64,000 nucleotides of DNA from a virus. Both the position numbers and the translations under genes were made by a program. Numbering within the stretch: the first letter of the stretch is position 1; every line of letters starts with the position of its first letter. Below the pieces are notes generated by a model, which saw only the letters and a list, made by a program, of their open reading frames with translations, was not told where the DNA came from and made no database searches. Positions 1 through 64,000 of this stretch are shown here, in pieces. The stretch is from the IMG/VR virus record IMGVR_UViG_3300027859_000006, positions 1 to 64,000 of that record. One strand, written 5' to 3'.

Positions 1-81
1 CAGACGGGTGCGCCCACCACCGATGCAAGAATTACCCTGAAAATAGAGTTACACACGCGTATTTATAATTTTAAAAAGTTG

Positions 82-110
82 TTGACGAATAACCATAATT
101 TTCGTATAAT
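82..110 (+). promoter_or_regulatory. Sigma-70 promoter
   Basis: TTGACG at 82-87 and TATAAT at 105-110 are separated by 17 bp. It lies 30 bp upstream of the first gene of the window, so it probably drives the small early operon starting at 140. Confidence 0.8.
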
Positions 111-139
111 ATGTACATTATTTTAATTGAGGAACGATA

Positions 140-442
140 ATGAAAAAGAATGGTTCATTAGGTTTTGTGAATTTGTATCGCGACAGTAACAACAGGTTAC
201 GTTTAAGTGCGTACCCTAAGCCTACGTATTTGGCTGCTGTAAACTCTAGAATAGAGAGCCCTATAGCATTGTGTGTGGGTACTCACGAAATCTTTACCTC
301 TGAAGTACCAGCAGAGCCAGACTGCGAGTCTAACTACTGGAGGGGTATGCGCAAAGGCCAGCTTATAGGATTCCTGAAAGGCGTGGTGTTTACTGTTGCG
401 GTTATTAGCTTATTCTTTGCAAGTTTAGCGGTGGCGGTATGA
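140..442 (+). CDS. Small protein with C-terminal membrane helix
   Basis: A 100-residue protein of unknown function. The last 25 residues (GFLKGVVFTVAVISLFFASL and following) form one hydrophobic segment, so it is probably a tail-anchored inner-membrane protein with a soluble N-terminal part of about 75 residues. GAGGAACG lies 5 bp before the ATG, and a consensus promoter sits just upstream. The stop overlaps the next start (ATGA), which indicates translational coupling. The start is well supported; no family was recognised. A holin role cannot be excluded, but a single C-terminal helix does not argue for it. Confidence 0.7.
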   Translation: MKKNGSLGFVNLYRDSNNRLRLSAYPKPTYLAAVNSRIESPIALCVGTHEIFTSEVPAEPDCESNYWRGMRKGQLIGFLKGVVFTVAVISLFFASLAVAV

Positions 443-759
443 ATTATTCAAATAAACATGAAAGAATAAAAGCTACTTCGGACTGGAAATCTAGGTTCAA
501 GTTCTTAGAGTTACGAGAAATTGGTGAGAGAAGTATAGCAATCTTAAAAATGCCCTATGGAGTAGCTAGACGTAAGGAAATTATGTCCCTTTTATCAACA
601 GGATATAGAATATGCCTAAATTGGTCTGGTGGGGGTGGTTGGAATGTCAAAGATAAAGACCTAAAATACTTACTCAAAAAAGGCAAAGTTAAAAGATTTA
701 AACAGTACGAAGACTCTGCTATATCAGATCATAAAAGCCATACGTATATAGGAGTATAG
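439..759 (+). CDS. Hypothetical basic protein
   Basis: A 106-residue lysine- and arginine-rich protein with no recognised family. A Ser-Gly-Gly-Gly-Gly-Trp stretch in the middle is followed by a basic segment (KDLKYLLKKGKVKRF). No membrane segment or signal peptide is visible. It overlaps the preceding stop by 4 bp and is followed at 6 bp by the next gene, so it belongs to the same small early operon. The coding call rests on gene packing and length. Confidence 0.6.
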   Translation: MNYSNKHERIKATSDWKSRFKFLELREIGERSIAILKMPYGVARRKEIMSLLSTGYRICLNWSGGGGWNVKDKDLKYLLKKGKVKRFKQYEDSAISDHKSHTYIGV

Positions 760-764
760 ATATT

Positions 765-1073
765 ATGAACTATATGAAACTACCTCCTAAGGTAGACTTT
801 AAAAAAGTTAAGCTACCAATCGGTACTAGAATTAAGTTTACAAAAGAACTTAGTAGTGGCCCTGATGAATTTAGTCCTGGAAACCTTTACGCTGAAAAAG
901 ATTCTACAGGTGTAGTGTACGAGCACGGGGGCTGGGAAGGCCACATGGTTAAATGGGACAAGTGGAATGCAGAGTTTGGAGCAATATACGGTGAGGAATT
1001 TGTAATTGATTATGAGTACTACAGAAAAAACAATATTAGCATTAGTGACTGGCTTAGCTCTAACAGCCTGTAA
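765..1073 (+). CDS. Hypothetical small soluble protein
   Basis: A 102-residue protein. The central part (SPGNLYAEKDSTGVVYEHGG and following) alternates short hydrophobic and glycine-rich pieces, as in small beta-barrels that bind nucleic acid or protein, but no family can be named. Its last 60 bp or so overlap the start of the lipoprotein gene in another frame. It sits in the early operon that begins at 140. Confidence 0.6.
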   Translation: MNYMKLPPKVDFKKVKLPIGTRIKFTKELSSGPDEFSPGNLYAEKDSTGVVYEHGGWEGHMVKWDKWNAEFGAIYGEEFVIDYEYYRKNNISISDWLSSNSL

Positions 1074-1245
1074 CCATAATAGTTTAGATAAAGCTAAACA
1101 AGACTTTGCCTGCAAGGACAAAGGAGGGGTTTACAGTTACGCAGAAATAAATAATACCGTATGTAAAGACGGTAGTTACTTAAGATGGAGAGATTTAGTA
1201 ATACCTCCTGAATACTACCCTGATACTAATATAAAAGAGGAATAA
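1012..1245 (+). CDS. Small lipoprotein
   Basis: About 77 residues. The N-terminus is a lipoprotein signal: a short polar head with one lysine, a hydrophobic core (ILALVTGLAL), and the lipobox LTAC, so Cys about 20 would be lipidated and the mature part of about 58 residues would face the periplasm. The mature part has two further cysteines (FACKDKGG and TVCKDGS), which could form a disulfide. A TTG at 1006 is an alternative start with better spacing to GAGG at 993. The gene is nested out of frame in the end of the previous gene. Small phage lipoproteins are known as Rz1-type spanins or as receptor-blocking superinfection-exclusion proteins such as T5 Llp. The neighbour here lacks the membrane anchor of an Rz protein, so exclusion is the likelier but unproven role. 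Confidence 0.65.
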   Translation: MSTTEKTILALVTGLALTACNHNSLDKAKQDFACKDKGGVYSYAEINNTVCKDGSYLRWRDLVIPPEYYPDTNIKEE

Positions 1246-1249
1246 ACTA

Positions 1250-1516
1250 ATGAGTAAAGCTAGAGGATTAGTCTAAGAGCTTATACAGATATACCCTGAC
1301 GATGATTCCTTACACAAACTTTTAAAGAAAGTAGAAAAAGAAGAGCTGTATAATAGTAGGTTTGAATTTTCAGGTGCTGAACTGAAGCGCATTAAAATTA
1401 ATGCTAAACTTGAAGTTCTAAATGAGTTAGTAGATACTATACACGTGTATGGTAGACCGTTTGTTCGTGAAAAAATAACACACTTAAAACGTGTTCTAGG
1501 AGAGATAAATGTTTGA
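1250..1516 (+). pseudogene. 88-codon ORF interrupted by TAA at codon 9
   Basis: GAGGAATAAACTAATG gives a good start at 1250. The frame then reads MSKARGLV, TAA at 1274-1276, and continues open for a further 79 codons to TGA at 1514-1516. The part after the stop is charged and helical (LLKKVEKEELYNSRFEF) and looks like normal phage protein. It fills an otherwise empty gap between tightly packed genes. It may be a recent nonsense mutation (one base from CAA or GAA), a read error, or a site of readthrough. No good internal start was seen near the stop. Function unknown. Confidence 0.55.
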
Positions 1517-1799
1517 TGCAAATTTAAGATATGGTGTGCGTGATAAGCAGGCGGTATTTGTTAAACCGTACAACTTAAACAGTGGATTACGAGAAATAGG
1601 ATTAACCACTAAAGAAGTGTATCTGGCTATTAAGATAACAAAGCACAGTATACGTATTCTGATTGACGGGGTTTGGTTCTACCTAGAAGAAAACGAACGT
1701 AAAGACCGTGGTGCTTTAATAGTATACGAAGGTAATGCTGATTTTACAGGATTTATTGACGAAAATAGCCTAGAGAGGGCTAAAGAAATTTTGGAGTAG
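1509..1799 (+). CDS. Hypothetical protein
   Basis: A 96-residue acidic protein of mixed alpha/beta character, with no recognised family, membrane segment or cysteine motif. AGGAGA lies 6 bp before the ATG, which overlaps the end of the interrupted ORF by 8 bp. It belongs to the run of small early genes and is followed at 6 bp by the next gene. Confidence 0.6.
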   Translation: MFDANLRYGVRDKQAVFVKPYNLNSGLREIGLTTKEVYLAIKITKHSIRILIDGVWFYLEENERKDRGALIVYEGNADFTGFIDENSLERAKEILE

Positions 1800-1805
1800 A
1801 GTAAT

Positions 1806-2084
1806 ATGAAACTTGAACATAATAAGGTGTATTTAGTACACGCTAGAAACAGCTATGTGGCCTTGTGGGATGAACAGGAAGAAGTGTTTATTGTGCCACG
1901 TTATAAGCTGGGGACTAGGGATACTATTTATGAGGTATACGTTGATGTTATAAAAGAACTTGATGTAGTTGTTCCAGAATGGCATGCAGCGGATGACCTT
2001 ACTGAGTTCCTGCATAAATGCGCTGCGCAACACTATGATGAGTATGACCCACGTTTAGAACCTGAGATTAAATACGGTAAATAG
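1806..2084 (+). CDS. Hypothetical protein
   Basis: A 92-residue protein. The first half reads as beta strands (KVYLVHARNSYVALWDE), the second half as an acidic helix and tail with one cysteine. No family was recognised. GAGTAATATG precedes the start. It is the last gene of the first early cluster; a new consensus promoter begins 22 bp after its stop. Confidence 0.6.
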   Translation: MKLEHNKVYLVHARNSYVALWDEQEEVFIVPRYKLGTRDTIYEVYVDVIKELDVVVPEWHAADDLTEFLHKCAAQHYDEYDPRLEPEIKYGK

Positions 2085-2105
2085 TGGTGAAAATTAAAAA
2101 ATCAC

Positions 2106-2134
2106 TTGCAAATTTGCTGTAAAATCTATATAAT
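2106..2134 (+). promoter_or_regulatory. Sigma-70 promoter
   Basis: TTGCAA at 2106-2111, 17-bp spacer, TATAAT at 2129-2134. The upstream context AAAAAATCACTTG recurs at the promoter near 10,125, so the two promoters may be related copies. It should drive the 2206 gene and probably the primase-helicase at 2796. Confidence 0.75.
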
Positions 2135-2176
2135 AGTTTACAGAAATTGAGGGAAAAACTATTTAAGGAGATTCCC

Positions 2177-2182
2177 ATGTAA
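2177..2182 (+). promoter_or_regulatory. Start-stop element AUGUAA in the leader
   Basis: AAGGAG at 2165-2170 is a full Shine-Dalgarno sequence with normal spacing to ATG at 2177, which is followed at once by TAA. The true downstream gene has its own AGGAG and a GTG at 2206. Start-stop elements can hold initiating ribosomes on a leader and change expression of the next gene; that role is inferred. Confidence 0.4.
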
Positions 2183-2205
2183 TTAACGAACTAGGAGTTT
2201 ATTTA

Positions 2206-2508
2206 GTGTCAGACAATAAAGATTGCAAAACGTCACACTACGACTTTACGTATCACTTACGTAGAGACGATACACTAACTGGTCAGGTCGTTTTAGACCC
2301 GTACGCAGTTGCAAAAATTTGGAAGTTGGGTGAACGAGACCCATCTGGTTGCCTTTTTCATATATTAAAGACAGTCGCAAGACTTGGACAGAAAGAAGGC
2401 AATACCCTAGAACGTGAAATACAATCAATTGAACTTACCTTACAACGTTATCGTGAGGTACGTAAGATTAATGAATTTGAAATAGATTCAGAAGAATACA
2501 ACCTATAA
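2206..2508 (+). CDS. Hypothetical protein, weakly DUF3310-like
   Basis: A 100-residue protein starting with GTG, 8 bp after AGGAG. The middle reads VVLDPYAVAKIWKLGERD, then a histidine-containing helix (HILKTVARLGQKEGN) and a glutamate-rich helix. This order (strand, proline turn, helix, K/R-G-xK-G-N, helix) recalls small phage proteins of the DUF3310 type, where a similar segment reads lgnAlKYi..Rag.Kg, but the match is weak. It lies between a strong promoter and the structured leader of the primase-helicase, so it may be an early accessory protein. Confidence 0.55.
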   Translation: MSDNKDCKTSHYDFTYHLRRDDTLTGQVVLDPYAVAKIWKLGERDPSGCLFHILKTVARLGQKEGNTLEREIQSIELTLQRYREVRKINEFEIDSEEYNL

Positions 2509-2509
2509 T

Positions 2510-2795
2510 GCAAGTGTAGCAGCCCTTACAACAATTTAGAGGGCTTACGTCTTCCGCTAGGAACTTTTGTTGTGGTTCAGAGTTGGCGTATACCTGTGTG
2601 GTGCATGTATCAGTTTAAGTTTAGCTGACAGTCTATACACAGAACAGAGCCTGGCGACCCTTACCGGTAGCCCGTTCTGGAAAGAGTATAGAGTGACTAA
2701 CCAAAGGCAGAGAGGAACGGCATAATCGCACTCGCTGACCGGCGACCGGAGTACCCCGCGCAAAAAATAGTAGACTTATTAGAGGAAGTATTTTA
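2510..2795 (+). ncRNA. Structured 5' leader or small RNA upstream of primase-helicase
   Basis: A 286-bp gap with no gene in a genome that otherwise has almost none on this strand. It is more G+C-rich than its surroundings. Visible helices: AGCCCT 2521-2526 with AGGGCT 2540-2545, then a nested pair, CTATAC 2633-2638 with GTATAG 2686-2691 and CAGAAC 2640-2645 with GTTCTG 2674-2679. The latter encloses a GC-rich loop with a TACCGGTA palindrome. No U-tract follows any helix, so it is not a simple terminator. It may be a cis-regulatory leader, a small RNA, or a replication origin read by the adjacent primase-helicase. It matches no riboswitch class I can name, and no tRNA was seen in it. Confidence 0.45.
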
Positions 2796-5522
2796 ATGAC
2801 GTTACAAGTTCTTGAGGCTTGCGACTATAACGATAAAAATGAAAATGGATTCTACCGCGTTTTAGCGGTAGATACCTATTTCTGTAAACGTTTTACGGGG
2901 AATGGTGAAAAACCCGCTAATGCCCGTAAGCGATACAAGCTAGGGTCGTTTTACGACCCAGATTGCTTGCAACAACTCTTACCCGTACTTCAAAGCCTAG
3001 AGAATGACCCTCAAAAGTTGGTTATTAGGCATAAGTATTGTAGAGCAAAACAAGGTGATAAGGTTTTTCGTCGAGTAGACGAGGTTGAGCCACATCCATC
3101 GAAAATTATAGCAATAGACGTTGACGGAATCATTCGTCCAGCTCATATATCTGCTACTGACCTTATTTCGCAGGGAAATTACGTCTGTAATTTACTACAT
3201 AAATGCGATCCGGAGGTCTTCCCTGACGACATGGCTTTTATTTGCCAAGCGTCTGCTAAAGCAGGTATGACTGAAAATATCCGTATTCACTTGTGGATAG
3301 AAAATGATTCTAATCTTACGCAAGGGCAACTTCGTAATTTATTTATGCAAGTTAACTCTAGATATAAGGAAATTTTTGATACTAGCGATGAGTTAGTAGA
3401 TACCGCATTGTACCATGACGTACAGGCGCATTATACGGCTGCCCCAATGTTCATTGGTGTAGACGACCCTTTTATTAGAAGCCCAAGAACCGTCTATGAA
3501 TACGGAGTAGTAGCTAGAATACCTAATACTATTTCATCTTACGCAAAGACTGTGCGAGCCTCGGAAGAGGAGGTCTATGAGTACCTGCAACAAATTGATG
3601 GTGGCTCAGAAGCATCAGAAGCGTTTTGGAGAAAATGGTCTGTTGTAGAAAATTGGAATATAGCCGAATCCGGCTTGCGTACAAAAATAATTTCATTATA
3701 CCATGAGGCTGTTCAGGATACCTTTAACATAGATTTACTCGATTCTATGGTTAAAAAAGTCCTAGAGAAGAAACGTCCAGGTTCTGAGCAAGACTACGTA
3801 AACCAAGCTAAAGCCGCAGCTATAATAGAGATAAAAAACAACTCTGTTAGAAGCATTCCCAATGAGTATGAAAAACTTCCTATATCCACTATTCAAAGTG
3901 GGTCTTTACCAAAATATCTAGACATTAACAAAGAAAAAATGCCTAGTGACGGTGTAGTATTTCTAAAAGCATCGTTGGGTACGGGTAAAACACATACTGT
4001 TGAAACTTGGTTAAGAAACGGCTATATTAAAGGAAAATTCTTAGCACTTACTGATACATCCGCGTTAGTAGAATCAAACGCCGCCAGATTCAAAGCTGGA
4101 GACTTTCGCTCGCCTCAAGCAAGGTTAGACTTCGCTACTGGAGCACTGGATAGATTATCAGGAACTCTACATAGCTTAGTAAAGATTAAAGATTTCACTA
4201 GAGACTTTGATTTCTTATTTATTGATGAAGCTGACTCGGTACTAAACAACCTATTGTTTGCTAAGATTATCGATGATGAAGTTAGGTTTCAAATTAGGGA
4301 AATTTTATTTGAATTACTCACTTATACTAAAGTGGTAGTTTTATCTGATGGAGACTTATCGGAAGAGACTGTAGCGCAATACATAGAGCTAGTTGAAGGT
4401 AACAGAGATTTTTACCGAGTAGATCACTATCGCCCAAATTTAAAAAATATACCTGCTTATCGACACCACAAAGAGTCCTCTATATGGGGAGCTGTTCAAG
4501 GGTCGTTAGAGACAGGTTCTAGGGCGCTGGTCGTTACCGACCAAGGGCCCGACAAGCTTAATATAATGCAGAAAACTCTATCAAGAGCCTGCCCAACCAA
4601 AAACATAAAGGTAGCCCATGCAAATTCTAAAATGGATTCAGACGTACAGCAAATCATTAACGATACAGACGTTGCACTCGAAGGCATGCGAGTGGATGCT
4701 CTCCTATGCTCCCCTAGCGTCACTAATGGAGTTGACTTTAGCTATTTCGATGCAGTTTTCGTAATAACTAAGACTTCTAACCATACTCCAAATATGCGAT
4801 TCCAGGCTTTAATGCGTGAGCGTGATCCTAGTGAAGTTCATTATTTTTTTAGTAATATCAAAGGATACGTTACCGGATATAAGGACTCTAAGGTAGAATC
4901 GGGATGGTTTGAAAAAGCTAGACATAGTTTTGCTCTAAGGAGAGAACGAGAGTTCAGGTCTTACTTAGGTACATTTAATTACTACCTAATTAGAGCAGGA
5001 TGCAAAATCGAAGCCATTACAGACCCTTATGAGCCGCCAGACGAAGCTGCAGCTAAAGAAGATTACTATATCGAAAGAGCAACAGCGTTACTAAATTCTA
5101 AGGCAGATTCATTCATACCAAGGCACAACGATGCCTATGAGTTGAAAATGCTTTATTGTGCGTTATACGACGTAGATGAAGACAGTATCAGCTTTGACGA
5201 TGCTCATGCTTTTGTTCAGTTAAAGATTGAAGAGAAGCTAGACTTTTTACACTCCATTATCCCAGTGTTCTGGGAAGAAATTAGTAAAGCATCTACTCAG
5301 AAGCTAATGGTAGCTCTTAGAGAGAAAGGTAAGCACTTTTACTTAGCAACAGGACAACAAGCTAGACCAAGCATGGCTTATGCCAAAAATGTCCTTAAAA
5401 GGTGTATGATAGAAACATTAGACGATGTAGAAGAGGTAAAAGAGTTGTATAGACGCTATTGCTTGTTCAAGGGCTACGAGAATCCACTTAATAAAGAGGA
5501 AAAAGCCTGTGAAATCGTTTGA
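2796..5522 (+). CDS. AEP primase-like / SF2 helicase fusion protein
   Basis: 908 residues. The N-terminal third looks like an archaeo-eukaryotic primase domain: IAIDVDG at about 105-111 (catalytic acidic pair), NIRIHLW at 161-167 (motif II histidine), and VDTALYHDVQ with YTAAP at 201-216. The helicase follows: Walker A LGTGKT at about 392-397, DEAD-type Walker B FLFIDEADS at about 471-479, a VVVLSDGD strand, and a motif VI-like RFQALMRERDP near 667. A C-terminal region of about 230 residues has no clear motif. Known relatives of this layout are origin-binding helicases and plasmid primase-helicases, so it probably opens the origin and primes. GAGGAAG precedes the ATG. The structured leader upstream suggests post-transcriptional control. 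A separate DnaG-like primase exists at 13,186, so this gene may serve initiation only. Confidence 0.75.
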   Translation: MTLQVLEACDYNDKNENGFYRVLAVDTYFCKRFTGNGEKPANARKRYKLGSFYDPDCLQQLLPVLQSLENDPQKLVIRHKYCRAKQGDKVFRRVDEVEPHPSKIIAIDVDGIIRPAHISATDLISQGNYVCNLLHKCDPEVFPDDMAFICQASAKAGMTENIRIHLWIENDSNLTQGQLRNLFMQVNSRYKEIFDTSDELVDTALYHDVQAHYTAAPMFIGVDDPFIRSPRTVYEYGVVARIPNTISSYAKTVRASEEEVYEYLQQIDGGSEASEAFWRKWSVVENWNIAESGLRTKIISLYHEAVQDTFNIDLLDSMVKKVLEKKRPGSEQDYVNQAKAAAIIEIKNNSVRSIPNEYEKLPISTIQSGSLPKYLDINKEKMPSDGVVFLKASLGTGKTHTVETWLRNGYIKGKFLALTDTSALVESNAARFKAGDFRSPQARLDFATGALDRLSGTLHSLVKIKDFTRDFDFLFIDEADSVLNNLLFAKIIDDEVRFQIREILFELLTYTKVVVLSDGDLSEETVAQYIELVEGNRDFYRVDHYRPNLKNIPAYRHHKESSIWGAVQGSLETGSRALVVTDQGPDKLNIMQKTLSRACPTKNIKVAHANSKMDSDVQQIINDTDVALEGMRVDALLCSPSVTNGVDFSYFDAVFVITKTSNHTPNMRFQALMRERDPSEVHYFFSNIKGYVTGYKDSKVESGWFEKARHSFALRREREFRSYLGTFNYYLIRAGCKIEAITDPYEPPDEAAAKEDYYIERATALLNSKADSFIPRHNDAYELKMLYCALYDVDEDSISFDDAHAFVQLKIEEKLDFLHSIIPVFWEEISKASTQKLMVALREKGKHFYLATGQQARPSMAYAKNVLKRCMIETLDDVEEVKELYRRYCLFKGYENPLNKEEKACEIV

Positions 5523-5772
5523 TGACTTAGCTAACCCACACAAAGCACGCCCGCCTAGAAAGCGTAGGCGTGCTCCAACCAAAAACCCAAACCCACCAAA
5601 ACTTAAAGAGGTAGACAAAACACGATGTCAAATAGTACCCCTTGTGGTACGACTATTTCCAGAGCTATTAGAACATAGCTTTAGAATCGATCCCATCAAT
5701 CCTCACAACACATATATTCAGATACTCTCAGAAGCAGGAAAATTAAGAAAAGAATTGCTAAATCTCTTATAA
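5509..5772 (+). CDS. Hypothetical basic protein
   Basis: 87 residues from a GTG start that overlaps the end of the primase-helicase gene by 14 bp, which implies coupling. The N-terminal 35 residues are very rich in Arg, Lys and Pro (HKARPPRKRRRAP), likely an unstructured nucleic-acid-binding tail, followed by a short helical domain. The family is unknown. Coupling to the primase-helicase suggests a replication accessory role. Confidence 0.55.
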   Translation: MKSFDDLANPHKARPPRKRRRAPTKNPNPPKLKEVDKTRCQIVPLVVRLFPELLEHSFRIDPINPHNTYIQILSEAGKLRKELLNLL

Positions 5773-5783
5773 TCTAATATAAT
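5755..5783 (+). promoter_or_regulatory. Sigma-70 promoter
   Basis: TTGCTA at 5755-5760, 17-bp spacer, TATAAT at 5778-5783, just inside and after the end of the 5509 gene. A further AT-rich palindrome, TATACGTATA, follows. It probably drives the 5813-8066 operon. Confidence 0.65.
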
Positions 5784-5812
5784 ATACGTATATTAAGAAA
5801 TGAGGAAAGATT

Positions 5813-6058
5813 ATGAAATTCGATAGAGTTAAGTTTGTAGAAGATGCAAAACAAGGCGCTATGGTAGTAACATTTCAAAAAGTTGACAAATCTATCCGCA
5901 AGATGGTTTGTACCTTGCAACCAGAAATCGTAAATCCTACACTTAAAGGTGGAATGCGTAACACACGTCCGGAGGACGTTACGCCTGTTTATGACCTTGA
6001 AGCAAAAGGTTGGCGTTCTTTTAGAAACGATAGTGTAATGTCAGTAGAGGAGCTATAA
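5813..6058 (+). CDS. Sm-like SH3 beta-barrel protein (DUF2693/WYL_2-like)
   Basis: 81 residues. The order of conserved pieces fits the small phage proteins grouped as DUF2693/WYL_2: a strand with VVTFQKVDKS, then MVCTLQPE, then PVYDLEAKGWRSFR and a C-terminal SVEEL. Those proteins are predicted Sm-like SH3 barrels and are common beside phage replication genes; their biochemical role is unknown. GAGGAAAG lies 5 bp upstream of the ATG. The next gene starts 2 bp after the stop. Confidence 0.65.
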   Translation: MKFDRVKFVEDAKQGAMVVTFQKVDKSIRKMVCTLQPEIVNPTLKGGMRNTRPEDVTPVYDLEAKGWRSFRNDSVMSVEEL

Positions 6059-6060
6059 TT

Positions 6061-6729
6061 ATGGCTAGAGCTAAACTTGATGTAACTCCAGAACAAATGG
6101 AGAGTGTAATCGCTTATTTGGAAACAGATAAGGCGACTAAAAAAGCTGCCTGTGAGATGCTTGGCATTGCGTATAATACTAAGCGTCTAGGTACGCTTAT
6201 CGAAGATTATCAGCAAGGTCTAGAGCGGGACAAGCGACTTCGCGCTAAAAAGCGTAAAGAACCAGTTACAAAAGCCGAAGTGGTAAATATCATCACAGAT
6301 TACTTGTCTGGTGATTCTTTAGCTGAACTATCAGATAACTACTACCGTAGTACAGCTATTCTTAAATACCATCTAGAAAAGCACGGTGCTCTTCTTAGAA
6401 CTAACGAGCGTGTAAACGAGCTTAACCCGCCTTTGTTACCTGATGAATGTATGGCGGATTCTTTTGAAAACGGACAATATGTATGGGTAGCCAAATATGG
6501 CTCGATTGGTATCGTTAAGGCAAAATTTAAAAATGCGTATCGTGTTAAAGTAATCAACGAGTCAATGAACCAGTATTGTTATCAGCCTCCAGAAGAGCTT
6601 GGGTCGCTCGAGCACTTGATAGAGCTTGGAGTGGATGTTAAGGGACTTATTAAGTCTGCAATGTCCGATGATGATATTTTGATAAAAGTTAACGAGGGTG
6701 TAAAAAATGCCAACAAGCGAACTAGATAA
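6061..6729 (+). CDS. Putative DNA-binding protein with helix-turn-helix segments
   Basis: 222 residues. The N-terminal 50 residues look like a helix-turn-helix (KATKKAACEMLGIAYNTKRL), followed by a basic linker (RDKRLRAKKRKEPVTKAE) and a second segment with the same flavour (SGDSLAELSDNYYRSTAILK). The C-terminal half is mixed alpha/beta (QYVWVAKYGSIGIVKAKF). A DNA-binding regulator or coactivator is likely, but no named family fits. It overlaps the next gene by 23 bp. Confidence 0.55.
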   Translation: MARAKLDVTPEQMESVIAYLETDKATKKAACEMLGIAYNTKRLGTLIEDYQQGLERDKRLRAKKRKEPVTKAEVVNIITDYLSGDSLAELSDNYYRSTAILKYHLEKHGALLRTNERVNELNPPLLPDECMADSFENGQYVWVAKYGSIGIVKAKFKNAYRVKVINESMNQYCYQPPEELGSLEHLIELGVDVKGLIKSAMSDDDILIKVNEGVKNANKRTR

Positions 6730-7408
6730 ATTTGTGATGCCGGCATCACAGCAAGAATTAACCGAAGCCGACCTAACTAAACGCGAGCTTGAAGCTAGCA
6801 AAGAGGTCATAGCGAAACTAACTAGGATTATAGAACATATTATGACTAAACAAACCGATGAAAACTTTGCAACGTGTGCAGACGCAGTACGAAAAGAGAA
6901 TACTGCGCTTAAAAAGCGTATTGCTGAAATAAAACAACTAATGGAGAACGACTTAGTCGTTGTTACACGTAAAAAAGATTTTCAGATTAAAGAGCTACAA
7001 AGTAAACTTGAGCAAACTGTCTCTGAAAAAGAGAAACTGATCATAGAAACCAGGTGTATGATTAATAAGCTAGAAAAACGATGCGAAGACTATGAGAAAA
7101 AAGAGCGATGCGTTAAACAGTATATAGCCGATGTTGAGTCGAAACTGTTTCAGTCTAATGGTACGGTCAACATCTTGAAACAAGACCTTGCTAACAAGCA
7201 AGAAGTAGTCAATAAACAACAAAAAGAGCTAGAGACAGCCAATATAGAATTACGTCATTATCGCTTCAAGGATGAAGTTAACCAATTGCTATCTGATGTA
7301 ATCTCAGGGGTCGATGCTGAGATTATGAACCTAATGGAAGAATATGGCATTGAAGACTCTGGGATCTCCGTAAAATTTGTAGTAGAGGCGGCAGATGAAG
7401 ACGAGTAA
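6707..7408 (+). CDS. Coiled-coil protein
   Basis: 233 residues, almost wholly helical, with long heptad-like runs of Lys, Glu and Leu from about residue 20 to 195 (for example FQIKELQSKLEQTVSEKEKL). The C-terminal 40 residues are acidic and non-coiled. No enzymatic motif or membrane segment was seen. GAGGG lies 7 bp before the start. It overlaps the genes on both sides, so it is tightly co-expressed with the HTH protein and the nucleotidyltransferase-like protein and could act as their scaffold. Confidence 0.6.
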   Translation: MPTSELDKFVMPASQQELTEADLTKRELEASKEVIAKLTRIIEHIMTKQTDENFATCADAVRKENTALKKRIAEIKQLMENDLVVVTRKKDFQIKELQSKLEQTVSEKEKLIIETRCMINKLEKRCEDYEKKERCVKQYIADVESKLFQSNGTVNILKQDLANKQEVVNKQQKELETANIELRHYRFKDEVNQLLSDVISGVDAEIMNLMEEYGIEDSGISVKFVVEAADEDE

Positions 7409-8066
7409 TCTTACCGCAGGATCTGGTAAGCTAGAATTTCACAATAAAAACCGACCAGAGCATATCTATAGTGTAGAAGATGTATCTGAGCTAGTCTTCA
7501 AGGTAAAAGATATGTTCTTAGACTCCCCAGTCCTACTAGGTGGTTCTCTAGCAACATTTCACTGTCTACCAGAGCCTAGCTTAAAATTTAAGTATGCGCG
7601 AACAATGAATAACTCTGACATTGATATATTTATCCTAGAGCGTGGCGATCGTAGGCTTGCTACTTATGTATTCAACCAGCTTATTACGGTTCACTTAGGT
7701 TGTGTAGACTTAGAAAAGCCTGGAGACCCTGAATACTACCTAATGAAAGGTATACGAAAAATATACTCTCTTCATAGTGGTAAGTATAACCGCAAGGTTA
7801 ACCTTATTATAGTAGACGGCGGTGTGTATTCTAATAGTGTAGACAATTTCTTGCGAGAAGCCATGGGGCACGATTTAGCTATGTGCGCTTACTTAGCCCC
7901 TGTCTCAGTTGAATCACCCATAAAAAAGATTACTACACGTAACTTTAATGAAAGTATCGTATCACGTCGTGTTAAGTATAAGTCTAGACTATTAAATACT
8001 GATGCTCTAGCTAAGCTGAACACACGAGTGGACGCGTTAGGGTTTACTAAGTCAGAAATTCATTAA
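7395..8066 (+). CDS. Nucleotidyltransferase-fold protein
   Basis: 223 residues. LLGGSLATFH at about 48-57 followed by NNSDIDIFIL at about 75-84 is the GGS...DxD signature of the polymerase-beta-like nucleotidyltransferase superfamily: the Gly-Gly-Ser turn and two metal-binding aspartates. A third strand, VNLIIVDGGV, near 135-145 may give the last acidic residue. The substrate is unknown. Phage members can modify tRNA, protein or small molecules, and related folds occur in AbiEii-type toxins, but no cognate antitoxin gene is seen. It is the last gene of the 5813-8066 operon. Confidence 0.6.
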   Translation: MKTSNLTAGSGKLEFHNKNRPEHIYSVEDVSELVFKVKDMFLDSPVLLGGSLATFHCLPEPSLKFKYARTMNNSDIDIFILERGDRRLATYVFNQLITVHLGCVDLEKPGDPEYYLMKGIRKIYSLHSGKYNRKVNLIIVDGGVYSNSVDNFLREAMGHDLAMCAYLAPVSVESPIKKITTRNFNESIVSRRVKYKSRLLNTDALAKLNTRVDALGFTKSEIH

Positions 8067-8071
8067 ATTTC

Positions 8072-8100
8072 TTGACCAAAAGCCCAAATCATAATATAAT
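8072..8100 (+). promoter_or_regulatory. Sigma-70 promoter
   Basis: TTGACC at 8072-8077, 17-bp spacer, TATAAT at 8095-8100. It begins 6 bp after the nucleotidyltransferase gene and opens a new operon (8133 gene, PC4-like protein, ligase subunit). Confidence 0.8.
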
Positions 8101-8132
8101 ACCTTTTCAATAATAAAAGAAGGAAATAAAAA

Positions 8133-8528
8133 ATGTCTGACTGGACACCTGAAGCAAAAGATGAACTAATCGCGCAATACGTAACAGAAATTGAAAAATT
8201 TCCAGAAGCAGAGCGTGGCGACCACAGTGCGGAAATCGTGAAGAGCTTATCAGAGCAATTTGATAAGACTGTTAACGGTGTACGTATTATCTTATCAAAA
8301 GCTGACGTTTACGTCAAGAAAACTCCAACCGCTAAAGCAGCTAAATCTGCTGACGGCTCAACTGGCGCTAAGCGTGTTAATAAAGCACAAGCAATTGAAG
8401 AACTAAAAACTGCAATTGCAACTATCGACGAAGACCTAATCGACGAAGATATCGTGACTAAGTTAACAGGTAAAGCTGCGCAGTACTTCACAAGCGTTCT
8501 AACACAAGCAACAGCACTAAAGGGGTAA
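8133..8528 (+). CDS. Small Myb/SANT-like DNA-binding protein
   Basis: 131 residues. It opens with a tryptophan-acidic helix (DWTPEAKDELIAQYV) and a second helix ending in a recognition-like segment (KTVNGVRIILSKADVYVKK), then an Ala/Lys linker and a helical C-terminus. The same plan recurs in the proteins at 10,998, 53,421 and 61,443: W-x-(E/D) helix, then SAR/VR-x-x-L/K helix. The four look like paralogues. AAGGAAATAAAAAATG and a consensus promoter suggest high expression. DNA binding, perhaps coating or transcription control, is inferred. Confidence 0.55.
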   Translation: MSDWTPEAKDELIAQYVTEIEKFPEAERGDHSAEIVKSLSEQFDKTVNGVRIILSKADVYVKKTPTAKAAKSADGSTGAKRVNKAQAIEELKTAIATIDEDLIDEDIVTKLTGKAAQYFTSVLTQATALKG

Positions 8529-8532
8529 TAAT

Positions 8533-8877
8533 ATGGATGCAAAAACTTTTGAGCGTAACGCACAAGGCGACTTCTACCTGTATTACCGAAAAAGTGGCAG
8601 CAATCAAATTACCTACCTTACGGGGACTCGTGACTTACACGAGTCTTCCTACATAGAAAAGGAATTACCTGATAATGCCAGACGTAAAAATTCTGATGGT
8701 AGTTATCATATAGTAGCCAATGAGGATGGTAGTGTAAATGTGCTGAATAACAACAGAGTTGCGGTATGGAGTTGGAACTCATACAAGCTACGATTCTTAC
8801 CACTATCTAGAATTGTTAAGATTGTACCCCTGAGTTCTGTACTAGGGAATAGCAATGCTGGAAGGTCACGTAGATAA
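8533..8877 (+). CDS. Hypothetical protein
   Basis: A 114-residue protein, mostly beta in character, with alternating Tyr/Val strands (GDFYLYYRKSGSNQITYLTG and DGSVNVLNNNRVAVWSW) and a basic C-terminus. The family is unknown. AAAGGGG lies 8 bp before the ATG. Its end overlaps the PC4-like gene by 23 bp, so the two are probably translated together. Confidence 0.55.
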   Translation: MDAKTFERNAQGDFYLYYRKSGSNQITYLTGTRDLHESSYIEKELPDNARRKNSDGSYHIVANEDGSVNVLNNNRVAVWSWNSYKLRFLPLSRIVKIVPLSSVLGNSNAGRSRR

Positions 8878-9139
8878 ACTAGAAGTCGAACTATTCAAAA
8901 ACGACGAAAAAGGAATCTTATACAAGCTGTCAGTAACCGAGTTTAGAGGTAAGTCTTATCTTTCAGTTCGGGAATGGTATTTAGATTTTGAGGGAGTTTA
9001 TGCTCCAACAAAAAACGGATTTACAGTCCCGTATACTCTAGATACCACACTGGCTCTGTTTGAAGCCTTGGTAGATCTTCTGTCTAAGGCAGAAGTGTTA
9101 GAAACTTTACTAGAGAAACGAAATGAAAGAACTACTTAA
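8855..9139 (+). CDS. PC4/YdbC-like ssDNA-binding protein
   Basis: 94 residues. The core follows the PC4 (transcriptional coactivator p15) pattern: a first strand (ILYKLSVTEFRGKSYLSVRE) with the FRGKxYLxVRExY motif, a strand around WYLDFEGVYAP, then PTKNGFTVP, and a C-terminal helix that normally dimerises. Bacterial and phage members bind ssDNA in recombination and transcription. Here it sits directly upstream of, and overlaps by 17 bp, the ligase adenylation subunit, so a role at replication forks or nicks is likely. Confidence 0.7.
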   Translation: MLEGHVDKLEVELFKNDEKGILYKLSVTEFRGKSYLSVREWYLDFEGVYAPTKNGFTVPYTLDTTLALFEALVDLLSKAEVLETLLEKRNERTT

Positions 9140-10094
9140 AACTGCTTCTGAAGCCTACTACGATGGAAACCCAATCCTTACTAATGAGCAATACGACACA
9201 TTAGAACGTATGTACGGACAAACTATCTCTGGTAACGGAGACACACCTCACGCATTTAGAATGTACTCACTTCAAAAGTGCTACGACATGCAGGATGCCC
9301 CACTAAGCATCGAAAGATGTACCAAAACTCCAAAGCTAGACGGAGCTGCTATTTCATTATTATACGTCCAAGGAAATTATACATTGTCTCTTACTAGAGG
9401 TGATGGATTTAAGGGACGCGATATAACAGATAAAATCCGACAGCTTGTTCCGCATAAGATCGAAACCGACAAGGATTTAGTACAAATTACTGGAGAAGTA
9501 GTTTGTAGTCACACTATGCCTAATGCGCGGAATTACGTATCTGGAGCTTTAAACCTTAAAGACTTCGACGAGTACTCTAGCAAGGTTGTAGAAGGATCTA
9601 TTGAATTTGTTGCCTACTCTGTACAAACCTCGGAATCTTCTATTGGTATTACTACTTCATATCCGGATGACATGAAGTTCTTATACCGAAACGGATTTTT
9701 GCCTGTAACTGAACTACAGATAGAAGATGGTTTAGCCTCTGCTTATGGAACAGCAAGCTTTCTAACAGACGGAATTGTGTACAGACTATCTAGTAACGCT
9801 CAATTCAAAGCGCATGGCTTTACCTCTAAGTTTCCAAAAGGAGCTTTTGCTTTCAAGGAGAATGCTGAGGCTGTGGAGACTACTCTTTTAGACGTAGTTT
9901 GGCAGACTGGAAAAAGCGGCAAGGTTTCTCCAGTGGCGATTCTAGAACCTGTTATGGTAGGGGATGCGAAAGTATCTCGCGCTACTCTTAACAATATAGA
10001 ATTTATAAAGGCGCTAGACTTAGAAATAGGATGCAAGGTAGGCATTGTTCGCAGCGGTGAAATTATACCTTGTGTAGTTTCCCGTATTGATTAG
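9123..10094 (+). CDS. NAD-dependent DNA ligase, adenylation subunit
   Basis: 323 residues. Domain Ia is visible at the N-terminus (AYYDGNPILTNEQYD, the NAD-binding region). The active-site lysine is K71 in TPKLDGAA, with the downstream nucleotidyltransferase strands (LTRGDGFKGRDIT, ITGEVV) and the OB domain towards the end (VSPVAILEPVMVG). The zinc finger, HhH and BRCT domains are absent and are encoded by the separate gene at 10,232, so together they make a two-subunit ligase, as in T5 (LigA/LigB). It should seal nicks in phage DNA. It overlaps the PC4-like gene. Confidence in function is high. Confidence 0.9.
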   Translation: MKELLKTASEAYYDGNPILTNEQYDTLERMYGQTISGNGDTPHAFRMYSLQKCYDMQDAPLSIERCTKTPKLDGAAISLLYVQGNYTLSLTRGDGFKGRDITDKIRQLVPHKIETDKDLVQITGEVVCSHTMPNARNYVSGALNLKDFDEYSSKVVEGSIEFVAYSVQTSESSIGITTSYPDDMKFLYRNGFLPVTELQIEDGLASAYGTASFLTDGIVYRLSSNAQFKAHGFTSKFPKGAFAFKENAEAVETTLLDVVWQTGKSGKVSPVAILEPVMVGDAKVSRATLNNIEFIKALDLEIGCKVGIVRSGEIIPCVVSRID

Positions 10095-10124
10095 AGTACA
10101 CGGTGATATAAATCAAAAAATCAC

Positions 10125-10153
10125 TTGTAATTTTTGACAAACGTGTATATAAT
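10125..10153 (+). promoter_or_regulatory. Sigma-70 promoter between ligase halves
   Basis: TTGTAA at 10,125-10,130, 17-bp spacer, TATAAT at 10,148-10,153. It has the same AAAAAATCACTTG upstream context as the promoter at 2106. It gives the second ligase subunit and the abundant-looking Myb-like gene their own transcript. Confidence 0.7.
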
Positions 10154-10161
10154 ACTTTCAT

Positions 10162-10215
10162 GGTTTGGGGGAGATAAGAACTTCTCCGTAAACCTAGGAA
10201 GTTCTCTCCCAGACC
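10162..10215 (+). promoter_or_regulatory. Long leader hairpin before ligase second subunit
   Basis: GGTTT...AGACC, GGGAGA...TCTCCC and GAACTTC...GAAGTTC stack into one long stem, with small bulges (GG, TAA) and a 13-nt loop. It fills nearly the whole 5' leader and ends 6 bp before AAGGA. No U-tract follows, so it is more likely an mRNA stabiliser or processing site than a terminator. Confidence 0.6.
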
Positions 10216-10231
10216 TGACCAAGGAATAACT

Positions 10232-10996
10232 ATGGAAATTTTAGTACCAACAGAATGTCCCTCCTGCGGAAGTGAGCTAGAGACAGTAAACAGTCAATTG
10301 TTCTGTCGAAACTCTAAATCATGTCCTGCACAATCTACTAAGCGCGTACAGCACTTTTGTAAGATTTTAAAAATCAAGGGATTCGGAGAGGTCACTGTTA
10401 ATAAACTAGAGATTTCTCATATTAACGAGCTATTAACTCTTACGGAAGAGTTTTGTAAAACAAAAGGGATAGGGGATAAAACCTCAAGCAACTTAGTAGC
10501 TCAGATTCAAGACCGACTTAATAAGAAAATCTACGTATCAGATTTTATCTCAGGAATGTCAATACCTTTAGTAGGTACTTCACTAGCCAAGAAGCTAGGC
10601 TCAATTAAAATAGACGACCTGTCATATGAAGCTATACGCGAAGTAGGTGGTGGCGATAAAGCTGCAAACAACTTAATGGCTTGGATCGAAACAGACTGGA
10701 TTCCAGAATTACAAACCGAATGGGATCAGTATTTAGTAACAGAAAAAACCGTCAGTAATACTGTACAGCAAAAAGGTGTAGTGTGTATTACAGGCAAACT
10801 AAACGACTTTCCTAATCGAAATGCCGCAGCAACACATTTAGCGTCACTCGGTTGGGAAGTAAAATCATCAGTAACCAAAACAACACAATACTTAGTCTGC
10901 GAAGATGATTCAAAGACAGGTTCAAGCTCTTACAAAAAAGCAGAGAAACTTGGACTACCTATTGTGACAATCAAAGAATTAGAGGATAATTATTAA
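10232..10996 (+). CDS. NAD-dependent DNA ligase, zinc finger/HhH/BRCT subunit
   Basis: 254 residues. The zinc finger uses C9, C12, C25 and C31 (CPSC...FCRNSKSC). Helix-hairpin-helix repeats follow (KILKIKGFGEVTVNKLEI; TKGIGDKTSSNLVAQI; GTSLAKKLG). The C-terminal 80 residues form a BRCT domain (GVVCITGKLNDFPNR, LGWEVKSSVTKTTQYLV). These are exactly the domains missing from the 9123 protein. It should clamp the adenylation subunit on nicked DNA. It has its own promoter and hairpin leader rather than coupling to the first subunit, so the two can be made in different amounts. The 10,998 gene follows after 1 bp. Confidence 0.85.
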   Translation: MEILVPTECPSCGSELETVNSQLFCRNSKSCPAQSTKRVQHFCKILKIKGFGEVTVNKLEISHINELLTLTEEFCKTKGIGDKTSSNLVAQIQDRLNKKIYVSDFISGMSIPLVGTSLAKKLGSIKIDDLSYEAIREVGGGDKAANNLMAWIETDWIPELQTEWDQYLVTEKTVSNTVQQKGVVCITGKLNDFPNRNAAATHLASLGWEVKSSVTKTTQYLVCEDDSKTGSSSYKKAEKLGLPIVTIKELEDNY

Positions 10997-10997
10997 T

Positions 10998-11732
10998 ATG
11001 GCAAAATTTAGCTGGAATGAAGATAACACTGCGCAACTAGTAGACATGGTAGGCGCTCCTGACGAGACAATTACTCAAGCGCAACTAATCGAAGTAGCAG
11101 AACAACTTGGAACATCAGCGCGTTCTGTAGGTTCTAAACTTCGTAAAATGGACTACAGCGTACAGAAAGCTAGTGAAGCTCGTAGCTCAGCATGGTCTGA
11201 AGCAGAAGAAGCAGAGCTAGTAGCATTCTTAGACGCAAACAGCGGTGATTACACTTACGGCGAAATCAGCTCTGCTATCCTAGGCGGGAAGTTCTCTCCT
11301 AAACAAGTACAAGGTAAAGTACTTAGCCTAGAAAAAACATCTGACGTGAAGCCAACTGAAAAAGTTGCTCCACCACGTAAATATACTGAAGAGCAAGAAG
11401 CTAAGTTCGTAGAAATGGCTCAAGCCGGTGAAAGCCTTGAAGCAATTGCAGAAGCGTTAGGTGTAAGCCTTAACTCTGCTCGCGGTAAAGCTCTAGCGCT
11501 AACTAAGTCTCATAATATCGAGATGCCTAAGCAAGCGAAAAGCAACGCACAAGCTCGCGTAGACGTATTTGAAGGCGTTGACGTTGAAACAATGACAGTA
11601 GAACAACTAGTAGAAGCTACTGGACGTACTGCTCGCGGTATTCGTTCTACACTATCTCGTCGTGGCTTAACATGCGTAGACTACGATGGTGCTGCAAAGC
11701 GTAAGAAGTTAGACGAAGCATCTGCTGAGTAA
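10998..11732 (+). CDS. Multi-repeat Myb/SANT-like DNA-binding protein
   Basis: 244 residues built of about three to four similar units, each a tryptophan/acidic helix followed by a helix with a GSKLR/QGKVL/RGKAL/RGIRS-type end: FSWNEDNTAQLVDM with SARSVGSKLRKM; AWSEAEEAELVAFL with SPKQVQGKVL; YTEEQEAKFVEMA with SLNSARGKAL; and a C-terminal VEQLVEATGRTARGIRSTL. Such arrays bind DNA; T5 D5 is an abundant DNA-binding early protein in a similar place. Single-unit relatives are at 8133, 53,421 and 61,443. A strong terminator follows. Function inferred; domain repetition is directly visible. Confidence 0.65.
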   Translation: MAKFSWNEDNTAQLVDMVGAPDETITQAQLIEVAEQLGTSARSVGSKLRKMDYSVQKASEARSSAWSEAEEAELVAFLDANSGDYTYGEISSAILGGKFSPKQVQGKVLSLEKTSDVKPTEKVAPPRKYTEEQEAKFVEMAQAGESLEAIAEALGVSLNSARGKALALTKSHNIEMPKQAKSNAQARVDVFEGVDVETMTVEQLVEATGRTARGIRSTLSRRGLTCVDYDGAAKRKKLDEASAE

Positions 11733-11750
11733 TATTTAGTACTACCTAAG

Positions 11751-11783
11751 AGGGAGTGAGTGAGTTACTCACTCCCTTTTTTC
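11751..11783 (+). terminator. Intrinsic terminator
   Basis: AGGGAGTGAGT (11,751-11,761) pairs with ACTCACTCCCT (11,767-11,777), an 11-bp stem, followed at once by six T. It ends the ligase/Myb-like transcript; the helicase gene begins 15 bp later. Confidence 0.85.
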
Positions 11784-11797
11784 TTATAGGGGCAATA

Positions 11798-13186
11798 ATG
11801 ATAAATACTGAAGGCTTAGTCCTTAAATTGCTGATGCACAGTAAAGAGTCAGAACAAGCATTATTAGCCTTCTCAAGAATAAAAGAAAAGCACTTCTCAG
11901 AATCCTTCAAACCCGTATTTACTGCTATTAAAGATTTCTACCACGAGTTCAACACTCTGCCATCTAGTAACGACATTTCTATTTATAGAGGAAGGTCGGC
12001 TAGGGTTCAAGTGGTTCTAAAGTCTATTCAGAATTTAGATATTACTAACCTAGACTTAGATGTGGCGGTGGAAGCTTTATTAGATAACCACTCCCAAGAG
12101 GTTGCGCTAGACTTAATAACCGATTTTGTAGATAACGTATCGCTCCTTTCTAGGAATGAAATGTTGGACACCTTGGCTAGACTACCAATCTACTTTGAAC
12201 AAGAGATTGAGTCTCCAGAGAAAGTATTAACTGCGCATGAGCTAACCGCGTTCAAACCTAAAGAAGACATTCTTAAAGACGCAGTTCTACTTGGGTTATC
12301 TAATACGTGGGACAGTAAGATAACGTGTCAAATAGAAGACCTAATACTGTTAGGGGGAAGAAGAGGATCCGGTAAAAGTATTGTATGCTCCAACATTGTA
12401 GCAAATCAGATGGAGCAAGGAAACGTTGGTGTCTATTTCACAATAGAAATGACTGGGCAGGAGACATTCCAGAGGATACTTTCCATAGTTACTGGTGTTA
12501 ACTATGGGAATATAAAAGCTGGTGAATTTAGTGTTGAAGAGCAAAAAGCTATCGCAGAATGGCTGGCTAGTCAATACGAAGAGTCAGAAGACATTTTAGA
12601 TGAATTTCTAAAGTCTGACGACCCTGACCCTTACTTATTCGAAAAACAACTAAAATCAACTTGCACTCCTATTAAGGACAGTAAGTTAGTTGTTATAGAT
12701 GACAGGGAACTTTCACTAGCATCAATCGATGTTCAGCTATCAAAACTAAAAGCCAAGTATGGCGATAGGTTCAAGGTTGCCGTAATAGATTACGTTAACC
12801 AAGTGGTTTGGGATGGTCACGAATCTGAAATGTATGATTGGAAGATACAGACTATTATAGCTAAGCAACTTAAAAACTTAGCTAGGAAATATGGAATACT
12901 AATTGTTTCACCTTACCAGATAGACTCTACCGGAGAAGCTAGACTTTCTAAAGGTATACTAGATGCTTGCGATACAGCACAGCTACTCGAACCAGATAAG
13001 GAAACCAGCACAATTACATTCATACCGTCAAAAGTTAGAAGCAGTTCTGACGAAGTTACATCGACGGTAGCAATAGCATGGAATTGTCTAAAGATACATC
13101 CTAAAGAAGTCAATATAGACGACTTGAGACCAGAAGAAGAAAGTAAAGAAAATACTTTCCCATCTGGCGCAGGAGAGTTAGTGTAA
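11798..13186 (+). CDS. DnaB-like replicative helicase
   Basis: 462 residues. The start is the ATG after AGGGGCAATA; an upstream GTG at 11,756 lies inside the terminator and is rejected. The N-terminal helical domain is followed by a RecA-like core: Walker A GGRRGSGKS near 185-193, the DnaB motif VYFTIEMTG about 25 residues later, Walker B-type KVAVIDYVNQV, and an H3-like ILIVSPYQ. It should unwind parental strands ahead of the phage polymerase as a hexamer. The primase gene overlaps its stop by 1 bp (TAATG), matching the usual helicase-primase partnership. Confidence 0.85.
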   Translation: MINTEGLVLKLLMHSKESEQALLAFSRIKEKHFSESFKPVFTAIKDFYHEFNTLPSSNDISIYRGRSARVQVVLKSIQNLDITNLDLDVAVEALLDNHSQEVALDLITDFVDNVSLLSRNEMLDTLARLPIYFEQEIESPEKVLTAHELTAFKPKEDILKDAVLLGLSNTWDSKITCQIEDLILLGGRRGSGKSIVCSNIVANQMEQGNVGVYFTIEMTGQETFQRILSIVTGVNYGNIKAGEFSVEEQKAIAEWLASQYEESEDILDEFLKSDDPDPYLFEKQLKSTCTPIKDSKLVVIDDRELSLASIDVQLSKLKAKYGDRFKVAVIDYVNQVVWDGHESEMYDWKIQTIIAKQLKNLARKYGILIVSPYQIDSTGEARLSKGILDACDTAQLLEPDKETSTITFIPSKVRSSSDEVTSTVAIAWNCLKIHPKEVNIDDLRPEEESKENTFPSGAGELV

Positions 13187-14040
13187 TGTCTAGAGTTGAA
13201 GAGATTTTAGATAAAAAGAAAATTCACTACGTTCCTAAGGGTAAAGATGTATTAGTTAAGTGCTTCAACCCAGAGCACGAAGATACGCATCCTTCATTAC
13301 GTATAGACCGGGAAACTGGTCTATACCACTGTTTAAGTTGTGGCTATAGAGGAAACCTACTTACTCAATTACGAGACCCTACCCCAGCGTACACCGCAAA
13401 GGTAGCAAAAATAAAACAGTCAATTTCTAAGCTTCGCGCCCACCGCGTAGTTTCGTACCCTGCCGACATGCATTCACCTATTACGTATGCGTATAGGGGC
13501 ATTGGTATAGATACGCTAGAGAAATTTGGTGCATTTAAATCGGAAGAGATGTTTCCAGATAGGATAGTAATACCTATCTCAGACTATGACGAAAACCTAG
13601 TGTGTATGATTGGTAGATATGAAAACACTGACATATCTCCTAAATACCTAATGAAGCCCAAAGACGTTCAAACTCCTTTGTTTCCGTCACCTATTAAATG
13701 TGACCTATCCTCAGGCGTTTTGATACTAGTGGAAGGTTTATTCGACGTAATTAACTTACACGACAAATCTCTTACTAACGTCGCGGCAACGCTAGGAACA
13801 AAACAATTGACAGCCAAGAACATATTTGATAAACTATTACCATATATGTCGAGTGGCGTCTCGAAAATAGTAATCGTATTTGACCCTGATAAATCAGGAA
13901 TCGAATCCGCAGATAAACTAAAAAAGCTAATAGACTACAATACGGACTTAGTATGCGAGGTTTACAAGTTACCTGGCTCTAAAGACCCTGGTAGCCTAAC
14001 TTATGACGAGGTTCAGACTCTCAAGTCTAGAATCATGTAG
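13186..14040 (+). CDS. DnaG-type DNA primase
   Basis: 284 residues, shorter than cellular DnaG (about 580) because the C-terminal helicase-binding domain is missing. A CHC2-type zinc finger uses C26, H31, C49 and C52 (CFNPEH...YHCLSCGYRG). The Toprim fold shows LILVEGLFDV at about 181-190 (catalytic Glu) and IVIVFDPDKSG at about 228-238 (metal-binding DxD). It makes RNA primers for lagging-strand synthesis. Gene order helicase-primase-polymerase and the TAATG junction support one replisome operon. Confidence 0.85.
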   Translation: MSRVEEILDKKKIHYVPKGKDVLVKCFNPEHEDTHPSLRIDRETGLYHCLSCGYRGNLLTQLRDPTPAYTAKVAKIKQSISKLRAHRVVSYPADMHSPITYAYRGIGIDTLEKFGAFKSEEMFPDRIVIPISDYDENLVCMIGRYENTDISPKYLMKPKDVQTPLFPSPIKCDLSSGVLILVEGLFDVINLHDKSLTNVAATLGTKQLTAKNIFDKLLPYMSSGVSKIVIVFDPDKSGIESADKLKKLIDYNTDLVCEVYKLPGSKDPGSLTYDEVQTLKSRIM

Positions 14041-14073
14041 CACACTAACTCAGTGTATAAACTAAGGAATTAT

Positions 14074-15842
14074 ATGAAAATAGCAATCATCCAAAAATGC
14101 CCATCCAAGACTGAATACCAGAAACTGTTCATGTTACAGAATCATGAGGTAGAAGTCTACAACCTATCAAGTACTAAGGTTTCTCGACTACTTAAACGAG
14201 ATATAGACCTTACGCACTTCGACCCAACTAAATTCGACTACGTAATCCTCGTAGGTTCTGAAGCTCTAAAAAACTATACAAAACAAACATCAGTAACCGA
14301 TTACACCGGAAAACAAGTTGAAGGTAAATGCGGTTATCCCAATTTCATTGCTAGTATCTCACCAGCAATGCTAGCATTTAAACCAGAAAACAAGCCCGTG
14401 TTCGACTTAACTGTAAAAGCCATTCATAATATATTTGGTGGCGTTGAAGAAGACATGGCAAATAAAAACTACGAGTTCTACAGAGAGACTGAAGATATTA
14501 AGAAGTTCCTTAGACGAGTCGAAGCCCACGGAACTGACGTAGTAGCTCTCGACTCCGAAACTAGTGCATTAGAACCTAGAGAAGGGTACATGCTAGGTAT
14601 CTCTGTAACATACGAGCTTCACCAAGGAGCTTACCTAGACTCTGATGGACTAGACCAAGAATGTGTTGATATTCTACAAAGAATTATCGATACTAAGGAC
14701 GTAGTATTCCACAATGCTAAGTTTGATATGAAGTGGTTTTTTTACCATTTAGGCGTAAGGTTTGACCACAGAGAAGGTCACGTACACGATACAATGATTC
14801 TTCACTATCTGTTAGACGAGCGACAAGGTACTCATGGACTTAAGTCTTTGGCACTTAAATACACAGATTTAGGGGCGTACGATGATGAACTTGACGAGTG
14901 GAAGAAAGATTACATAAAACAGTATTCTATTGACCCAGACACTTTTTCATACGACTTAATACCGTGGGACATAATCAAAGTATACGCTGCAAAAGATACA
15001 GACGCTACATTCCAACTGTTTCGTAAGTTCTACCCTATTCTTATGAAAAATAGTAAATTAAAATACTGTTACGAAGAGCTACAACTACCAGCACTTCACT
15101 TCTTAACTAGAATGGAAGACCGTGGAGTTCCGGTATCTGCCAACAGACTTCTAGAAGCTAACAACTACCTAGACAGTCAACTATCAGCTTACCGTAAACA
15201 GCTATGGGAAGTAGAAGAAGTAATAGAGCTAGAGCAAGAGCAAGGAGCAGTATTTAATCCTAACTCTGTTCAGCAAATTAGAAAACTACTGTTTGATAAA
15301 GTAGGCTTAAAACCGACAGGTAAATTGACAGGCACAGGTGCAATATCAGTAGACAAAGAGGTGCTAGACACTCTAGCTGCTCAGCATAAAGTACCAAAGC
15401 TTATTAAGAATATCAGAACGCATTTAAAACTTAAATCAACTTACATATCTAAGCTAATACCTTGTATTAATTCAGATAGTAGAGTACGAACAGGGTTTCA
15501 CCAAACCACGACCACTTCGGGTCGATTGTCCTCTTCAGGTCGATTTAACATGCAGCAGCTTCCGAGAGATAATCCTATTATCAAAGGTTGTGTAGTACCT
15601 CCTGAGGGTTATAAAATAGTAGCCTTGGACTTAACCACCGCAGAAATTTATTTTGCGGCTGTCTTATCGGAAGATAAGGCAATGCAGCAAGTATTTATCA
15701 ACATGAAGAAAGACCCTGATAAATACCCTGACTTTCACGCTAACGTAGCGTCTATGGTATTTAACTTACCATGTGAGCCTAAAGACGTTAAAAAGCTATA
15801 TCCAGCGCTAAGACAGGCGGCTAAAGCAATCAGCTTCGGTAT
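14074..15842 (+). CDS. Family A DNA polymerase, exon 1
   Basis: First 589 complete codons, plus two bases of a split codon, of a 784-residue polymerase interrupted by an intron. The start is the ATG after AAGGAAT. Residues 1-130 are an N-terminal extension without a clear motif. The 3'-5' exonuclease shows D160-x-E162 (LDSETS), HNAKFDMKW near 213, and YAAKDTDA near 304. The polymerase domain has QTTTTSGRLSS near 475, motif A VALDLTTAEIYF near 518 (the usual DYSQIELR is strongly changed but keeps the Asp), and the first half of motif B, RQAAKAISFGI. Without splicing the frame ends four codons past the junction. The exon join gives SFGILYGSGP, the standard O-helix sequence. Confidence 0.9.
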
Positions 15843-16105
15843 TAACTTATAAAGGTATCGGTTGCTCGTGAGAGCATCTCAGCTGAATAAATATAGAGAA
15901 TAATCCGCTCAATTGACGGAAACCCTAACCCAGCAATGGTATGGCAATCCGCAGCCAGAGTTAGTAGGAATACTTTCAAATGGTTCAGAGACTCATAGAG
16001 CTTCCAGAACGGAAGCAACTAGGATGCTTCGGCATAATACGGCGGACACCTTATTAGTTAAGGTGATGGGATAGTCCATGCCTCTAGAAATAGAGGAATA
16101 ACATG
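15843..16105 (+). ncRNA. Group I intron in DNA polymerase motif B
   Basis: 263 nt with no internal ORF. P1 is visible: exon TCGGTAT (15,836-15,842) pairs with GTATCGG (15,855-15,861), placing the required U.G pair at the 5' splice site. Core elements match group I: Q-like AATCCGCAGCC (15,946-15,956), R-like GTTCAGAGACT (15,983-15,993), and S-like GATAGTCC (16,070-16,077), the last two forming P7. Hairpins TGCTC/GAGCA (P2) and CCTCT/AGAGG (P9, 16,081-16,096) flank the core. The last base is G. The join keeps the frame and restores polymerase motif B. It should self-splice. A homing endonuclease, if any, would have to act in trans (compare the HNH gene at 48,477). Confidence 0.9.
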
Positions 16106-16691
16106 TTTATACGGGTCAGGCCCAGCTAAGGTAGCAGAAGCGGTTAATCTAGCATTCCTAGAGAATGACCAACCTGCGACTTGTACTGTAGAAGATGCGA
16201 AAGGATACATCCAAGACTACTTCCGTAGATTCAAGCAGCTTAAACGTTGGATTGATGAATGCCATAACCAAATCAAAGAGTATGGTTTTATCTATAATCA
16301 CTTTGGTAGAAAGCGTAGACTACGCAACATTAACTCTAAGGATAGAGGTATTGCTTCTGGTGAAGTTCGTTCAGGATTTAACGCAATCATCCAATCTATA
16401 TCTAGTGACTCATTGTTACTGGGTGCAATTGATGCGGATAAAGAAATCATAGAGAAAGGATTCCCTGCTGAAATCTTCGCTCTAGTACATGACTCCATCG
16501 TAGCAATTGTTAGAGAAGACAAAGTAGAAGAGTACATCGAGCTAGTAACTAGAAATGTGCAAAAAGACCGTGGATGTTCAATCCCTGACTGTCCTGTTGG
16601 TCTAGAGGCGGACTCAGAGCCAGGTGGTTCTAGAGACTATTCTTGTGGTAAATTAGAAGCTAAGTATCCAGACTTAGCTAAGGTAACATAA
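16106..16691 (+). CDS. Family A DNA polymerase, exon 2
   Basis: The last 195 codons of the polymerase. It opens with the second half of motif B (LYGSGPAKVAEAV), then KRWIDECHNQIKEYGFI and a fingers/palm segment, motif C LVHDSI near overall residue 717 with the catalytic Asp, and a C-terminal tail after GCSIPDCPVG. The total of both exons is 2,355 bp, an exact multiple of three with its stop at 16,689-16,691. The stop overlaps the next start. A gene finder unaware of the intron would call short wrong-frame ORFs here. Confidence 0.9.
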
Positions 16692-17029
16692 TGAGAAAAT
16701 TACTTAAAGTTTTTGGAGCTGAGGGAAGCTCTGATGATAGTAGCTTTGTAACATATCTATACAAGCTGGTTCTACATAGAACCGGCCCTACTTCCCCACA
16801 GTCTGAGATCCCTATATACTTGGACAACAACAAAGTAGGTACTGTATTACTACCTAATGTGACGGATGGTACTTTATATATAGCTTGTGACTTGACTATA
16901 TCAGAAGAGTTGCTAAAGTTCTTAGTACCCACACTAACATTGGCAAATTCTGGTTATGTTCATGTGGAGTTGAGAGTAAAAGAGGTGTTTGATGTTTCTG
17001 GAGTGCCAATTCCCGATCTACGAAATTAG
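16691..17029 (+). CDS. Hypothetical protein
   Basis: 112 residues, start overlapping the polymerase stop (TAATG). It has mixed strands (IYLDNNKVGTVLLPN, TLYIACDLTIS, GYVHVELRVKEVF) without cysteine or nucleotide-binding motifs. The family is unknown. The end overlaps the next gene by about 38 bp. Its position in the replication operon suggests an accessory role. Confidence 0.55.
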   Translation: MRKLLKVFGAEGSSDDSSFVTYLYKLVLHRTGPTSPQSEIPIYLDNNKVGTVLLPNVTDGTLYIACDLTISEELLKFLVPTLTLANSGYVHVELRVKEVFDVSGVPIPDLRN

Positions 17030-17501
17030 GAAGTACGTAGATAAATTCGAGGAGGGTAACTACATTGTTATTCAAACTAACAGAACTAGATGGGTGCTTG
17101 ACTATAAGTACAAAACCGATGACGATTATGCTATACGCAGAATGAAGTTAAAAACCGACCCACTTTGTCCGTACAAAGTGTATCCGCTATATAAGATGCA
17201 CAGGACAATAGGGCAGGTAATTCGTTCTAAGCATAGAGAGTTTATAGATAGTGCCGGTCGTATGATTAAATACAAACCTGCCAAGTTCTATACTATTAAA
17301 ATAGCCAAGATAAGGGCGTCTTGGCTAACTCAAACAGGACACCGAGCGTATAAGGTTTTAGAAACTAATAAAACATTTGTATCTATAGATGGACAATATA
17401 CCCATATAGCCTATGTTGAAGTAGGTAGGCGTACCTTTTTAATTGATTTAATAACTTCCGAGGAGCTTCCAGAGTTCAAAACAGTTAGAACAAAAATATG
17501 A
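16992..17501 (+). CDS. Hypothetical protein
   Basis: About 169 residues. ATG at 16,992 is preferred over TTG at 16,989; AAGAGGTG lies upstream. The protein is basic and beta-rich (NYIVIQTNRTRWVLDYKYK; AKFYTIKIAKIRASWLT; TFVSIDGQYTHIAYVEVG). No family was recognised. It overlaps the helicase start by 4 bp (ATGA), so it is coupled to it and may be a partner of that helicase. Confidence 0.55.
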   Translation: MFLECQFPIYEIRKYVDKFEEGNYIVIQTNRTRWVLDYKYKTDDDYAIRRMKLKTDPLCPYKVYPLYKMHRTIGQVIRSKHREFIDSAGRMIKYKPAKFYTIKIAKIRASWLTQTGHRAYKVLETNKTFVSIDGQYTHIAYVEVGRRTFLIDLITSEELPEFKTVRTKI

Positions 17502-18856
17502 GAAAAAAGGCAGTAATATCTAACAAGATATACTTAAACTGTTCTAAGGGCTCAGACTTGGAGCATAAGCTAGAGTCTGAGCTAACTTATGAAATAAACC
17601 AACAACCTATCTCAGAGTTCCCTTTGGTTATTAGACACCTTACTAGGATATCTGATATGGTTGTTACTTTTCCCGCAGGTAGAGTAGACCTAATACCAGA
17701 TGATTACGAAATTGTAGACAAACGTAGCTACGAAGAAGCTGAAATACCAGAGCCTAGTTTTACTCTAAGAGAAAACCAAGCAGAAGCTAATGATTATTTT
17801 AGTGACGGTATGTCTGGTATTATAAACTGTAAACCTGGGTGGGGTAAGTCCATATGTGCTATGGGCTTAGTAGCTAAGTACCAATTAAAGACCTTAATAG
17901 TAACTACTACCACAGTTATACGTGATATGTGGGTTAAGGAAATAAAACAGCACTTTGGTATAGAGCCTTGTGTTATTGGAGGTGGGAAGGTTATAAATCC
18001 CGAATCTCCAATAGCCGTAGGTAATATACAAACAGTAGAGAAGATTATCCAAAAGGAAAGCGGTACGTATGGAATGCTGATAATCGACGAGTGCCACCAT
18101 TGTTCTGCCAATACATTTACCAAAGTTCTGAACGTATCTAGAGCATCTATAAAAATAGGTCTTAGTGGTACATTGACCAGACGAGACGGTAAACACGTAC
18201 TGTTTAACGACTTCTTTGGTTCTAAGAGGTTTGTTGGTAAAGATGAAAACCGTATGAAACCTACTGTGTGGGTTTATAGGTCAGCAGTACAAATCCCATC
18301 CAACTCTATGATTCCATGGGCACGCCGCGCCAATGCAGTTATGGAAGACCCACGACATTTAAGTGATGTTATTTTCATAACTAAAATATTGGAGCAACTA
18401 GGGCACAGAGTTTTAGTAGTTGCTGACAGGGTAGAGTTTTTAGAAAAAGCACACAAAGCGTTGCCTTATAGCTTAATAATAGCTAAGAACATGGCCGCTA
18501 CCGCTGAAGAGAGGGAGATAGTCATGAATGCTGTTAAACAAGGAAAAGCACTATCACTATGTGCAACACAGTCTATATTCTCTGAGGGCGTATCCCTTAA
18601 TGAACTGTCTGCTCTAGTCGCAGGCTCTTTGATTAGTTCCGAAGAACTACTAGAACAGCTTATTGGTAGGGTTCAAAGACCTGCTGAGGGTAAGTTGTCT
18701 CCTATAGTGGTGGATATAAGACTAGAGGGTGAAACAGCTAGAAGACAGTTCTATAACAGGAAAGCTCTGTATACAAGAGAGGGCTGGGAAGTTAAAGAAA
18801 TGAGCAGGGCGGCAATGCTGGACTTGGTGAAACAACATGAGCAAACAATTAGCTAA
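17498..18856 (+). CDS. SF2 DNA/RNA helicase (UvsW/T5 D10-like)
   Basis: 452 residues. RecA domain 1 carries Walker A INCKPGWGKS near 108-117, motif Ia LIVTTTTVIRD, a DECH box LIIDECHH near 188-195, and motif III LSGTLTRRDG. Domain 2 carries a strand with HRVLVVADRVE, and motif VI QLIGRVQRP. The short N-terminal 85 residues are specific. Phage enzymes of this kind (T4 UvsW, T5 D10) migrate branched DNA and unwind R-loops in recombination-dependent replication. It lies between polymerase and ssDNA-binding genes. Confidence 0.8.
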   Translation: MRKKAVISNKIYLNCSKGSDLEHKLESELTYEINQQPISEFPLVIRHLTRISDMVVTFPAGRVDLIPDDYEIVDKRSYEEAEIPEPSFTLRENQAEANDYFSDGMSGIINCKPGWGKSICAMGLVAKYQLKTLIVTTTTVIRDMWVKEIKQHFGIEPCVIGGGKVINPESPIAVGNIQTVEKIIQKESGTYGMLIIDECHHCSANTFTKVLNVSRASIKIGLSGTLTRRDGKHVLFNDFFGSKRFVGKDENRMKPTVWVYRSAVQIPSNSMIPWARRANAVMEDPRHLSDVIFITKILEQLGHRVLVVADRVEFLEKAHKALPYSLIIAKNMAATAEEREIVMNAVKQGKALSLCATQSIFSEGVSLNELSALVAGSLISSEELLEQLIGRVQRPAEGKLSPIVVDIRLEGETARRQFYNRKALYTREGWEVKEMSRAAMLDLVKQHEQTIS

Positions 18857-19136
18857 CGCTACACTTAACCTAATACTCGCAGAGGTTTCTAAAGACTTAG
18901 TAGACCCTATCATGGGAGACCATGAAAAGTATTGGCAAATACTATCTACAGGTATAGAGAAGTTTATACAGAAAATGGCCTCCTGCGAACATAACAATAC
19001 CGTAACCAAGTTGAGCAACGGTGGCTTGTCTGGGTCAGGTAAGAAAATAATAAGCAAAATAACTCACTGCGAAGATTGTGGTAGAGTTTTAAACACAGAA
19101 GTATTTGGAAAGGTTAACAATCTAGATACCCTGTAG
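18837..19136 (+). CDS. Small zinc-ribbon-like protein
   Basis: 99 residues. The N-terminal half is helical; the C-terminal half has CEHNNTVTKL and then HCEDCGRVL, giving Cys-x-His and Cys-x-x-Cys pairs about 30 residues apart that could bind one zinc. The start overlaps the helicase end by 20 bp. The family is unknown; nucleic-acid or protein contact through the ribbon is inferred. Confidence 0.6.
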   Translation: MSKQLANATLNLILAEVSKDLVDPIMGDHEKYWQILSTGIEKFIQKMASCEHNNTVTKLSNGGLSGSGKKIISKITHCEDCGRVLNTEVFGKVNNLDTL

Positions 19137-19159
19137 TGCAAATAAAATTAAAATATTTC

Positions 19160-19188
19160 TTGACATTTTGCAACATTATGTATATAAT
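19160..19188 (+). promoter_or_regulatory. Sigma-70 promoter
   Basis: TTGACA at 19,160-19,165, 17-bp spacer, TATAAT at 19,183-19,188. This is the best match to consensus in the window. It drives the 19,217 gene and probably the ssDNA-binding protein. Confidence 0.85.
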
Positions 19189-19216
19189 GGCTTTTCAAAT
19201 TGAGGGATTAAACAAA

Positions 19217-19540
19217 ATGACATACTTCGATTATGAATACTGTTACATATTAGGTGCAGGAATGCCTAAGAAAATACTGCGAGCTTTCGAGCTAACAAAA
19301 AACAGACGCGGCAACGATTTCCTAATAAATGAAGAGGGCTTACTTAAATCTAAAGCTTCTGCCTTGCATAAGGCTCAATACTTAGGACTTGCTGCGTTAC
19401 GTAACTATGATGACTACGCAGAGTCTCAAAGAAAAACACTCAGTAGAGGGCTTATCCCAAACTGGATTAAACTAGGGGAGTTAGAAACCAACCCCCTGAT
19501 TACTATAACAGAAACAGAAATTATTTTAAATAAGGAATAA
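19217..19540 (+). CDS. Hypothetical protein
   Basis: 107 residues. The start is ATG at 19,217, 9 bp after GAGGGA. A longer frame from 19,136 would translate through the promoter and is rejected. The protein is helical with an Asp/Tyr-rich N-terminus (YFDYEYCYILGAG) and basic middle (RAFELTKNRRGNDF). The family is unknown. Co-transcription with the probable ssDNA-binding protein, 6 bp downstream, hints at a replication role. Confidence 0.6.
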   Translation: MTYFDYEYCYILGAGMPKKILRAFELTKNRRGNDFLINEEGLLKSKASALHKAQYLGLAALRNYDDYAESQRKTLSRGLIPNWIKLGELETNPLITITETEIILNKE

Positions 19541-19546
19541 ATACAT

Positions 19547-20218
19547 ATGCTATCATTTGACGATTTACAAGGCGAAGCTAAAAAAGGCTCTAAAGTTAAT
19601 TACATGAAACTACAAGACGGCACTAACCGTTTTCGTATTGTTGGTGACATTCTACCAGGTTACTTTTACTGGGTGAAAGGAGCAACTGGCGACGACCGCT
19701 CATTCGAATGCTTGCAGTTTGATCGTAACACAGAGAAGTTTAATTCTAGCTTACCAGACCCTGTTAAAGAGCTTAACCTACAGGATGGTAAAGGTAACGA
19801 CTTACGTTGCGGTTGGGGATACCGTTGCCAAGTAATAAACGAAGCAACAGGCAACCTAGAGGTACTAACTCTTAAGAAAGGTATGCTACAAGATATCATC
19901 AAGTTTGCTAAAAAGCAAAAAATCAACCCAACTAGCTACGAGAAAGGTTGCTGGATTACAGTAGAGCGTAAGAAAACTGGCCCGAAAGTGTTCAACGTAG
20001 CTTACGATGTAGACCCATTCAGCTTTGTATCTGAGCCTCTATTAGAGGAGCACATGGAAAAGGTTAAAGACCTTAAACCAATGGCTGAAATTTTCCCACG
20101 TGAGACAGCAGAAGAACAACGTGCTCGTCTTAAAGTTCACCTAGAAGGTGCTCCGGCGGAAAACTCAGAGTCTGAAGAAGAAGCGACAGCAGAAGCAATG
20201 AACGAACTAGAAGACTAA
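19547..20218 (+). CDS. Probable single-stranded DNA-binding protein
   Basis: 223 residues. The N-terminal MKLQDGTNRFRIVGDILPGY resembles the first OB strand region of T4 gp32-like proteins (xGxNRFRxL-P). The middle is rich in aromatic and basic residues (FYWVKGATGDDRSFECLQF). The last 20 residues are strongly acidic (NSESEEEATAEAMNELED), the usual partner-recruiting tail of an SSB. A strong upstream promoter and its own terminator fit the high amounts such a protein needs. It should coat ssDNA and recruit the polymerase and helicases. The family assignment is by pattern, not by strict motif. Confidence 0.65.
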   Translation: MLSFDDLQGEAKKGSKVNYMKLQDGTNRFRIVGDILPGYFYWVKGATGDDRSFECLQFDRNTEKFNSSLPDPVKELNLQDGKGNDLRCGWGYRCQVINEATGNLEVLTLKKGMLQDIIKFAKKQKINPTSYEKGCWITVERKKTGPKVFNVAYDVDPFSFVSEPLLEEHMEKVKDLKPMAEIFPRETAEEQRARLKVHLEGAPAENSESEEEATAEAMNELED

Positions 20219-20225
20219 TTAGTTC

Positions 20226-20255
20226 GAAGAGGGTGGCGAAAGTCACCCTTCTTTT
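20226..20255 (+). terminator. Intrinsic terminator
   Basis: GAGGGTG and CACCCTTC form a stem, with one imperfect pair, around a GCGAAAGT loop, followed by TTTT. It lies between the ssDNA-binding protein gene and the SbcD-like gene and is probably leaky, because no promoter was seen before the next gene. Confidence 0.65.
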
Positions 20256-20265
20256 AAGGAATTAC

Positions 20266-21213
20266 ATGGATCATATTTTCGTAGCAGACATTCACATAAA
20301 GTTAGGACAAAAGAATGTACCTAGTGAATGGCAGCGCAATCGAGTAATGCTACTAGCAAAAGAGTTAAATGAATACAAAGATAAAACATTGGTAATTGGT
20401 GGAGACTTGCTTGATGTAGCTAAGCCTACTATGCCAGAAGTGTGTTTGATGTATGACTTCCTTAGAGCGCTAGAGCACGAAGAAATAATTTTAATACCTG
20501 GAAACCATGAAATGCTTACTAAGAAAAAGGATTGCTTTGAAGTTTGCGACCAAATATTTAAAGACCTTAATATAACATTAGTTAGAGATTTCCAGACGAT
20601 AAACAATGTAGACTACATCCCGTATAACATACTATTATCAGATAGTTGGAGCACTCCAAAGTCTACACTAGCAGTAACCCACGTACGCGGGGAAATCCCA
20701 CCACACGTTAAACCAGAAGTAGAGCTTTCCAAGTTCTCCCACTATGAAAAAGTATTCTGCGGAGATTTACACTCTCGTAAAAACTCCCAGTTAAATCTTA
20801 TATATCCAGGTAGCCCATACACTACTAGCTTTCATAGAAGTGTATCAAAGGGAGCAAATGGTATTGTATTATTTGATTCTAATACCGGAGAGCATGAGTG
20901 GAAAGAGCTAAACCTACCACAACTATTAAGACTTACTATTACCGACCCTGAAGAAGCAATACCTGGCGAGTATCACCACACTCTTTATGAGATTGAGGGT
21001 AACTTAGCCGACCTATCTAAAGTTAAGAATAACGAACTATTAGATAAGAAAGTAGCAAAAGATATTGTAACTCCTCCAACTCTAGAGCTAACAGGTGACA
21101 TATCCGACGAGCTTCAAACATATCTTAAAGGAGTTAAGGATATTAAGGGAGAAGGTATGTCAAGACTTCTTACTATATTTAAAGAAGCACTACAAGGAGT
21201 AGACGACGTATGA
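20266..21213 (+). CDS. SbcD/Mre11-like nuclease subunit (T5 D12-like)
   Basis: 315 residues from the ATG after AAGGAATTAC. A longer frame from 20,233 runs through the terminator and is rejected. Metallophosphoesterase motifs appear in order: D8-x-H10 (VADIHIK), GGDLLD near 45, PGNHEM near 78, THVRG, and CGDLHSR with a second histidine near 165. With the SbcC-like partner it should cut hairpins and DNA ends, feeding recombination. The gene overlaps the next by 4 bp, as in many sbcD-sbcC pairs. Confidence 0.85.
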   Translation: MDHIFVADIHIKLGQKNVPSEWQRNRVMLLAKELNEYKDKTLVIGGDLLDVAKPTMPEVCLMYDFLRALEHEEIILIPGNHEMLTKKKDCFEVCDQIFKDLNITLVRDFQTINNVDYIPYNILLSDSWSTPKSTLAVTHVRGEIPPHVKPEVELSKFSHYEKVFCGDLHSRKNSQLNLIYPGSPYTTSFHRSVSKGANGIVLFDSNTGEHEWKELNLPQLLRLTITDPEEAIPGEYHHTLYEIEGNLADLSKVKNNELLDKKVAKDIVTPPTLELTGDISDELQTYLKGVKDIKGEGMSRLLTIFKEALQGVDDV

Positions 21214-23048
21214 TTACGATAAAAAAGCTAAAATTTAGCAATATGTTCTCCTATGGTGAGAATAATGAGATTATCCTAAACAACTCTAACGTGCTTCAAC
21301 TTGTAGGTAAGAACGGTGCAGGTAAAAGTTCAATACCGACAATACTTGAAGAGCTTCTGTATAATAAAAACTCTAGAGGCACTAAAAAGGCAGATATAAA
21401 AAACCGATACACGGACTCTAACTATTACTCAGGTACAGTTGAGTTTGACGTAGACGGTGACGAATATATACTAGAGAAAGTAGTAAAGAGCAGCACAAAA
21501 CTTACGCTAACTAAAAACGGGGAAGATATATCAGGACACACCCCTACTCAGACTTACAAAAAGTTAGAAACGGAAATTCTAAAACTAGATTTCAACACAT
21601 TTAGTAAGTTAGTGTACCAGTCAATGAACAGCTCTTTGGACTTCTTGAAAGCTACCGACTCTAAGAGAAAAGAGTTCTTAATATCACTTCTATCCTTAGA
21701 CAAATACGTTACTATTCACAATAGAATTAAAGAAGTTGTGAAAGAGGCTAAAGACGTATTAACAGGACATAAGGCCGTCGCTGCGGCCAAAGAATCCGAA
21801 ATAAAGTCTAACAGAGCTATTGAGGTTACGTATGATGCAAAAGAAGTACCTGTAGTAGACGAAACTATCAGGGACGAGATTGCTAATCTTAAAGCTATAG
21901 AGTCTCAGCGTGAAAAAATTCAAGAAAGAACTATTCGATACGCTAGGGCTTTGAAAGCTAGGGAAGGAGCTAAGTTAGCATGGGAAGCTTTTGAATTACC
22001 AAAAGATGAACCAGAAGCTCCCGATACTGAGCACTTAAAAAATCTATACAAAGAAGCTCAAAATGTACAAGGACAAATTAACTCTTTAAGAAAGAGTATT
22101 AGGGAGCTAGAGTCCGGAGTAGGAAAATGTTCCGCATGTGGACAAGAATTGCCTGACAGCGAAAGTAAACAAGAACATTTACTATGCCTTAAAAAGGAGC
22201 TGAACGAGCTCGTAGAGTACCAACAAGGTAAGCAAAGAGAGCATGAAGAAGGTAATCGCAAAGCTAGTGAATATTCCAAGCATCAATTACTTGTAGAGAA
22301 GCAAGCAGACCTTAAAACAGCCTTTGAAAACGCACAAGAAGCACTAGAAAATACTGAAAAGCCGGATGCTTTACCTGACTCTGTTGAGGACGAAATAACT
22401 AGACTTACTGCTGAATACAATAGACAAACTGTTGCTAAGCAACAAGCTGAACAGCACAACACTCTGCGCGCTAAGCAAATTGCTAAATACGAAGCGCAGA
22501 AAGAGTTAGTAGCTCAAGCTAAAGAGAAACTAAAATCTACTCAAGAGTCTATACGAGAATACGAAGCTTATTTAGAAGATGTGAAGATACTAGAGAGTGC
22601 GTTCGGGCCGAAAGGTCTTGTACAGTATAAGATAGAATCTAACATCAAAGTATTTGAAGCACTAATTAACGAATACTTAGTTCTATTAAGTAATGGTGAC
22701 TTCAACATTAGATTCCAGATTGAGGATTCTAAACTTCGTATAGTAGTATTCCAACACGGTGAAGAAATCGATATAAATTCAGCGTCTAGTGGTGAGTTTA
22801 ACAATATTAACACAGCTACCTTACTAGCAGTAAGGAAGATGATGACTTCAATTTCTAAAGTAAGTATTAATATACTATTCTTAGATGAAGTTATTTCTGT
22901 ACTAGACGTAGAGTCTAGAGAGAATTTGATAGATATTTTAGTTAAAGAGCAGAATCTTAACTCAGTAGTGGTTAGTCATGGGTTTGAGCATCCTTTAGCA
23001 GACACGGTATCTATAGTTAAAGAAGGAAAGACTTCAAAATGCAAATAG
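21210..23048 (+). CDS. SbcC/Rad50-like ATPase subunit (T5 D13-like)
   Basis: 612 residues. Walker A VGKNGAGKSS is at 32-41. Long charged coiled-coils flank a zinc hook CSACG (C307, C310). The C-terminal half ends in ABC signature-like INSASSGEF and Walker B ILFLDEVISVLD near 555, with a final VVVSHG switch histidine. It is shorter than E. coli SbcC (over 1,000 residues) because the coils are short. It drives the nuclease subunit encoded just upstream. Confidence 0.9.
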   Translation: MITIKKLKFSNMFSYGENNEIILNNSNVLQLVGKNGAGKSSIPTILEELLYNKNSRGTKKADIKNRYTDSNYYSGTVEFDVDGDEYILEKVVKSSTKLTLTKNGEDISGHTPTQTYKKLETEILKLDFNTFSKLVYQSMNSSLDFLKATDSKRKEFLISLLSLDKYVTIHNRIKEVVKEAKDVLTGHKAVAAAKESEIKSNRAIEVTYDAKEVPVVDETIRDEIANLKAIESQREKIQERTIRYARALKAREGAKLAWEAFELPKDEPEAPDTEHLKNLYKEAQNVQGQINSLRKSIRELESGVGKCSACGQELPDSESKQEHLLCLKKELNELVEYQQGKQREHEEGNRKASEYSKHQLLVEKQADLKTAFENAQEALENTEKPDALPDSVEDEITRLTAEYNRQTVAKQQAEQHNTLRAKQIAKYEAQKELVAQAKEKLKSTQESIREYEAYLEDVKILESAFGPKGLVQYKIESNIKVFEALINEYLVLLSNGDFNIRFQIEDSKLRIVVFQHGEEIDINSASSGEFNNINTATLLAVRKMMTSISKVSINILFLDEVISVLDVESRENLIDILVKEQNLNSVVVSHGFEHPLADTVSIVKEGKTSKCK

Positions 23049-23063
23049 CAGAGGAATTTAATA

Positions 23064-23513
23064 ATGGCGTCTAAACAATCCGCTAAGGGTGCTAGGTTCG
23101 AGTATTCTGTAAGAGATATGCTTACTGAGAAAACTGGTGTTAAGTGGGACAGAGTCCCGCTTAGCGGAGCAGGAACAATGAAAGGTGATTTATACTGCCT
23201 GACTAACCACTATTACTATTGCTTTGAATGCAAGTCTTTTAAAGACACAGTAATCCAAGAGAACCTATTATCAGCTAAATCAAATAACATATTCTCTTGG
23301 TGGGAACAAACACTTAGAGAAGCAAAAGAAATGAATAGAAAGCCTGCTCTAGTATTCAAGAAAGACAGAGGCAAACCTATTATAGCAGTCGAAGAAGACA
23401 TTGAAGGAATTAATAAATTCTCCATTACCGCTTTTGGCATGGAGGGAGTTAACCTTTACCTATTCACAGACTGGCTAGAAGTTAAAAAAGTAGAGGAAAT
23501 AATACTAGTATGA
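23064..23513 (+). CDS. PD-(D/E)XK nuclease, Hjc-like
   Basis: 149 residues. GARFEYSVRDML gives the N-terminal Glu helix, then RVPLSGAGTMKGDLY with the catalytic Asp, and YYCFECKSF with the E-x-K pair: the pattern of archaeal Hjc-type and other PD-(D/E)XK resolvases (R..GSGa..KGD...E.K). It may resolve Holliday junctions or trim branched replication intermediates. It lies between the SbcC-like and flap endonuclease genes, the place of D14 in T5. Fold assignment is firm; the exact substrate is inferred. Confidence 0.7.
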   Translation: MASKQSAKGARFEYSVRDMLTEKTGVKWDRVPLSGAGTMKGDLYCLTNHYYYCFECKSFKDTVIQENLLSAKSNNIFSWWEQTLREAKEMNRKPALVFKKDRGKPIIAVEEDIEGINKFSITAFGMEGVNLYLFTDWLEVKKVEEIILV

Positions 23514-24391
23514 AGGGAATTTTCGAATTAGAAGAGTTAGATACTAGAGACTTTGATGGGCAAAATAACTTGCTCCTAGTTGACGGTCTTAACCTAGGGT
23601 TTAGATATAAACAACAAAGCTTATTTGACCACGCTGCTCCTTATATGAATACAGTTAACTCCTTAGCTAAATCCTACGGTTGCAATCATGTAATCGTAGG
23701 TTCAGACTACGGAAAATCTACTTTCAGAAAGGAAGTAAGCGAAGGCGAGTACAAAGCAAATCGTGAAATAATGCGAAAAGAACAGACTGAGGAAGAAGCC
23801 GAGAAGTTCAAGAAGTTCTTGGAGGGCTTTGAAAAAGCCCTTGCTTTGGTCGGTACTATGCATCACACAATAAAACTTCGCAATGTGGAAATGGACGATA
23901 TTGCTGCTTACATTGTTAAAAAGTACGGACACTTATTTGACAACATTTGGTTAATTTCTTCAGATAAAGACTGGGACTTACTATTAAAGCCAAACGTACA
24001 TAGGTTCTCTTATGTTACTAGAAAAGAGTATACTCTGGATAACTTTGCAGAGTCTCATGACGGATGCGAAAACCCTGAAGACTACGTGTCTATGAAGGTG
24101 TTTTCTGGAGACCCTGGAGACAATGTTGCAGGATTCCCAGGTGTAGGAGCAAAACGAGCTTATAATCTAATACGCGAGCATGGCTCAGCATTAGACGTAT
24201 ACGATGCATTACCTCTAGCAGGTAAACAAAAATATATACAGTCAATTAATAACGACCCTGAGAAAATTCTTAGGAACTACGAGTTAATGGACTTGCTTAG
24301 CTACTGCGAAGAAGCTATAAACCACCCAGACAATAACAATACAAAATTAATTGACGATATTATGCAGGAGATAATTAATGAGCTTGATTAA
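23510..24391 (+). CDS. 5'-3' exonuclease / flap endonuclease (T5 D15-like)
   Basis: 293 residues. Metal-ligand motifs of the FEN family: LLVDGLNLGF near 21-30, GSDYGKSTFRKE with the arginine/lysine gateway near 65, VEMDDIAAYIV near 127, SSDKDWDLL near 149, and GDPGDNVAGFPGVGAKRA near 200, which ends in the helix-hairpin-helix. It removes RNA primers and 5' flaps and may supply ends for recombination. ATGA overlap with the previous gene; 14-bp overlap with dut. Confidence 0.9.
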   Translation: MKGIFELEELDTRDFDGQNNLLLVDGLNLGFRYKQQSLFDHAAPYMNTVNSLAKSYGCNHVIVGSDYGKSTFRKEVSEGEYKANREIMRKEQTEEEAEKFKKFLEGFEKALALVGTMHHTIKLRNVEMDDIAAYIVKKYGHLFDNIWLISSDKDWDLLLKPNVHRFSYVTRKEYTLDNFAESHDGCENPEDYVSMKVFSGDPGDNVAGFPGVGAKRAYNLIREHGSALDVYDALPLAGKQKYIQSINNDPEKILRNYELMDLLSYCEEAINHPDNNNTKLIDDIMQEIINELD

Positions 24392-24812
24392 AGTTAAATA
24401 CGAAGAAATGCAGGAAGCGAAACTGCGTAAGTCTACCGATGGATCTGCAGGCTACGACATAGCAGCTAACGATACAGTGGTTATACCTAGAGGTTGTAAG
24501 TCTAAAGTAACTACGGGAGTAGCTTTAGAAGTACCCGAAGATATGTACGCAGAGCTAGTACCTAGGTCTAGTTCCGGTAATAAAGGATACCGATTAGCTA
24601 ATACTATGGGTATTATCGACTCAGACTTTAGAGGCTACATCGATATGTACATAGAGAATACAGGGTCTGCGGAGCTAATCATATACCCTGGTGACTATCT
24701 ATGTCAGCTTATCTTTAAGAAGAAAGAAAAAGTAACCTTTAAAGAGGTTAAAGAACTAAACGAAACTGCGCGCGGCGACGGCGGTTTTGGAAGTACAGAC
24801 GAACTAGTATAA
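24378..24812 (+). CDS. dut: dUTPase
   Basis: 144 residues, the normal length for a trimeric dUTPase. The motifs are clear: I GSAGYDIAAND, II PRSSSGNKG, III GIIDSDFRGYI with the catalytic Asp, IV near YLCQLIFKKKE, and V RGDGGFGSTD. It hydrolyses dUTP to dUMP and pyrophosphate, keeping uracil out of phage DNA and feeding dTMP synthesis. It overlaps the exonuclease gene and ends the enzyme block of the early operon. Confidence 0.95.
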   Translation: MSLIKVKYEEMQEAKLRKSTDGSAGYDIAANDTVVIPRGCKSKVTTGVALEVPEDMYAELVPRSSSGNKGYRLANTMGIIDSDFRGYIDMYIENTGSAELIIYPGDYLCQLIFKKKEKVTFKEVKELNETARGDGGFGSTDELV

Positions 24813-24821
24813 GGAAAACTA

Positions 24822-25016
24822 ATGAACGACGAAACTCAATTAACGCTTTTAAAAGCAAAAATTTATGACGCTAACGAAGCGCTTGATAATATGAATAAAA
24901 TACTATCTGAGATTGTAAAAGTATCAGGTATCTCTACCGAAAAAGATATATCCGCAGACGATATTATAGACAGAATTAAGTATCTAGCATCCTTAGAAGA
25001 AGACTCTAAAGAATAA
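24822..25016 (+). CDS. Small helical protein
   Basis: 64 residues, acidic and helical (QLTLLKAKIYDANEALDNMN; DDIIDRIKYLASLEEDSKE). AAGGAAAAC lies 5 bp before the ATG. The family is unknown. It is the last gene before the bidirectional terminator. The size and amphipathic helices suggest a small binding protein or inhibitor, but nothing specific is visible. Confidence 0.5.
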   Translation: MNDETQLTLLKAKIYDANEALDNMNKILSEIVKVSGISTEKDISADDIIDRIKYLASLEEDSKE

Positions 25017-25021
25017 AATAA

Positions 25022-25054
25022 AACCCCTTAGGTTTCGGCCTAAGGGGTTTTTTG
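25022..25054. terminator. Bidirectional terminator between early and virion blocks
   Basis: CCCCTTAGG (25,024-25,032) pairs with CCTAAGGGG (25,039-25,047), a 9-bp perfect stem. Six T follow on the plus strand, and the A-rich left flank provides T on the minus strand. It ends both converging transcripts within a 41-bp gap. Confidence 0.9.
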
Positions 25055-25057
25055 CTA

Positions 25058-26341
25058 TTACGGGCCGTACCACCTTAAGGTTCCGGTAGCCGTACTCTCT
25101 ACAATAGTTGAATTATCTTGTCTAAACCTTACTTCAATAGTAACACCAATAGTATAAAACCCTTCAGTGTTTTGGTTTGGTCTAGTTTTAAAACCTACGT
25201 AATGAAACTGCGCAGGTATATCCTGCCATGTATTGATTTGCGCTCCGTTTATCAAAACTACATCTACTCCCTGACCTAGTCCCTCTTGATTTATTATTTC
25301 CCAATTAAATCTTACTTGACAGTTATCACGTATAAGACCGTAGCCTAGGGTATAGTCTACGGTTTCCTCCCATCCTATTTCTATTTCAGCAGGAGTGGAA
25401 CCAGTGTCTGTCCTAGATACAGCAGATTTATCATTTGGGTATTTATCAAAGTATAGGGATGTACCTGTGCCTGGAAAGTCACTTAAACGTATAGGAGGCG
25501 ACGTAGGTACTCCGTTATTTTGTGTAATGTTAGGTAAAAAGTCCCCACCCCTTACATAATCAGTTAACCTAGCAGGTTCATAGTTTGAACTAGCCGGCTG
25601 CCTACGTCTTCCGAAGAACCCAAATACTTCCGAGAACTTTATAGGTAGTCCAGTTATACCCGAAGGTATAAACTGTACGCTATCACTACTACCTGTTGTA
25701 ACAGATATATCATCATATACTGTTCCTATAGTAAGCCTATTTGTAACAGTCTGGCTAAAGGCTTGAGGAGTATTGCATCGTAACTCTACCAAATCTCCAG
25801 AATTCACTGTAGTATTAGCAGTACGCCAACTCCCGTTATTAACTCTAAAACTAAAGTAAGTACTATTGTTGATACTACAAGTGACAGGGACGTTAATACC
25901 TCTTACAGCAACTGAGCCGCAGTATACTTCAGTACCTGGGGCTCTAGAGGATATATTGGTCATATTCCAACTGTCTGGAGTATTATCATTAGTATTGAGT
26001 ACTCTTATATTAACAGTAAAGTTTCTTGTTTTACCGTTAGCAGTAAAAGTACAAACAACCGCGTCAGTAACATAGCTAGCGTTACTTTTTATTACTTTAG
26101 AGGTTGTCTGGTTAACTTCGTATAGGTAAGCAACGGTAGTATTAGTCCACACCGAAGAGTCTAAACTACCTATACCTATATTATAGTTGGAAGGGCTACC
26201 TGATTTACTACTCCACCTAAATACTATAGTGTCCCCTCTATTAACTTCTATAGTAGAACCAGGGCCTGTTATATTTATAGTATGCCCTAGTTCCGGTTCA
26301 TAATTGTGAGTAGTAGCTAAATTAACAGTTACAGTCGCCAT
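25058..26341 (-). CDS. Tail-associated beta-sandwich protein
   Basis: 427 residues, beta-rich throughout with many Thr/Asn/Ser and Ig-like strands (GDTIVFRWSSKSGSPSNY; CSINNSTYFSFRVNNGSW). The middle has LPIKFSEVFGFFG ... LTDYVRGG ... PPIRLSDFPGTG, a linker found in many phage virion proteins of tail or head-surface type. It is the last gene of the virion operon, next to the fibre genes, so it is likely a fibre tip, receptor-binding or decoration protein. Its start overlaps the fibre stop (TAATG). Confidence 0.6.
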   Translation of the reverse strand: MATVTVNLATTHNYEPELGHTINITGPGSTIEVNRGDTIVFRWSSKSGSPSNYNIGIGSLDSSVWTNTTVAYLYEVNQTTSKVIKSNASYVTDAVVCTFTANGKTRNFTVNIRVLNTNDNTPDSWNMTNISSRAPGTEVYCGSVAVRGINVPVTCSINNSTYFSFRVNNGSWRTANTTVNSGDLVELRCNTPQAFSQTVTNRLTIGTVYDDISVTTGSSDSVQFIPSGITGLPIKFSEVFGFFGRRRQPASSNYEPARLTDYVRGGDFLPNITQNNGVPTSPPIRLSDFPGTGTSLYFDKYPNDKSAVSRTDTGSTPAEIEIGWEETVDYTLGYGLIRDNCQVRFNWEIINQEGLGQGVDVVLINGAQINTWQDIPAQFHYVGFKTRPNQNTEGFYTIGVTIEVRFRQDNSTIVESTATGTLRWYGP

Positions 26342-29214
26342 TATCTTTTTAACTCCTTGATTTGTTCACTCAGATCGTTTACCGCGTTAACTAGAAGGGC
26401 CAGGACTGCCATTGGGGATACGTTTAACATACCTTCCCCGTCCTCACCTACCGCTTCAGGCAATACCTCTCTCACATCCTGTGCGATAAGACCTGCTTTT
26501 CGTTGTTTAAGGTTTACTTGGTCATATGTATAACCTGCTAACTTAGCAACCTTATCTAGAGAAGAGTCTATCTTCTCTAGGTTTTCCTTGACCCTAATAT
26601 CAGAAGTAGCAACCCAGTCATCTGCCCAGCCCTCGCCACGCACAATAAACTTAGTATCAGACTCAGTACCAGATAACTCAAAAGCGTCTCCGGAACTAAT
26701 ACCGAAAGCATCATTGCTATGTTTATAGATTAAGAACCCTCTTTGAGCGTATCCACTAGAAGCGTTATCAGAGAAAGTAATTTTAGCACCTGCCCCGTTA
26801 GTGGTAGTACGTACAACCAATCCACTATTATGATTAATTAGAATCTCACTATTAGCAACAAGCTGAGTACTGTTAATTCTTAAAGGCTCTATATACGTAC
26901 CGGAGCTTCCTGTATCATACATTCTAAACGCAAAAGGCTCCCCATAGTCGTCATTTGTCCAGAACTCCATAGCTCCGTCATTACCGTTGGTACCGATATA
27001 TCTAATACCCCCTTGGTCATTATAACCTGCAGGGTTAAAGTAAATACCTTTGTTAATTCCAGTAACTTCTATACCGTTAACTATATCTAGACGGTTGCTC
27101 AGGCTCATATAACTTCCGTAGAAGTTATTAGAGTATGTATTATTGAACCTCCAACTAGAAGTACCTAAACTACTAGAGCCCCCTGACTGATAGGGTATAA
27201 TTCCGTTAGACGTGGTTCTTATCCAATTGGACTCGCTTCCTTCTGAAGATGCCATACCTTCATAACCGTTTCTAAAAATAGCCTGCATCCTAGGTTCTCT
27301 ACTGGTATATACCTCGTACCAACTAGACCAGTTATCTGTAGTATCCCTCAGAGCTCTTGTATATAGCCTTCCCCAGCCCCCACTAGTCCATCCTCCCCAC
27401 ATCTCGATTGAACCACCTGTACCGTTACCCCACACTATAGACTCGCCATAGTTTGAAGAATGTGGTGGATTGTCAGTAGCTGCTCTAGTACCGTAGTGAA
27501 ATAGTCCGTCTCTAAGGGTGTTTCGACTGCTCGGAACAGTAGCAGTACCTATACTTCTAACTAGACTAGCCTCGTCCGAATACTTAGTCTTGGAATCAAA
27601 AGTGTAAGTGCCTGCGTTAGAGTGAGACCTCATACCGTGTAAGTACCCATCACTATCCACAGTTAAATGTATAGATCTAGAACTGGATGTTTGAGCGCTT
27701 AGTATAGCTGTGTATGTTGGGTTTAGAGTAGTACCTTGAGCAGTAACTGAGCTTACATAAATACCGGAATCTTGAGCCCCTGGACCAGTACCATTAATAT
27801 CAAAACTACCTACAAAATTTATATCTGTGTACGGGTGGGTATGAGGGGATGGAGTAAACGTAGTAGGTTTACTAGTAACTTCAGACCAAGAAGGCTTATG
27901 TTGTTCACTGTATACTTTATACCACCCAGACCAAGAATCTCCACCGCTACTACTACCACTAGTTCTAAATTGTAACTGAGCATCAGTACCATTAGAAAGT
28001 TCTATAGCCAACTGAGAACCGAACCCATTATTGTCTCCGTGTTTGAAATTAAGAACATGCCACCAAGAACTTTCTTCAACCCCTGAGTTATCAGCGTTAC
28101 CTAGACCTTGGGAGGTTGTGTAAAACCCAGGCTCTAGGGTAGAGCTGTCGTGTAGTGTGGTTCTAGATGCTCCATAGACTACAGCAGGTAGTCTAGGTTT
28201 ATCCTGTATATCAGACCATCGAATATCCATAGCATCTCTAACGTCATTAGGGGTATATACGTACGATTGTTGGCTATTTCCTGAAGAGCCCCATATATGT
28301 GTAGGTGCGCTAGACCCCCATGACCAGTTAAATGATATATTCTTAACCAGACCTAAGCCAACATCTGAAGCAGTAGGTTTATTGCCTTCGTGGTAAACCT
28401 TCTGGCCCTTATACGTAAATGTAGATTCGGACAGAAACATTACTTGGTTAAGTGCTACTGACTGACCAGCAGTAACCCCACTTTTTACTTCAAAACTAAA
28501 ACTAGCGTTAGTATTATCGTCTTTATTAAACTCTATACGTCCAGAGTTACCACTTATATCTGGTACTCCGGATACGTGGTTAAAGGTAAGGTTAGCATTT
28601 CCTTGACCGTCATTTGTAGTAAGAGCAGGTCCTCCGTTACCTAATCCACCTACCACTTGCCCACTGACATGTAAACTATTAAAAGTAACGTCAGAACCAG
28701 TATTTAACCCCTGGTTAGCAAAGTTAACGTGTGCTGTAGTTAACTGACCGTTATCAGAAACTAACTTACTCCAGGTAGGTACTTTAGGAGTAAAGATCAC
28801 AGAAGTACCACTTACTGCAATAGTTAGTAGGTCAATGTCCTGTGAGAATAAAGACCTAAACTGTAAATCTCCGCTGGCGTTGGCGTGGAACACGCCTGCT
28901 CCTGAGCCAACGTTAGAAGCGGAGTTTACTAGGCCGCTTCCGCCACCTCCGCCACTACCTGGGTCAAAGCCGTCAAACATAGCATCAATTTCTGCCTTTG
29001 TATATAGAGAGGCAGCAGGATACGTTTGGGACTTTGTATAAGCGTCAGCTTTTAATATATACCTACCATCATGGTTATGGGTATTAGCAGAATACCTACC
29101 ATCTAGGATTCCGAAGAATCCTGAGATGTTAGAGTTAATCCAGCTACCGTTAGAGTATATAAGTATATCTTGGTTCTGCGCACTAGTTATTGTAAAGTTA
29201 TTAAGAGTAGCCAT
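26341..29214 (-). CDS. Tail fibre with C-terminal S74 chaperone
   Basis: 957 residues. The body is repetitive and Gly/Ser/Asn-rich, with repeated units of the WSxWYxVYxxxxKP type (GWYKVYSEQHKPSW, SSWYEVYTSREP), typical of a trimeric fibre shaft. The last 100 residues are an intramolecular chaperone of the peptidase S74 family: SDIRVKENLEKI, which starts with the Ser and holds the Lys of the catalytic dyad, then KAGLIAQDVREVLPEAVG and a terminal coiled coil. It should trimerise and then cut itself off. A strong GGAGG precedes the ATG. Host-receptor contact is inferred. Confidence 0.8.
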   Translation of the reverse strand: MATLNNFTITSAQNQDILIYSNGSWINSNISGFFGILDGRYSANTHNHDGRYILKADAYTKSQTYPAASLYTKAEIDAMFDGFDPGSGGGGGSGLVNSASNVGSGAGVFHANASGDLQFRSLFSQDIDLLTIAVSGTSVIFTPKVPTWSKLVSDNGQLTTAHVNFANQGLNTGSDVTFNSLHVSGQVVGGLGNGGPALTTNDGQGNANLTFNHVSGVPDISGNSGRIEFNKDDNTNASFSFEVKSGVTAGQSVALNQVMFLSESTFTYKGQKVYHEGNKPTASDVGLGLVKNISFNWSWGSSAPTHIWGSSGNSQQSYVYTPNDVRDAMDIRWSDIQDKPRLPAVVYGASRTTLHDSSTLEPGFYTTSQGLGNADNSGVEESSWWHVLNFKHGDNNGFGSQLAIELSNGTDAQLQFRTSGSSSGGDSWSGWYKVYSEQHKPSWSEVTSKPTTFTPSPHTHPYTDINFVGSFDINGTGPGAQDSGIYVSSVTAQGTTLNPTYTAILSAQTSSSRSIHLTVDSDGYLHGMRSHSNAGTYTFDSKTKYSDEASLVRSIGTATVPSSRNTLRDGLFHYGTRAATDNPPHSSNYGESIVWGNGTGGSIEMWGGWTSGGWGRLYTRALRDTTDNWSSWYEVYTSREPRMQAIFRNGYEGMASSEGSESNWIRTTSNGIIPYQSGGSSSLGTSSWRFNNTYSNNFYGSYMSLSNRLDIVNGIEVTGINKGIYFNPAGYNDQGGIRYIGTNGNDGAMEFWTNDDYGEPFAFRMYDTGSSGTYIEPLRINSTQLVANSEILINHNSGLVVRTTTNGAGAKITFSDNASSGYAQRGFLIYKHSNDAFGISSGDAFELSGTESDTKFIVRGEGWADDWVATSDIRVKENLEKIDSSLDKVAKLAGYTYDQVNLKQRKAGLIAQDVREVLPEAVGEDGEGMLNVSPMAVLALLVNAVNDLSEQIKELKR

Positions 29215-32200
29215 TAATTACCTCCTCTGATATGGATGGCCCCGTTCTGGAAATCAATCATCATTTTATAGTTACCAGAATTACCTCCATGGTTGTATAT
29301 TCTGTCAACTTGAATTTCTTCAAAGAAGCCTTCGTCAGCGGCTATTGCTCTAGCCCTAACAGTTCCATCAGCAATAATGTTACCATTAATCTTTACGGCG
29401 GCTTCCCAAGTAGCCCCGTTCCACATATAAGTGTCTGTTTGACTTGGATTGCTTGAGTTATATAACGTTAGTGTGTCGTAGGCAAACACAGGCCCTACTA
29501 GGTCTTCTAGCTTATCATAAGCGTGAGAATTAGTACCTCCAGACCATACTGAAGAGTTTAAAGGGTTTTGTGTAGTACTAGCTTCATACCAGCCTGGAGC
29601 TCTCTGTCCTGTGCCTCCATCCTCTCCTGTTTCACCCTTGAATCTAGACCACGTGTAATCAGAAGGCGTATTGGATTCAGTAGCAGTAGTTTTATTATAC
29701 GCTATACCTATATAAGCTGTATTAGCTTGGGGGCTATTAGTCATGGGCGAACCGTCCGAATTAGGGCTGTACCTAATCCAAGTATACAGAGTATCACCGT
29801 CAGGACCTTGAGGACCTTCAACACCATCCTCACCTCTAAGCTTAGACCAAGAGTAGTTATAAATATTAGGGTTTTCTATTGGTGTAGTTTTATTGTACGC
29901 CAAACCTATAAATTCTTGGTCAGTAGGATCATTAGTAGTATTTCCGATAACTAGGATTTCTCGCACAGTACACCCATCGGCGCTAACTCCTGTAGGGTTG
30001 TAGATTTTTAGTACGTTATCTCCGTTAGCGGTCGTCATAGGGAACTCAAACCACTCAGTTGCTCCATCGGACGCTGTAAATCCATTACCTACTAAAGCAC
30101 CGTTTAAACTAACATAAATATTCCCTTCAGCATCTGTTAGTTTAAGTTTTAATACTACATCTTTAGCTCCGTTAGAAGTAAAGTTAAAGTCTACACCAGT
30201 ATCGTTATTGGTAGGTATTGCTTGAGTGCCGCTCCACTTATAGATACTAGAAGCGTACCTAATCCAAGTGTACGTAGTTTGACCTTCAGGGCCTTCTGGA
30301 CCCTCTGGGCCTTCTGGTCCTTCAGGACCTTCTACACCCTGAGGTCCTTGCTTGGCTATAAACAGAGAGAACACTCTATCATATGTAATAGTACCTGAAC
30401 CAGTGTCATAGGTAGCCCTAATAGTAATAGCAAACGTGTCTTTTGTAGGTACTCCGTTTGTAAGAGGAACTCCTGTAACTGTGTACGTACTTCCTGATAG
30501 TGTAACAGTACATCCATCAGCTGAAACAATAGAATAGCTAGTGCTAGGACTATTAGAAAGATCGGAAGTACCCTGGTATAGTTTGAACTGACCACTAGCA
30601 TCTGCTAAGTAGGGGTTCTTACCTTCACCATCTACTGGTACTGCTTGGTTGTCATTAGTAAGGTAAGCGTAGAATGGTTCTTCTAGACCAGCTATTTCAT
30701 CGAAAGACTTAACCTTTCCAATGTTAGTAAAATCTTTAATATTAGAAGTAGCCCAAGTCCCAGCATTAGGTTTGTAGTAAACCCTAACAACCATATTGTT
30801 GTAGCTAGACAATGCTCCGTTAGCTGTACTTATTGTAAGTTTCTTGGCGCTGTTAGGCGCTCCTGTGTACTGAGCACTAAGAACTTGAGAAGTGATATCG
30901 TTATCACTACCATCTAGGACTTGCCATACTAAGTTACTAATAAAATCGGCGTTACCATTAGTACTAGCGTTTAGATTGATTACTGTAGGGTTTTCTCTTA
31001 GGCTATTATCTTCACCCTTAAATAATACAATATTATTCGTAGCGGTTAAGCTAAGTGTAGTATATCCAATAGACCCTGGAGGTAACGTGCTAGCATCGTC
31101 TGGTAGTTCGATAGTAACACCACCAGATATTGTAAGGTTAGTACCGTCCCATCTAATGTACTTACTATCATCACCTAAGTCAAACTGGAAAGTGTTCTCT
31201 GAGGAATACCCAGCCCACATACCAGCCCCGCCTGTAGCGTATCCAGTTTTTGTACTAGTTCTAATACTAGGTGCTACTCCGTTTAGCCAGTCTAAAACTA
31301 CTGAAGCTGCAGTAATATCATTTATTACTGCTTCACCATCTATTTGCAACCTTTCTTGAACTGCATCGTAGATGAAGCTATCTCCAATAGTGACGTTCCC
31401 TGTGCCCGCATCGACGTGAAATGTCCTATACTGGCCTGCTTGCCCCCAATCTTTGTATGCGCTAATACCTTGGTCAGTAACTTGAATATTAGTAGATACT
31501 GGTGGTGTACTGTTACTTGGAACAACTTCAAAGTTAAGTGAGCCACTCGCGCCCGCAAGCAATACTACTTTAGAGTATAACCAATCTGAGTAACGTGTCT
31601 CTTCAGCACCCCAACCAACAGCACGTATTCTAAATGCGTACCTATTACCCAAAGGTATAGCAGGCATTGTAAGGTCTGTAGAACTCGCTGCTTGGCTGTA
31701 CTGTATAGCATTAGTCCAGTCTAGGGTAGATAGGTTGGTGGTATTGTTGATGCTGTCGTTGCGCACTCTCTGAATTTCAAAATGCCTTATTCTTCCAATA
31801 TCTGTTCCAGCCCAATCCCAAGACATTATTAGTTCATAGGTAGGAGTACCATCCCAACTAGTAAAAGCTTCGAAAGATATAGAGTTTAAGTTATCAGGAG
31901 CGGAAGCAGAAGATGCATATTCAATTTCTTGCAGAGGAAGTTGTAGTCCTCTATCACTTATGTCGGAATCGAAATATTCGATTGACGTTGAGCCATCTAC
32001 GAACGTCGATTTAACTCTAAATACGTAAGTCTTTCCCAATTGAAGACCTGAACTTACGCTTAGATTATAAGAGAGATTACCGGAATAAATGGGATTCCAA
32101 GTCAATCCTGCTAAACTTCCAGAATAATCTGTCGCAACTTCTATCTGGATACTGGAAACCCTAGTGTTCTCAATATTATCCGCTCCTAGTTCTAACACTA

Positions 32201-32693
32201 GATAGGGAGGAGCTGAATTGCTTAAAGAGTCAGGAGTATTAACAAGAACGTTAGTTAGGTAAGCTCCTCTAATAGAGCTAACTCTAACTGGGTCGCTGAT
32301 ATTAATAGCAGTAGACAGTCTCGAAGAGACAAGCGCATTGGAGCAAGTACCAAAGCTTTCACCTTTGTAGTTAATCTTTTTAATAGACGAACCAGCTAGA
32401 GTAGCCCCATCTGCCATAGCATCCACAACTGCCATTTCTATAACGTACTCTTGAGAGCTATCTATAGAGGGTATTGGCAGGTCAAAGAAGTTAACTTCTG
32501 CCTTATCAATTCGGTACAGTTCGAATTGAGTAGCATTAGTTATATAGTCTGAAGTACCAACAGGTACTACGTATAGATAACATGCTATAGCACTAGCATC
32601 GTAATCTACTAGGCTAGAGTGATTAACTCTAGCCTTATTACCTAGTAAAGTAACTGACACTATACTAGGGGTTTGTGGTATAATATTCTTCAT
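29214..32693 (-). CDS. Central tail fibre protein with collagen-like repeats
   Basis: 1,159 residues. The N-terminal 400 residues carry fibronectin-III-like strands (for example SVTLLGNKARVNHSSLVDYD; YELIMSWDWAGTDIGRIRHF). A Gly-x-x collagen-type stretch (GPEGPEGPEG, about eight triplets) near residue 800 is followed by repeated modules YTWIRYA...YTWSRFKGETG, each ending in a short GEDG/GPQG piece. The C-terminus (DEGFFEEIQVDRIYNHGG) resembles the end of lambda J-type host-specificity proteins. It should extend from the tail tip and join hub to side fibre. It overlaps neither neighbour by more than 1 bp. Confidence 0.65.
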   Translation of the reverse strand: MKNIIPQTPSIVSVTLLGNKARVNHSSLVDYDASAIACYLYVVPVGTSDYITNATQFELYRIDKAEVNFFDLPIPSIDSSQEYVIEMAVVDAMADGATLAGSSIKKINYKGESFGTCSNALVSSRLSTAINISDPVRVSSIRGAYLTNVLVNTPDSLSNSAPPYLVLELGADNIENTRVSSIQIEVATDYSGSLAGLTWNPIYSGNLSYNLSVSSGLQLGKTYVFRVKSTFVDGSTSIEYFDSDISDRGLQLPLQEIEYASSASAPDNLNSISFEAFTSWDGTPTYELIMSWDWAGTDIGRIRHFEIQRVRNDSINNTTNLSTLDWTNAIQYSQAASSTDLTMPAIPLGNRYAFRIRAVGWGAEETRYSDWLYSKVVLLAGASGSLNFEVVPSNSTPPVSTNIQVTDQGISAYKDWGQAGQYRTFHVDAGTGNVTIGDSFIYDAVQERLQIDGEAVINDITAASVVLDWLNGVAPSIRTSTKTGYATGGAGMWAGYSSENTFQFDLGDDSKYIRWDGTNLTISGGVTIELPDDASTLPPGSIGYTTLSLTATNNIVLFKGEDNSLRENPTVINLNASTNGNADFISNLVWQVLDGSDNDITSQVLSAQYTGAPNSAKKLTISTANGALSSYNNMVVRVYYKPNAGTWATSNIKDFTNIGKVKSFDEIAGLEEPFYAYLTNDNQAVPVDGEGKNPYLADASGQFKLYQGTSDLSNSPSTSYSIVSADGCTVTLSGSTYTVTGVPLTNGVPTKDTFAITIRATYDTGSGTITYDRVFSLFIAKQGPQGVEGPEGPEGPEGPEGPEGQTTYTWIRYASSIYKWSGTQAIPTNNDTGVDFNFTSNGAKDVVLKLKLTDAEGNIYVSLNGALVGNGFTASDGATEWFEFPMTTANGDNVLKIYNPTGVSADGCTVREILVIGNTTNDPTDQEFIGLAYNKTTPIENPNIYNYSWSKLRGEDGVEGPQGPDGDTLYTWIRYSPNSDGSPMTNSPQANTAYIGIAYNKTTATESNTPSDYTWSRFKGETGEDGGTGQRAPGWYEASTTQNPLNSSVWSGGTNSHAYDKLEDLVGPVFAYDTLTLYNSSNPSQTDTYMWNGATWEAAVKINGNIIADGTVRARAIAADEGFFEEIQVDRIYNHGGNSGNYKMMIDFQNGAIHIRGGN

Positions 32694-35600
32694 TTATATC
32701 TCTAAGTATGCCCACGGGCCGAAGCCTAACTGACTGTACCCTGGAACCTGCTTCCCCGGTGTAAGGGCTGGGTCAGACCTAGCTCTTACTTTTATTCCTA
32801 GGTTTCTAATCAGTCCAGCACTACCATGGTAAGCTTGATAATCATCCATATTGTTTTCTACGGTGTAGCTAAATCCAGTAGTTTCATCAAGAGTAGCTGG
32901 AACAATCCATTGACTGTATTGCTCACCTTCTTGGTCGAACTTAAAGAATATAACTTCGTAAGCGTTAGTAATGCTGTCTTGCGTATCCCACACTATATCA
33001 ATACTAGGGCCGAAGAACTGATTAGTAGTTCCTGGTACTCTGTTAGTTACATTTAATCCTGTTATAGGTGGAAGCTTATCTGGAAATAGCGGATCAGTAG
33101 AATTTAAGCTCTTAGATACCCAAGTACTAAACCCACCAGATGCTAACACAGCTCTAACTCGGAAAGTAAAAGTCCAATTGTCTGTCCTGCTACTAATGTC
33201 GTTTACGAAATCGTAAATCTTACCATTCTCGTCTAACCTATCAGGCTGAACTTGGATTGTTCCGCTAGTCTCATCAGGGTCTCCATTAGTAGGGCCTATA
33301 AACCATTGATACTCGTACCTTAGTATAGGTTGAGAAGCTGAAGGCTTCCACCTTAACAAGAATGTAGAGTAGTCTGGCTCTCCGGTAACTTCCCAAGAGG
33401 TTAATATCTCAAGCTGAGTAGGTGCTCTTACACCTATAACCGGAGGTATTTGAACATCAGTTCTATCAGTCTGGTCAATGTTACTATAGATTTCTGCATC
33501 GAAGTCTGTAAGGGTTAAATTAACTAGCCCATCTTTTCTAAGTGTTATAGCAGATACTCTAAGCTTTTCAGGCCCTGTAGGGAAGAATCTAGGATAGTTG
33601 AATAGAACGTTATCGTTGATCTTTAAGTAAGAGTATTTGTAATACGTAACAATGGAGAAGGTTCTGTTATATCTACTTCTCTTCAACTCTAAAGCTGCTA
33701 AATTACGTCCGGTGTAGTAGTTGGTAATATATGAGAACTCAAGTCTACCTTTCTTCTCAATACCATTATCTGCCTCTTTGTATCTAGAGTCAAAGAATAC
33801 TACGTTGTTAGCATCATAGCCTTTAGCAGGATCGGATATTCTAGCATCAATAGTGTTGTAACTATCTTTAGAGGAAGTATTCTTGGAACTAATAGCATCT
33901 TTTGTCTCAGTCCAATCTATAACCGTAGGGTTCCCATCACCGTCAGTAACCACATCATTGTTGTTCTCAACACTAAGAGTATATTTACCTCCTATGTAGT
34001 TAAGAGTACCGTTAATCTGAGCTAACATGCTACTAACATTCTTAAATACTGTTTGGTCAGTGCTAATGTGAGTGTTGCACTGGTACTTAGCTCTCGTAGG
34101 TACTAAGTTACCATGAGCGTCTTCATAAGTATTAGATAGCGTTTCCCATCCTAAGTACCTCCAGTACGGAACCCACCCAATGTCGTAAGAGTCATCCTCT
34201 TCATTTAGTAGTTGGGCAGTTTCCCAGAATGATCTTATATTAACATCATCCAAGTCTATTTGACCACCACTGTCACTAACTAGGTAATCTAGAAGCTGCC
34301 AGGCCATGTTTAGAGTATGGTCTGGTAACCCACCATTTACTGTTAAGTCTGAAGAGTCCCAAATATTAGGCTTAGAACCTTGAACTACCACTTCTATTTC
34401 TGGTAGCTCTGTTTTGTCTTCAGTAAGTTTAGTGTGTACTACTACATAGGCAGTATCTAGAAGCCTATGGTTAGTACCCCAATATTCCTCTCCAGGTGTA
34501 CTACCTTGCAATAAGAATCCTTGATTAGCTGCTATATTAACTAAGTCAGGGTCTGCTGTTTGGTTGTCCTTACCGTGATACACTGTAATGTCAATAGTAG
34601 AGGTTTCATCCTCAATAACATATTTAGTGCCGTGTATAGAAGGTATGCCTACCTGTCCAGTACCGCCTTCAGCAGCAGTTTCTAGTGTATGTCCAGCTCT
34701 CTGAGAACCTACACATATGGTAACTTCTGACTCTGCTTGTTCGTCAGGCTGTCCACAGATAACAGTTTTGTTATCTATGTATAAGTTTAAGAACCCGTCG
34801 ATTTCTCCTTCACATACAGTGTACACTGCGTATACCTCTGAAGGGTCACTAGCATCTACACCTGCAAATACAGGATGTAGTGGAAGTCGTCTAACTCCAT
34901 ACACTTTAGGCAGATAAGCAGCAGATAAGTTAAATCTTAGGTCTATTTCCCTAGTAACCTCTACTTCATACTCTACTAGACGTTTCATACCTGCTAGACC
35001 AGCTAAACCACCACGCTTTTTCATCTTATAGCGAGTCTCTTTAGCCTTATATTGGGCTTCTAGGTTAATAGCTGTGTTAGCATGCATAAAGCCTAAATCT
35101 GATGTGTGTGCTGGCTTTCTAGCAACTGTAGGGTCTGGTAAGTCTTCAAATACTCCAGGTGAAGTTTCGACACTTACTAAGCCTCGATGGGCGGTATCAT
35201 CGGCCAACCTACCTGTAACATTTTGGAAGTAAGCAAAATGGTTAGCAGCCTCCCATGTAACCTCTGACGACCCGCGTTGTACTGCCTCTTTAACAGATAT
35301 GTCTGTTATAATACCTTTAAAGTATTTAAGAGGGCCACCGTCTACATCCATGTCTATAATGTTACCATCATCGTCTAGGAATGCTCTGTAGATAGTGATT
35401 TTCTTGTGTACATAACTAACGTCGTTGGGTTGTTTTAATGCTCTGTCCAGTTCTTCTTGCCACTCACCCGCGACAGTTATAGAAATAGAGTTTACCTTGA
35501 TTCCTTGGTCTTCCTTAATATCACTAATTCGAGAAATTCTATTAGTAAGGTAAGTAACACCATTGTACTCTATAGGTGCCCCATAGTCGGTATAGTAACC

Positions 35601-35720
35601 ACTAACAGATTCACCTTCGATTGTAGGTAACTCAAGCTCTACAAGGTGAGCAATCGTAACATTTGGTTTAGTAGCTAAATACTGCAATGCAGCGTTACTA
35701 TATCCTCTATGAGTAGTCAT
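32694..35720 (-). CDS. Tail hub/tip protein
   Basis: 1,008 residues. The first 200 residues (NVTIAHLVELELPTIEGESV; YLTNRISRISDIKEDQGIKV) match the DUF2163-like hub domain seen at the base of siphovirus tails. The middle (TWEAANHFAYFQNVTGRLAD; HRLLDTAYVVVHTKLTEDK) and later parts (GGKYTLSVENNNDVV) fit lambda gpJ/T5 pb3-like hubs, and two fibronectin-like domains close the protein. It probably caps the tail tube and carries the fibres. It lies between the distal tail and fibre genes, the usual place. Confidence 0.7.
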   Translation of the reverse strand: MTTHRGYSNAALQYLATKPNVTIAHLVELELPTIEGESVSGYYTDYGAPIEYNGVTYLTNRISRISDIKEDQGIKVNSISITVAGEWQEELDRALKQPNDVSYVHKKITIYRAFLDDDGNIIDMDVDGGPLKYFKGIITDISVKEAVQRGSSEVTWEAANHFAYFQNVTGRLADDTAHRGLVSVETSPGVFEDLPDPTVARKPAHTSDLGFMHANTAINLEAQYKAKETRYKMKKRGGLAGLAGMKRLVEYEVEVTREIDLRFNLSAAYLPKVYGVRRLPLHPVFAGVDASDPSEVYAVYTVCEGEIDGFLNLYIDNKTVICGQPDEQAESEVTICVGSQRAGHTLETAAEGGTGQVGIPSIHGTKYVIEDETSTIDITVYHGKDNQTADPDLVNIAANQGFLLQGSTPGEEYWGTNHRLLDTAYVVVHTKLTEDKTELPEIEVVVQGSKPNIWDSSDLTVNGGLPDHTLNMAWQLLDYLVSDSGGQIDLDDVNIRSFWETAQLLNEEDDSYDIGWVPYWRYLGWETLSNTYEDAHGNLVPTRAKYQCNTHISTDQTVFKNVSSMLAQINGTLNYIGGKYTLSVENNNDVVTDGDGNPTVIDWTETKDAISSKNTSSKDSYNTIDARISDPAKGYDANNVVFFDSRYKEADNGIEKKGRLEFSYITNYYTGRNLAALELKRSRYNRTFSIVTYYKYSYLKINDNVLFNYPRFFPTGPEKLRVSAITLRKDGLVNLTLTDFDAEIYSNIDQTDRTDVQIPPVIGVRAPTQLEILTSWEVTGEPDYSTFLLRWKPSASQPILRYEYQWFIGPTNGDPDETSGTIQVQPDRLDENGKIYDFVNDISSRTDNWTFTFRVRAVLASGGFSTWVSKSLNSTDPLFPDKLPPITGLNVTNRVPGTTNQFFGPSIDIVWDTQDSITNAYEVIFFKFDQEGEQYSQWIVPATLDETTGFSYTVENNMDDYQAYHGSAGLIRNLGIKVRARSDPALTPGKQVPGYSQLGFGPWAYLEI

Positions 35721-36364
35721 TATAGAACCGTACCTCTAAGTGCTAGAGAAAAGCCTTGCACTAGTCCTGAGGCAGTGACCTCTTCGCGAGGCTTATCTCC
35801 TACTAGTACGCATTTAAATTTAATTTCATTTGGCTCAAGCTCAGTGGTATTATCAATAGGACTGTCTATTACACAATGTAGTGTGTAACGCACGGAAGTA
35901 CTAATGTTCTCTACCTTGATAACTTTATAGATTCTATCGTTACCTGATAGTTTTAAGTAATCCCCTGCCACTAGAGTACCTCCTAAGGACGTTCTATTAG
36001 CTACCTCTATAGTTTGAGCATTAATTTTTGTTATGAGACCCTGCCCAAGTTGAGGGCCAGATCCTACCCAAGCCCCGTTTTTAGGATTCGCTCTGTCAGG
36101 AAACCTGACATAGAACCTTGACGCCGAGCCTTGTAAAGAACTAAGAAAAACCCCTAGTTCGTTGTAAGTTTCAGGCAACATACTGTTGTATGATAAGCTG
36201 ATGTTCCAGTAGTTCCCACCTTGGTAAACTGCAATTGTAGAACCCCCGTTTAGTTCCGTTGATTGAACAGGTGCAATATCGTATATTGTCTGAGATGCCC
36301 AACCCGGCCCTACAGGTGTAGTAGTGGGGTCTGGCAATTGTGGAATTGATGTATTGTAAGCCAC
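35720..36364 (-). CDS. Distal tail (Dit-like) protein
   Basis: 214 residues, GTG start 6 bp after AAGGAGG. It is beta-rich (NYWNISLSYNSMLPETYNEL; GVFLSSLQGSASRFYVRFPD). The order tape measure, this gene, hub is that of distal tail proteins, which form the ring between tube and hub. The size fits. It has its own consensus promoter 27 bp upstream, so the tip genes 36,364-25,058 may be transcribed apart from the tape measure. Assignment is by position and size. Confidence 0.55.
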   Translation of the reverse strand: MAYNTSIPQLPDPTTTPVGPGWASQTIYDIAPVQSTELNGGSTIAVYQGGNYWNISLSYNSMLPETYNELGVFLSSLQGSASRFYVRFPDRANPKNGAWVGSGPQLGQGLITKINAQTIEVANRTSLGGTLVAGDYLKLSGNDRIYKVIKVENISTSVRYTLHCVIDSPIDNTTELEPNEIKFKCVLVGDKPREEVTASGLVQGFSLALRGTVL

Positions 36365-36391
36365 GAGTTACCTCCTTAATTTGTACTTACT

Positions 36392-36419
36392 ATTATACGC
36401 AATAAACAAGTTTTGTCAA
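36392..36419 (-). promoter_or_regulatory. Sigma-70 promoter for tail-tip operon
   Basis: On the minus strand: TTGACA (36,419-36,414), 16-bp spacer, TATAAT (36,397-36,392). It follows the tape measure terminator and drives the tail-tip and fibre genes. Confidence 0.85.
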
Positions 36420-36451
36420 TACCTAACTTCGCATATTTTTTAAAGGCACAA

Positions 36452-36480
36452 AAGAAAAAAGCGCAGGGATAACCCTACGC
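36452..36480 (-). terminator. Terminator after tape measure gene
   Basis: On the minus strand GCGTAGGG pairs with CCCTGCGC around TTAT and is followed by TTTTTTCTTTT. The stem overlaps the tape measure stop codon (TAG at 36,477-36,475). Confidence 0.85.
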
Positions 36481-39400
36481 TTCTAAAGATGCCAAAGTGA
36501 AACCTTTGGAGTTGGCCGCTCTTTCTAGAGCTTCCCAAATGTCGTCTGACCTATCAACAATACTTTGACTATCTAGAGCTGTAATGTTTAGGTTAAGATT
36601 GTTTTTGGTAACTGGTTTAGACTCAGTTTCAGATTCTGATGCTGGTTTAACGTATAATGGTTGAGTTGGAACAATTTGCTCTGCTCCTCTCTCACCTACA
36701 GTTATAGAACCACCACCTGATCTACCAGGAGTAAAGTTATTAGCCCCTGTACCGAATCCAGACTCTCCACGTAAATAGGATAGCTCACCCATAGATGCTC
36801 CCATAGAAGTATCTACAGCATTGTTTCTAGAACCTACTGAAAGTGATAAGCCTCCAGTGTCTGCGTCTAATGCTGCTAATTGTCCAGCGGATGCTTTCTT
36901 AATGTTGTTAACTTGCATTAACCCCATAGCACCTATAGCTGCTGACATAGCAATGTTCGCAGGGAACGGAACTTCTGCCATTGTTTTCATAATAGCAAGT
37001 GATGTAGACATAGCAGTTTGAGCAATACTAGACTTCTCTTTCTCTTTAATCTTTTTCTTCTCTAAGGCTCTAATCTTAGCTAAGGATTCTTGAGATTTAC
37101 CGTCACGTTTTTTCTCTGCCGCAATTTGGTTGTCTATATCAGTAATGATACCTTGAGTCATTTCACTAAATAGTGAGGACGCCATTGTACCTACTGCTAT
37201 TATACTATCTGAGAAGTCAGATAACGCTAGTTCCTGACCGCTTGCTACTAGCTCAGTAACGTTAGTCATAGTGTCTGCAATAGTTCCAGACATAGCTATA
37301 AATTCGTTCTGTAAGCTTGTTAGGCCAGGTACTGAACCTGCTACTTCAGAAATAGCAGAACCTATTTCTCTATAAGCAGCTGCCTCTTCCTTGGCTAGGG
37401 CTATTCTTTCGGCTGCGTCAGCTGCCATAACCTCTGCGGATAGAACTTGAAGTTGTTGTGGGTCAGCTTTGTTTATTTGAGCTTCTCTAAGTTTAGCACG
37501 CGCAACATTTAAGTCTAGAGTAGCTTGTGCGGAAGCTCTAGCTGCCTCGGTCTCTTCGTTAAGTCTTCTATTTCCCAAGGACTCTCTGTTTCTAGCAGTA
37601 TTATCCATGATAGAGTTTATTGAAGAATCTGCTTCGGCTTGTCTTAAAGCTGCTTGAGCCTTGGCTAACTCTTTGTAGTACCTAACTTCATCTTTAAGTA
37701 AGTCAACTTTACTCTGTTGAAGTATTTCCGCCTCAGTTTGAGTACTGCTTAGTGCTTTCATAGTAGCCAGTAGCTTATCTTCCGCATCTAGTTCTTGCTG
37801 TATCAGTTCATACTTATCCCTGTATACTCCTAAACCTGCGGATTCAAATCTGTTAGCTGCTAAAGTATTGTTAAGCTTAACTTGGTTAATCTTCTCTAAC
37901 TGCTTTTGGTACTCAATCTGCTTCTCTAGTAAGTAGATTTCGTTGCGCTTCTCTCTCATAGCTTCAACATTCTTCTTATCTGCTTTATCCATAAAGTCTA
38001 GAAGATTTTTTTGAATGTCTAACTGTGACTCTAGTCCTTGTAGCTGAGAGTTTCCTTGTAGCGTGTTATCTAGAGCTGCTGCTGATAATGTAACGGATAA
38101 GTCTCTAACTTTTTCGTTTAACTTTTCAGCATACTCGTACAGTTCGTCAAAGCTATTTATAGTAGCATCTAACCCTAAAGATTTAGATATTTTTTCAAAC
38201 TCTTCTCTAGTTTTAGCAGTTACTACTCCAATACCCTGTATTACTGTAGGTATATTAGCTTCTCTAAGGCTCATAGCAGTCTTGACAAATTCGGACATAG
38301 GCCCACTTACTTGCTGAGAACTATTTGCTAAAGATTCCATATCTCTAGCTGCAATCTCAAAGTCTCTGTTAAATGCTATGATAGCTGCTCCCATTTCAGC
38401 TATTTTATCATCGCTGAAACTGGACACTGCAATTCCTGCTTCCCCTAGGACTTTATAGTAGTCGCGAAGTGACGTGGTTGCGGCGTCTACCGTAATTTTT
38501 TGTCTCTCTAGTGCTTGTTCAGTATTGTCCAGCCCTGGGATTAGCCCTACTAAGCTATTAGACAATTCTTTAATTTCATCAGAGAATACATATAATAAAC
38601 TACCTATAGCGGCGGTAGCTATTAAGAATAGTGGATTGGTTAGCATTGCTACTGTTGCTGCTTTAACCGCAGATCCTATAGCAACAAATCCACCGGCTAT
38701 AGCTGCTAATGCAATAGGTATTCTACCTGCTGAAAGAACGGTTAGAGCTATAGCATTGGCTCTAGCTGCATTAGTTAGTCCTACAACCGCTTTAGTAGCA
38801 GTTACAACTGCTGGAGTTAGTGCTGAGATTAGCGTTCTAGTAGCATATACTGTAGTAATGGCTACTAGAGCTTGCATAGCTATGGTAACGTTTTCAACAG
38901 TAGATTTTGACTTTTCTATATGTTCGGAAGTATCTTCGGTTATACTACCTAGCTCTTTAGTAGATTTACTAAGTTCGGAAGCAGCAACCAGAGCCTGACC
39001 CCAGTGTTCGCCTTCTAGAGCATTTTTAAGAGTGTCTTGGGACTCTACTACATCATCGGTAGCAGCCTTAAACTTATTAGTCTGGTTTATTGTGGTTAAC
39101 AGAGAAGTCCCAACTTTTGCTAAAGGCTCTAATATCCTAGAAAGCCCTACTAGCATGTTGTCAATAGCGTTCTTCGCTGCAACACCTAGTTCTTCCCATT
39201 TAGTAGCTCCCGCATCAATACCGGAGAATCTAGTATCTAACTGGCGTTGAACCTCGTTAGTTAGTGCTAGCTGACGTTCGTAATCAGATAATTCGTCTAC
39301 GGTTTTATCCACCGTTTTAGCATATGCTTCAAAAGCTGGTGTCAATCTTGTAACAACACCTAGTTCGTCAAATAGTTCAATCTCTTGTTTAGATATACCG

Positions 39401-40386
39401 CGAAGTACCCTGTCCATAGAGTCATTGAAATCTCTACCTAGTGCGATTGACGCTTTACGTGCCCCTACTGTTAAGTTCTCTAACTGTTCCGCAGTAAAGT
39501 TAAATGCAGCACCTTTAGTAGCAAATGACATACTTTCCCTAACTGACAATGCGCCTTGAGAAAGCTCTGACATATCTCTAGCTAGACCTTTAACGTTAAT
39601 ACCTGAAACGGCTGCCGAGAAGCTAGCTGTTTGAGTCATTAGTCTGTCGAAGTTAGCAGCTTCATTTAGTACCCTAAATGCTTCTGAAACTGCGTAAACG
39701 TTAATAGCTATACTAGCGTACGCAGATGTTAAAGGGTTCATAGAGAACGCTAGTTCACTAAAAGCCCTCTTCTGGTTTCTTCCACTACCTGCTAAACCTC
39801 TAGCAGAGTTATTGAAACTTTCTTGGTTTTGGGTAGCTTTGCCCACGGATTTACTGTATTCGTTCATAGCTTGAGCAGAAGCTTGAGTTGCATCCCTAGT
39901 AGTCTTTAAACGTTTAGCAGTTTTACCAGTACTCTCTTCCATAGCTTCTAGTAATATGTTGGATATTCTTGCACGTTCTCCAATGTTGTTTAACGCTACT
40001 ACTACTTGATTTAACGTTTTTTCTAAGGACTGCATCCCTACTGCCCCTGTAGTGCTATCGTTTACGCTTTTAAGCGACTTGGCAGCACTAGATGCTGTTT
40101 TGTTAACCATGTCTAGTGTTTTGTTAACTTCTTGCATCCTTTTCTGGTAGGTTTCCAATCCTTTGGTTTTTATCTTATTAGCACTCATAGAGGAGTTAAT
40201 AGTTTTCATACTATTAGACATTGACTCTAATGCGGTGTTAATGGACTTGAAACTTCTACCAGACCCTTTGACTGTTTCTATAACAGCTTTAAGGTTTTCA
40301 TTAAGCTTACCAGACTCACGAGCAGCAGCGGTAATATCCTTACCACTTACTTTAATCATTATGTCTCTTATATTTCGTTGTGCCAT
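36475..40386 (-). CDS. Tail tape measure protein
   Basis: 1,303 residues, the longest gene of the window. Long alpha-helical and coiled regions at both ends (KGLETYQKRMQEVNKTLDMV; ADKKNVEAMREKRNEIYLLE) flank a hydrophobic Ala/Val/Ile-rich centre near 515-600 (AIALTVLSAGRIPIALAAIA), as in other tape measures that insert into the host membrane. It sets tail length and forms the channel for DNA. It follows the tail chaperone genes and precedes the distal tail gene. The C-terminal segment has a Gly-rich linker (TGGLSLSVGSRNN). Confidence 0.9.
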   Translation of the reverse strand: MAQRNIRDIMIKVSGKDITAAARESGKLNENLKAVIETVKGSGRSFKSINTALESMSNSMKTINSSMSANKIKTKGLETYQKRMQEVNKTLDMVNKTASSAAKSLKSVNDSTTGAVGMQSLEKTLNQVVVALNNIGERARISNILLEAMEESTGKTAKRLKTTRDATQASAQAMNEYSKSVGKATQNQESFNNSARGLAGSGRNQKRAFSELAFSMNPLTSAYASIAINVYAVSEAFRVLNEAANFDRLMTQTASFSAAVSGINVKGLARDMSELSQGALSVRESMSFATKGAAFNFTAEQLENLTVGARKASIALGRDFNDSMDRVLRGISKQEIELFDELGVVTRLTPAFEAYAKTVDKTVDELSDYERQLALTNEVQRQLDTRFSGIDAGATKWEELGVAAKNAIDNMLVGLSRILEPLAKVGTSLLTTINQTNKFKAATDDVVESQDTLKNALEGEHWGQALVAASELSKSTKELGSITEDTSEHIEKSKSTVENVTIAMQALVAITTVYATRTLISALTPAVVTATKAVVGLTNAARANAIALTVLSAGRIPIALAAIAGGFVAIGSAVKAATVAMLTNPLFLIATAAIGSLLYVFSDEIKELSNSLVGLIPGLDNTEQALERQKITVDAATTSLRDYYKVLGEAGIAVSSFSDDKIAEMGAAIIAFNRDFEIAARDMESLANSSQQVSGPMSEFVKTAMSLREANIPTVIQGIGVVTAKTREEFEKISKSLGLDATINSFDELYEYAEKLNEKVRDLSVTLSAAALDNTLQGNSQLQGLESQLDIQKNLLDFMDKADKKNVEAMREKRNEIYLLEKQIEYQKQLEKINQVKLNNTLAANRFESAGLGVYRDKYELIQQELDAEDKLLATMKALSSTQTEAEILQQSKVDLLKDEVRYYKELAKAQAALRQAEADSSINSIMDNTARNRESLGNRRLNEETEAARASAQATLDLNVARAKLREAQINKADPQQLQVLSAEVMAADAAERIALAKEEAAAYREIGSAISEVAGSVPGLTSLQNEFIAMSGTIADTMTNVTELVASGQELALSDFSDSIIAVGTMASSLFSEMTQGIITDIDNQIAAEKKRDGKSQESLAKIRALEKKKIKEKEKSSIAQTAMSTSLAIMKTMAEVPFPANIAMSAAIGAMGLMQVNNIKKASAGQLAALDADTGGLSLSVGSRNNAVDTSMGASMGELSYLRGESGFGTGANNFTPGRSGGGSITVGERGAEQIVPTQPLYVKPASESETESKPVTKNNLNLNITALDSQSIVDRSDDIWEALERAANSKGFTLASLEA

Positions 40387-40403
40387 TAATTATTACCTTA
40401 TAT

Positions 40404-40435
40404 AAAAAAGGCCCTAAGCCTTTCGACCTAGAGCC
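40404..40435 (-). terminator. Terminator between tail chaperone and tape measure
   Basis: On the minus strand GGCTCTA pairs with TAGGGCC around GGTCGAAAGGCT and is followed by six T. It sits inside the virion operon 18 bp before the tape measure start. A second small hairpin, GTGAA/TTCAC, is at 40,442-40,461. It probably lowers tape measure expression relative to the tube protein. Confidence 0.75.
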
Positions 40436-40481
40436 AAACGTGAAACACAGGTGCTTCACTCCAGAGGATAACTTTGTACTC

Positions 40482-40790
40482 CTAGCGACCCTTGCTGATT
40501 TCTTTTTTAGCTTTCTCAACAGAGTTTTTCACATTAATTCTGTCTAGGTGTAGAATTGCTTCCGTTATCTCCATTCTGCTCCAAAAGTCCGTTATTAAGT
40601 ATGTATCTAGTAAGAACGGTAGAGCAGATACGTTTTTTCCTGCGTAAGTACTAACATTACCTCCTGTATACGTATCTGGAAGCTTAGAGTAAATCTCTAG
40701 AGAGTCCTGTACAAACTGAGGCAAGTCCGAAAAATCCGGTGGCATCTTGTCAGGGTCAGGTTCATCACCCATACGCTCACAGATTTCCAA
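40482..40790 (-). CDS. Tail assembly chaperone, second frame (GT-type extension)
   Basis: The frame is open from 40,883 down to the stop at 40,482. The shown start (TTG, 40,790) has no convincing ribosome site, while the upstream codons (SNLSKGLELLDKYQS and on) look coding. The more likely product is a fusion made by a +1 (or -2) frameshift from the gene at 40,855-41,271 within 40,855-40,883. TTT C just before CGC allows a +1 slip of the Phe tRNA, and GGAGAG allows a -2 slip GAG to GAG. The domain is acidic and helical with Pro (DPDKMPPDFSDLPQFVQD). In lambda and many relatives the G/GT pair guides tape measure assembly. Confidence 0.65.
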   Translation of the reverse strand: MEICERMGDEPDPDKMPPDFSDLPQFVQDSLEIYSKLPDTYTGGNVSTYAGKNVSALPFLLDTYLITDFWSRMEITEAILHLDRINVKNSVEKAKKEISKGR

Positions 40791-40854
40791 GTACTGTTCT
40801 TTAGTAATATTATGCTGCTGGTTGCTTTGGTATTTATCTAGTAGCTCTAAACCC

Positions 40855-41271
40855 TTACTTAGATTGCTCTCCGCGAAAGTATTTTAGTTTAAACGCCACC
40901 TCGTTTACCCAAGCTTCAAAAGCAGTACTGTTTTTGATAAGCATTACAGCGTTGTCATGGGTATAAGGAATTTCGTCTTCATCCTTAACCGCGTCGTCGT
41001 CAACTGGTAGTAAGTCTTTAACGTACTCTCCTGTCAGACCTTCCCAACCCTTGATAGCAGCATTGGTGAACTTCTCTGCGAATTTGTTCTCGTCTAGAGT
41101 TTCTTCCATGCTAGAGTAGCGGTCTGACATTCTTGTAACTGTACAGTCTTTGCGAATTTTGTTCGCTAACTGTCTGCTTATTAGACCAATTTTAACTTTA
41201 AATCCTTTGTAACCTGGGAACTCTAGTTCCGCAGTTTTTGATTCCTGTAATACATCTTTTAAATTAACCAT
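40855..41271 (-). CDS. Tail assembly chaperone, first frame (G-type)
   Basis: 138 residues. It lies between the tail tube genes and the tape measure gene, with a second overlapping frame downstream, as in lambda G and HK97-like tail chaperones. An N-terminal strand pair (ELEFPGYKGFKVKIGL) is followed by a helical domain, a common shape for this class. AGAGGAAAT lies just upstream of the ATG. It is present in the infected cell but usually not in virions. The role is inferred from place and the frame overlap. Confidence 0.65.
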   Translation of the reverse strand: MVNLKDVLQESKTAELEFPGYKGFKVKIGLISRQLANKIRKDCTVTRMSDRYSSMEETLDENKFAEKFTNAAIKGWEGLTGEYVKDLLPVDDDAVKDEDEIPYTHDNAVMLIKNSTAFEAWVNEVAFKLKYFRGEQSK

Positions 41272-41278
41272 ATTTCCT

Positions 41279-42145
41279 CTAGATTATTATTTGTGAGTCT
41301 ACGCTATTTAGTAGCTTAAAGTCTGAAACCGACTGTAGTACTCCTGAGCCAAAATCAGCTCTCTGTGTTATGTTGCAATGTCCTAGGTTGACTGTTATGT
41401 AGTCGCCTAGGGATATAGATACTGGCACATCAGGTAAATACTTAGGCTCTTCAGTCCCTCTTTTTATAGTTGTTATATTACCCGCTACTGCCAAGTTTGA
41501 CCCTACTACATCTTCAGGAATAAACATAGTTCCAGAAAATGCGTCGTGTACTGATTGATTATTTAGCCAGTTTATATCTCTAGTCAATTCTAAGGTAGCA
41601 CCTGCTACTCTAGAAACATCAATACCTGGTACGGATGCTGAGATATAGGCGTTTGTAAATGACCCTTGAGAGTATAATGTTCCGTTAGAAGGTAGAACTA
41701 TTGAATCCATCATAGAAGTAAATCCTCTAGCTGTCACAGACATACCAAGAACTCCTCTAGGATTTAGTTTAAAGCTAAGATTTTCTAGTACCACATTATC
41801 TATGAATACTATCTTTGCTCCTAAATCTACGTAAACATCAAACTTTTTAGTCAACTGTCCATTAACTGCTGGGAAGTTACCGGAGGCATCAAAGCCGTAC
41901 CATTCCAAGACTTTTTTCTCAACTGTAATATTATCGCTGAAATACATTTCAAAGTCAAAAGAGCAATTAGACTTGGCATTTACATAAGTTTTGTTATTAA
42001 TAGCTACTGGGTTATGTACTGTTGATACATCGTACCCTCGCTCAATAAAGGTTTCGGAGAAGTTAAAGTCCGCTACCTTTAGCAGATAGCGGTCAGTACC
42101 GTCGTCTATAATGAGCTTAGAGCCTCTTTTAAAACTAAAGCTCAT
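41279..42145 (-). CDS. Tail tube-like protein
   Basis: 288 residues, beta-rich (KLIIDDGTDRYLLKVADFNF; DVYVDLGAKIVFIDNVVLEN). Its place between the major tail protein and the chaperone genes, and its strand/loop texture, suggest a second tube-fold protein such as a tube initiator or minor tail protein. There is no motif to prove it. AAGGAG lies 5 bp before the ATG. Confidence 0.5.
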   Translation of the reverse strand: MSFSFKRGSKLIIDDGTDRYLLKVADFNFSETFIERGYDVSTVHNPVAINNKTYVNAKSNCSFDFEMYFSDNITVEKKVLEWYGFDASGNFPAVNGQLTKKFDVYVDLGAKIVFIDNVVLENLSFKLNPRGVLGMSVTARGFTSMMDSIVLPSNGTLYSQGSFTNAYISASVPGIDVSRVAGATLELTRDINWLNNQSVHDAFSGTMFIPEDVVGSNLAVAGNITTIKRGTEEPKYLPDVPVSISLGDYITVNLGHCNITQRADFGSGVLQSVSDFKLLNSVDSQIII

Positions 42146-42154
42146 TTAGTCTCC

Positions 42155-43306
42155 TTATCGGAAAAACGTAATGTTTACTTCGTCACCGTCGTCCATATCA
42201 GCGCTACTAGGAATACCTTTAAATTCTAGAGACTGAGATATGATAGAGTCTACTGAAACAGCTGGAATACCAATGTGCGCTTGAGGAAGGTTTACTTCCA
42301 CACGGCTACTATTAGATTTACCACCTAGTTCAAAAGTGATGTTAGAAACGTTAATAACGTTTTTGTTCTGTACCATTTGTTTTAGTAAGTCCGCAGAACC
42401 ATAAGCGTTTGCGTCACTAGAACCGTCGGCCAGACCAACACCGTCACGTAGGTAACTATCCATTGTACCAGATACATCAAATGTACCAGTGAATGAACCC
42501 ACCGGAGTATCTACTTCAGCTAGTGTTGAAGGGGTTACATAACTGATGTTGTTATTGATAGTTAGTGAACCACCGGTTAGAGCAATACGGTAGTATGAAG
42601 TAGTACCACCAGCATTAGATTGCATAGTAACAGTTGTTAACTTACTTAAGATGTAAGAACGGTCGGGTGGAATACCTACGAAAGAATCTGCTGTAGGTAG
42701 ATCAGGATTGAACGTTTCCGCGGTAGCCGACATAAATGCAGGAGCTGCGATTTCAACCATCTCTGTACCTTGTCCAGACCAGTTAGTCATAGCAATGTCA
42801 GCAATGTCTAGAGGTATGGAAGCTTCGTTAACCTGAGCTTCTTTAACTAGATAAACTTTGTTATCAATCTTAAAGTAAAGGTTAAGCTTAGTCAGTACGT
42901 GAGCACCGTTTTTAGTGAATCCGATTTTAAACTCTGAACCTGTTGAGTAAACGTCAGTTTGACCAGCATTACCTGCGCCATCACCTTGCAGTTCAAGAGG
43001 AAGGTCATTGCTAGTTGCTAGAGCATGCCATAGGATAGCATCTAAAGCATATACATCACCGTTTACTAAGTACGGGTTTAAGTATGTTGAGAAACTCCAG
43101 TCAACAGGGTCTAGATTAGTATTGAAACGTCTAGAACCACGAGTTGGTGTAGGGCCTGCCTCTTCTGGGGAAATATCCTCAGAAGCCATGTTCTGACCTA
43201 AACTATACCCGTCTTGAATTGGGATCTCAAATGTATTTGAGTTATCGTGTCCAGTGTCCACTGTACTAACCCAAAGTCTGGTATTACGTGATAAATTTAA
43301 AGACAT
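42155..43306 (-). CDS. Major tail protein
   Basis: 383 residues, beta-rich with Thr/Ser/Asn-rich strands (NTRLWVSTVDTGHDNSNTFE; TDVYSTGSEFKIGFTKNGAH). Codon choice here is less AT-extreme than in its neighbours, as is usual for an abundant virion protein. It has a strong AGGAG. Order terminator - this gene - chaperones - tape measure is that of the major tail tube protein. The C-terminal third may be an extra surface domain (ELGGKSNSSRVEVNLPQAHI). Confidence 0.7.
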   Translation of the reverse strand: MSLNLSRNTRLWVSTVDTGHDNSNTFEIPIQDGYSLGQNMASEDISPEEAGPTPTRGSRRFNTNLDPVDWSFSTYLNPYLVNGDVYALDAILWHALATSNDLPLELQGDGAGNAGQTDVYSTGSEFKIGFTKNGAHVLTKLNLYFKIDNKVYLVKEAQVNEASIPLDIADIAMTNWSGQGTEMVEIAAPAFMSATAETFNPDLPTADSFVGIPPDRSYILSKLTTVTMQSNAGGTTSYYRIALTGGSLTINNNISYVTPSTLAEVDTPVGSFTGTFDVSGTMDSYLRDGVGLADGSSDANAYGSADLLKQMVQNKNVINVSNITFELGGKSNSSRVEVNLPQAHIGIPAVSVDSIISQSLEFKGIPSSADMDDGDEVNITFFR

Positions 43307-43317
43307 TAATTATTCTC

Positions 43318-43785
43318 CTAGTAATCTCTTCTTTTTTCATATTCTACAGAGAGTAGTATCTCCCCAATTCCTTGAGGCTGTAATAGACCTTCATCTGTAG
43401 TGATAGACAATATAGTGTTGGATATAGTTTTATGGGTCTCCTGACCACTACTTGTAATTAAATTATACGCCATATCCAAATTCTTGTCAAAAAACTTTTC
43501 TAAGTCACCAATGATTTGCTCAAGTTCCCCTTGGGCATCATCTTGGTTTTTTACATATACTCGTACAGCAACTTCAAGCCTACAAAGGGTAAAGTTGGAG
43601 GGCATGTCTTCTCTAGTCTCAGGCCCAGGAGTAACAGTAATAGTAGGGAAATTCTCTATATCTTGGAAATGTCGAACTCTAGATTCCACATTACCGTACA
43701 TGTTAGTAAGGTAATCCCCAGTACCGTTTAACACTTGTTGTAACTTTTCTACATATGCGACTGGAATCGCTATTCTGGCATTCAT
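43318..43785 (-). CDS. Tail terminator-like protein
   Basis: 155 residues: an N-terminal helix (IPVAYVEKLQQVLNGTGDYL), a central beta region (RLEVAVRVYVKNQDDAQGEL) with a following helix, and a C-terminal ILLSVEYEKR strand. That is the shape of gpU-type tail terminators, which stop tube growth and join head to tail. It overlaps its upstream neighbour by 4 bp. Assignment is by fold pattern and place. Confidence 0.55.
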   Translation of the reverse strand: MNARIAIPVAYVEKLQQVLNGTGDYLTNMYGNVESRVRHFQDIENFPTITVTPGPETREDMPSNFTLCRLEVAVRVYVKNQDDAQGELEQIIGDLEKFFDKNLDMAYNLITSSGQETHKTISNTILSITTDEGLLQPQGIGEILLSVEYEKRRDY

Positions 43786-44492
43786 CTAAAGTCACCATTA
43801 ATAATATTGCCGTGTTTGTTTCTTCCTGAGTACACGCTAAATCTAGTATTAGCTAAATCTTGGTCACTTATTAGTAACGATAAAGCATCAGCTATTGCGT
43901 TAGAGAATATATCCCTAGGGTCACGGCCTTTCTTATACTGAGCAAATCCCGGTTCAAATGTTTGATACGGGTAATGCAAATAAGTAAAGTGTATGCTACT
44001 TCTCTTTAGGTTAAAGCTAGTAATATTAACAGAGTTAGCTAACCTACCAGTCCTAAAGTTTAGTGTGTTTCCGTACTTGTGCCCTTTCATAATTTCTTTA
44101 GCTTTTATCTTAACCATACTATTAAGAAGAGTAGCTAATTTAAGAGCACCAATAAATCTTCCAGACCTAGAGCGAAGTGCTTGAGCCGACTTGGTAACAT
44201 TGATCCTTTTAGTTCTAGAGAAACCTTTTATCTTGTTACCTGTGCTGTCACCTACTATAGTAGATACAATACCATCGACTTCAGATTCTAATACCTCTAT
44301 AGCAGCATCTATAATTTGCTCTATACTTTTCTCCGAGGTTTCTATTCCTCTAGAGTCCAATGTATAAGCTAAATCTGCTCCACGCTCTACTAACATTTCC
44401 CTGTATTCTTGAACTCGTCCTAAAGCTATAGAATCTAAGAGTTTAGCTTCTACTAATTTTCGATATTCTAAATCTAGGAAACTGGTAAACAT
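43782..44492 (-). CDS. Head-tail joining / tail completion protein
   Basis: 236 residues. The C-terminal part is basic (KGRDPRDIFSNAIADALSLL), and the middle holds GRLANSVNITSFNLKRSSI, a pattern found in HK97 gp10/minor tail completion proteins (xTGxLxxSxxxxxx). The helical N-terminus is longer than usual. It overlaps the next gene by 4 bp. The role is inferred from place between connector and tail terminator. Confidence 0.55.
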   Translation of the reverse strand: MFTSFLDLEYRKLVEAKLLDSIALGRVQEYREMLVERGADLAYTLDSRGIETSEKSIEQIIDAAIEVLESEVDGIVSTIVGDSTGNKIKGFSRTKRINVTKSAQALRSRSGRFIGALKLATLLNSMVKIKAKEIMKGHKYGNTLNFRTGRLANSVNITSFNLKRSSIHFTYLHYPYQTFEPGFAQYKKGRDPRDIFSNAIADALSLLISDQDLANTRFSVYSGRNKHGNIINGDFR

Positions 44493-45034
44493 TATAACAC
44501 CCTGAACATATCTAATATAGTTCTAATGTGACTTGGTAAAATACTAGCATCAGTAAAGTCTACTGACTGTCCGTTACCTATATCTTTAGACTTATTAAAT
44601 TCCCTTTTATCGTAGTAAGTTGTTAGCTCTACTGCCGCTTGTTTAAGTGCAAAAGGCACTACAGTATACCCGTAGGTATAGTCAACAATAAATGCTCTAG
44701 GATTTCTAGGTAGGTTTATTGAAGGGTCGATTAGTTCTATCGTGCCCTCTTGAGGGTGCAGAATGTATTGGGAAGAATCAAGCTCTTCGGTATACTCAGA
44801 TGACCTTTTAATCCCTAAATACTCTACACTTATGATAGGAGTATCTGGTAATATGATGTAGTAATTGCTTTGGTTTAGTCGTACTCCGGTAGCTACCGAA
44901 CCGCTAAAACTAACTTGACAGTATTCTTCTATAATACTATTAACAGCATCAATTAAAGGCTGGAGCTGAGTATCTTGTTTAGGATTGTTTATACCCTTAA
45001 ATAATTTGTATTCGTTTAGAGTTATAACACTCAT
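44492..45034 (-). CDS. Head-tail connector (HK97 gp6-like)
   Basis: 180 residues from ATG at 45,034 after GGGAGC; a start at 45,064 would lie in the terminator hairpin. N-terminal helices (LNEYKLFKGINNPKQDTQLQ; IDAVNSIIEEYCQ) carry the gp6-like pattern of a short helix, DxxLxxLIxxAxxxIExYC, followed by strands (YYIILPDTPIISVEYL) and a final helical part (ALKQAAVELTTYYDKR). It should form the ring below the portal. It lies directly after the capsid gene. Confidence 0.65.
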   Translation of the reverse strand: MSVITLNEYKLFKGINNPKQDTQLQPLIDAVNSIIEEYCQVSFSGSVATGVRLNQSNYYIILPDTPIISVEYLGIKRSSEYTEELDSSQYILHPQEGTIELIDPSINLPRNPRAFIVDYTYGYTVVPFALKQAAVELTTYYDKREFNKSKDIGNGQSVDFTDASILPSHIRTILDMFRVL

Positions 45035-45046
45035 ATTTGCTCCCAA

Positions 45047-45080
45047 TAAAAAAGCCCCACCCAAAGGTGGGCAGGGCTTC
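45047..45080 (-). terminator. Terminator after capsid gene
   Basis: On the minus strand AGCCCTGCCCACC pairs with GGGTGGGGCT around TTT (one bulge) and is followed by six T. It ends most transcripts after the abundant capsid mRNA; the connector genes beyond must rely on readthrough, since no promoter was seen. Confidence 0.85.
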
Positions 45081-45098
45081 TGTTTTAAGTATTATCTA

Positions 45099-47036
45099 TT
45101 ACGCCGCTGCGTAAGTAACTGCAACAACACCTTTGTCTTGTCCGTCAGTGTCACGGATTAGAGACTCTAGGTTTAGACGTTGTGTAGCAACGATAACACG
45201 ACGATCTTTCTCTACGTCGAAGTCAGTACGTACTGTAACTGTACGCTGAGTTGGAACTAGGAAGTTCTTAGTGTTAACTAGTACTGCGTATGCTTTTGAA
45301 AGCCCTGGAGCTTCGAAATGGTCAGATACTAGAACTGGCATACCGTAGATAGAACCTACTTGACCAGATAGCTTAGTAGCTGCCCCACCTACTAGGTTAA
45401 CATCAGCCCATGCGTCGTCTTCGATTAGCGCGTAGTAAGCCTCTGTAGAAACTACTAGAGTAACATCACGTACGTTTAGACCGTAAAGCTTCATTTTCTT
45501 ACGAGCTTTAAGAATCATTTTAGCTGTGATTGGAATGTTACCGTTAGCTGTCGCTGTAGATGTTTCAACACCACCAGCTTTGTTAGTGTCGCTAGAAGCT
45601 TCAGCAGCTGTAGCACGTGGAACTAGACCCTTAGGCTCTGTAGTACCATTACCTAGTAAGAATGCACGGTCGATTTCGTTAGCGTGAGACTCAACTAAGT
45701 GTTGACGAATTAGAGGTAGAAGAGGTATGATAGCATCTTCTGATGTTTCGTCAGTGATGTAGCTCTTAGCAGCAAGCTTCATTGTTTTAAGCGTGATTTC
45801 GCTTAGAGCTGCTGTGATCTCGCTACCAGTACTTGCGTCAGTACCGTAAGCTGTACCAGATACCCATGAAGCGTTCTTACGGTCAGGGTTTACTGGGATA
45901 GTTAGGTTAGCAGACGTCATTGTAATGTCGCGGAAAAGTGGAGCGATAACAAGTTCTGCTTGAATGTCGCGGATTAGGTCAGTAGAGAACACTGTCTCGT
46001 ACGCTTCGCTAGAAACTTCGATTGAAGAAGAATCGTTAACCGCTTTAACTGATTCACCGAATTTAGTACCAAAAGTACCTTTCTGTGTAACGATACCTAG
46101 TAATACTGCGTCATTAACAGACTTACGAGTATCGGGGTTCATTCCGTCAGTTACTTTGTTATAAGAGAACGACTTAGTACGAGATGCAACTACTTGCTTG
46201 ATTTCTTCACGTAGTGCTTCGATTTCGTCTTCGCGAGCTTTAAGAGTATCTGCGAAACTCTTTTGGTTGCTAGCAATTTTGCCTTCAAGCTCGTCTACGA
46301 TAGACTTAGCAGCTTCACGAGCTTGAGTTTTAATTTCTTCCGCTTGCTTAGCAGCTGCGGCTTTAGCAGCGGCTTCTTTAGCCTTTGCGTCAGCTTCTTT
46401 TTGGCGTTCTTTATCTAATAGGCCCATAACGTCGTCTAGGGTTAAGCCTGTATTTTCATTTTTTGTTGACATATCTTGGATTTCCTTAATATCTGTATTT
46501 TCAGCCTCTTCAGCAGGAGGCACGAATTCTTTTTTAAATGCCTCTGCGTCAACTAGTGACTTAGAGACCGAAAATGTAGAGTCTTGGTTGCAAGGAACGG
46601 AAACTACCGAAACCTCTAGTAACTCTAGGTCTGTAATCATATAAGTGTCTGTTTTACTATGATACTCAGCATCATGGATGTAAAAACCTACACTAAATGT
46701 GGACAATACGCCATCCTTAATAAGATGGTATACGTCTCCAGCTCCCTTGCTAATCTTAGCTTCGATGAAAAGTCCATTATCATCTGCGTACCAGTTAGTA
46801 GCTTTACCGATTGGCTTGCTATGGTCGTGGAAGGCTAAAATTATTGGGTTCTTTGAATAGTTGCTAGTAGCATTGCTTTTTAACCAAGTGTCCTTTGGTA
46901 TAACATCGCCAGCTCGGTCCTTTGTGACCGTATTGGCGTAGCCACTAATTATAATATCAGAAGACTCGTCGTCAGCCATCTTAACTGTTTTAATCTGGCT
47001 GACAATTTTACCTTCGTATTTATTCTTTAGAGTCAT
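45099..47036 (-). CDS. Prohead protease-major capsid protein fusion
   Basis: 645 residues. Residues 1-160 are an HK97-type (S78) prohead protease: IIISGYANTVTKD, then AFHDHSKPIG with the catalytic His (H70 or H72), and LSTFSVGF with the catalytic Ser (S112 or S115), then VSVVSVPCN. Residues 200-285 are an Ala/Glu/Lys coiled coil, the delta/scaffold domain. From about 300 on it is an HK97-fold capsid protein (VNPDRKNASWVSGTAYG; AKSYITDETSEDAIIPLLPL; LLGNGTTEPKGLV). Protease and capsid are separate genes in HK97. Self-cleavage between delta domain and capsid domain is expected to free the mature subunit. It overlaps the 47,020 gene by 17 bp. Confidence 0.9.
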   Translation of the reverse strand: MTLKNKYEGKIVSQIKTVKMADDESSDIIISGYANTVTKDRAGDVIPKDTWLKSNATSNYSKNPIILAFHDHSKPIGKATNWYADDNGLFIEAKISKGAGDVYHLIKDGVLSTFSVGFYIHDAEYHSKTDTYMITDLELLEVSVVSVPCNQDSTFSVSKSLVDAEAFKKEFVPPAEEAENTDIKEIQDMSTKNENTGLTLDDVMGLLDKERQKEADAKAKEAAAKAAAAKQAEEIKTQAREAAKSIVDELEGKIASNQKSFADTLKAREDEIEALREEIKQVVASRTKSFSYNKVTDGMNPDTRKSVNDAVLLGIVTQKGTFGTKFGESVKAVNDSSSIEVSSEAYETVFSTDLIRDIQAELVIAPLFRDITMTSANLTIPVNPDRKNASWVSGTAYGTDASTGSEITAALSEITLKTMKLAAKSYITDETSEDAIIPLLPLIRQHLVESHANEIDRAFLLGNGTTEPKGLVPRATAAEASSDTNKAGGVETSTATANGNIPITAKMILKARKKMKLYGLNVRDVTLVVSTEAYYALIEDDAWADVNLVGGAATKLSGQVGSIYGMPVLVSDHFEAPGLSKAYAVLVNTKNFLVPTQRTVTVRTDFDVEKDRRVIVATQRLNLESLIRDTDGQDKGVVAVTYAAA

Positions 47037-47253
47037 TAGCTTGGTTACCTGATTTTACCGCCGGTGCTTTCTTAGCAGGAGATTTTGTTTCTTCTCCAGC
47101 TAGTGCATCTTGGTAACGAACAACGAAGTTGTCCCACGTACCGTACTCTTTAGAAATATCAGCCACTAGGCATGGTGCTTCTGGATCGTTGCGGAACGCT
47201 GTTTTACCTGGCAGGTCTTTGCCGTAATGTTTCATTATTTTCTCTAGTAACAT
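47020..47253 (-). CDS. Small protein between portal and capsid genes
   Basis: 77 residues; a second ATG at 47,235 (MKHYGKDLPG) has a better ribosome site (AGAG) and may be the true start. The C-terminal half is Lys/Ala-rich and probably unfolded (KSPAKKAPAVKSGNQ). The family is unknown. The first ATG overlaps the portal stop (TAATG). A head accessory role is inferred from position. Confidence 0.55.
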   Translation of the reverse strand: MLLEKIMKHYGKDLPGKTAFRNDPEAPCLVADISKEYGTWDNFVVRYQDALAGEETKSPAKKAPAVKSGNQANDSKE

Positions 47254-48464
47254 TATTTGTCATCTTCGTTTGTTGAAGGCTTGCCGCCTTCCTGACCTGA
47301 TACTCCGGTAGCAGAACCTGCAACGTTTGCAGGAATTCTGATTTCGTCTAGTAATGGGTCTTCTAAAGGTTCTAGTCTTAGTATTGAACGAGCTTCTTTG
47401 CCCAGCATAATACCATTGTTGACTAGAGATGAAAGTCTGTCTGACTCTGCTTTTAAGTCTGGTCTTAGAGCGACCACTTTATGAGTAGTTAACTCAATAT
47501 CATAAGCAAAGAAAAACTCAAATGCAGACTCAAATTTTCTCATCATCGGAAGAATGGTAGTGGAGAATAACAACTCCATATTCGGCCTAAGGTTAGCATT
47601 ATTACCAGAATCTAGTAGTATATGAGGTATACCCAGTGCTAAGGCTATTCGTTTTTCCATCGCTTCCATGGATTCGTTAAAGTCTAAATCTCTAAAGCTA
47701 TTTGTATTTAGTGACTTAGCCTTCATTCCAGCATCAAGAATCATAGGTCTACCCTGCGAGTCTTTAGGGTTAAACTTAGACATCCACTCTTTTTCGCGTC
47801 TATCTTTTAATCTGGTAGATAGTACTGCTTCAGTCTCTACGACTAGGCCAATCATTGTACCATTTTCGTAGAATCTAGCCTGAAAATCTAGAGCGGTTTC
47901 GTGTGTAAGGATTGTCTTGATAGCTGCTAGTAATCTTGAACGTCCCCTGAAGTTTCGGTACTCGGAACTTGAGGAATTGTCTCTGATGTGTATGATTTCA
48001 TTAGGTTTAAACTTAACAATAGAATTATAAACATACTCGCTAACGTACGCCTTTTCATCAGTTTTAATCTCCATGTGTCTTGCAGGTACATGGTAGAAGC
48101 CTGAACCGTCAAAGTGAACAAAAACGTTACCCTCGATAATCATGTCTAGAAGTAATAGCCTTTTAAACGTATTGATATCCATGTATGGGTTAGGTCTGTT
48201 GTTCATTAAAGTACTGAGCGTTTTGCCGCGCATGTTACCATCAGCTCTAGCCGTGAAACTAAGTTTGTCTTTTACATCAAACTCAATATCCGAACCTAAG
48301 TCTACTAGAAGGTTAACGCAGCGGTTAACAATTTCCATTAGGTTGTACGCGTTTTCAGTTGTTCTAATTTTGTTCTGGTTTGTCCCAACGTGTGTACCCG
48401 CCTCTTCAGCTATGTACCTTTGGGCGGGGTTTGCTTTAGAATGAATTTTGCTTCGTAAGCTCAC
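47253..48464 (-). CDS. Portal protein (HK97-like)
   Basis: 403 residues from a GTG start. Typical HK97 portal pieces: ENAYNLMEIVNRCVNLLVDL, a helical stem region, VYNSIVKFKPNEIIHIRDNS (the VIHI strand), RGRSRLLAAIKTILTHETAL, NGTMIGLVVETEA, and a C-terminal helix ending in ARSILRLEPLEDP (the gLexxPxP pattern). It forms the 12-fold ring for DNA packaging. It follows terminase and the HNH gene and precedes the protease-capsid gene. Confidence 0.85.
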   Translation of the reverse strand: MSLRSKIHSKANPAQRYIAEEAGTHVGTNQNKIRTTENAYNLMEIVNRCVNLLVDLGSDIEFDVKDKLSFTARADGNMRGKTLSTLMNNRPNPYMDINTFKRLLLLDMIIEGNVFVHFDGSGFYHVPARHMEIKTDEKAYVSEYVYNSIVKFKPNEIIHIRDNSSSSEYRNFRGRSRLLAAIKTILTHETALDFQARFYENGTMIGLVVETEAVLSTRLKDRREKEWMSKFNPKDSQGRPMILDAGMKAKSLNTNSFRDLDFNESMEAMEKRIALALGIPHILLDSGNNANLRPNMELLFSTTILPMMRKFESAFEFFFAYDIELTTHKVVALRPDLKAESDRLSSLVNNGIMLGKEARSILRLEPLEDPLLDEIRIPANVAGSATGVSGQEGGKPSTNEDDK

Positions 48465-48476
48465 TTAACGCTGTCC

Positions 48477-48887
48477 TCAAATCAAAGAGGCAAATCTACC
48501 TTTAGTAGTCTTGCCCTCTGCTTTGTCGCGCTGTTTTTCAACCCAACGCTCCTGTTTCTTAGCGGTGTGCAAAGGAGGCTCACGTCCATAGATAGAATGT
48601 AGTTTTCTATGATGCTCTTCGCAAAGAGTAACAGTGTAGTCTACAAGCTCATACCAATACATCTTATAAAAGTCATCTCGCATTGCTCGGACTTCTTCAT
48701 CTGTATCTACTGGAATATTATGCTCCTCTACGTAATTCTTGAAGAGGGTAGAAACCGTGGTATAGTGGTGTAATTCCAGTTTTTCTTCCGTACTACATAT
48801 TGCACACTTACAGTCCTTTTTATAGTTGGACTTTATACCGTCTCTAATATGTTTTACGGCAACCCGCTTTTTGGTATTTGCTGCCAT
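48477..48887 (-). CDS. HNH endonuclease
   Basis: 136 residues from ATG at 48,887, 9 bp after AGGAGGA. Zinc and catalytic pieces: CKCAIC (C28, C31), LELHH (H40, H41), and LCEEHHRKLH (C89, H92, H97). This is the H-N-H fold. HNH genes beside the large terminase can assist cleavage of concatemers during packaging in HK97-like phages. An alternative is a free-standing homing nuclease, possibly the mobility partner of the polymerase intron. It has its own promoter. Confidence 0.8.
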   Translation of the reverse strand: MAANTKKRVAVKHIRDGIKSNYKKDCKCAICSTEEKLELHHYTTVSTLFKNYVEEHNIPVDTDEEVRAMRDDFYKMYWYELVDYTVTLCEEHHRKLHSIYGREPPLHTAKKQERWVEKQRDKAEGKTTKGRFASLI

Positions 48888-48916
48888 AAATTTTTTCCTC
48901 CTAATCAATATAAGCT

Positions 48917-48944
48917 ATTATAAACACTTTTATAAATTTGTAAA
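48917..48944 (-). promoter_or_regulatory. Sigma-70 promoter for HNH/portal/capsid genes
   Basis: On the minus strand TTTACA (48,944-48,939), 16-bp spacer, TATAAT (48,922-48,917). It lies between the terminase stop and the HNH start, and so can drive HNH, portal and capsid genes apart from terminase. Confidence 0.7.
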
Positions 48945-48969
48945 GTATTTAATTTAGTCCTACTTCTGT

Positions 48970-50253
48970 CTATACAGTAAAGCTATATAAAGCATATCTC
49001 AACGCGTCAGCTATGTGCGAAAATGCATCATGGACAGGTTTAGGCTTTAGTAGCTCAGGACGAGGATCCCACCTATAGTTAGCAAGCATGTCTAGAGTAT
49101 GTATACAAGACTTATCTACTATTAACTTTCCGTTGTCTACTAAGCTTTGAACGTACGCTATACCATCCAGTACCGATTTTATGCTAGGGTTGGACGGGAT
49201 ATCATGTAACTCTGCTAAATCCTGCCTAAACTGCGCAGCGGCAGAGTCACAGAATACAAAGTCCGTATCATCACCCATCATTTTTCGTATGTGTTCTGCG
49301 TGTTGGTCTGTATTTCTTTGTGCTTCCAAGTACTCATCAACAAGATAAAATACCTTCTCATCGAAAGAATAGTAGAGCTTAACAACCGCAGTAGGGTCTT
49401 TATAACCAGCGTCAATACCCATAAGAGCATCGCAATCTTTAAAGTTACGTCCAGACAAGTCCTGAACATACTTATCGGCATCGAACCCTTCGTAGATTTG
49501 ACCTTCGAACGTTGTAAAGTCCGCTTCATACTCTTGTCTAAACTCCGCATTAGACATTGAAAGCTTAGCTTCCTCAATGTCAGCCTCAGACGTTCTAGGG
49601 TTATCTCTCCATGTAGAGTGTATTGAAGCCCAGAAAGGGTACTTGTCGTCATAACCACGCATGTAGAAGTCATGGAAGTAGTTAGTACCACGAGGTGTTG
49701 AAATAAATATAGCTTTAGAATTATCTTTGTCTAGAGTAGGACGTAACTGGATGTTGAAAGCATCCACGCCTTTAGGGTCTAGCGCGGCTTCGTCAAATAG
49801 TATCAGGTCATAAGAACGACCTACACAAGAGTTAGCTTGAGATACAGAACCCAGCTTTATTAGAGAGCCATTCTCTAGTACAATCTCTTTATCCTTAGCA
49901 TTTAGCTTTTCGGTTTTTATATCATGCTTCTTAATAAGCTTTAACTGCTCTGTCCATGAAATGTTAGATAGTGAGTAGTTAGGTGATATAATAAGTATTT
50001 GAGTGCCTGGCTCTAGAGCCTTTAGGAACGCTATGTGGTTAGCACTAAATGTCTTACCTGTACGTCTTGAAAGACACCCTACCACAAAACGGTGAGCAGG
50101 GTCATTGATAGCATTAATTAGTGCTATCTGAGGAGGTATTAACTCTACCCCCTCTAACTCGAAGAATTGGTCGACTGGAAGCTTTAGAAATCGTTTCTCT
50201 AAAGGAAAGTCTTGCAGCTCTTCAAAGTTAATACTGGCTCTAGATACTTGCAT
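48970..50253 (-). CDS. terL: Terminase large subunit
   Basis: 427 residues. ATPase: Walker A CLSRRTGKT near 60-68 and Walker B DLILFDEAAL near 149-158. Nuclease domain: MGIDAGYKDPTAVVKLYY near 276 with the first metal Asp, and FVFCDSAAAQF and DAFSHIADALRYALY towards the end with the later acidic residues. It pumps DNA into the prohead and cuts it. It overlaps the small subunit gene by 1 bp (TAATG). Confidence 0.95.
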   Translation of the reverse strand: MQVSRASINFEELQDFPLEKRFLKLPVDQFFELEGVELIPPQIALINAINDPAHRFVVGCLSRRTGKTFSANHIAFLKALEPGTQILIISPNYSLSNISWTEQLKLIKKHDIKTEKLNAKDKEIVLENGSLIKLGSVSQANSCVGRSYDLILFDEAALDPKGVDAFNIQLRPTLDKDNSKAIFISTPRGTNYFHDFYMRGYDDKYPFWASIHSTWRDNPRTSEADIEEAKLSMSNAEFRQEYEADFTTFEGQIYEGFDADKYVQDLSGRNFKDCDALMGIDAGYKDPTAVVKLYYSFDEKVFYLVDEYLEAQRNTDQHAEHIRKMMGDDTDFVFCDSAAAQFRQDLAELHDIPSNPSIKSVLDGIAYVQSLVDNGKLIVDKSCIHTLDMLANYRWDPRPELLKPKPVHDAFSHIADALRYALYSFTV

Positions 50254-50744
50254 TAACTACTCCCTAACTTGCTAATTAGCTTGTCATACGAAGACTCTTC
50301 AATAACATAGTTGTTATACTGATTATTAGTCTGGTTCTTAATTTGAACTTCTTCTTTCTTACGCTCAAGTTCTAGAAGCTCTTTCTTAACCTTAGCCTCG
50401 AATTCAAGCTCTTTCATCTTCATAGCGTGCTGTGCTTGCAGCAGGTCTAGAATATCTTTACTAGAGCCCATGTCGGTATCGTCCATTTCTTCTAGTTTCT
50501 TAGCAATAAGTTCATCCATGACTCTAGCCATCTTAAAGCGATTTCGGAATCCTGCTTCGTGATAAATTCTATCTACATATTCCTTGATCTCACGCTTATT
50601 TAATTCTGATTGTAAGTCCGCTACTGGAAGCCCTAGCTCTAGACTAGTCTTCTCTATATCGCCACCAGACATTATATATGCCTCGGCTACTTTTAACCCT
50701 TCCGGACTTAACTTTTCTGGGTCTATTAATTCTGTACTGCTCAT
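50253..50744 (-). CDS. Terminase small subunit
   Basis: 163 residues. An N-terminal helix-turn-helix-like region (GGDIEKTSLELGLPVADLQS) precedes a helical oligomerisation region rich in Glu and Lys (KKELLELERKKEEVQIKNQ) and a short Asn/Tyr-rich tail. It sits directly upstream of the large subunit, the normal order. It should recognise the packaging site. Confidence 0.75.
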   Translation of the reverse strand: MSSTELIDPEKLSPEGLKVAEAYIMSGGDIEKTSLELGLPVADLQSELNKREIKEYVDRIYHEAGFRNRFKMARVMDELIAKKLEEMDDTDMGSSKDILDLLQAQHAMKMKELEFEAKVKKELLELERKKEEVQIKNQTNNQYNNYVIEESSYDKLISKLGSS

Positions 50745-50745
50745 G

Positions 50746-52728
50746 TTAATTTAATCCTATAAATGAAAAGGAGAAACCTGGAATAGTAATACTATTTTCT
50801 AGTCCTCCGCTACCGTTAAAGGAGAAGTACGTATAGTCGTACTCTATACCTATAAGGGTGTCTGTAATTTTTACTAAATAAAAGGTACAACGTATAGTAT
50901 ACCAGGTATTCCAATAGGGGTCTCCACTAGGAAGCTCCTCTTTGTCAAATCTATATGTCTCAGAAGTGGAGTAGAAAGGTACTCTAGAAGAGAATGATGA
51001 AAATCCTATAATGCCTTTGTCTTGTGCATATAACTCTTCCCATGACTGTTGATCGCTAGAGTAATCCCATTCCACGGGGGTAACTGAGTAACCCCAGCAG
51101 TCGGAGCTCCTAACCCCTTGGTTATCAAGTATTATTGTTAGGTCTGTCAATATACCTGTACCAGTAACAATACCTTCCCCTTGAGAATTAGTCTCATGAG
51201 ACGGTATATTGAACGTATAAACAGGAGTAGTATGATCTGTGCTTTTGCCCATATACCTCATACGAGTCCTTCCACGACCCGCGTTAAACCAAGTGTTACC
51301 GCCTCGTTTAATTATCCCCTTAGTCATTTCAATGTCCCATCCAGATCCGCCAGATCCGCCAAGAATTTGTACAGCATCACTAGGGTTCTGGCCGGAATAC
51401 ACCCCCAAGGGGTCTATCAGGCCGACTATTGGTATTATAGGATCGGATAGATTCATACTGTTAACATACGAACCGTCGTTCACAATACCTGCATAGGCTA
51501 GGAACATACCTGAGAAATCTGCCCCATCTACTGTGAAGTTATCAGGGTCTAATAGTATTCCAGATGCTCCGGTTTTAGCGGTTTCATAGTTTAAGTCTCT
51601 ACCACTACTAACTACATTGAACTCGTATATCTCAACAGAGTTTATATCTTGAGGTGTCCTAATGTACGTGTCTCCTGAGGTGTAGTAAGCCCCTTCCGAA
51701 CCGTAAGCGAAAGATCCGAGAGTATATTCAGCCTGAGCCAAGTTCTCGTTACTAAAATTGATTTTTCTACTTATTACAGGCGCTCCACCTTTTCGGTTGC
51801 CCAGCTTATCTACAGTAACTACCATAGTTAGACGAGTAGAGCTAGGGGTATAAGATACCAAATTTCCTGTAGTGCCGTCTAATGCGTCTGAGAATTTAAA
51901 TAGCCTATTTACAAGCTCGTCAGTGTGCTCTGTTATTCTAATATATTTTAGGCATTTAATATAGTCAAACATACTATGCATGTAAGTATCATCTCCGTAG
52001 TCTACATTAATACCTACCCAATCCTGAAACCAGTCTGTCGCAGTCTTGCCTGACTCCACGGCGGGCGGAGCCGCCGGGACTACGTTAGGATTACATATAT
52101 GAAGTATCTCATCTCCGGCCCGGTTTACACCAAGAAAGAAGTCGCACGGAGCCTCTGGCTCGGGTCTAGGGGGTGGAGGTGAAAGTAGGGACGCAGATAC
52201 TGTGTTTGAGAAAGGCCCGTAAACTACGTCGCTGCCTGTGCCCTTCACCATGCGGACTTTAAAACTACCCCCTTCCTCATGTATATAACTACTACCCGTG
52301 CCAGTAAATACCGTAGTACCGTTCCTTACGACTTCTACCCTTTCCCCAATATCTGTGTTAGGGTTCCAATCTAGTAATACTCCGTCATACCTACTAGTAG
52401 CGGTCAGTACCCTAGTTTCAGGCTTCACGTGAAATATAATGTTTATGGTGTTACTAGGATATAAATTATCTGTTCTTAGCTGAGCTTTTGTAGCATTAGC
52501 TGGTGGTATTACCTTTAATGAATTGGAACTAGTAGAGGTATTAGCCGACTGCCAGTTTCCACCTACTAGCCAATATAAATGGTACATCCCTGGACTACTA
52601 GGCTCAGTCCATTGCAAGTTAGCATATTTATAAATAGGACTAGTAGAGTTTGATAAGTTTGTTACTTTTTTAGCAGGGTTGTCCGCCACAAAGTAGACGG
52701 ATACCGTTCCAGTTGTATATGTAGCCAT
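50746..52728 (-). CDS. Large beta-rich structural-type protein
   Basis: 660 residues. The N-terminal 190 residues look like two Ig/fibronectin domains (GTVSVYFVADNPAKKVTNL; RVLTATSRYDGVLLDWNPNT). A proline linker (LSPPPPRPEPEAP) follows, then a region with three cysteines (CDFFLGVN, HICNPN, YIKCLKY) and a long beta-rich C-terminus. The family is unknown. It is the first large gene of the virion block, ahead of terminase. A head or tail surface fibre is likely. Confidence 0.5.
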   Translation of the reverse strand: MATYTTGTVSVYFVADNPAKKVTNLSNSTSPIYKYANLQWTEPSSPGMYHLYWLVGGNWQSANTSTSSNSLKVIPPANATKAQLRTDNLYPSNTINIIFHVKPETRVLTATSRYDGVLLDWNPNTDIGERVEVVRNGTTVFTGTGSSYIHEEGGSFKVRMVKGTGSDVVYGPFSNTVSASLLSPPPPRPEPEAPCDFFLGVNRAGDEILHICNPNVVPAAPPAVESGKTATDWFQDWVGINVDYGDDTYMHSMFDYIKCLKYIRITEHTDELVNRLFKFSDALDGTTGNLVSYTPSSTRLTMVVTVDKLGNRKGGAPVISRKINFSNENLAQAEYTLGSFAYGSEGAYYTSGDTYIRTPQDINSVEIYEFNVVSSGRDLNYETAKTGASGILLDPDNFTVDGADFSGMFLAYAGIVNDGSYVNSMNLSDPIIPIVGLIDPLGVYSGQNPSDAVQILGGSGGSGWDIEMTKGIIKRGGNTWFNAGRGRTRMRYMGKSTDHTTPVYTFNIPSHETNSQGEGIVTGTGILTDLTIILDNQGVRSSDCWGYSVTPVEWDYSSDQQSWEELYAQDKGIIGFSSFSSRVPFYSTSETYRFDKEELPSGDPYWNTWYTIRCTFYLVKITDTLIGIEYDYTYFSFNGSGGLENSITIPGFSFSFIGLN

Positions 52729-53063
52729 TATAGTGGTTCCGTACCAGGGCCCCCAGGAGGAGTTCCGGCCTCTTCGTTGATTTCCATCTCAAAGTAATAT
52801 TTATAGGTATTTTGATTAGTTACATTAGAATCTGTATAGATTATGTCACGTTGGATAAAAAACCCCTCGCCCCCGTCCGTTGGTAAGCTGTAATTTCCAG
52901 AAACTTTAGAGAAAGACCCATTGTTAGTAGACCTCATTACGTATCCGTATCCATCTTCTTTAAGTTGTATCCCAGACCCGCCAGAATTCACTCTAACATT
53001 TATAGATACTTCTACTGTAGCCCCTACTATTTCTGCGTTTATTGTACTGTTGTTAGTTGCCAT
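52728..53063 (-). CDS. Small beta-rich protein
   Basis: 111 residues with a Ser/Thr/Gly-rich, beta-type body (NAEIVGATVEVSINVRVNSG) and a flexible Gly/Pro-rich end (GTPPGGPGTEPL). The first 80 residues could be one Ig-like domain. It has AGGAGG 5 bp before ATG and a consensus promoter upstream, and is coupled (TAATG) to the 660-residue gene, so both are probably virion surface parts. The family is unknown. Confidence 0.55.
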   Translation of the reverse strand: MATNNSTINAEIVGATVEVSINVRVNSGGSGIQLKEDGYGYVMRSTNNGSFSKVSGNYSLPTDGGEGFFIQRDIIYTDSNVTNQNTYKYYFEMEINEEAGTPPGGPGTEPL

Positions 53064-53084
53064 GGTTTCCTCCTAATATTTAGT

Positions 53085-53113
53085 ATTATACGGTAAGCTA
53101 TGCAAATTTTCAA
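53085..53113 (-). promoter_or_regulatory. Sigma-70 promoter for virion block
   Basis: On the minus strand TTGAAA (53,113-53,108), 17-bp spacer, TATAAT (53,090-53,085). It lies 22 bp upstream of the first virion gene and probably starts the main late transcript. Confidence 0.8.
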
Positions 53114-53140
53114 TTGTATTATTTTTACCCACGGTCTAGT

Positions 53141-53329
53141 AATGCAATTTGCCCAGTGTTACACGTACGGGTATGGCCTGTACCAAGCCATTGAAGACGT
53201 GTCTGGAAACCGCCCTGTATAGTGTTTTGAGTAATATGCTAATTTTCTAAGTGTTACACGCGTCTAGTAGAATCAGCGCTGTATAGTGTTTCTATCAATA
53301 TGCTAATTTTCTAAGTGTTACACACGTCT
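53141..53329. repeat. Tandem 51-bp direct repeats with a third partial copy
   Basis: 53,215-53,265 and 53,279-53,329 share CTGTATAGTGTT, then AATATGCTAATTTTCTAAGT GTTACAC and (C/A)CGTCT, differing only in a short middle stretch and one base; the period is 64 bp. A degenerate third copy (AATGCAATTT...AGTGTTACACG) is at 53,141-53,168. No ORF is present. They lie between the pre-early-like module and the virion block. They could be binding sites for the small Myb-like proteins or part of a packaging or transfer signal. Confidence 0.75.
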
Positions 53330-53350
53330 GGGGGCGACCCCGTATCTAAA

Positions 53351-53365
53351 TGAGAATAAGTCTCA
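53351..53365. promoter_or_regulatory. Fur-box-like palindrome 1
   Basis: TGAGAATAAGTCTCA fits the 7-1-7 Fur box (TGATAATnATTATCA) at 11 of 14 defined positions by hand count. It sits between the 51-bp repeats and a 10-bp stem-loop. Confidence 0.45.
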
Positions 53366-53385
53366 TTACCGCCCCCTATGGGTAT

Positions 53386-53413
53386 GGGATCACATACCTT
53401 AGCATGTGATCCC
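53386..53413. other. 10-bp perfect stem-loop
   Basis: GGGATCACAT pairs with ATGTGATCCC around an 8-nt loop. It lies 7 bp beyond the stop of the leftward 53,421 gene. It lacks a U-tract on the minus strand, so it is either a factor-assisted terminator or a stabilising 3' hairpin. Confidence 0.55.
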
Positions 53414-53420
53414 GATCCAA

Positions 53421-53804
53421 TTACTCGGTGTCGTCATCCGATCCGCTTTCTAGATCATCGATGATCGCCGCTTGTTGCTCAACAAATGCCGCTAGCGCTT
53501 CAAGTTCTCCCTTGTTCGCCTTTTCCAAGCTGTCAACCGTTAGACCTGTTGTTTCAGCGATTTGCTTAACAACTTCGATTTTACGCGTTGCGCTTGGGTT
53601 GCCCACCTTTGCCTTAGCTTCTGGCGAGATGTATTCGCCCATGCTAACCAACTTCTGACGCGCGCTGTGTTCTGTTACGTCAGAGTCGTATGCAAGCGCT
53701 TTAAACGCTGCCGGTTCAAGCGCCTTGCCACCATTAGCTTTGATAGCTGCCGCGTATGCTGTGCTTAACTTCGCTGTGTTTTCTTCTGTCCAAACTTTAG
53801 CCAT
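53421..53804 (-). CDS. Small DNA-binding protein (Myb/SANT-like; T5 A2-like by position)
   Basis: 127 residues. It opens with VWTEENTAKLSTAYAA, then SARQKLVSMGEYISP, the two-helix pattern shared with the 8133, 10,998 and 61,443 proteins; the GEY(I/V)(S/K)P piece is shared almost exactly with 61,443. The C-terminus is acidic. It has AAGGAGATC before the ATG. Order HAD phosphatase, metallophosphoesterase, small DNA-binding protein matches the T5 pre-early trio (dmp, A1, A2), where A2 is a DNA-binding protein of similar size needed for second-step DNA transfer. The function is inferred; codon use is more GC-rich than in the replication block. Confidence 0.6.
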   Translation of the reverse strand: MAKVWTEENTAKLSTAYAAAIKANGGKALEPAAFKALAYDSDVTEHSARQKLVSMGEYISPEAKAKVGNPSATRKIEVVKQIAETTGLTVDSLEKANKGELEALAAFVEQQAAIIDDLESGSDDDTE

Positions 53805-53848
53805 GATTTGATCTCCTTAGATCGTAAATTAAATGTTGGTTTGTGTTT

Positions 53849-53872
53849 GCGGTCGTATTTTGCCCCGACCGC
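53849..53872. other. Intergenic hairpin
   Basis: GCGGTCG pairs with CGACCGC around a 10-nt loop, between the A1-like gene and the small DNA-binding protein gene. There is no U-tract. It may process or partly terminate the transcript, so that the downstream gene is made at a different level. Confidence 0.5.
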
Positions 53873-53899
53873 TTGAGCATTAAAACAAATTAAGAACGG

Positions 53900-55561
53900 T
53901 TATGCAACAACTTTTTGCGGGTTCAAGGTGATTAATTGTACCTGTCCGTTGCTGTATTCCATCATGTGACCGTGATCCCACGATGACGCGCCCCCACGGT
54001 TATAGCCTTGATTTAGTCGAGCGGTAACGCCTGTAGTAAACACTGAGCCTATTATGCATGGGCTGTGGGTGTGTCCTGTTATTAGGTTTAAATTCCAGTC
54101 TTTGAACTGATTTGGGTTTCCTGCGCTCCCGTTTGCGCCCTTGTGCCCATGCTGCGAATAATCGAATTTAAGCGGCTTAAAAGGCTTATCCATTCGACCA
54201 AAATGCACATTATTGGGTAACTCTGGCAATGTGGTTAGATCGGCATTTTCTAAGGCGATCTGTAACGCGTTTTTCTCATGTTCACCTTGGTCTAAGGTAT
54301 CGCACACTAACCAATTTAACAGATAGTATAATTTGCTGTTATGGCTGTCCTGCTTGGGATTAACGCTACTATCATCCAGCCAATTGTCGAGCGCTGAGTT
54401 GTGATTGCTCTCGGTGATCGATACGGTATCAACTATGGTAGATAATTCGGTTAACTGTACGATTACCTGTTTAAGGTCGTTCTCAACGCTTTCATGTCGA
54501 TTTGCGTACAAGTGCTTCCCACTGTTACGGTTATGGTGAGACCTTGTGCTAAAGTGTAAAATATCGTCAACTGCGATCACACTTGGTTTAACTTTGTCAA
54601 GAAAGTCCATTGTCTTTTGCCAATATGCATGATCGTAAACTTCACAATGTAGATCACCAAGTTTTCCGGCTTCTGGTAATTTACCGTAATAATATTCGAG
54701 TTCAGGTAACACCACATTCAATGATCCGTCATCGCCTTGAAAAACGTTGGTAACGTTATAACCACCGTCACACTTGTAAACGATCATGGCTGCCTGTTTA
54801 TGGTCTTTTTCCGCTTCTGCTCCTGCGCGACTTCTGGTGTAGTTGTACGCTGTGCAGCTACCAGTAGTGACAGCCTTTGTAATTGATTGATCGTTAAGTC
54901 GTGGTAGCGTTTTGTACTGCTGCTTGGGGCTTGCTACTACCGTGATTAGTTCACCACTATTCAGCTTGGCCGCTGCATTAATAGGCAATTTGTTAGTTGG
55001 TAAAACTGCTGCGGTGCTAGCGATCAAACAGGCGTTTTTCTCGAATAGCCAACAATCGTCAAGCTGTAAAAACGGCGTGACCTTAGGGTTAAATACTTCG
55101 GCTTCGGTCTCTACCGCTGGACTAAAGGCGTTTTTGTTATAGTAAACGGGCATTACCATTAAACGCGCATCTAGTAGGCTTGCTCTCATATCATCGATCA
55201 TAGCAAGAAGTTGATCCTCAAAGCCTGTGGTAATAGTGTTATTTTGTGCGCTTGTAATTACGAAAACATCACCGTCTAGAACTGGCAATAAATCGCGCTG
55301 TGATTGAGTGTAACCAACTTGTGTATCTGCCGCTGGTTTAGTCGCTGCACTTGGCTTTTTCGCTTTCTCAGCCTCTCTCAGGCTCTTTAGATGCTCAACA
55401 ACTAGCGGCATTAAAATAGCTGCATCGCCTTTAAGATCAAGGTTATGGATCGCATCCTCAACAACTTCCAAGCGTGAATCACGTTTACGCTTACCTAAAA
55501 GGTTATTTTCCTCGCACTCTGCGCAAAGTAGATCAAAGTTTTTATCGTTTAAATGTTTCAT
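53900..55561 (-). CDS. Metallophosphoesterase, T5 A1-like pre-early protein
   Basis: 553 residues, close to T5 A1 (about 556). The C-terminal half shows the full metallophosphoesterase order: LGDLHCEVYD (D303, H305), VIAVDDILHF (D332/D333) with SHHN (341-344), TESNHN (N386, H387), HGHKG (H471/H473) and ITGHTHSP (496-499). The N-terminal 300 residues have no clear motif apart from a Lys/Ala-rich linker near 65-80. T5 A1 is needed for host DNA breakdown and for completing DNA entry; a nuclease or phosphatase of the Mre11/SbcD class would fit. Metal-binding motifs are seen; the A1 link is inferred from length, order and neighbours. It is distinct from the SbcD-like gene at 20,266. Confidence 0.65.
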   Translation of the reverse strand: MKHLNDKNFDLLCAECEENNLLGKRKRDSRLEVVEDAIHNLDLKGDAAILMPLVVEHLKSLREAEKAKKPSAATKPAADTQVGYTQSQRDLLPVLDGDVFVITSAQNNTITTGFEDQLLAMIDDMRASLLDARLMVMPVYYNKNAFSPAVETEAEVFNPKVTPFLQLDDCWLFEKNACLIASTAAVLPTNKLPINAAAKLNSGELITVVASPKQQYKTLPRLNDQSITKAVTTGSCTAYNYTRSRAGAEAEKDHKQAAMIVYKCDGGYNVTNVFQGDDGSLNVVLPELEYYYGKLPEAGKLGDLHCEVYDHAYWQKTMDFLDKVKPSVIAVDDILHFSTRSHHNRNSGKHLYANRHESVENDLKQVIVQLTELSTIVDTVSITESNHNSALDNWLDDSSVNPKQDSHNSKLYYLLNWLVCDTLDQGEHEKNALQIALENADLTTLPELPNNVHFGRMDKPFKPLKFDYSQHGHKGANGSAGNPNQFKDWNLNLITGHTHSPCIIGSVFTTGVTARLNQGYNRGGASSWDHGHMMEYSNGQVQLITLNPQKVVA

Positions 55562-55626
55562 AAATAACGGTTTCCCTATTAAGGTTTTTTAAGGATCTAT
55601 GAAGATCCCGTTACGAGTTGATCAAA

Positions 55627-56142
55627 TTAATGACCGTGAAAAGGAACGTGAATTGCTTTCATGTTCAGGCGCTGTGCCATTTGGCAGTTTGCTAGATTAT
55701 CATCGACCAAAAATGATCGCGACAATTCAGCCGATGAAAATGCGCGTGTTAGGTGGTACTCTTTTAATTCAAAATCTCGTCTACGATCATTTTCGCCCTC
55801 TCTGGAAAAGATTGCGGTCGGTTTGATCCCGTTTTTACGCAACCACTTTTCAGAGTTCTTGCACATAACGCGAGCGGTACAAACAAAAAATGGTCTACCT
55901 GCATCAGTTAGGAACTGCGGCACTTCTGCCAGTGGCATGATCTGATCTTTAGCAATATTTGCAGCCGTTGAAAGTTTACGATACATTTCAAGGTTAAGCG
56001 ATCCGTCAGGGTGTATCGCTTGGCGGTGTGTAGCATCGATCACTACACCATCAAGATCAAAAATAGGTATAATGCTCTGATCCAATAGGATCGCATCAGT
56101 CATTTGAAGCGCTGCCGCTCTTGTATTTTGAATTGTTAACAT
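55627..56142 (-). CDS. HAD-type phosphatase (dmp-like by position)
   Basis: 171 residues. HAD motifs: I IFDLDGVVID (nucleophile and acid/base Asp), II FFVCTAR, a basic helix near KNSEKWLRKNG as motif III region, and IV FLVDDNLANC. The cap is small. GGGAG lies 8 bp before the ATG. It is first in the leftward operon with the A1-like and A2-like genes. In T5 this position holds dmp, the 5'-deoxyribonucleotidase that destroys host nucleotides; this protein is a plausible functional equivalent, or a polynucleotide 3'/5'-phosphatase. Confidence 0.65.
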   Translation of the reverse strand: MLTIQNTRAAALQMTDAILLDQSIIPIFDLDGVVIDATHRQAIHPDGSLNLEMYRKLSTAANIAKDQIMPLAEVPQFLTDAGRPFFVCTARVMCKNSEKWLRKNGIKPTAIFSREGENDRRRDFELKEYHLTRAFSSAELSRSFLVDDNLANCQMAQRLNMKAIHVPFHGH

Positions 56143-56216
56143 CTGGTTAACTCCCGTTTAAGGTATATAAAAATATACGGTTTTTGTTGGGGCTGCTTGC
56201 CTCTCAACTGTTACCC

Positions 56217-56244
56217 ATTATATAGACCAACAAACTTTTGTCTA
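56217..56244 (-). promoter_or_regulatory. Sigma-70 promoter for pre-early-like operon
   Basis: On the minus strand TAGACA (56,244-56,239), 16-bp spacer, TATAAT (56,222-56,217). The leader to the HAD gene is about 68 nt. Fur-like boxes 2 and 3 lie 80-150 bp upstream of it. Confidence 0.75.
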
Positions 56245-56323
56245 TATTAGTTTTTATACGTATGTATGAAATTATATACTTTTCATTTGCTCTGTTCTGT
56301 GCTACCCTACCAGCAAATGCAAA

Positions 56324-56392
56324 TGAGAACTATTCTCATCTGACCGGCTCCGCCAGGTCGGAACGACCAAACGCAAATGAGAATGATTCGCA
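56324..56392. promoter_or_regulatory. Fur-box-like palindromes 2 and 3
   Basis: TGAGAACTATTCTCA (56,324-56,338) and TGAGAATGATTCGCA (56,378-56,392), each 11 of 14 positions of the 7-1-7 Fur box by hand count. Box 3 continues into CAACCGCGCCGATTTT. The 36 bp from 56,375 to 56,410 recur exactly at 60,121-60,156. Confidence 0.55.
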
Positions 56393-56828
56393 TTCAACCG
56401 CGCCGATTTTGGGTCGCTTTCCCAGCTATGACTTATTATTGCATTTACGTGTAGCATTGTCTAGAACTAATTTATTATAAGAATGAATTTATTTAGGCGA
56501 TTTTGTTATATAGTGAATTGTGGCATTCTAGCAATTACTATGCCAACTCAAAAACCGTGCCAAAGTCGCAAATCGCGTATAAGCGGTCTAAATGGCTCTG
56601 TATTGAGAGCTGGATGCAAGCCAAGCAAGTGCATTGCTATACCGTAGAAGTCTTCTCATATTGCCATTGTGTAAGTTGTTGATTTTAAAGGGAAAAATAA
56701 TGCTTGACAAGCCGATGGCACGATTTTTTCTATTGCAAACGACGTGCCAACTTTTATTGGTCAATTTCACTACTTTTTAGTCAATTTCGCTTATGGCACG
56801 GACTTTGCTAGGTAAATACGAATGCAAA

Positions 56829-56843
56829 TGATAATGATTCGCA
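56829..56843. promoter_or_regulatory. Fur-box-like palindrome 4
   Basis: TGATAATGATTCGCA, 12 of 14 positions of the Fur box, the best match of the family. It is followed by TTTGACCGCGCCGA, so the GC-rich tail of the 36-bp repeat is kept. It lies 42 bp before the first DnaA-like box. Confidence 0.6.
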
Positions 56844-56884
56844 TTTGACCGCGCCGAAAAATGGCATGGAAGTTGCTAGGGAAG

Positions 56885-57031
56885 TTATCAACAGGTACGT
56901 GTGAGTAAGTGAAGTTATGCACAATACTGTATAAATGTACAAGCGCTCAGCGGACGCTGGTGGACTTATCCACAGAAAATTGTGGATAAATATACCTGTA
57001 TAGATATACAGTAGTTTTAAGTTGTGGGTAA
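56885..57031. promoter_or_regulatory. DnaA-box cluster
   Basis: Two perfect boxes in inverted order, TTATCCACA (56,966-56,974) and TGTGGATAA (56,981-56,989), 6 bp apart. Three near matches: TTATCAACA (56,885), TTATGCACA (56,915) and TGTGGGTAA (57,023). Five in 147 bp is far above chance. The stretch 56,987-57,016 between the last boxes is AT-rich and could unwind. Host DnaA binding here would fit an origin or a stop point for DNA entry. Confidence 0.7.
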
Positions 57032-57190
57032 CTCAAACGTACCATTTAAAGCTCCTGTAAGCCATTCTGACGGGTTTTTATGTGAGAGTAATACTAGGGC
57101 TTAGGTGGGATAGAATACCTAGTGAGTCCAGGCGAAGCCTGGTTATAAAAAACGGGTTTTCTAGAGCGAAAAGTTATTATAAAAAGGTAC

Positions 57191-57219
57191 TTTACAATTT
57201 TAGCCACCGCTACTATAAT
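57191..57219 (+). promoter_or_regulatory. Sigma-70 promoter
   Basis: TTTACA at 57,191-57,196, 17-bp spacer, TATAAT at 57,214-57,219. It drives the 57,272 gene through a leader that shares GAGGCAATA and AACGGGGTA blocks with the leader at 59,203. Confidence 0.75.
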
Positions 57220-57271
57220 GTATTTAAAGGTTGAGGCAATAAGGCAGCAACCAAAAACGGGGTATAAAAAT

Positions 57272-57637
57272 ATGAAATATTTCAATTTTGATGTTAATGC
57301 ATCTATTTCTGTAAAAGTTGAACTAATTCAACTAGTATCTAACTCTGAACTAGTTGCTCTACGCTTTTCACGTACCGAAGAAATTTTTGGTATTAAAGAA
57401 CTTGTAAGTGTAAAGCATGTTGCAGTGAGCAATGAAGAGGTGTACAGTACTAAGCTAGAATCCCTAGCTATTAAGGCATTTGGTACTAATAGTAAAATAT
57501 ACGCTACATTTTTAGTTGCAGGTAAAAACGAAAATGCTAACGAGCACTACTATAAACTTATGGAAATTCAAGAACTCCTACACGCATTAAAAACCAGACC
57601 TAATTTAAGACTTCGTAATATGGAAGTTACAAAATAA
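57272..57637 (+). CDS. Hypothetical protein
   Basis: 121 residues from ATG at 57,272; a longer frame from 57,218 would begin inside the promoter and is rejected. It is beta then alpha in character (NASISVKVELIQLVSNSELV; KLMEIQELLHALKTRPNL). The family is unknown. The first plus-strand gene after the repeat-dense region, with a strong promoter, so it is likely made very early. Confidence 0.6.
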   Translation: MKYFNFDVNASISVKVELIQLVSNSELVALRFSRTEEIFGIKELVSVKHVAVSNEEVYSTKLESLAIKAFGTNSKIYATFLVAGKNENANEHYYKLMEIQELLHALKTRPNLRLRNMEVTK

Positions 57638-57640
57638 TAT

Positions 57641-57674
57641 AAAAAAAAAGGTCTTGACTTTCTAGTTAAGACCT
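57641..57674 (-). terminator. Leftward terminator
   Basis: AGGTCTTGAC pairs with GTTAAGACCT (one G-U). Nine A on the left give nine U on the minus strand. It stops leftward transcripts, such as readthrough from the 60.4-61.3 kb genes, before the repeat region. For the plus-strand gene it is a hairpin without U-tract. Confidence 0.75.
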
Positions 57675-57767
57675 GCGCCGCGCGCCGTAGGCGCCAAAAT
57701 TATGACACATGCAAGCTACGTGCCACTACGCAAGATTACGTGTGTGGTCTGACCAGTGAAAAAGTTG

Positions 57768-57795
57768 TTGCGGTCTTAGCTGGTAGCTGTATAAT
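57768..57795 (+). promoter_or_regulatory. Sigma-70 promoter
   Basis: TTGCGG at 57,768-57,773, 16-bp spacer, TATAAT at 57,790-57,795. It lies 31 bp before the small membrane protein gene. Confidence 0.65.
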
Positions 57796-57826
57796 GATTA
57801 CATCAACTAGAGACAGGGAGACAGGG

Positions 57827-57967
57827 ATGAATGCATCTCATGTTATAGGCTTGCTATTTTTAGGCCTAGCCATTGCTACACTTTTTTCTAGAGAGCCACT
57901 AGCGGCTATACCAGTGGCTACTATAGGTGTGTTGCTAATGTTTGGCAACACTGAGAAACCAGTTTAA
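57827..57967 (+). CDS. Small membrane protein
   Basis: 46 residues. ATG follows GGGAGACAGG. Two hydrophobic segments (VIGLLFLGLAIATLF and LAAIPVATIGVLLMF) joined by SREP form a hairpin in the membrane. A longer frame from 57,740 would run through the promoter. It has its own promoter and terminator. Small early membrane proteins of phages often act in exclusion or membrane takeover; nothing more specific is visible. Confidence 0.6.
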   Translation: MNASHVIGLLFLGLAIATLFSREPLAAIPVATIGVLLMFGNTEKPV

Positions 57968-57991
57968 CCCCGTAGGCGATAACCGCCATTT

Positions 57992-58022
57992 TGCCCCGTC
58001 TATCTGGGCGGGGCATTTTTTA
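57992..58022 (+). terminator. Intrinsic terminator
   Basis: TGCCCCG (57,992-57,998) pairs with CGGGGCA (58,009-58,015), followed by seven T. Confidence 0.85.
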
Positions 58023-58033
58023 AGGGTAGTATA

Positions 58034-58225
58034 ATGGATAAAAAATTCGGCTGGTGTGGTGCTGGCTTAATGGTAATTTTTAGCTTTACCTTGTTGCCGA
58101 TTTTCGGTATACTAGGTCTGACGTTGCTTACAGTGCAAGCGGTTAGCACTAAGCAACATAACTTGACAGCTCTAAACACATTTAGTATACTAGGGCTGAT
58201 TTTAAACTCTACGGGAGTAATTTAA
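58034..58225 (+). CDS. Small membrane protein
   Basis: 63 residues with two long hydrophobic segments (GLMVIFSFTLLPIFGILGLT and FSILGLILNSTGVI) and a short polar loop (TKQHNLTAL). The start is 10 bp after AAGGG. The family is unknown. It is 1 bp ahead of the next gene, so co-translated. Together with the 57,827 protein it makes two small membrane proteins in a row. Confidence 0.6.
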   Translation: MDKKFGWCGAGLMVIFSFTLLPIFGILGLTLLTVQAVSTKQHNLTALNTFSILGLILNSTGVI

Positions 58226-58226
58226 T

Positions 58227-58625
58227 ATGTTTAAGCAATTCGCAGCAACACGTATTCTAGCTACAGCTATCGCTTCGGTTTTGGATTCTGGAAAGGATCT
58301 AAGTTGTGAAAATGTTGTTTCAGCTATGATGATCGAGGCAAGCAAAAACGAAATCCCTTACGCGGATTTAAAAACCTTTTGTGTTGACACGATTGTAGTG
58401 GCAACGAATACACCTACTACTCCAATCGTTGCAAACCTAGAGGAAATTGCACAAGCGGATGATCCTCTGATGCATTTAGCCAGTCGTATATTGAGCGATG
58501 AAAACATGGGAGCGCTACAGAAAAACCTAGAGGCTGAGCCTGATGAAGATGAGGAAGAAGGTTCACTACTTGATGTGATTCGTAGCTTGCGTGGCAATGT
58601 GCGCACGGAAAAGGATGTAAACTAG
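58227..58625 (+). CDS. Hypothetical acidic protein
   Basis: 132 residues. The N-terminal 60 residues are helical (TRILATAIASVLDSGKDLSC); the C-terminal part has an acidic run (EAEPDEDEEEG) and then a basic helix. The strongly acidic stretch could mimic DNA, but this is only a composition-based thought. The family is unknown. It starts 1 bp after the preceding stop. Confidence 0.55.
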   Translation: MFKQFAATRILATAIASVLDSGKDLSCENVVSAMMIEASKNEIPYADLKTFCVDTIVVATNTPTTPIVANLEEIAQADDPLMHLASRILSDENMGALQKNLEAEPDEDEEEGSLLDVIRSLRGNVRTEKDVN

Positions 58626-58636
58626 TAGAGGCAGCT

Positions 58637-58885
58637 ATGGCGAACACTGGCATTGAAAAGGGGTGTTCGCCTACACCCCTGAGAACAGTAAGCACAATTC
58701 GCAGAGAGATTCAAGCCCTAGAGCAAGAATATCTCAATTTACCTAGTATAATGGTAGCTAGTATAGTAGGGTACGATTATATAGATCGTATTAATGCGAA
58801 AAAATCAACTATTAATTTTCTCACTACCAGAATAAGACGCCGCAAGTTTTACAACTGGCTGAGAAAGAAAACAGGGTGCAAATGA
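58637..58885 (+). CDS. Hypothetical basic protein
   Basis: 82 residues. Helical, with a basic C-terminus (FLTTRIRRRKFYNWLRKKTG). The middle reads STIRREIQALEQEYLNLPSI, a short coiled coil. AGAGGCAGCTATGG gives a fair ribosome site. The family is unknown; nucleic-acid binding is possible from the charge. It overlaps the next gene by 4 bp (ATGA). Confidence 0.5.
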   Translation: MANTGIEKGCSPTPLRTVSTIRREIQALEQEYLNLPSIMVASIVGYDYIDRINAKKSTINFLTTRIRRRKFYNWLRKKTGCK

Positions 58886-59142
58886 TGAAACTAGAAGACA
58901 AACTAGAAGTGGTTAAAAAGTTAACTGACCTATTTAAACGTAACTACGGTACACAACAAAGTGTGGAGATACTCCAAGCGTTATTCGATGCAGAGGGTAG
59001 TGCGGAGGAGGATTTCGCGGTTGATGAACTACAACCCATTTTAGGGCTACACTTGAGCTATGTTTCTGAAAGCGATGAGACAGAGCAGAGCGACATTGAT
59101 ACTACCAGTTTATTATGTGAACTTTTTGCATACTGCACTTAG
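58882..59142 (+). CDS. Hypothetical acidic protein
   Basis: 86 residues from ATG at 58,882 (a second ATG follows at once; a GTG at 58,876 is also possible). Helical N-terminus (KLEVVKKLTDLFKRNYGTQQ) and an acidic rest (EGSAEEDFAVDELQ, SESDETEQSDIDTT). The basic-acidic contrast with its coupled upstream neighbour suggests the two may bind each other. The family is unknown. Confidence 0.5.
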   Translation: MMKLEDKLEVVKKLTDLFKRNYGTQQSVEILQALFDAEGSAEEDFAVDELQPILGLHLSYVSESDETEQSDIDTTSLLCELFAYCT

Positions 59143-59165
59143 TAAAATTAATTTCAAAAAAGCGC

Positions 59166-59193
59166 TTGCTTTTTTGTGTGCCCGTTGTATACT
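59166..59193 (+). promoter_or_regulatory. Sigma-70 promoter
   Basis: TTGCTT at 59,166-59,171, 16-bp spacer, TATACT at 59,188-59,193. It leads into the GAGGCAATA...AACGGGGTA leader shared with the 57,272 gene. Confidence 0.6.
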
Positions 59194-59244
59194 ATAAACA
59201 AGTCGAGGCAATACCGCCAAGACACTAATAACGGGGTAAAAAAT

Positions 59245-59697
59245 ATGAAAACTTCTTCTTTTGTGGCTGGTACTGTAGATTGCGTTTATCCTAGACCTGT
59301 AGAGGGTGACGACTTGGCAAAGGTGGCCGCTGCTCTAGACAGCATGGAGGAACTTTATACAGTTGAGCTATCGCTGGATAACTCTTTTGATAGTGAGGGA
59401 GAGTACCTAGTGCCTCTATTGGCAGGGTTTGACCTGAATAATGACTACCGTGCAGAGGGCAGACTAAACAAGTCTTTCCGTGATTATAAAGACCGTAGCA
59501 AGGGCTTTGCGTTCGTAGGCAAAATGGAGGTGCAGCCTCGCTACCTACCACAAGCAGAATTTTGGTTCAATACTACTAGAGAACCTAGCACATGGGGGGA
59601 GGCTTTGCAAGCTACCGTAGAGCGGATCAAAGAACACGACGGAAGAGGCACTTTAGTAGTAAAAGCCCGTCGCGAAATTTTTAAAATAGCTATCTAA
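59245..59697 (+). CDS. Hypothetical protein
   Basis: 150 residues from ATG at 59,245; the longer frame from 59,176 begins between the -35 and -10 boxes and is rejected. Beta and loop-rich, with two similar glycine/aspartate-rich pieces (DSEGEYLVPLLAGFDLNNDY; FVGKMEVQPRYLPQAEFWFN). The family is unknown. The leader is shared with 57,272, so the two are probably co-regulated. Confidence 0.6.
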   Translation: MKTSSFVAGTVDCVYPRPVEGDDLAKVAAALDSMEELYTVELSLDNSFDSEGEYLVPLLAGFDLNNDYRAEGRLNKSFRDYKDRSKGFAFVGKMEVQPRYLPQAEFWFNTTREPSTWGEALQATVERIKEHDGRGTLVVKARREIFKIAI

Positions 59698-59742
59698 TCA
59701 ATAATAGGGGCGCAAGCCCCCCAATACTTACAACTGGAGAAA

Positions 59743-59796
59743 ATGAAGATGAAATTTAAAAAAGCTATGAAAATTGTAAAAAAGCTTGACAGCTAA
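59743..59796 (+). CDS. 17-residue basic micropeptide
   Basis: ATGAAGATGAAATTTAAAAA and on to TAA at 59,794-59,796. Seven of 17 residues are Lys. CTGGAG lies 5 bp before the ATG. A GGGGC-GCAA-GCCCC hairpin (59,707-59,720) lies just upstream, and the next gene starts 2 bp after the stop. It may be a leader peptide that couples translation to the 59,799 gene, or a real micropeptide. Confidence 0.4.
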   Translation: MKMKFKKAMKIVKKLDS

Positions 59797-59798
59797 GC

Positions 59799-59981
59799 AT
59801 GAAAGCAAAAATAACTATGCTAGAGGAATTAACAGGCATAGAGGATGGTGAAACTCTGACCAAAGAAATACTAGCGCAGGGTGTAACTCTTGAAAACGTC
59901 GCCTTAGCTAATTCAGCCGCCAACAAACATACGTTTACTTGGACAAAAGACGACGTAGAAAGGATGCGACCTTATATGTAA
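59799..59981 (+). CDS. Small acidic helical protein
   Basis: 60 residues (MLEELTGIEDGETLTKEILA; WTKDDVERMRPYM). The last 15 residues look like one short helix after a Trp. No own ribosome site is clear, so it probably depends on the micropeptide frame upstream. The family is unknown. A strong terminator follows. Confidence 0.5.
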   Translation: MKAKITMLEELTGIEDGETLTKEILAQGVTLENVALANSAANKHTFTWTKDDVERMRPYM

Positions 59982-59995
59982 ACTAAAGTGAATAA

Positions 59996-60022
59996 AAAGT
60001 GCATATTTATGCACTTTTTTGC
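59996..60022 (+). terminator. Intrinsic terminator
   Basis: AAGTGCAT pairs with ATGCACTT around ATTT (8-bp stem), followed by TTTT. It closes the 59,245-59,981 transcript. Confidence 0.85.
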
Positions 60023-60123
60023 ATAACCGCGCCGCTCCGGCACACGGATTCCCACCTATACAGTATAACAGGTCTACACGTCAACGCAAGCACTTTTTAA
60101 CTGGTCAGACCACGTAATCTAAA

Positions 60124-60237
60124 TGAGAATGATTCGCATTCAACCGCGCCGATTTTACCATACCCTGACACAAAAAACAAGTCTACATGCAAATGATTCG
60201 TATTTAACTTTTTGAATCTAAATGCAAATGATTCGCA
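60124..60237. promoter_or_regulatory. Fur-box-like palindromes 5, 6 and 7
   Basis: TGAGAATGATTCGCA (60,124-60,138; 11 of 14) begins a 36-bp exact copy of the repeat at 56,375. TGCAAATGATTCGTA (60,188-60,202) and TGCAAATGATTCGCA (60,223-60,237) are weaker, about 9-10 of 14. The surrounding 60,023-60,394 has no gene apart from a decayed copy of the 60,395 gene. Confidence 0.5.
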
Positions 60238-60319
60238 TTCGCAAAGTAACCTTATTTTTCGACAAATAAATTTACCGAAAAATCGGGGGTTTACCCCTGT
60301 CCGGGAGCGCAGCGACCTG

Positions 60320-60358
60320 CGCCAGAGTACGATTTCGACTAGTACTAAACCGACCGCT
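60320..60358 (-). pseudogene. Decayed duplicate fragment of the 60,395 gene
   Basis: 60,320-60,358 matches 60,489-60,526, inside the 77-residue gene, over about 38 bp (CGCCAGAGTACGATT...TAGTACTA.ACCGACCGC), with a 1-nt deletion that breaks the frame. A third short match (GAGTACTAATCCGAC) lies at 60,381. It points to an old tandem duplication. Confidence 0.5.
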
Positions 60359-60394
60359 GCCCCTACGTGTGAGCTACCCTGAGTACTAATCCGA

Positions 60395-60628
60395 CTACCA
60401 TGGCGGCTTGTCCCAATCTTCAGCAGACACTACAGCTTCTGACGGGCGTGCTGTGCTGGTGGAAGTAGACGGGCGCGAAGTGCCCGTCGCCAGAGTACGA
60501 TTCTGACCTAGTACTAGACCGACCGCCTCTGCCAAGAGCAGGAGTTCGTCTTTTTTAGCAGCACTGAGGCTAGGGGCGGCAATGTTTAAGTGAGTACAAA
60601 TCTGATTGGCTATATCTGTCTTAGTCAT
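60395..60628 (-). CDS. Hypothetical protein with Ser/Thr linker
   Basis: 77 residues. The N-terminal half is helical (KTDIANQICTHLNIAAPSLS); the second half is a low-complexity linker (GTSRPSTSTSTARPS) ending in DWDKPPW, which resembles short C-terminal interaction tails such as those of SSB proteins. The family is unknown. A consensus promoter lies 32 bp upstream inside the end of the Bro-N gene. Confidence 0.55.
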   Translation of the reverse strand: MTKTDIANQICTHLNIAAPSLSAAKKDELLLLAEAVGLVLGQNRTLATGTSRPSTSTSTARPSEAVVSAEDWDKPPW

Positions 60629-60659
60629 GCTTATTCCGGTTAATTCAACTTATACGCAT

Positions 60660-60688
60660 ATTATATAAGGTTTATAGCGGAAAAGCAA
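60660..60688 (-). promoter_or_regulatory. Sigma-70 promoter
   Basis: On the minus strand TTGCTT (60,688-60,683), 17-bp spacer, TATAAT (60,665-60,660). It is embedded in the last codons of the Bro-N gene and drives the 77-residue gene. Confidence 0.65.
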
Positions 60689-61329
60689 GGGATTTCTTGG
60701 CTTATTTTGGGCTTTTCAGGGAATCTTATATCAGGCTTAAATGCGTACCATTTACCATCTAGAGTATAAGAATTATGATACTTTGCGCAATATATAGTGT
60801 CAAAGTTATATATACCCTCATCTTCTACATACTCCCAGAACTCAGCTAAAGACCATCCGGCCGGTTTGACCTCCGAAGGAGGGAGGTAGCCGAGAACCCT
60901 GTAGGCGTTGTTGTCTATTAAAAATTGTTCAGTCTTGTCACCCACCAGCGCCTCTATTTCAGAGTACAAATCCGGTGACAGTTTATTTTTAGTCAGTACC
61001 TCTGTAGCAGCAAGTCTCTTTAAAGCGGCTACCCCTGTTTTTCTAACTAGAGGTAGGATCTCGGAACAGACGTAAAGCTGCCATTCTCTTGCTGTTGGCA
61101 TATCAGATCGCATTAAAAAGAAGTAAAGAACCTGCTCAGCATACAATTTACGTCCGTCGGAGCACGGTGCACTCTCGATACGTAAATCAGCATTACGCTT
61201 AAGAAAATCTCGTATTGCTCGCTTAGGCTCTGAGTAACCTAGCTTCTCTGCAAATTCTTCAAGGTCAAAATAAAATTCGTTGTTTATCTCGTAGAGTGAG
61301 ACACCCTTTTCTAAGTTTAGTATATTCAT
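60661..61329 (-). CDS. Bro-N domain protein (antirepressor-like)
   Basis: 222 residues. The N-terminal 110 residues follow the Bro-N pattern: FDLEEFAEKLGYSEPKRAIR, then KLYAEQVLYFFLMRSDMPTA, then WQLYVCSEILPLVRKTG. The rest is specific (PAGWSLAEFWEYVEDEG). Bro-N proteins occur in phages as DNA-binding antirepressors. The promoter leaves almost no leader: the -10 box ends 8 bp before the ATG and no Shine-Dalgarno sequence is seen, so the mRNA is probably leaderless. It is divergent from the Myb-like gene at 61,443 across 113 bp, the layout of a regulatory switch. Confidence 0.75.
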   Translation of the reverse strand: MNILNLEKGVSLYEINNEFYFDLEEFAEKLGYSEPKRAIRDFLKRNADLRIESAPCSDGRKLYAEQVLYFFLMRSDMPTAREWQLYVCSEILPLVRKTGVAALKRLAATEVLTKNKLSPDLYSEIEALVGDKTEQFLIDNNAYRVLGYLPPSEVKPAGWSLAEFWEYVEDEGIYNFDTIYCAKYHNSYTLDGKWYAFKPDIRFPEKPKISQEIPCFSAINLI

Positions 61330-61336
61330 AGGTTTC

Positions 61337-61365
61337 AGTATATCAAAAATAGTCTAGGAGGGCAA
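61337..61365 (-). promoter_or_regulatory. Leftward promoter of the Bro-N gene
   Basis: On the minus strand TTGCCC (61,365-61,360), 17-bp spacer, TATACT (61,342-61,337). The predicted start of transcription coincides with the ATG at 61,329. It is back to back with the rightward promoter at 61,383. Confidence 0.6.
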
Positions 61366-61382
61366 ATGATTTAACAAAACAC

Positions 61383-61411
61383 TTGATTCGAGACGTTTTT
61401 TAACGTATAAT
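61383..61411 (+). promoter_or_regulatory. Sigma-70 promoter of Myb-like gene
   Basis: TTGATT at 61,383-61,388, 17-bp spacer, TATAAT at 61,406-61,411. AACGT repeats overlap the spacer (GACGTTTTTTAACG), a possible operator. Confidence 0.75.
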
Positions 61412-61442
61412 ACTTGTATTGAATGAATGAGGAAGAACGAAT

Positions 61443-61754
61443 ATGTGGAACGAACAAAAATCTGCTCAACTAGTTAAGACTTACAAAACTAACGGCTACG
61501 ATGCTGCGCAAGCGGCGAAGGCGCTTGGAGTATCGGAACGCTCTGCTATCTCTAAGCTGGTGGCTCTAGGAGAGTATGTTAAGCCTGTTAAGGTACAAGC
61601 TTCCACGGGGCGCATTAATAAAACTCAGTACATTTCTGCGGTCGAGGCAATGCTAGGAGTCAAGTCTGGTAAACTAGCGGGTCTCTCTGGGGCTAGTGCT
61701 AATGCGATAGAAGAATTAGCGGCTGCTCTTGTAAAACTAGGAGACCGTGCATAA
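61443..61754 (+). CDS. Small Myb/SANT-like DNA-binding protein
   Basis: 103 residues. MWNEQKSAQLVKTYKTNGYD, then AAKALGVSERSAISKLVALG and EYVKPVK: a tryptophan helix and a second helix with the SERSAxSKL pattern, closest to the 53,421 protein. The C-terminal half is Ala/Gly-rich and helical. GAGGAAGAACGAATATG gives a good start. Likely DNA-binding, perhaps controlling its own divergent promoter pair with the Bro-N gene. It is coupled to the next gene (TAATG). Confidence 0.65.
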   Translation: MWNEQKSAQLVKTYKTNGYDAAQAAKALGVSERSAISKLVALGEYVKPVKVQASTGRINKTQYISAVEAMLGVKSGKLAGLSGASANAIEELAAALVKLGDRA

Positions 61755-62002
61755 TGGATGTTATTGTTGGAATTTGGACTGTATTAACCCTTCTAGGGTA
61801 TCTAGCCTACTTCGCAGGCGACAGAGCGACTGTAGTAATGTATGACCTAGAGGTGTATCAGGGTAGAGTATTCAATTGGGCGGATGCAGTTAGTATTATC
61901 CTAGGGGTGGTATCGGGGCACTATTGGCTGTCTTTGCTAGTGCCGCTCAGCTCGATTCTCATGTATAAGCGCACTCGCAAAAAGTTGGGACGTCCCAGCT
62001 AG
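61754..62002 (+). CDS. Small membrane protein
   Basis: 82 residues. Two or three hydrophobic segments: IVGIWTVLTLLGYLAYFAG, AVSIILGVVSG and WLSLLVPLSSILM, ending in a basic tail (YKRTRKKLGRPS) that should stay in the cytoplasm. It shares a TAATG junction with the Myb-like gene. The family is unknown. Confidence 0.6.
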   Translation: MDVIVGIWTVLTLLGYLAYFAGDRATVVMYDLEVYQGRVFNWADAVSIILGVVSGHYWLSLLVPLSSILMYKRTRKKLGRPS

Positions 62003-62017
62003 CGCCGCTCCGCGGCG
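62003..62017 (+). terminator. GC-rich hairpin after the 61,754 gene
   Basis: CGCCGC-TCC-GCGGCG directly abuts the stop codon; a short CCCTTTCCC follows instead of a U-tract. It may be a weak terminator. Nearly the same CGCCGCTCCG opens the non-coding stretch at 60,029. Confidence 0.4.
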
Positions 62018-62600
62018 AGCCCTTTCCCATCTATAACATGTATTATACGCGGAATTGAGCCCGTTTGCAAGTGATTTTTAGTAAGAAACTGGTGAGGCTA
62101 GGGTGGGTTTTGGGAAAGACTCGGGGAATTTTAGTCGCGCCTAACGGTCGTTTACGACCTGCGCCTCCGAAAAAGCTAAAAAATTGCTTGCGAGGCTACA
62201 AACCCAAATTTCGCCACTTCGCGGCGGATTAGGGTAAAATGTTGCAAACCCAATCTTGGCCGTAAACGGCCGGGTTATGGGTAGAAGTGTAATAGACCTA
62301 GGGGAAGGTTGGGAGGGATTTGGGATACAAGTGTAATCCGCATCGAGGAAAGAATTTGGGTAAGTGTTGCTAAGGTTCTCGCCGGAACAATGCCGAAGGC
62401 ATAGAGTGGGCGAGGATATAGCAGAAGTGTAATAGAAGTATAGTAGAGTCTAGGGAGAAGTCTAGGCTAGAGTTGGAAAGGCAGCGGGCGGGGCGAGTCC
62501 AGGGCCGTATGTTGGGAAGGGTCGGGGAAGGTTGGGATGGATTTGGGATTAAGTGGGGAAACATTCCTCTGATATAGCTATAAGTATAACTATAAATAAC
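62018..62600. repeat. G-rich repeat region without genes
   Basis: GGGGAAGGTTGGGA(G/T)GGATTTGGGAT occurs at 62,301-62,326 and 62,524-62,549 (25 of 26 identical), and AGAAGTGTAATAG at 62,283-62,295 and 62,423-62,435. Many further GGG runs lie on the plus strand (62,101-62,140; 62,480-62,530). No ORF with a start and ribosome site was found. Possible origin, G-quadruplex region or terminal structure. Confidence 0.6.
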
Positions 62601-62842
62601 TATCCCTCCTAGTTTTTTGATACTCAAAATTTTAAAATTGGTACTTTTTCGATAGATACAATTATGGCAATAAAATCTTTTTGTTGTGTTCGCTTAAAGC
62701 GTCTATTTCTTAGTATTGGTTAGGCTTGTCAAAGTTTTTTGGGGTGTGCTTTAAACAGAGTCGCACCCCACTTTGAGCCAAACCGACTAAGAAGTCGCTA
62801 AAGCTCACATCAATAGAGAGTCATATAACTCTCTAGAAGATG
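62601..62842 (-). ncRNA. Candidate leftward small RNA
   Basis: A good leftward promoter (62,848-62,876) points into a stretch with no ORF. The transcript would carry three hairpins in a row: AGAGAGT/ACTCTCT (62,815-62,833), CGACT-TCTT-AGTCG (62,783-62,796), and GGGGTGC/GCACACCCC with a 13-nt loop (about 62,740-62,770). No clear U-tract terminator is seen, so the 3' end is uncertain. Confidence 0.35.
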
Positions 62843-62847
62843 TTAAT

Positions 62848-62876
62848 ATTGTAGCAGATTTTTTTCTCCATGTAAA
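62848..62876 (-). promoter_or_regulatory. Leftward sigma-70 promoter with no downstream gene
   Basis: On the minus strand TTTACA (62,876-62,871), 17-bp spacer, TACAAT (62,853-62,848). It lies 12 bp past the stop of the leftward 62,888 gene. Confidence 0.6.
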
Positions 62877-62887
62877 GTATTTTTCTT

Positions 62888-63160
62888 TTACTCACCAATG
62901 GGTTCTGACCACAATGCTTCAAATGGTTCTTTGCAGTAAACAACATATGACCAAGACGTGTAACTTGGGTTACTTTTTCGGTCGACTTTGTTTTCTTCTA
63001 GGATTTGAAGATATCGGTCGTATTTTTGCTTAACAGTTCTTTCCTTATCTTCCTTGAACAAGCGTTGTGTGACTTGCATATGCTTTAACAGCATTTCTTG
63101 AGTGTGGTTTGGGAATTTGTTGCAAAACTGTCTTAGTTTAACTTTGTAGGCTTCTTTCAT
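62888..63160 (-). CDS. Hypothetical protein, paralogue of the next gene
   Basis: 90 residues. MKEAYKVKLRQFCNKF at the start and YTSWSYVVYCKEPFEAL near the end are shared, with changes, with the 84-residue protein encoded just upstream (MKESYKVKIKQFCNKY; WTSWKYVVYFKESYKEY). The middle is a variable charged helix. AAGGAG lies upstream of the ATG. A tandem gene duplication is clear; the function is unknown. Confidence 0.65.
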   Translation of the reverse strand: MKEAYKVKLRQFCNKFPNHTQEMLLKHMQVTQRLFKEDKERTVKQKYDRYLQILEENKVDRKSNPSYTSWSYVVYCKEPFEALWSEPIGE

Positions 63161-63411
63161 TTCTTAAAATACTCCTTATAGCTCTCTTTAAAATATACTA
63201 CATACTTCCAGCTTGTCCAGCTAGGAGGGTTGGTAGGGTCTTTCAACTCTTCTGCGCTTACTCGTTCTACGAACGCTTCATAACACTCCTTAACCGAGAG
63301 GTGCAGCTTATCAGCACGAAAGCGTTTTCTAGTACTATCTAAAATTTGCTCTGTAGGGTTTTTATACTTATTACAGAACTGCTTTATTTTAACTTTGTAT
63401 GATTCTTTCAT
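63157..63411 (-). CDS. Hypothetical protein, tandem paralogue
   Basis: 84 residues, basic. It shares N- and C-terminal motifs with the 62,888 protein (K-E-S/A-Y-K-V-K, QFCNK, TSW-YVVY-KE). It overlaps that gene by 4 bp (ATGA). The ribosome site is weak. The conserved Trp/Tyr motif near the C-terminus suggests a common binding surface; no family was recognised. Confidence 0.65.
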   Translation of the reverse strand: MKESYKVKIKQFCNKYKNPTEQILDSTRKRFRADKLHLSVKECYEAFVERVSAEELKDPTNPPSWTSWKYVVYFKESYKEYFKK

Positions 63412-63418
63412 GGTGCTG

Positions 63419-63664
63419 TCAACTTCTATTAATCTTTTTTATTTCTGCTTTAATAGCTTTTAATCCTCCGACTTTTCTTAGTATCTTCCATCGGGTGTAC
63501 ATTACTTCTAGCTTAGACATATCTTTGTAACCTTTAATCCACCAAGTAGCACTGGTGTAGGCGACGTAGTCGCCAGCTCCTAGGTTTACAACAGCTTGTC
63601 GGACTAGAGGACAGCTAACTCCAAAGAACTCAGTACAAATACCATATCTTAATGCGTTAAACAT
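63419..63664 (-). CDS. Hypothetical protein
   Basis: 81 residues with two cysteines (YGICTEFFG, SCPLVRQAV), an aromatic middle (YVAYTSATWWIKGYKDM) and a basic C-terminal helix (KVGGLKAIKAEIKKINR). The family is unknown. It starts inside the end of the next gene, 10 bp after GAGGAAT, and is part of the leftward operon that enters from the right edge. Confidence 0.55.
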   Translation of the reverse strand: MFNALRYGICTEFFGVSCPLVRQAVVNLGAGDYVAYTSATWWIKGYKDMSKLEVMYTRWKILRKVGGLKAIKAEIKKINRS

Positions 63665-64000
63665 TAGGATTATTCCTCGCTATGAGCATCATTCTAATGC
63701 TGTACCAATGTTTTATAATAAATTGTATAATCTCTTTCCTAGCCTTTCTACCTGCTTCTGTATTTGGACTACCAGCTTTGACCCAATAGTGTTCTGCTGG
63801 GTCTATGCCAGGACACCCCATTTCATGGAGGATTTGGCCGAGATTTCCTACACTACCTAAAGTACCTGAAGGGGTTATATACTCAGCTATTTGATGGCAC
63901 AGGTAATCGTCGCTTCTTAAATGAAAGGGGGGAGTAAAAGGTACATAGCTTCTTTGTTCAAGCTCGGTTAGTCTTTCGACTTCTTCTTTCAAAGCACTCA
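63657..64000 (-). CDS. Hypothetical protein, cut by the window edge
   Basis: At least 114 codons. The frame is open to the right edge; the bases at 63,999-64,000 give TG followed by AGT GCT TTG, so an ATG starting at 64,001 is quite possible. A TTG at 63,992 is the only start inside the window. The protein contains YVPFTPPFHLRSDDYLCHQI and a central Gly/Pro-rich segment (ITPSGTLGSVGNLGQ), and ends with a basic helix. The family is unknown. Confidence 0.55.
   Translation of the reverse strand, partial: SALKEEVERLTELEQRSYVPFTPPFHLRSDDYLCHQIAEYITPSGTLGSVGNLGQILHEMGCPGIDPAEHYWVKAGSPNTEAGRKARKEIIQFIIKHWYSIRMMLIARNNPNV

What the first reader, a model, noticed from the sequence alone, without database searches (positions are those of the whole stretch)
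15843..16105. ORF-less group I intron inside motif B of the DNA polymerase gene
Seen: the polymerase frame stops at 15,852, exon 2 resumes at 16,106, and removing 15,843-16,105 restores SFGILYGSGP and an uninterrupted 784-residue frame. The P1 pairing (TCGGTAT with GTATCGG), the Q, R and S core elements and a final G are all present. Known: phage group I introns favour the most conserved codons of polymerase genes. At 263 nt with no homing nuclease, it is a minimal intron; mobility would need help in trans.
Basis: partly seen in the sequence, partly recalled or inferred. Interest (0 to 1): 0.75.

Follow-up and report, generated by a model that had tools for sequence, protein, structure and literature searches.

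The report
ORF-less group I intron in phage polymerase
A T5-like phage's DNA polymerase gene is interrupted, at the codons for its active-site helix, by a 263-base self-splicing RNA intron that has no homing-enzyme gene although its nearest relatives in other phages carry one; the element is real, well supported and of a known kind.

Summary
The family A DNA polymerase frame stops at 15,852; removing 15,843-16,105 restores a 784-residue protein that aligns to Klenow fragment across the join. Rfam calls a full-length group I intron: 61.2 bits, gathering score 50, E 4e-13. On six same-site homologues, 35 of 66 pairs show compensatory change (0 of 500 shuffles), including exon-guide covariation in P1 that fixes the 5' site and P9.0 covariation that supports the 3' site. 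Six closely related metagenomic contigs lack the insert and join exactly there. The interrupted codon is 764 in E. coli Pol I numbering (motif B). Homologous introns at the identical site in Proteus phage PM135, Providencia phage PR1 and metagenomic contigs are about 1.1 kb and carry a LAGLIDADG gene in the P8 loop. The window copy lacks it, and no homing nuclease was found in the 108-kb record. A second ORF-less group I intron lies in td of the same genome; its allele in a sister phage carries a GIY-YIG-like frame. Best reading: a splicing-competent, homing-incompetent allele, probably derived by ORF loss. New member of a known kind. Splicing itself is untested.

The parts
14074..15842 (+). 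exon 1 of the family A DNA polymerase (exonuclease domain, motif A, first half of motif B); ATG 14,074 gives the 784-aa product
15843..16105 (+). group I intron, 263 nt, ORF-less, subgroup IA by its P7.1/P7.2
   Evidence: Rfam RF00028 61.2 bits; empty-site alleles; covariation
15836..15861 (+). P1: exon UCGGUAU 15,836-15,842 with guide GUAUCGG 15,855-15,861, U.G at the splice site
   Evidence: the pair at 15,840/15,857 is U-A here, G-U in PM135/PR1/L005, C-G in L057
15848..15854 (+). P10 strand: UAUAAA just 5' of the guide, complementary to exon 2 UUUAUA (16,106-16,111); about 3 bp possible in homologues
   Evidence: and sequence inspection; weaker than P1
15863..15876 (+). P2 hairpin UGCUC/GAGCA
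   Evidence: all 5 pairs change on both sides in homologues, but only 80% of cells pair
15904..15909 (+). P3 5' strand (partner 16,041-16,046)
15914..15953 (+). P4-P5 (P4 15,914-15,920 with 15,948-15,953; Q element)
15955..15983 (+). P6/P6a, closed by a GGAA tetraloop
15990..15993 (+). P7 5' strand (R element; partner 16,073-16,076 in the S element)
   Evidence: invariant in the six homologues, so no covariation test
16000..16035 (+). P7.1 (16,000-16,016) and P7.2 (16,024-16,035), typical of subgroup IA
16041..16046 (+). P3 3' strand
16047..16065 (+). P8 with a 5-base loop; homologues carry the LAGLIDADG gene in this loop
16073..16076 (+). P7 3' strand (S element)
16078..16105 (+). P9.0 (AUG 16,078-16,080 with CAU 16,102-16,104), P9 (16,081-16,096, GAAA loop), terminal G 16,105
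   Evidence: P9.0 covaries at all three pairs
16106..16691 (+). exon 2 of the DNA polymerase (second half of motif B, motif C VHDS)

Best explanation
This is a functional, self-splicing group IA intron at codon 764 (E. coli Pol I numbering), phase 2, of a T5-like phage DNA polymerase. It folds on the pre-mRNA, binds a guanosine in P7, cuts after U15842, joins exon 1 to exon 2 after G16105 and so restores motif B; without splicing the phage would make a 592-residue stub lacking motif C and half of motif B. It belongs to a family of same-site introns whose other known members carry a LAGLIDADG homing endonuclease gene in P8. This copy has no such gene and most likely lost it, so it splices but cannot home by itself; it can spread only by ordinary recombination, or if a co-infecting phage supplies the endonuclease. 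Shown: sequence, core structure, covariation, site, empty alleles, ORF-bearing homologues, no homing nuclease detected in the record. Inferred: splicing in vivo, homing by the relatives' enzyme, direction of the ORF change.
For: Rfam full-length hit. Frame restoration and Klenow alignment across the join. Six empty contigs at exactly this point. Same-site homologues of 1,109-1,111 nt with a LAGLIDADG_3 protein in P8. Covariation: 96.5% of cells paired, 35 pairs with two-sided changes, 0/500 shuffles, slid controls 34-41% paired. The exon-guide pair at 15,840/15,857 tracks the synonymous change GGU/GGG/GGC in the exon. No GIY-YIG, HNH, HNH_3, LAGLIDADG_3, T5orf172 or cognate-enzyme match in the 108-kb record; the last search does ring in three ORF-bearing relatives. 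The nearest intron core is L067, an ORF-bearing copy at 77% identity, with nearly the same P8 3' strand.
Against: No transcript or splicing data. The core tree is unrooted and weak (support 55 for the split joining window and L067), so ORF loss is not proven over late ORF gain. Divergence is raised just upstream of the site, but intronless relatives also vary there, so co-conversion is not shown.
Confidence: 0.93

Rival explanations
1. The intron never had an endonuclease gene: it is the ancestral ORF-less form, and the LAGLIDADG gene entered P8 later in the relatives' lineage.
For: P8 is short and intact with no ORF debris; the tree is unrooted. Capture of endonuclease genes by ORF-less introns (collaborative homing) is described in the review PMC3984707.
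Against: All same-site homologues read here (PM135, PR1, L005, L057/L058, L067, and the 3' part of L018) carry the related gene in the same loop, and the window copy is nearest the ORF-bearing L067.
Confidence: 0.25
2. The insert is a decayed, no longer splicing group I relic, so the polymerase gene is split or dead.
For: No RNA evidence exists; the Rfam score (61 bits) is moderate and the folding z-score modest.
Against: Every core helix keeps its pairs, with compensatory changes; the guide matches this phage's own exon; exon 2 is 97-99% identical in protein to intronless alleles.
Confidence: 0.05
3. An assembly artefact or chimera in a metagenomic contig.
For: The window is a virus record from a metagenomic collection, and a 22-base P7.1-P7.2 pattern finds no second copy in IMG/VR.
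Against: A precise insertion at a site used by homologous introns in isolate genomes, with a guide fitted to the host exon and a covarying core, is not what chimeric assembly gives.
Confidence: 0.02

Closest known systems
Same-site intron in the DNA polymerase of Proteus phage PM135 and Providencia phage PR1 (Demerecviridae; annotated only as polymerase / endonuclease / polymerase)
   Same: Identical insertion point in motif B, homologous core (68-71% identity), same P1-P9.0 plan
   Different: 1,110-1,111 nt with a LAGLIDADG gene in P8; the window copy is 263 nt without it
DNA polymerase introns of SPO1, SP82, Bastille, Pf-WMP3 (subgroup IA2, site 674), phiL7 (676), PhiI and W31 (881); PMC3428280
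   Same: Group IA introns in conserved codons of family A phage polymerases
   Different: Those sites are 674, 676 and 881 in E. coli numbering, this one 764; the described endonucleases are HNH
Streptococcus thermophilus phage lysin intron and its deletion derivatives (Foley et al. 2000; seen only as a reference, paper not held)
   Same: ORF-reduced versions of a mobile phage intron
   Different: Other gene, hosts and intron; not compared here
Collaborative homing: ORF-less intron plus free-standing endonuclease (review PMC3984707)
   Same: An ORF-less intron whose mobility would need an enzyme in trans
   Different: No candidate free-standing homing enzyme was found in this phage record

Membership tests
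Group I intron | Conserved catalytic core matching the family covariance model | tested here: met
   RF00028, 61.2 bits against gathering score 50, positions 1-253/253
Group I intron | P1 with a U.G pair at the 5' splice site, terminal G at the 3' end | tested here: met
   U15842-G15855 invariant in six homologues; G16105
Group I intron | P3-P8 and P4-P6 domains supported by covariation | tested here: met
   35 of 66 pairs with changes on both sides; 0/500 shuffles. P7 and P6 are invariant and so untested by covariation
Group I intron | Precise absence in relatives, with an intact gene after removal | tested here: met
   L007-L012; 784-aa frame
Group I intron | Self-splicing with guanosine cofactor | not testable with these tools
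   needs in vitro transcription and RT-PCR
Subgroup IA (IA1/IA2) | P7.1 and P7.2 between the P7 5' strand and the P3 3' strand | tested here: met
   P7.1 16,000-16,016 with 5 of 6 pairs covarying; P7.2 16,024-16,035. IA1 against IA2 was not tested with subgroup models
Mobile (homing) group I intron | Encodes a homing endonuclease | tested here: not met
   No ORF in the intron; no GIY-YIG, HNH, HNH_3, LAGLIDADG_3 or T5orf172 match and no cognate homologue in 108 kb
Mobile (homing) group I intron | Co-conversion of flanking exon on transfer | tested here: inconclusive
   Divergence about 16% within 120 nt upstream, but intronless relatives also differ among themselves there, about 10%

The most novel reading that the evidence does not exclude
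Within one group of closely related T5-like phages, group I introns occupy at least five sites (three in the polymerase, one in the helicase Walker A motif, one in td), with presence/absence polymorphism at the polymerase and helicase sites and ORF-bearing and ORF-less forms in td. The window phage carries only ORF-less forms: a natural snapshot of introns kept or spread after losing their endonucleases, perhaps because sister phages home them in trans or because they have a regulatory role.
Probability: 0.25. Interest if true: 0.6.

Novelty: new member of a known kind. Interest (0 to 1): 0.4.

Why it matters
It adds motif B (codon 764) to the polymerase intron sites listed in PMC3428280, documents an ORF-less allele of a lineage whose other members carry a LAGLIDADG gene, and, with closely related intronless alleles, gives a clean natural set for testing how phage introns persist after losing their homing enzyme. 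No paper found here describes introns of this phage family in the polymerase (searches; open-access library only, so earlier reports may exist).

Tried and rejected
Free-standing homing endonuclease in the phage (collaborative homing): searched with five families and the relatives' enzyme, none found; a PDDEXK_15 gene at 23,064-23,513 is a separate phage gene and was not taken for a homing enzyme. Pfam scan of 20 other window ORFs: no homing domains. A second group I intron in the window: none even at E <= 1. Other carriers of this exact copy in IMG/VR: none by a 22-base pattern. Co-conversion footprint: inconclusive. The Foley et al. paper is not held.

Full report
What is there. The polymerase gene lies in a T5-like order: DnaB-like helicase, primase, polymerase, small ORFs, helicase. 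The best DNA matches are Demerecviridae such as Vibrio phage KIT04, Proteus phage PM135 and Providencia phage PR1. The polymerase frame from ATG 14,074 stops at 15,852. Joining 15,842 to 16,106 gives 784 residues, and the joined protein aligns to E. coli Klenow fragment through the join, LRQAAKAISFGILYG opposite RRSAKAINFGLIYG. Counting along that chain (taking its first residue as 324, from general knowledge) puts the interrupted Ile codon at E. coli residue 764, split after its second base. This is motif B. The first in-frame stop of an unspliced message ends ten bases into the intron, so unspliced message yields a protein without motif C and with half of motif B.

Group I membership. Rfam finds one match in the 64-kb window at its gathering score: RF00028, 61.2 bits, full length, E 4.4e-13. 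The helices P1, P2, P3-P8, P7.1, P7.2, P9.0 and P9 were placed by hand on the window sequence and checked on an alignment with five same-site homologues from which the ORFs had been cut. 96.5% of pair cells are standard pairs, 35 of 66 pairs have changes on both sides, no shuffle of 500 reaches any of the five measures, and sliding the partners by 1-3 columns drops pairing to 34-41%. The structure was drawn from the window sequence, which by itself favours it over slid versions; the two-sided changes in the other five sequences are the independent part. RNAalifold, without being given the structure, predicts most of the same helices. P7 and P6 are invariant and get no support from covariation; P7 rests on the Rfam match.

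Splice sites. P1 pairs exon UCGGUAU with the guide GUAUCGG. The third base of the Gly codon differs between phages (GGU, GGG, GGC) and its partner in the guide changes with it (A, U, G), so the guide is fitted to the host exon. P9.0 (AUG/CAU here; GCA/UGU, ACC/GGU, GUG/CAU, GUG/CAC in relatives) covaries at all three pairs and places the last G at 16,105. P10 (UAUAAA with exon 2 UUUAUA) is perfect here but only about 3 bp in some relatives. Six metagenomic contigs (L007-L012), 97-99% identical in exon 2 protein, lack the insert, and the BLAST alignments break at 15,843 and 16,106. Their flanks are 95.5-97.0% identical upstream in the long pieces (lower, 81-91%, in the last 100-210 bases of those contigs that carry another intron just upstream) and 94.0-96.6% downstream over 1,742 bases. 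L007 and L008 give identical alignment figures and may be the same phage.

Relatives with an ORF. The introns of PM135 (1,110 nt), PR1 (1,111 nt) and an unverified contig L005 (1,109 nt) sit at the identical point. Each has an ORF of about 261 codons in the P8 loop. The L005 protein matches Pfam LAGLIDADG_3 (31.6 bits, cut-off 22.5) and the PM135 and PR1 proteins are 65-66% identical to it. L057/L058 and L067 have a homologue too. The window copy has a 5-base P8 loop. GenBank annotates the PM135 and PR1 genes as polymerase, endonuclease, polymerase, with no intron feature in the stretches shown.

Mobility. The 108,151-base record holds no match to GIY-YIG, HNH, HNH_3, LAGLIDADG_3 or T5orf172, and none to the relatives' enzyme; the same protein search does ring in the PM135, L067 and L057 records. 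A missing part of the genome cannot be excluded. On this evidence the intron cannot home by itself.

Loss or late gain of the ORF. The window copy is closest to L067 (77%) and lies among ORF-bearing copies in an unrooted tree, but with support of only 55. Its P8 3' strand is nearly that of L067. Loss is the simpler reading; it is not proven.

Context. The same record has a second group I intron in td, G000:102,115-102,342, 79.7 bits, also without an ORF. In sister phage G001 the same td intron has about 0.8 kb more in an internal loop, with a GIY-YIG-like reading frame by eye. In other related contigs, introns sit after the motif A aspartate (window 15,630|15,631; L011), at 15,732|15,733 (L009, L010, L012) and in the helicase Walker A motif (17,839|17,840; all six), where the window phage is empty. 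These sites were placed from BLAST breakpoints and by reading the junctions, and may shift by a base.

Judgement. The element is a new member of a well-known kind at a site not among those listed in PMC3428280, and its main interest is as the ORF-less member of an otherwise ORF-bearing lineage.

Noticed in passing
G000:102,115-102,342 (-), locus L001 1501-1728 (outside the window): Second group I intron in the same phage, in thymidylate synthase between MWHQR and SVDVFLG, ORF-less (79.7 bits); sister phage G001 has the same intron with a GIY-YIG-like ORF in a loop.
   Followed up: partly
L067 1494-3999: A related polymerase gene with four group I introns within about 70 codons; introns 3 and 4 appear to be separated by a 12-nt exon (TTCCTTTGGTAT). 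L057 shows a similar 12-nt exon (CACATTCGGCAT).
   Followed up: partly
window 17839-17840; L007-L012: Empty site in the window's helicase gene (Walker A motif), where all six closest relatives carry an insert of about 282 nt; in the four scanned it is a group I intron (86-95 bits).
   Followed up: partly
L009 2705-3900, L012 2708-3899 (window site 15732|15733): Intron of about 1.17 kb in the polymerase with a 287-aa ORF (L009) whose C-terminal part looks like a VSR/PD-(D/E)XK nuclease by eye.
   Followed up: no
L057 355-1680 and 5328-7717: Polymerase and helicase of this relative also seem to contain inteins (ends VEDNHNFLT...VHN and VEDNHNYIANGKLVSN).
   Followed up: no
window 9123-10094 and 10232-10996: NAD-dependent DNA ligase split into two ORFs (adenylation/OB, and zinc finger/BRCT).
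   Followed up: no

What the first reader, a model, noticed from the sequence alone, without database searches (positions are those of the whole stretch)
53351..60237. Family of dispersed Fur-box-like palindromes around the pre-early-like module
Seen: seven palindromes resembling the 7-1-7 Fur box (9-12 of 14 positions by hand count), two of them inside a 36-bp sequence that is identical at 56,375-56,410 and 60,121-60,156; most carry a shared CGCGCCGA tail. Known: Fur represses siderophore receptors, which several phages use for entry (T5 uses FhuA). Inference: early injected DNA could bind and titrate host Fur, or use iron status to time expression. Alternatively, they are operators of a phage regulator that happens to share the half-site.
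Basis: partly seen in the sequence, partly recalled or inferred. Interest (0 to 1): 0.75.

Follow-up and report, generated by a model that had tools for sequence, protein, structure and literature searches.

The report
Host-repressor boxes on T5-like phage DNA
The first stretch of DNA that this T5-like virus pushes into a bacterium carries real-looking docking sites for the host's own iron regulator Fur, next to sites for the host proteins LexA and DnaA, and the same trio sits in phage T5 exactly where DNA entry is known to pause, which suggests a testable answer to why it pauses.

Summary
Seven palindromes lie at the stated places; six score 17.9-23.1 bits with a Fur matrix learned only from nine E. 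coli Fur promoters. The best score elsewhere in the 108 kb genome is 12.5 bits or less, and the maximum over 40 shuffled genomes is 17.3. A matrix made from four window sites in turn finds E. coli Fur promoters. The CGCGCCGA tail is on 3 of 7, not most.

The region is a T5-like pre-early (first-step-transfer) region with A1 and A2 homologues. The feature is not peculiar to this phage. In 16 T5-like genomes, Fur-consensus matches lie in or next to the terminal-repeat/pre-early region. In T5 and relatives they form arrays with a 35-bp period inside the annotated injection stop signal. LexA and DnaA boxes are confined to the same regions; 13 other regulator motifs are mostly at background.

Best reading: host Fur, with LexA and DnaA, binds the incoming DNA and forms the injection stop signal. 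Fur binding is very likely; the roadblock role is inferred. Titration is improbable. No site overlaps a predicted promoter, so classical repression is not favoured. I found no report of Fur or LexA boxes in T5, but key subscription papers were not held.

The parts
53348..53368 (+). Fur-box-like palindrome AAATGAGAATAAGTCTCATTA at the A2 side of the module; probably a terminal-repeat boundary element
   Evidence: 19.7 bits; close counterparts 29 bp from the end of Vibrio phage phi 3 and at the matching edge in JSF10, Ceto and pVp-1
53421..53804 (-). A2-family DNA-binding protein gene
   Evidence: phrog_1725, 1.9e-16
53900..55561 (-). A1 DNA-transfer protein gene
   Evidence: phrog_1745, 5e-130; 47% identical to A1 of Vibrio phage phi 3
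55627..56142 (-). HAD/polynucleotide-kinase-like phosphatase gene, possibly the counterpart of dmp
   Evidence: phrog_415, 1.9e-20
56217..56244 (-). predicted leftward pre-early promoter TAGACA-16-TATAAT
   Evidence: 11 of 12, largely conserved in L009 and L010
56321..56341 (+). Fur box AAATGAGAACTATTCTCATCT
   Evidence: 19.2 bits; orthologues keep 22.4 and 19.0 bits despite 3-4 changes
56375..56395 (+). Fur box AAATGAGAATGATTCGCATTC, start of 36-bp repeat 56375-56410 with tail ACCGCGCCGA
   Evidence: 21.0 bits; same 21-mer upstream of feoAB in a bacterial genome
56826..56846 (+). Fur box AAATGATAATGATTCGCATTT, with tail
   Evidence: 23.1 bits, best in genome
56966..56974 (+). DnaA box TTATCCACA
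   Evidence: conserved in L009 and L010
56981..56989 (-). DnaA box TTATCCACA (inverted partner)
56994..57013 (+). LexA (SOS) box ACCTGTATAGATATACAGTA, CTGT-N8-ACAG
   Evidence: identical in L009/G001
59982..60394 (.). non-coding stretch in the position of the T5 injection stop signal (after the rightward pre-early genes)
   Evidence: gene order compared with AY543070
60121..60141 (+). Fur box AAATGAGAATGATTCGCATTC, start of second 36-bp repeat 60121-60156
   Evidence: 21.0 bits
60185..60205 (+). weak Fur-like palindrome ACATGCAAATGATTCGTATTT, first of a 35-bp-spaced pair
   Evidence: 11.9 bits; 35-bp spacing as in the T5 array
60220..60240 (+). Fur box AAATGCAAATGATTCGCATTC, second of the 35-bp-spaced pair
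   Evidence: 17.9 bits

Best explanation
These are operator sites for the host's Fur protein, carried on the first-step-transfer DNA of a T5-like phage together with LexA and DnaA boxes. As the leading end enters the cell, abundant host DNA-binding proteins occupy the array and build a nucleoprotein barrier: the injection stop signal that halts DNA entry until A1 and A2 are made. Shown here: Fur-grade sequence, confinement to the terminal-repeat/pre-early region, conservation across T5-like phages, and co-location with LexA and DnaA boxes inside the annotated T5 injection stop signal. Inferred: actual Fur binding (about 0.85) and the barrier role (about 0.35).
For: E. coli-derived Fur matrix scores of 17.9-23.1 bits for six window sites, like real E. 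coli boxes (12.5-25.5); the reciprocal scan recovers fhuE, fecI, fhuF, fepA/fes, cirA and fhuA promoters. In 16 T5-like genomes the <=3-mismatch Fur-consensus sites lie in or beside the terminal-repeat/pre-early region; in the five with annotated repeats, 19 of 20 distinct sites are inside and the 20th is about 70-90 bp outside. T5 array 9551-9710 (25.2, 20.3, 18.5 bits) lies in the annotated injection stop signal 9140-10149, left of the major nick 9748; Klebsiella JIPh_Kp127 has five boxes at exact 35-bp steps. Substitutions between orthologues keep the Fur score (sum 181 vs 115 +/- 9 expected, 0 of 20,000). LexA boxes show the same confinement, DnaA boxes nearly so. Specificity: Fur 50 observed vs 0.2 expected, LexA 13 vs 0.0, DnaA 26 vs 0.6; most of 13 other regulators near background. 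A 2026 paper says host components may physically block transfer at the ISS (PMC13250531).
Against: No binding or infection data. Arrays vary: phi 3, JSF10 and 234P7B have no strong Fur array in the stop region, and Serratia phage Slocum has only weak boxes, so Fur cannot be an obligatory part of the stop in all T5-like phages. The terminal-repeat ends of this phage are inferred from gene order only. The boundary site 53348 may be a packaging element instead. The host of this phage is unknown.
Confidence: 0.45

Rival explanations
1. Host Fur (and LexA, DnaA) binds these sites to control pre-early or iss-proximal transcription, so that infection timing follows iron and DNA-damage status; binding is real but the role is transcriptional.
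For: Three Fur boxes, two DnaA boxes and the LexA box lie in the divergent promoter region 56142-57218; T5 has its own set at 6097-6232 between its divergent promoters.
Against: No site overlaps a promoter-like hexamer pair scoring 10 of 12 or better; distances 40-634 bp. The strongest, most conserved arrays lie behind the last pre-early gene, away from any promoter.
Confidence: 0.3
2. The palindromes are sites of a conserved phage protein (A1/A2 or terminase) and resemble Fur boxes by convergence.
For: Confined to T5-like first-step DNA that also encodes A1 and A2; the boundary element 53348 is conserved at the DNA end, with a related right half (AGTCTNNTNACC) in T5 and Slocum that lack the palindrome.
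Against: Match to E. coli Fur boxes in both directions; the same 21-mer in front of feoAB and in unrelated phages near terS/terL; A1-carrying Slocum and 234P7B nearly lack strong sites; no phage Fur.
Confidence: 0.13
3. Decoy: the sites titrate host Fur and derepress iron genes.
For: Multiple high-scoring sites, doubled by the two terminal repeats in T5.
Against: About 6-12 sites against thousands of Fur molecules per cell (general knowledge); no reason then for a 35-bp period in the stop signal or for adjoining LexA and DnaA boxes.
Confidence: 0.05
4. Chance palindromes of AT-rich non-coding DNA.
For: The region is non-coding and repeat-rich.
Against: Shuffles of the same stretches give 0.2 sites against 50 observed; reversed-motif control 0 vs 64 in viral contigs.
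Confidence: 0.01

Closest known systems
Injection stop signal (iss) of bacteriophage T5, AY543070 9140-10149
   Same: Non-coding, after the rightward pre-early genes, with palindromes; carries Fur boxes with the same 35-bp spacing
   Different: Known descriptions name repeats, palindromes and DnaA boxes, not Fur or LexA (PMC13250531). In this phage half of the Fur boxes, and the DnaA and LexA boxes, are in the divergent promoter region.
Gammaproteobacterial Fur boxes (E. coli fhuF, fecI, fepA/fes, fhuA)
   Same: Same 21-bp palindrome, same allowed variants, 6-bp-shifted overlapping boxes
   Different: Not over promoters of iron genes; repeated on phage DNA
E. coli LexA (SOS) box
   Same: CTGT-N8-ACAG within TACTGTATAAATATACAGTA in T5
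   Different: In phage terminal repeats, not at SOS genes
Site-specific nick consensus of T5 R/GCGCRGG
   Same: The reverse complement of the ACCGCGCC tail is GGCGCGGT, 7 of 8 positions (PMC3517423)
   Different: One mismatch; not spread through the genome as T5 nicks are, so not identified as a nick site

Membership tests
Fur box | 7-1-7 / 19-21-bp palindrome scoring with a Fur matrix from known operators | tested here: met
   6 of 7 sites 17.9-23.1 bits; 60185 fails alone at 11.9
Fur box | selection preserving the motif | tested here: met
   score kept over 23 substitutions
Fur box | binding by Fur with metal | not testable with these tools
   needs gel shift or ChIP
Fur box | overlap with a promoter (classical repression) | tested here: not met
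   nearest promoter-like pair (10 of 12 or better) 40-634 bp away
T5-like pre-early / first-step-transfer region | A1 and A2 genes in a leftward block, with rightward small genes after a divergent promoter region | tested here: met
   (order of dmp/A1/A2 within the leftward block differs)
T5-like pre-early / first-step-transfer region | long terminal repeat present at both ends | not testable with these tools
   assembly shows a single copy; no read coverage
T5 injection stop signal | non-coding stretch after rightward pre-early genes with palindromes | tested here: met
   59982-60394 with 60121, 60185, 60220
T5 injection stop signal | DnaA boxes within it | tested here: not met
   DnaA boxes here lie at 56966/56981, not in 59982-60394
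LexA box | CTGT-N8-ACAG in TACTGTATATATATACAGTA context | tested here: met
   56994-57013, 3 mismatches to consensus
Phage-encoded Fur regulon | phage carries a Fur gene | tested here: not met
   PF01475 absent in 8 phages

The most novel reading that the evidence does not exclude
The long-sought stop of T5 DNA injection is a landing array for ordinary host repressors (Fur, LexA, DnaA): the phage uses the host's own regulators as a physical clamp on its incoming DNA, and A1/A2 release it. Iron limitation or SOS induction would then change DNA entry itself, not only transcription.
Probability: 0.3. Interest if true: 0.92.

Novelty: new variant of a known kind. Interest (0 to 1): 0.82.

Why it matters
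How T5 stops injecting after about 8% of its genome has been open for decades. Identifying the palindromes in the stop region as Fur and LexA boxes gives named host proteins to remove, so the question becomes testable with existing K-12 mutants and wild-type T5. It would also link iron and SOS status to phage DNA entry. Fur boxes next to LexA boxes also appear in unrelated aquatic phages, so the theme may be wider.

Tried and rejected
Phage DNA search with the 14-kb stretch gave no nucleotide relative. The bacterial genome scan with the exact 21-mer gave only 2 hits, too few for a statistic; one is in front of feoAB, the other (L077) matches no Pfam model and is unexplained. The reading of the tail as a T5 nick site is one mismatch off and not genome-wide: left open. 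The E. coli genome could not be searched as a whole, and class-wide searches could not be centred on L076, so seven E. coli stretches were used instead. Titration was rejected on stoichiometry. Other regulators (PurR, ArgR, CRP, FNR, Zur, NagC and others) are mostly not enriched; MetJ 4 vs 0.1, mainly in Ceto, and CRP 1 vs 0.0 are single-phage hits. Full text of the classic T5 iss papers was not found and the 2015 pre-early review was not held, so prior notice of Fur or LexA boxes there cannot be excluded.

Full report
Observation. The window is part of a 108,151-bp IMG/VR record. PHROG matches (portal, head protein, terminase, origin-binding protein, tape measure) and A1/A2 show a T5-like phage; its A1 is at most 47% identical to named phages, closest Vibrio phage phi 3. 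No comparable site exists elsewhere in the record.

Are they Fur boxes? I learned a 21-bp matrix from nine E. coli promoters long known to be Fur-regulated, without phage data. E. coli's own boxes score 12.5-25.5 bits; six window sites score 17.9-23.1. Apart from the overlapping shifted frame 56820 (12.5) and 60185 (11.9), the next best place in 108 kb is 11.3, and the maximum of 40 shuffled genomes is 17.3. In reverse, a matrix from four window sites, run over about 84 kb of E. coli, has the fhuE, fecI and fhuF promoters as its top three, and fepA/fes, cirA, fhuA and fepB/entC among its top dozen. The exact window 21-mer occurs twice in the bacterial genome collection; one place is directly upstream of feoAB, a standard Fur target. 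Between this phage and two relatives (L009, L010; 93% and 91% identical on the late side), 23 substitutions inside orthologous sites almost all swap one Fur-acceptable base for another.

Not only this phage. A palindromic Fur consensus at <=3 mismatches was searched in 16 T5-like genomes. In the five with annotated terminal repeats, 19 of 20 distinct sites are in the repeat (7-11% of the genome) and the last is within 90 bp of it; in the others the sites lie in the pre-early stretch or at its edge, judged from gene position or, for pVp-1 and INF11, from homology of the sites. T5 itself has boxes at 9551, 9655 and 9690 (18.5, 25.2, 20.3 bits), inside the feature annotated as injection stop signal (9140-10149) and just before the major nick at 9748. 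Salmonella and Klebsiella relatives have two to five boxes there, with starts 35 bp apart in most. The window pair 60185/60220 has the same 35-bp step, in the non-coding stretch after the rightward pre-early genes, the position of the stop signal.

Company. The same repeats carry LexA boxes (T5 9409 TACTGTATAAATATACAGTA, one mismatch from consensus; window 56994-57013), found in all ten genomes tested and in no place outside the terminal-repeat/pre-early regions, and DnaA boxes with almost the same confinement. DnaA boxes and palindromes in the stop signal are known (PMC13250531); Fur and LexA I did not find named in the papers held. As a specificity control, 13 other regulator consensuses were run over ten such stretches: most are at background, with 4 MetJ hits (0.1 expected), mainly in Ceto; Fur is 50 vs 0.2 expected, LexA 13 vs 0.0, DnaA 26 vs 0.6.

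Who binds? No Fur family protein is encoded by eight of these phages, so the host's Fur is the natural ligand. A phage protein such as A2 cannot be excluded, but Slocum and 234P7B keep A1 and largely lack strong boxes, and unrelated aquatic phages carry the identical 21-mer between early genes and terS/terL, half of them with a LexA-type box within 150 bp (32 of 63; about 0.5 expected).

What for? Seven sites, none on a promoter; the best-conserved arrays have no gene behind them. This argues against simple repression and, with the small number of sites, against titration. The stop signal is thought to involve structure or host components that block transfer. A cluster of high-affinity sites for abundant host proteins is a plausible block, to be undone by A1/A2. 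This last step is inference; transcriptional use is the main rival. The boundary site 53348 is a separate class: its relatives sit at or near the very end of the repeat in Vibrio phages and, in saus176N, just outside it, and it may serve packaging.

Verdict. Observation confirmed; Fur reading supported; function proposed and testable in K-12 with T5.

Noticed in passing
L011-L074 (viral contigs), e.g. L014 4164-4184: About 60 viral contigs from other phages carry the exact 21-mer, mostly between early genes and terS (phrog_1482)/terL, 32 of 63 with a LexA-type box within 150 bp and several with a DnaA box. Fur and LexA boxes near the packaging genes may be a wider phage feature.
   Followed up: partly
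window 61443-61754 and 53421-53804: Two A2-family (phrog_1725) genes in one pre-early region, the second with a helix-turn-helix-like stretch.
   Followed up: no
window 60661-61329: Anti-repressor (Ant)-like gene next to the stop-signal-like stretch of a presumably virulent phage.
   Followed up: no
window 56397, 56848, 60026, 60143: ACCGCGCC occurs four times in 108 kb, all on the + strand and all in this region; its complement is one base off the T5 nick consensus.
   Followed up: partly
L078 about 9525-9545 and T5-like iss alignments: A second conserved element, AGTGTTTCTCACTT, stands between the DnaA box and the Fur array in all aligned stop signals; its binder is unknown.
   Followed up: no
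window 53206-53329: Two 60-bp direct repeats (87% identical) ending in AAGTGTTACACRCGTCT just outside the presumed repeat end.
   Followed up: no
window 57744-57772 and 60085-60113: 29-nt inverted repeat (90%) flanking the rightward pre-early genes; T5 likewise has its DnaA/LexA/Fur sets in opposite order on the two sides.
   Followed up: no
L123 8-2781: A relative with A1 64% identical and Fur boxes at 37-bp steps.
   Followed up: no
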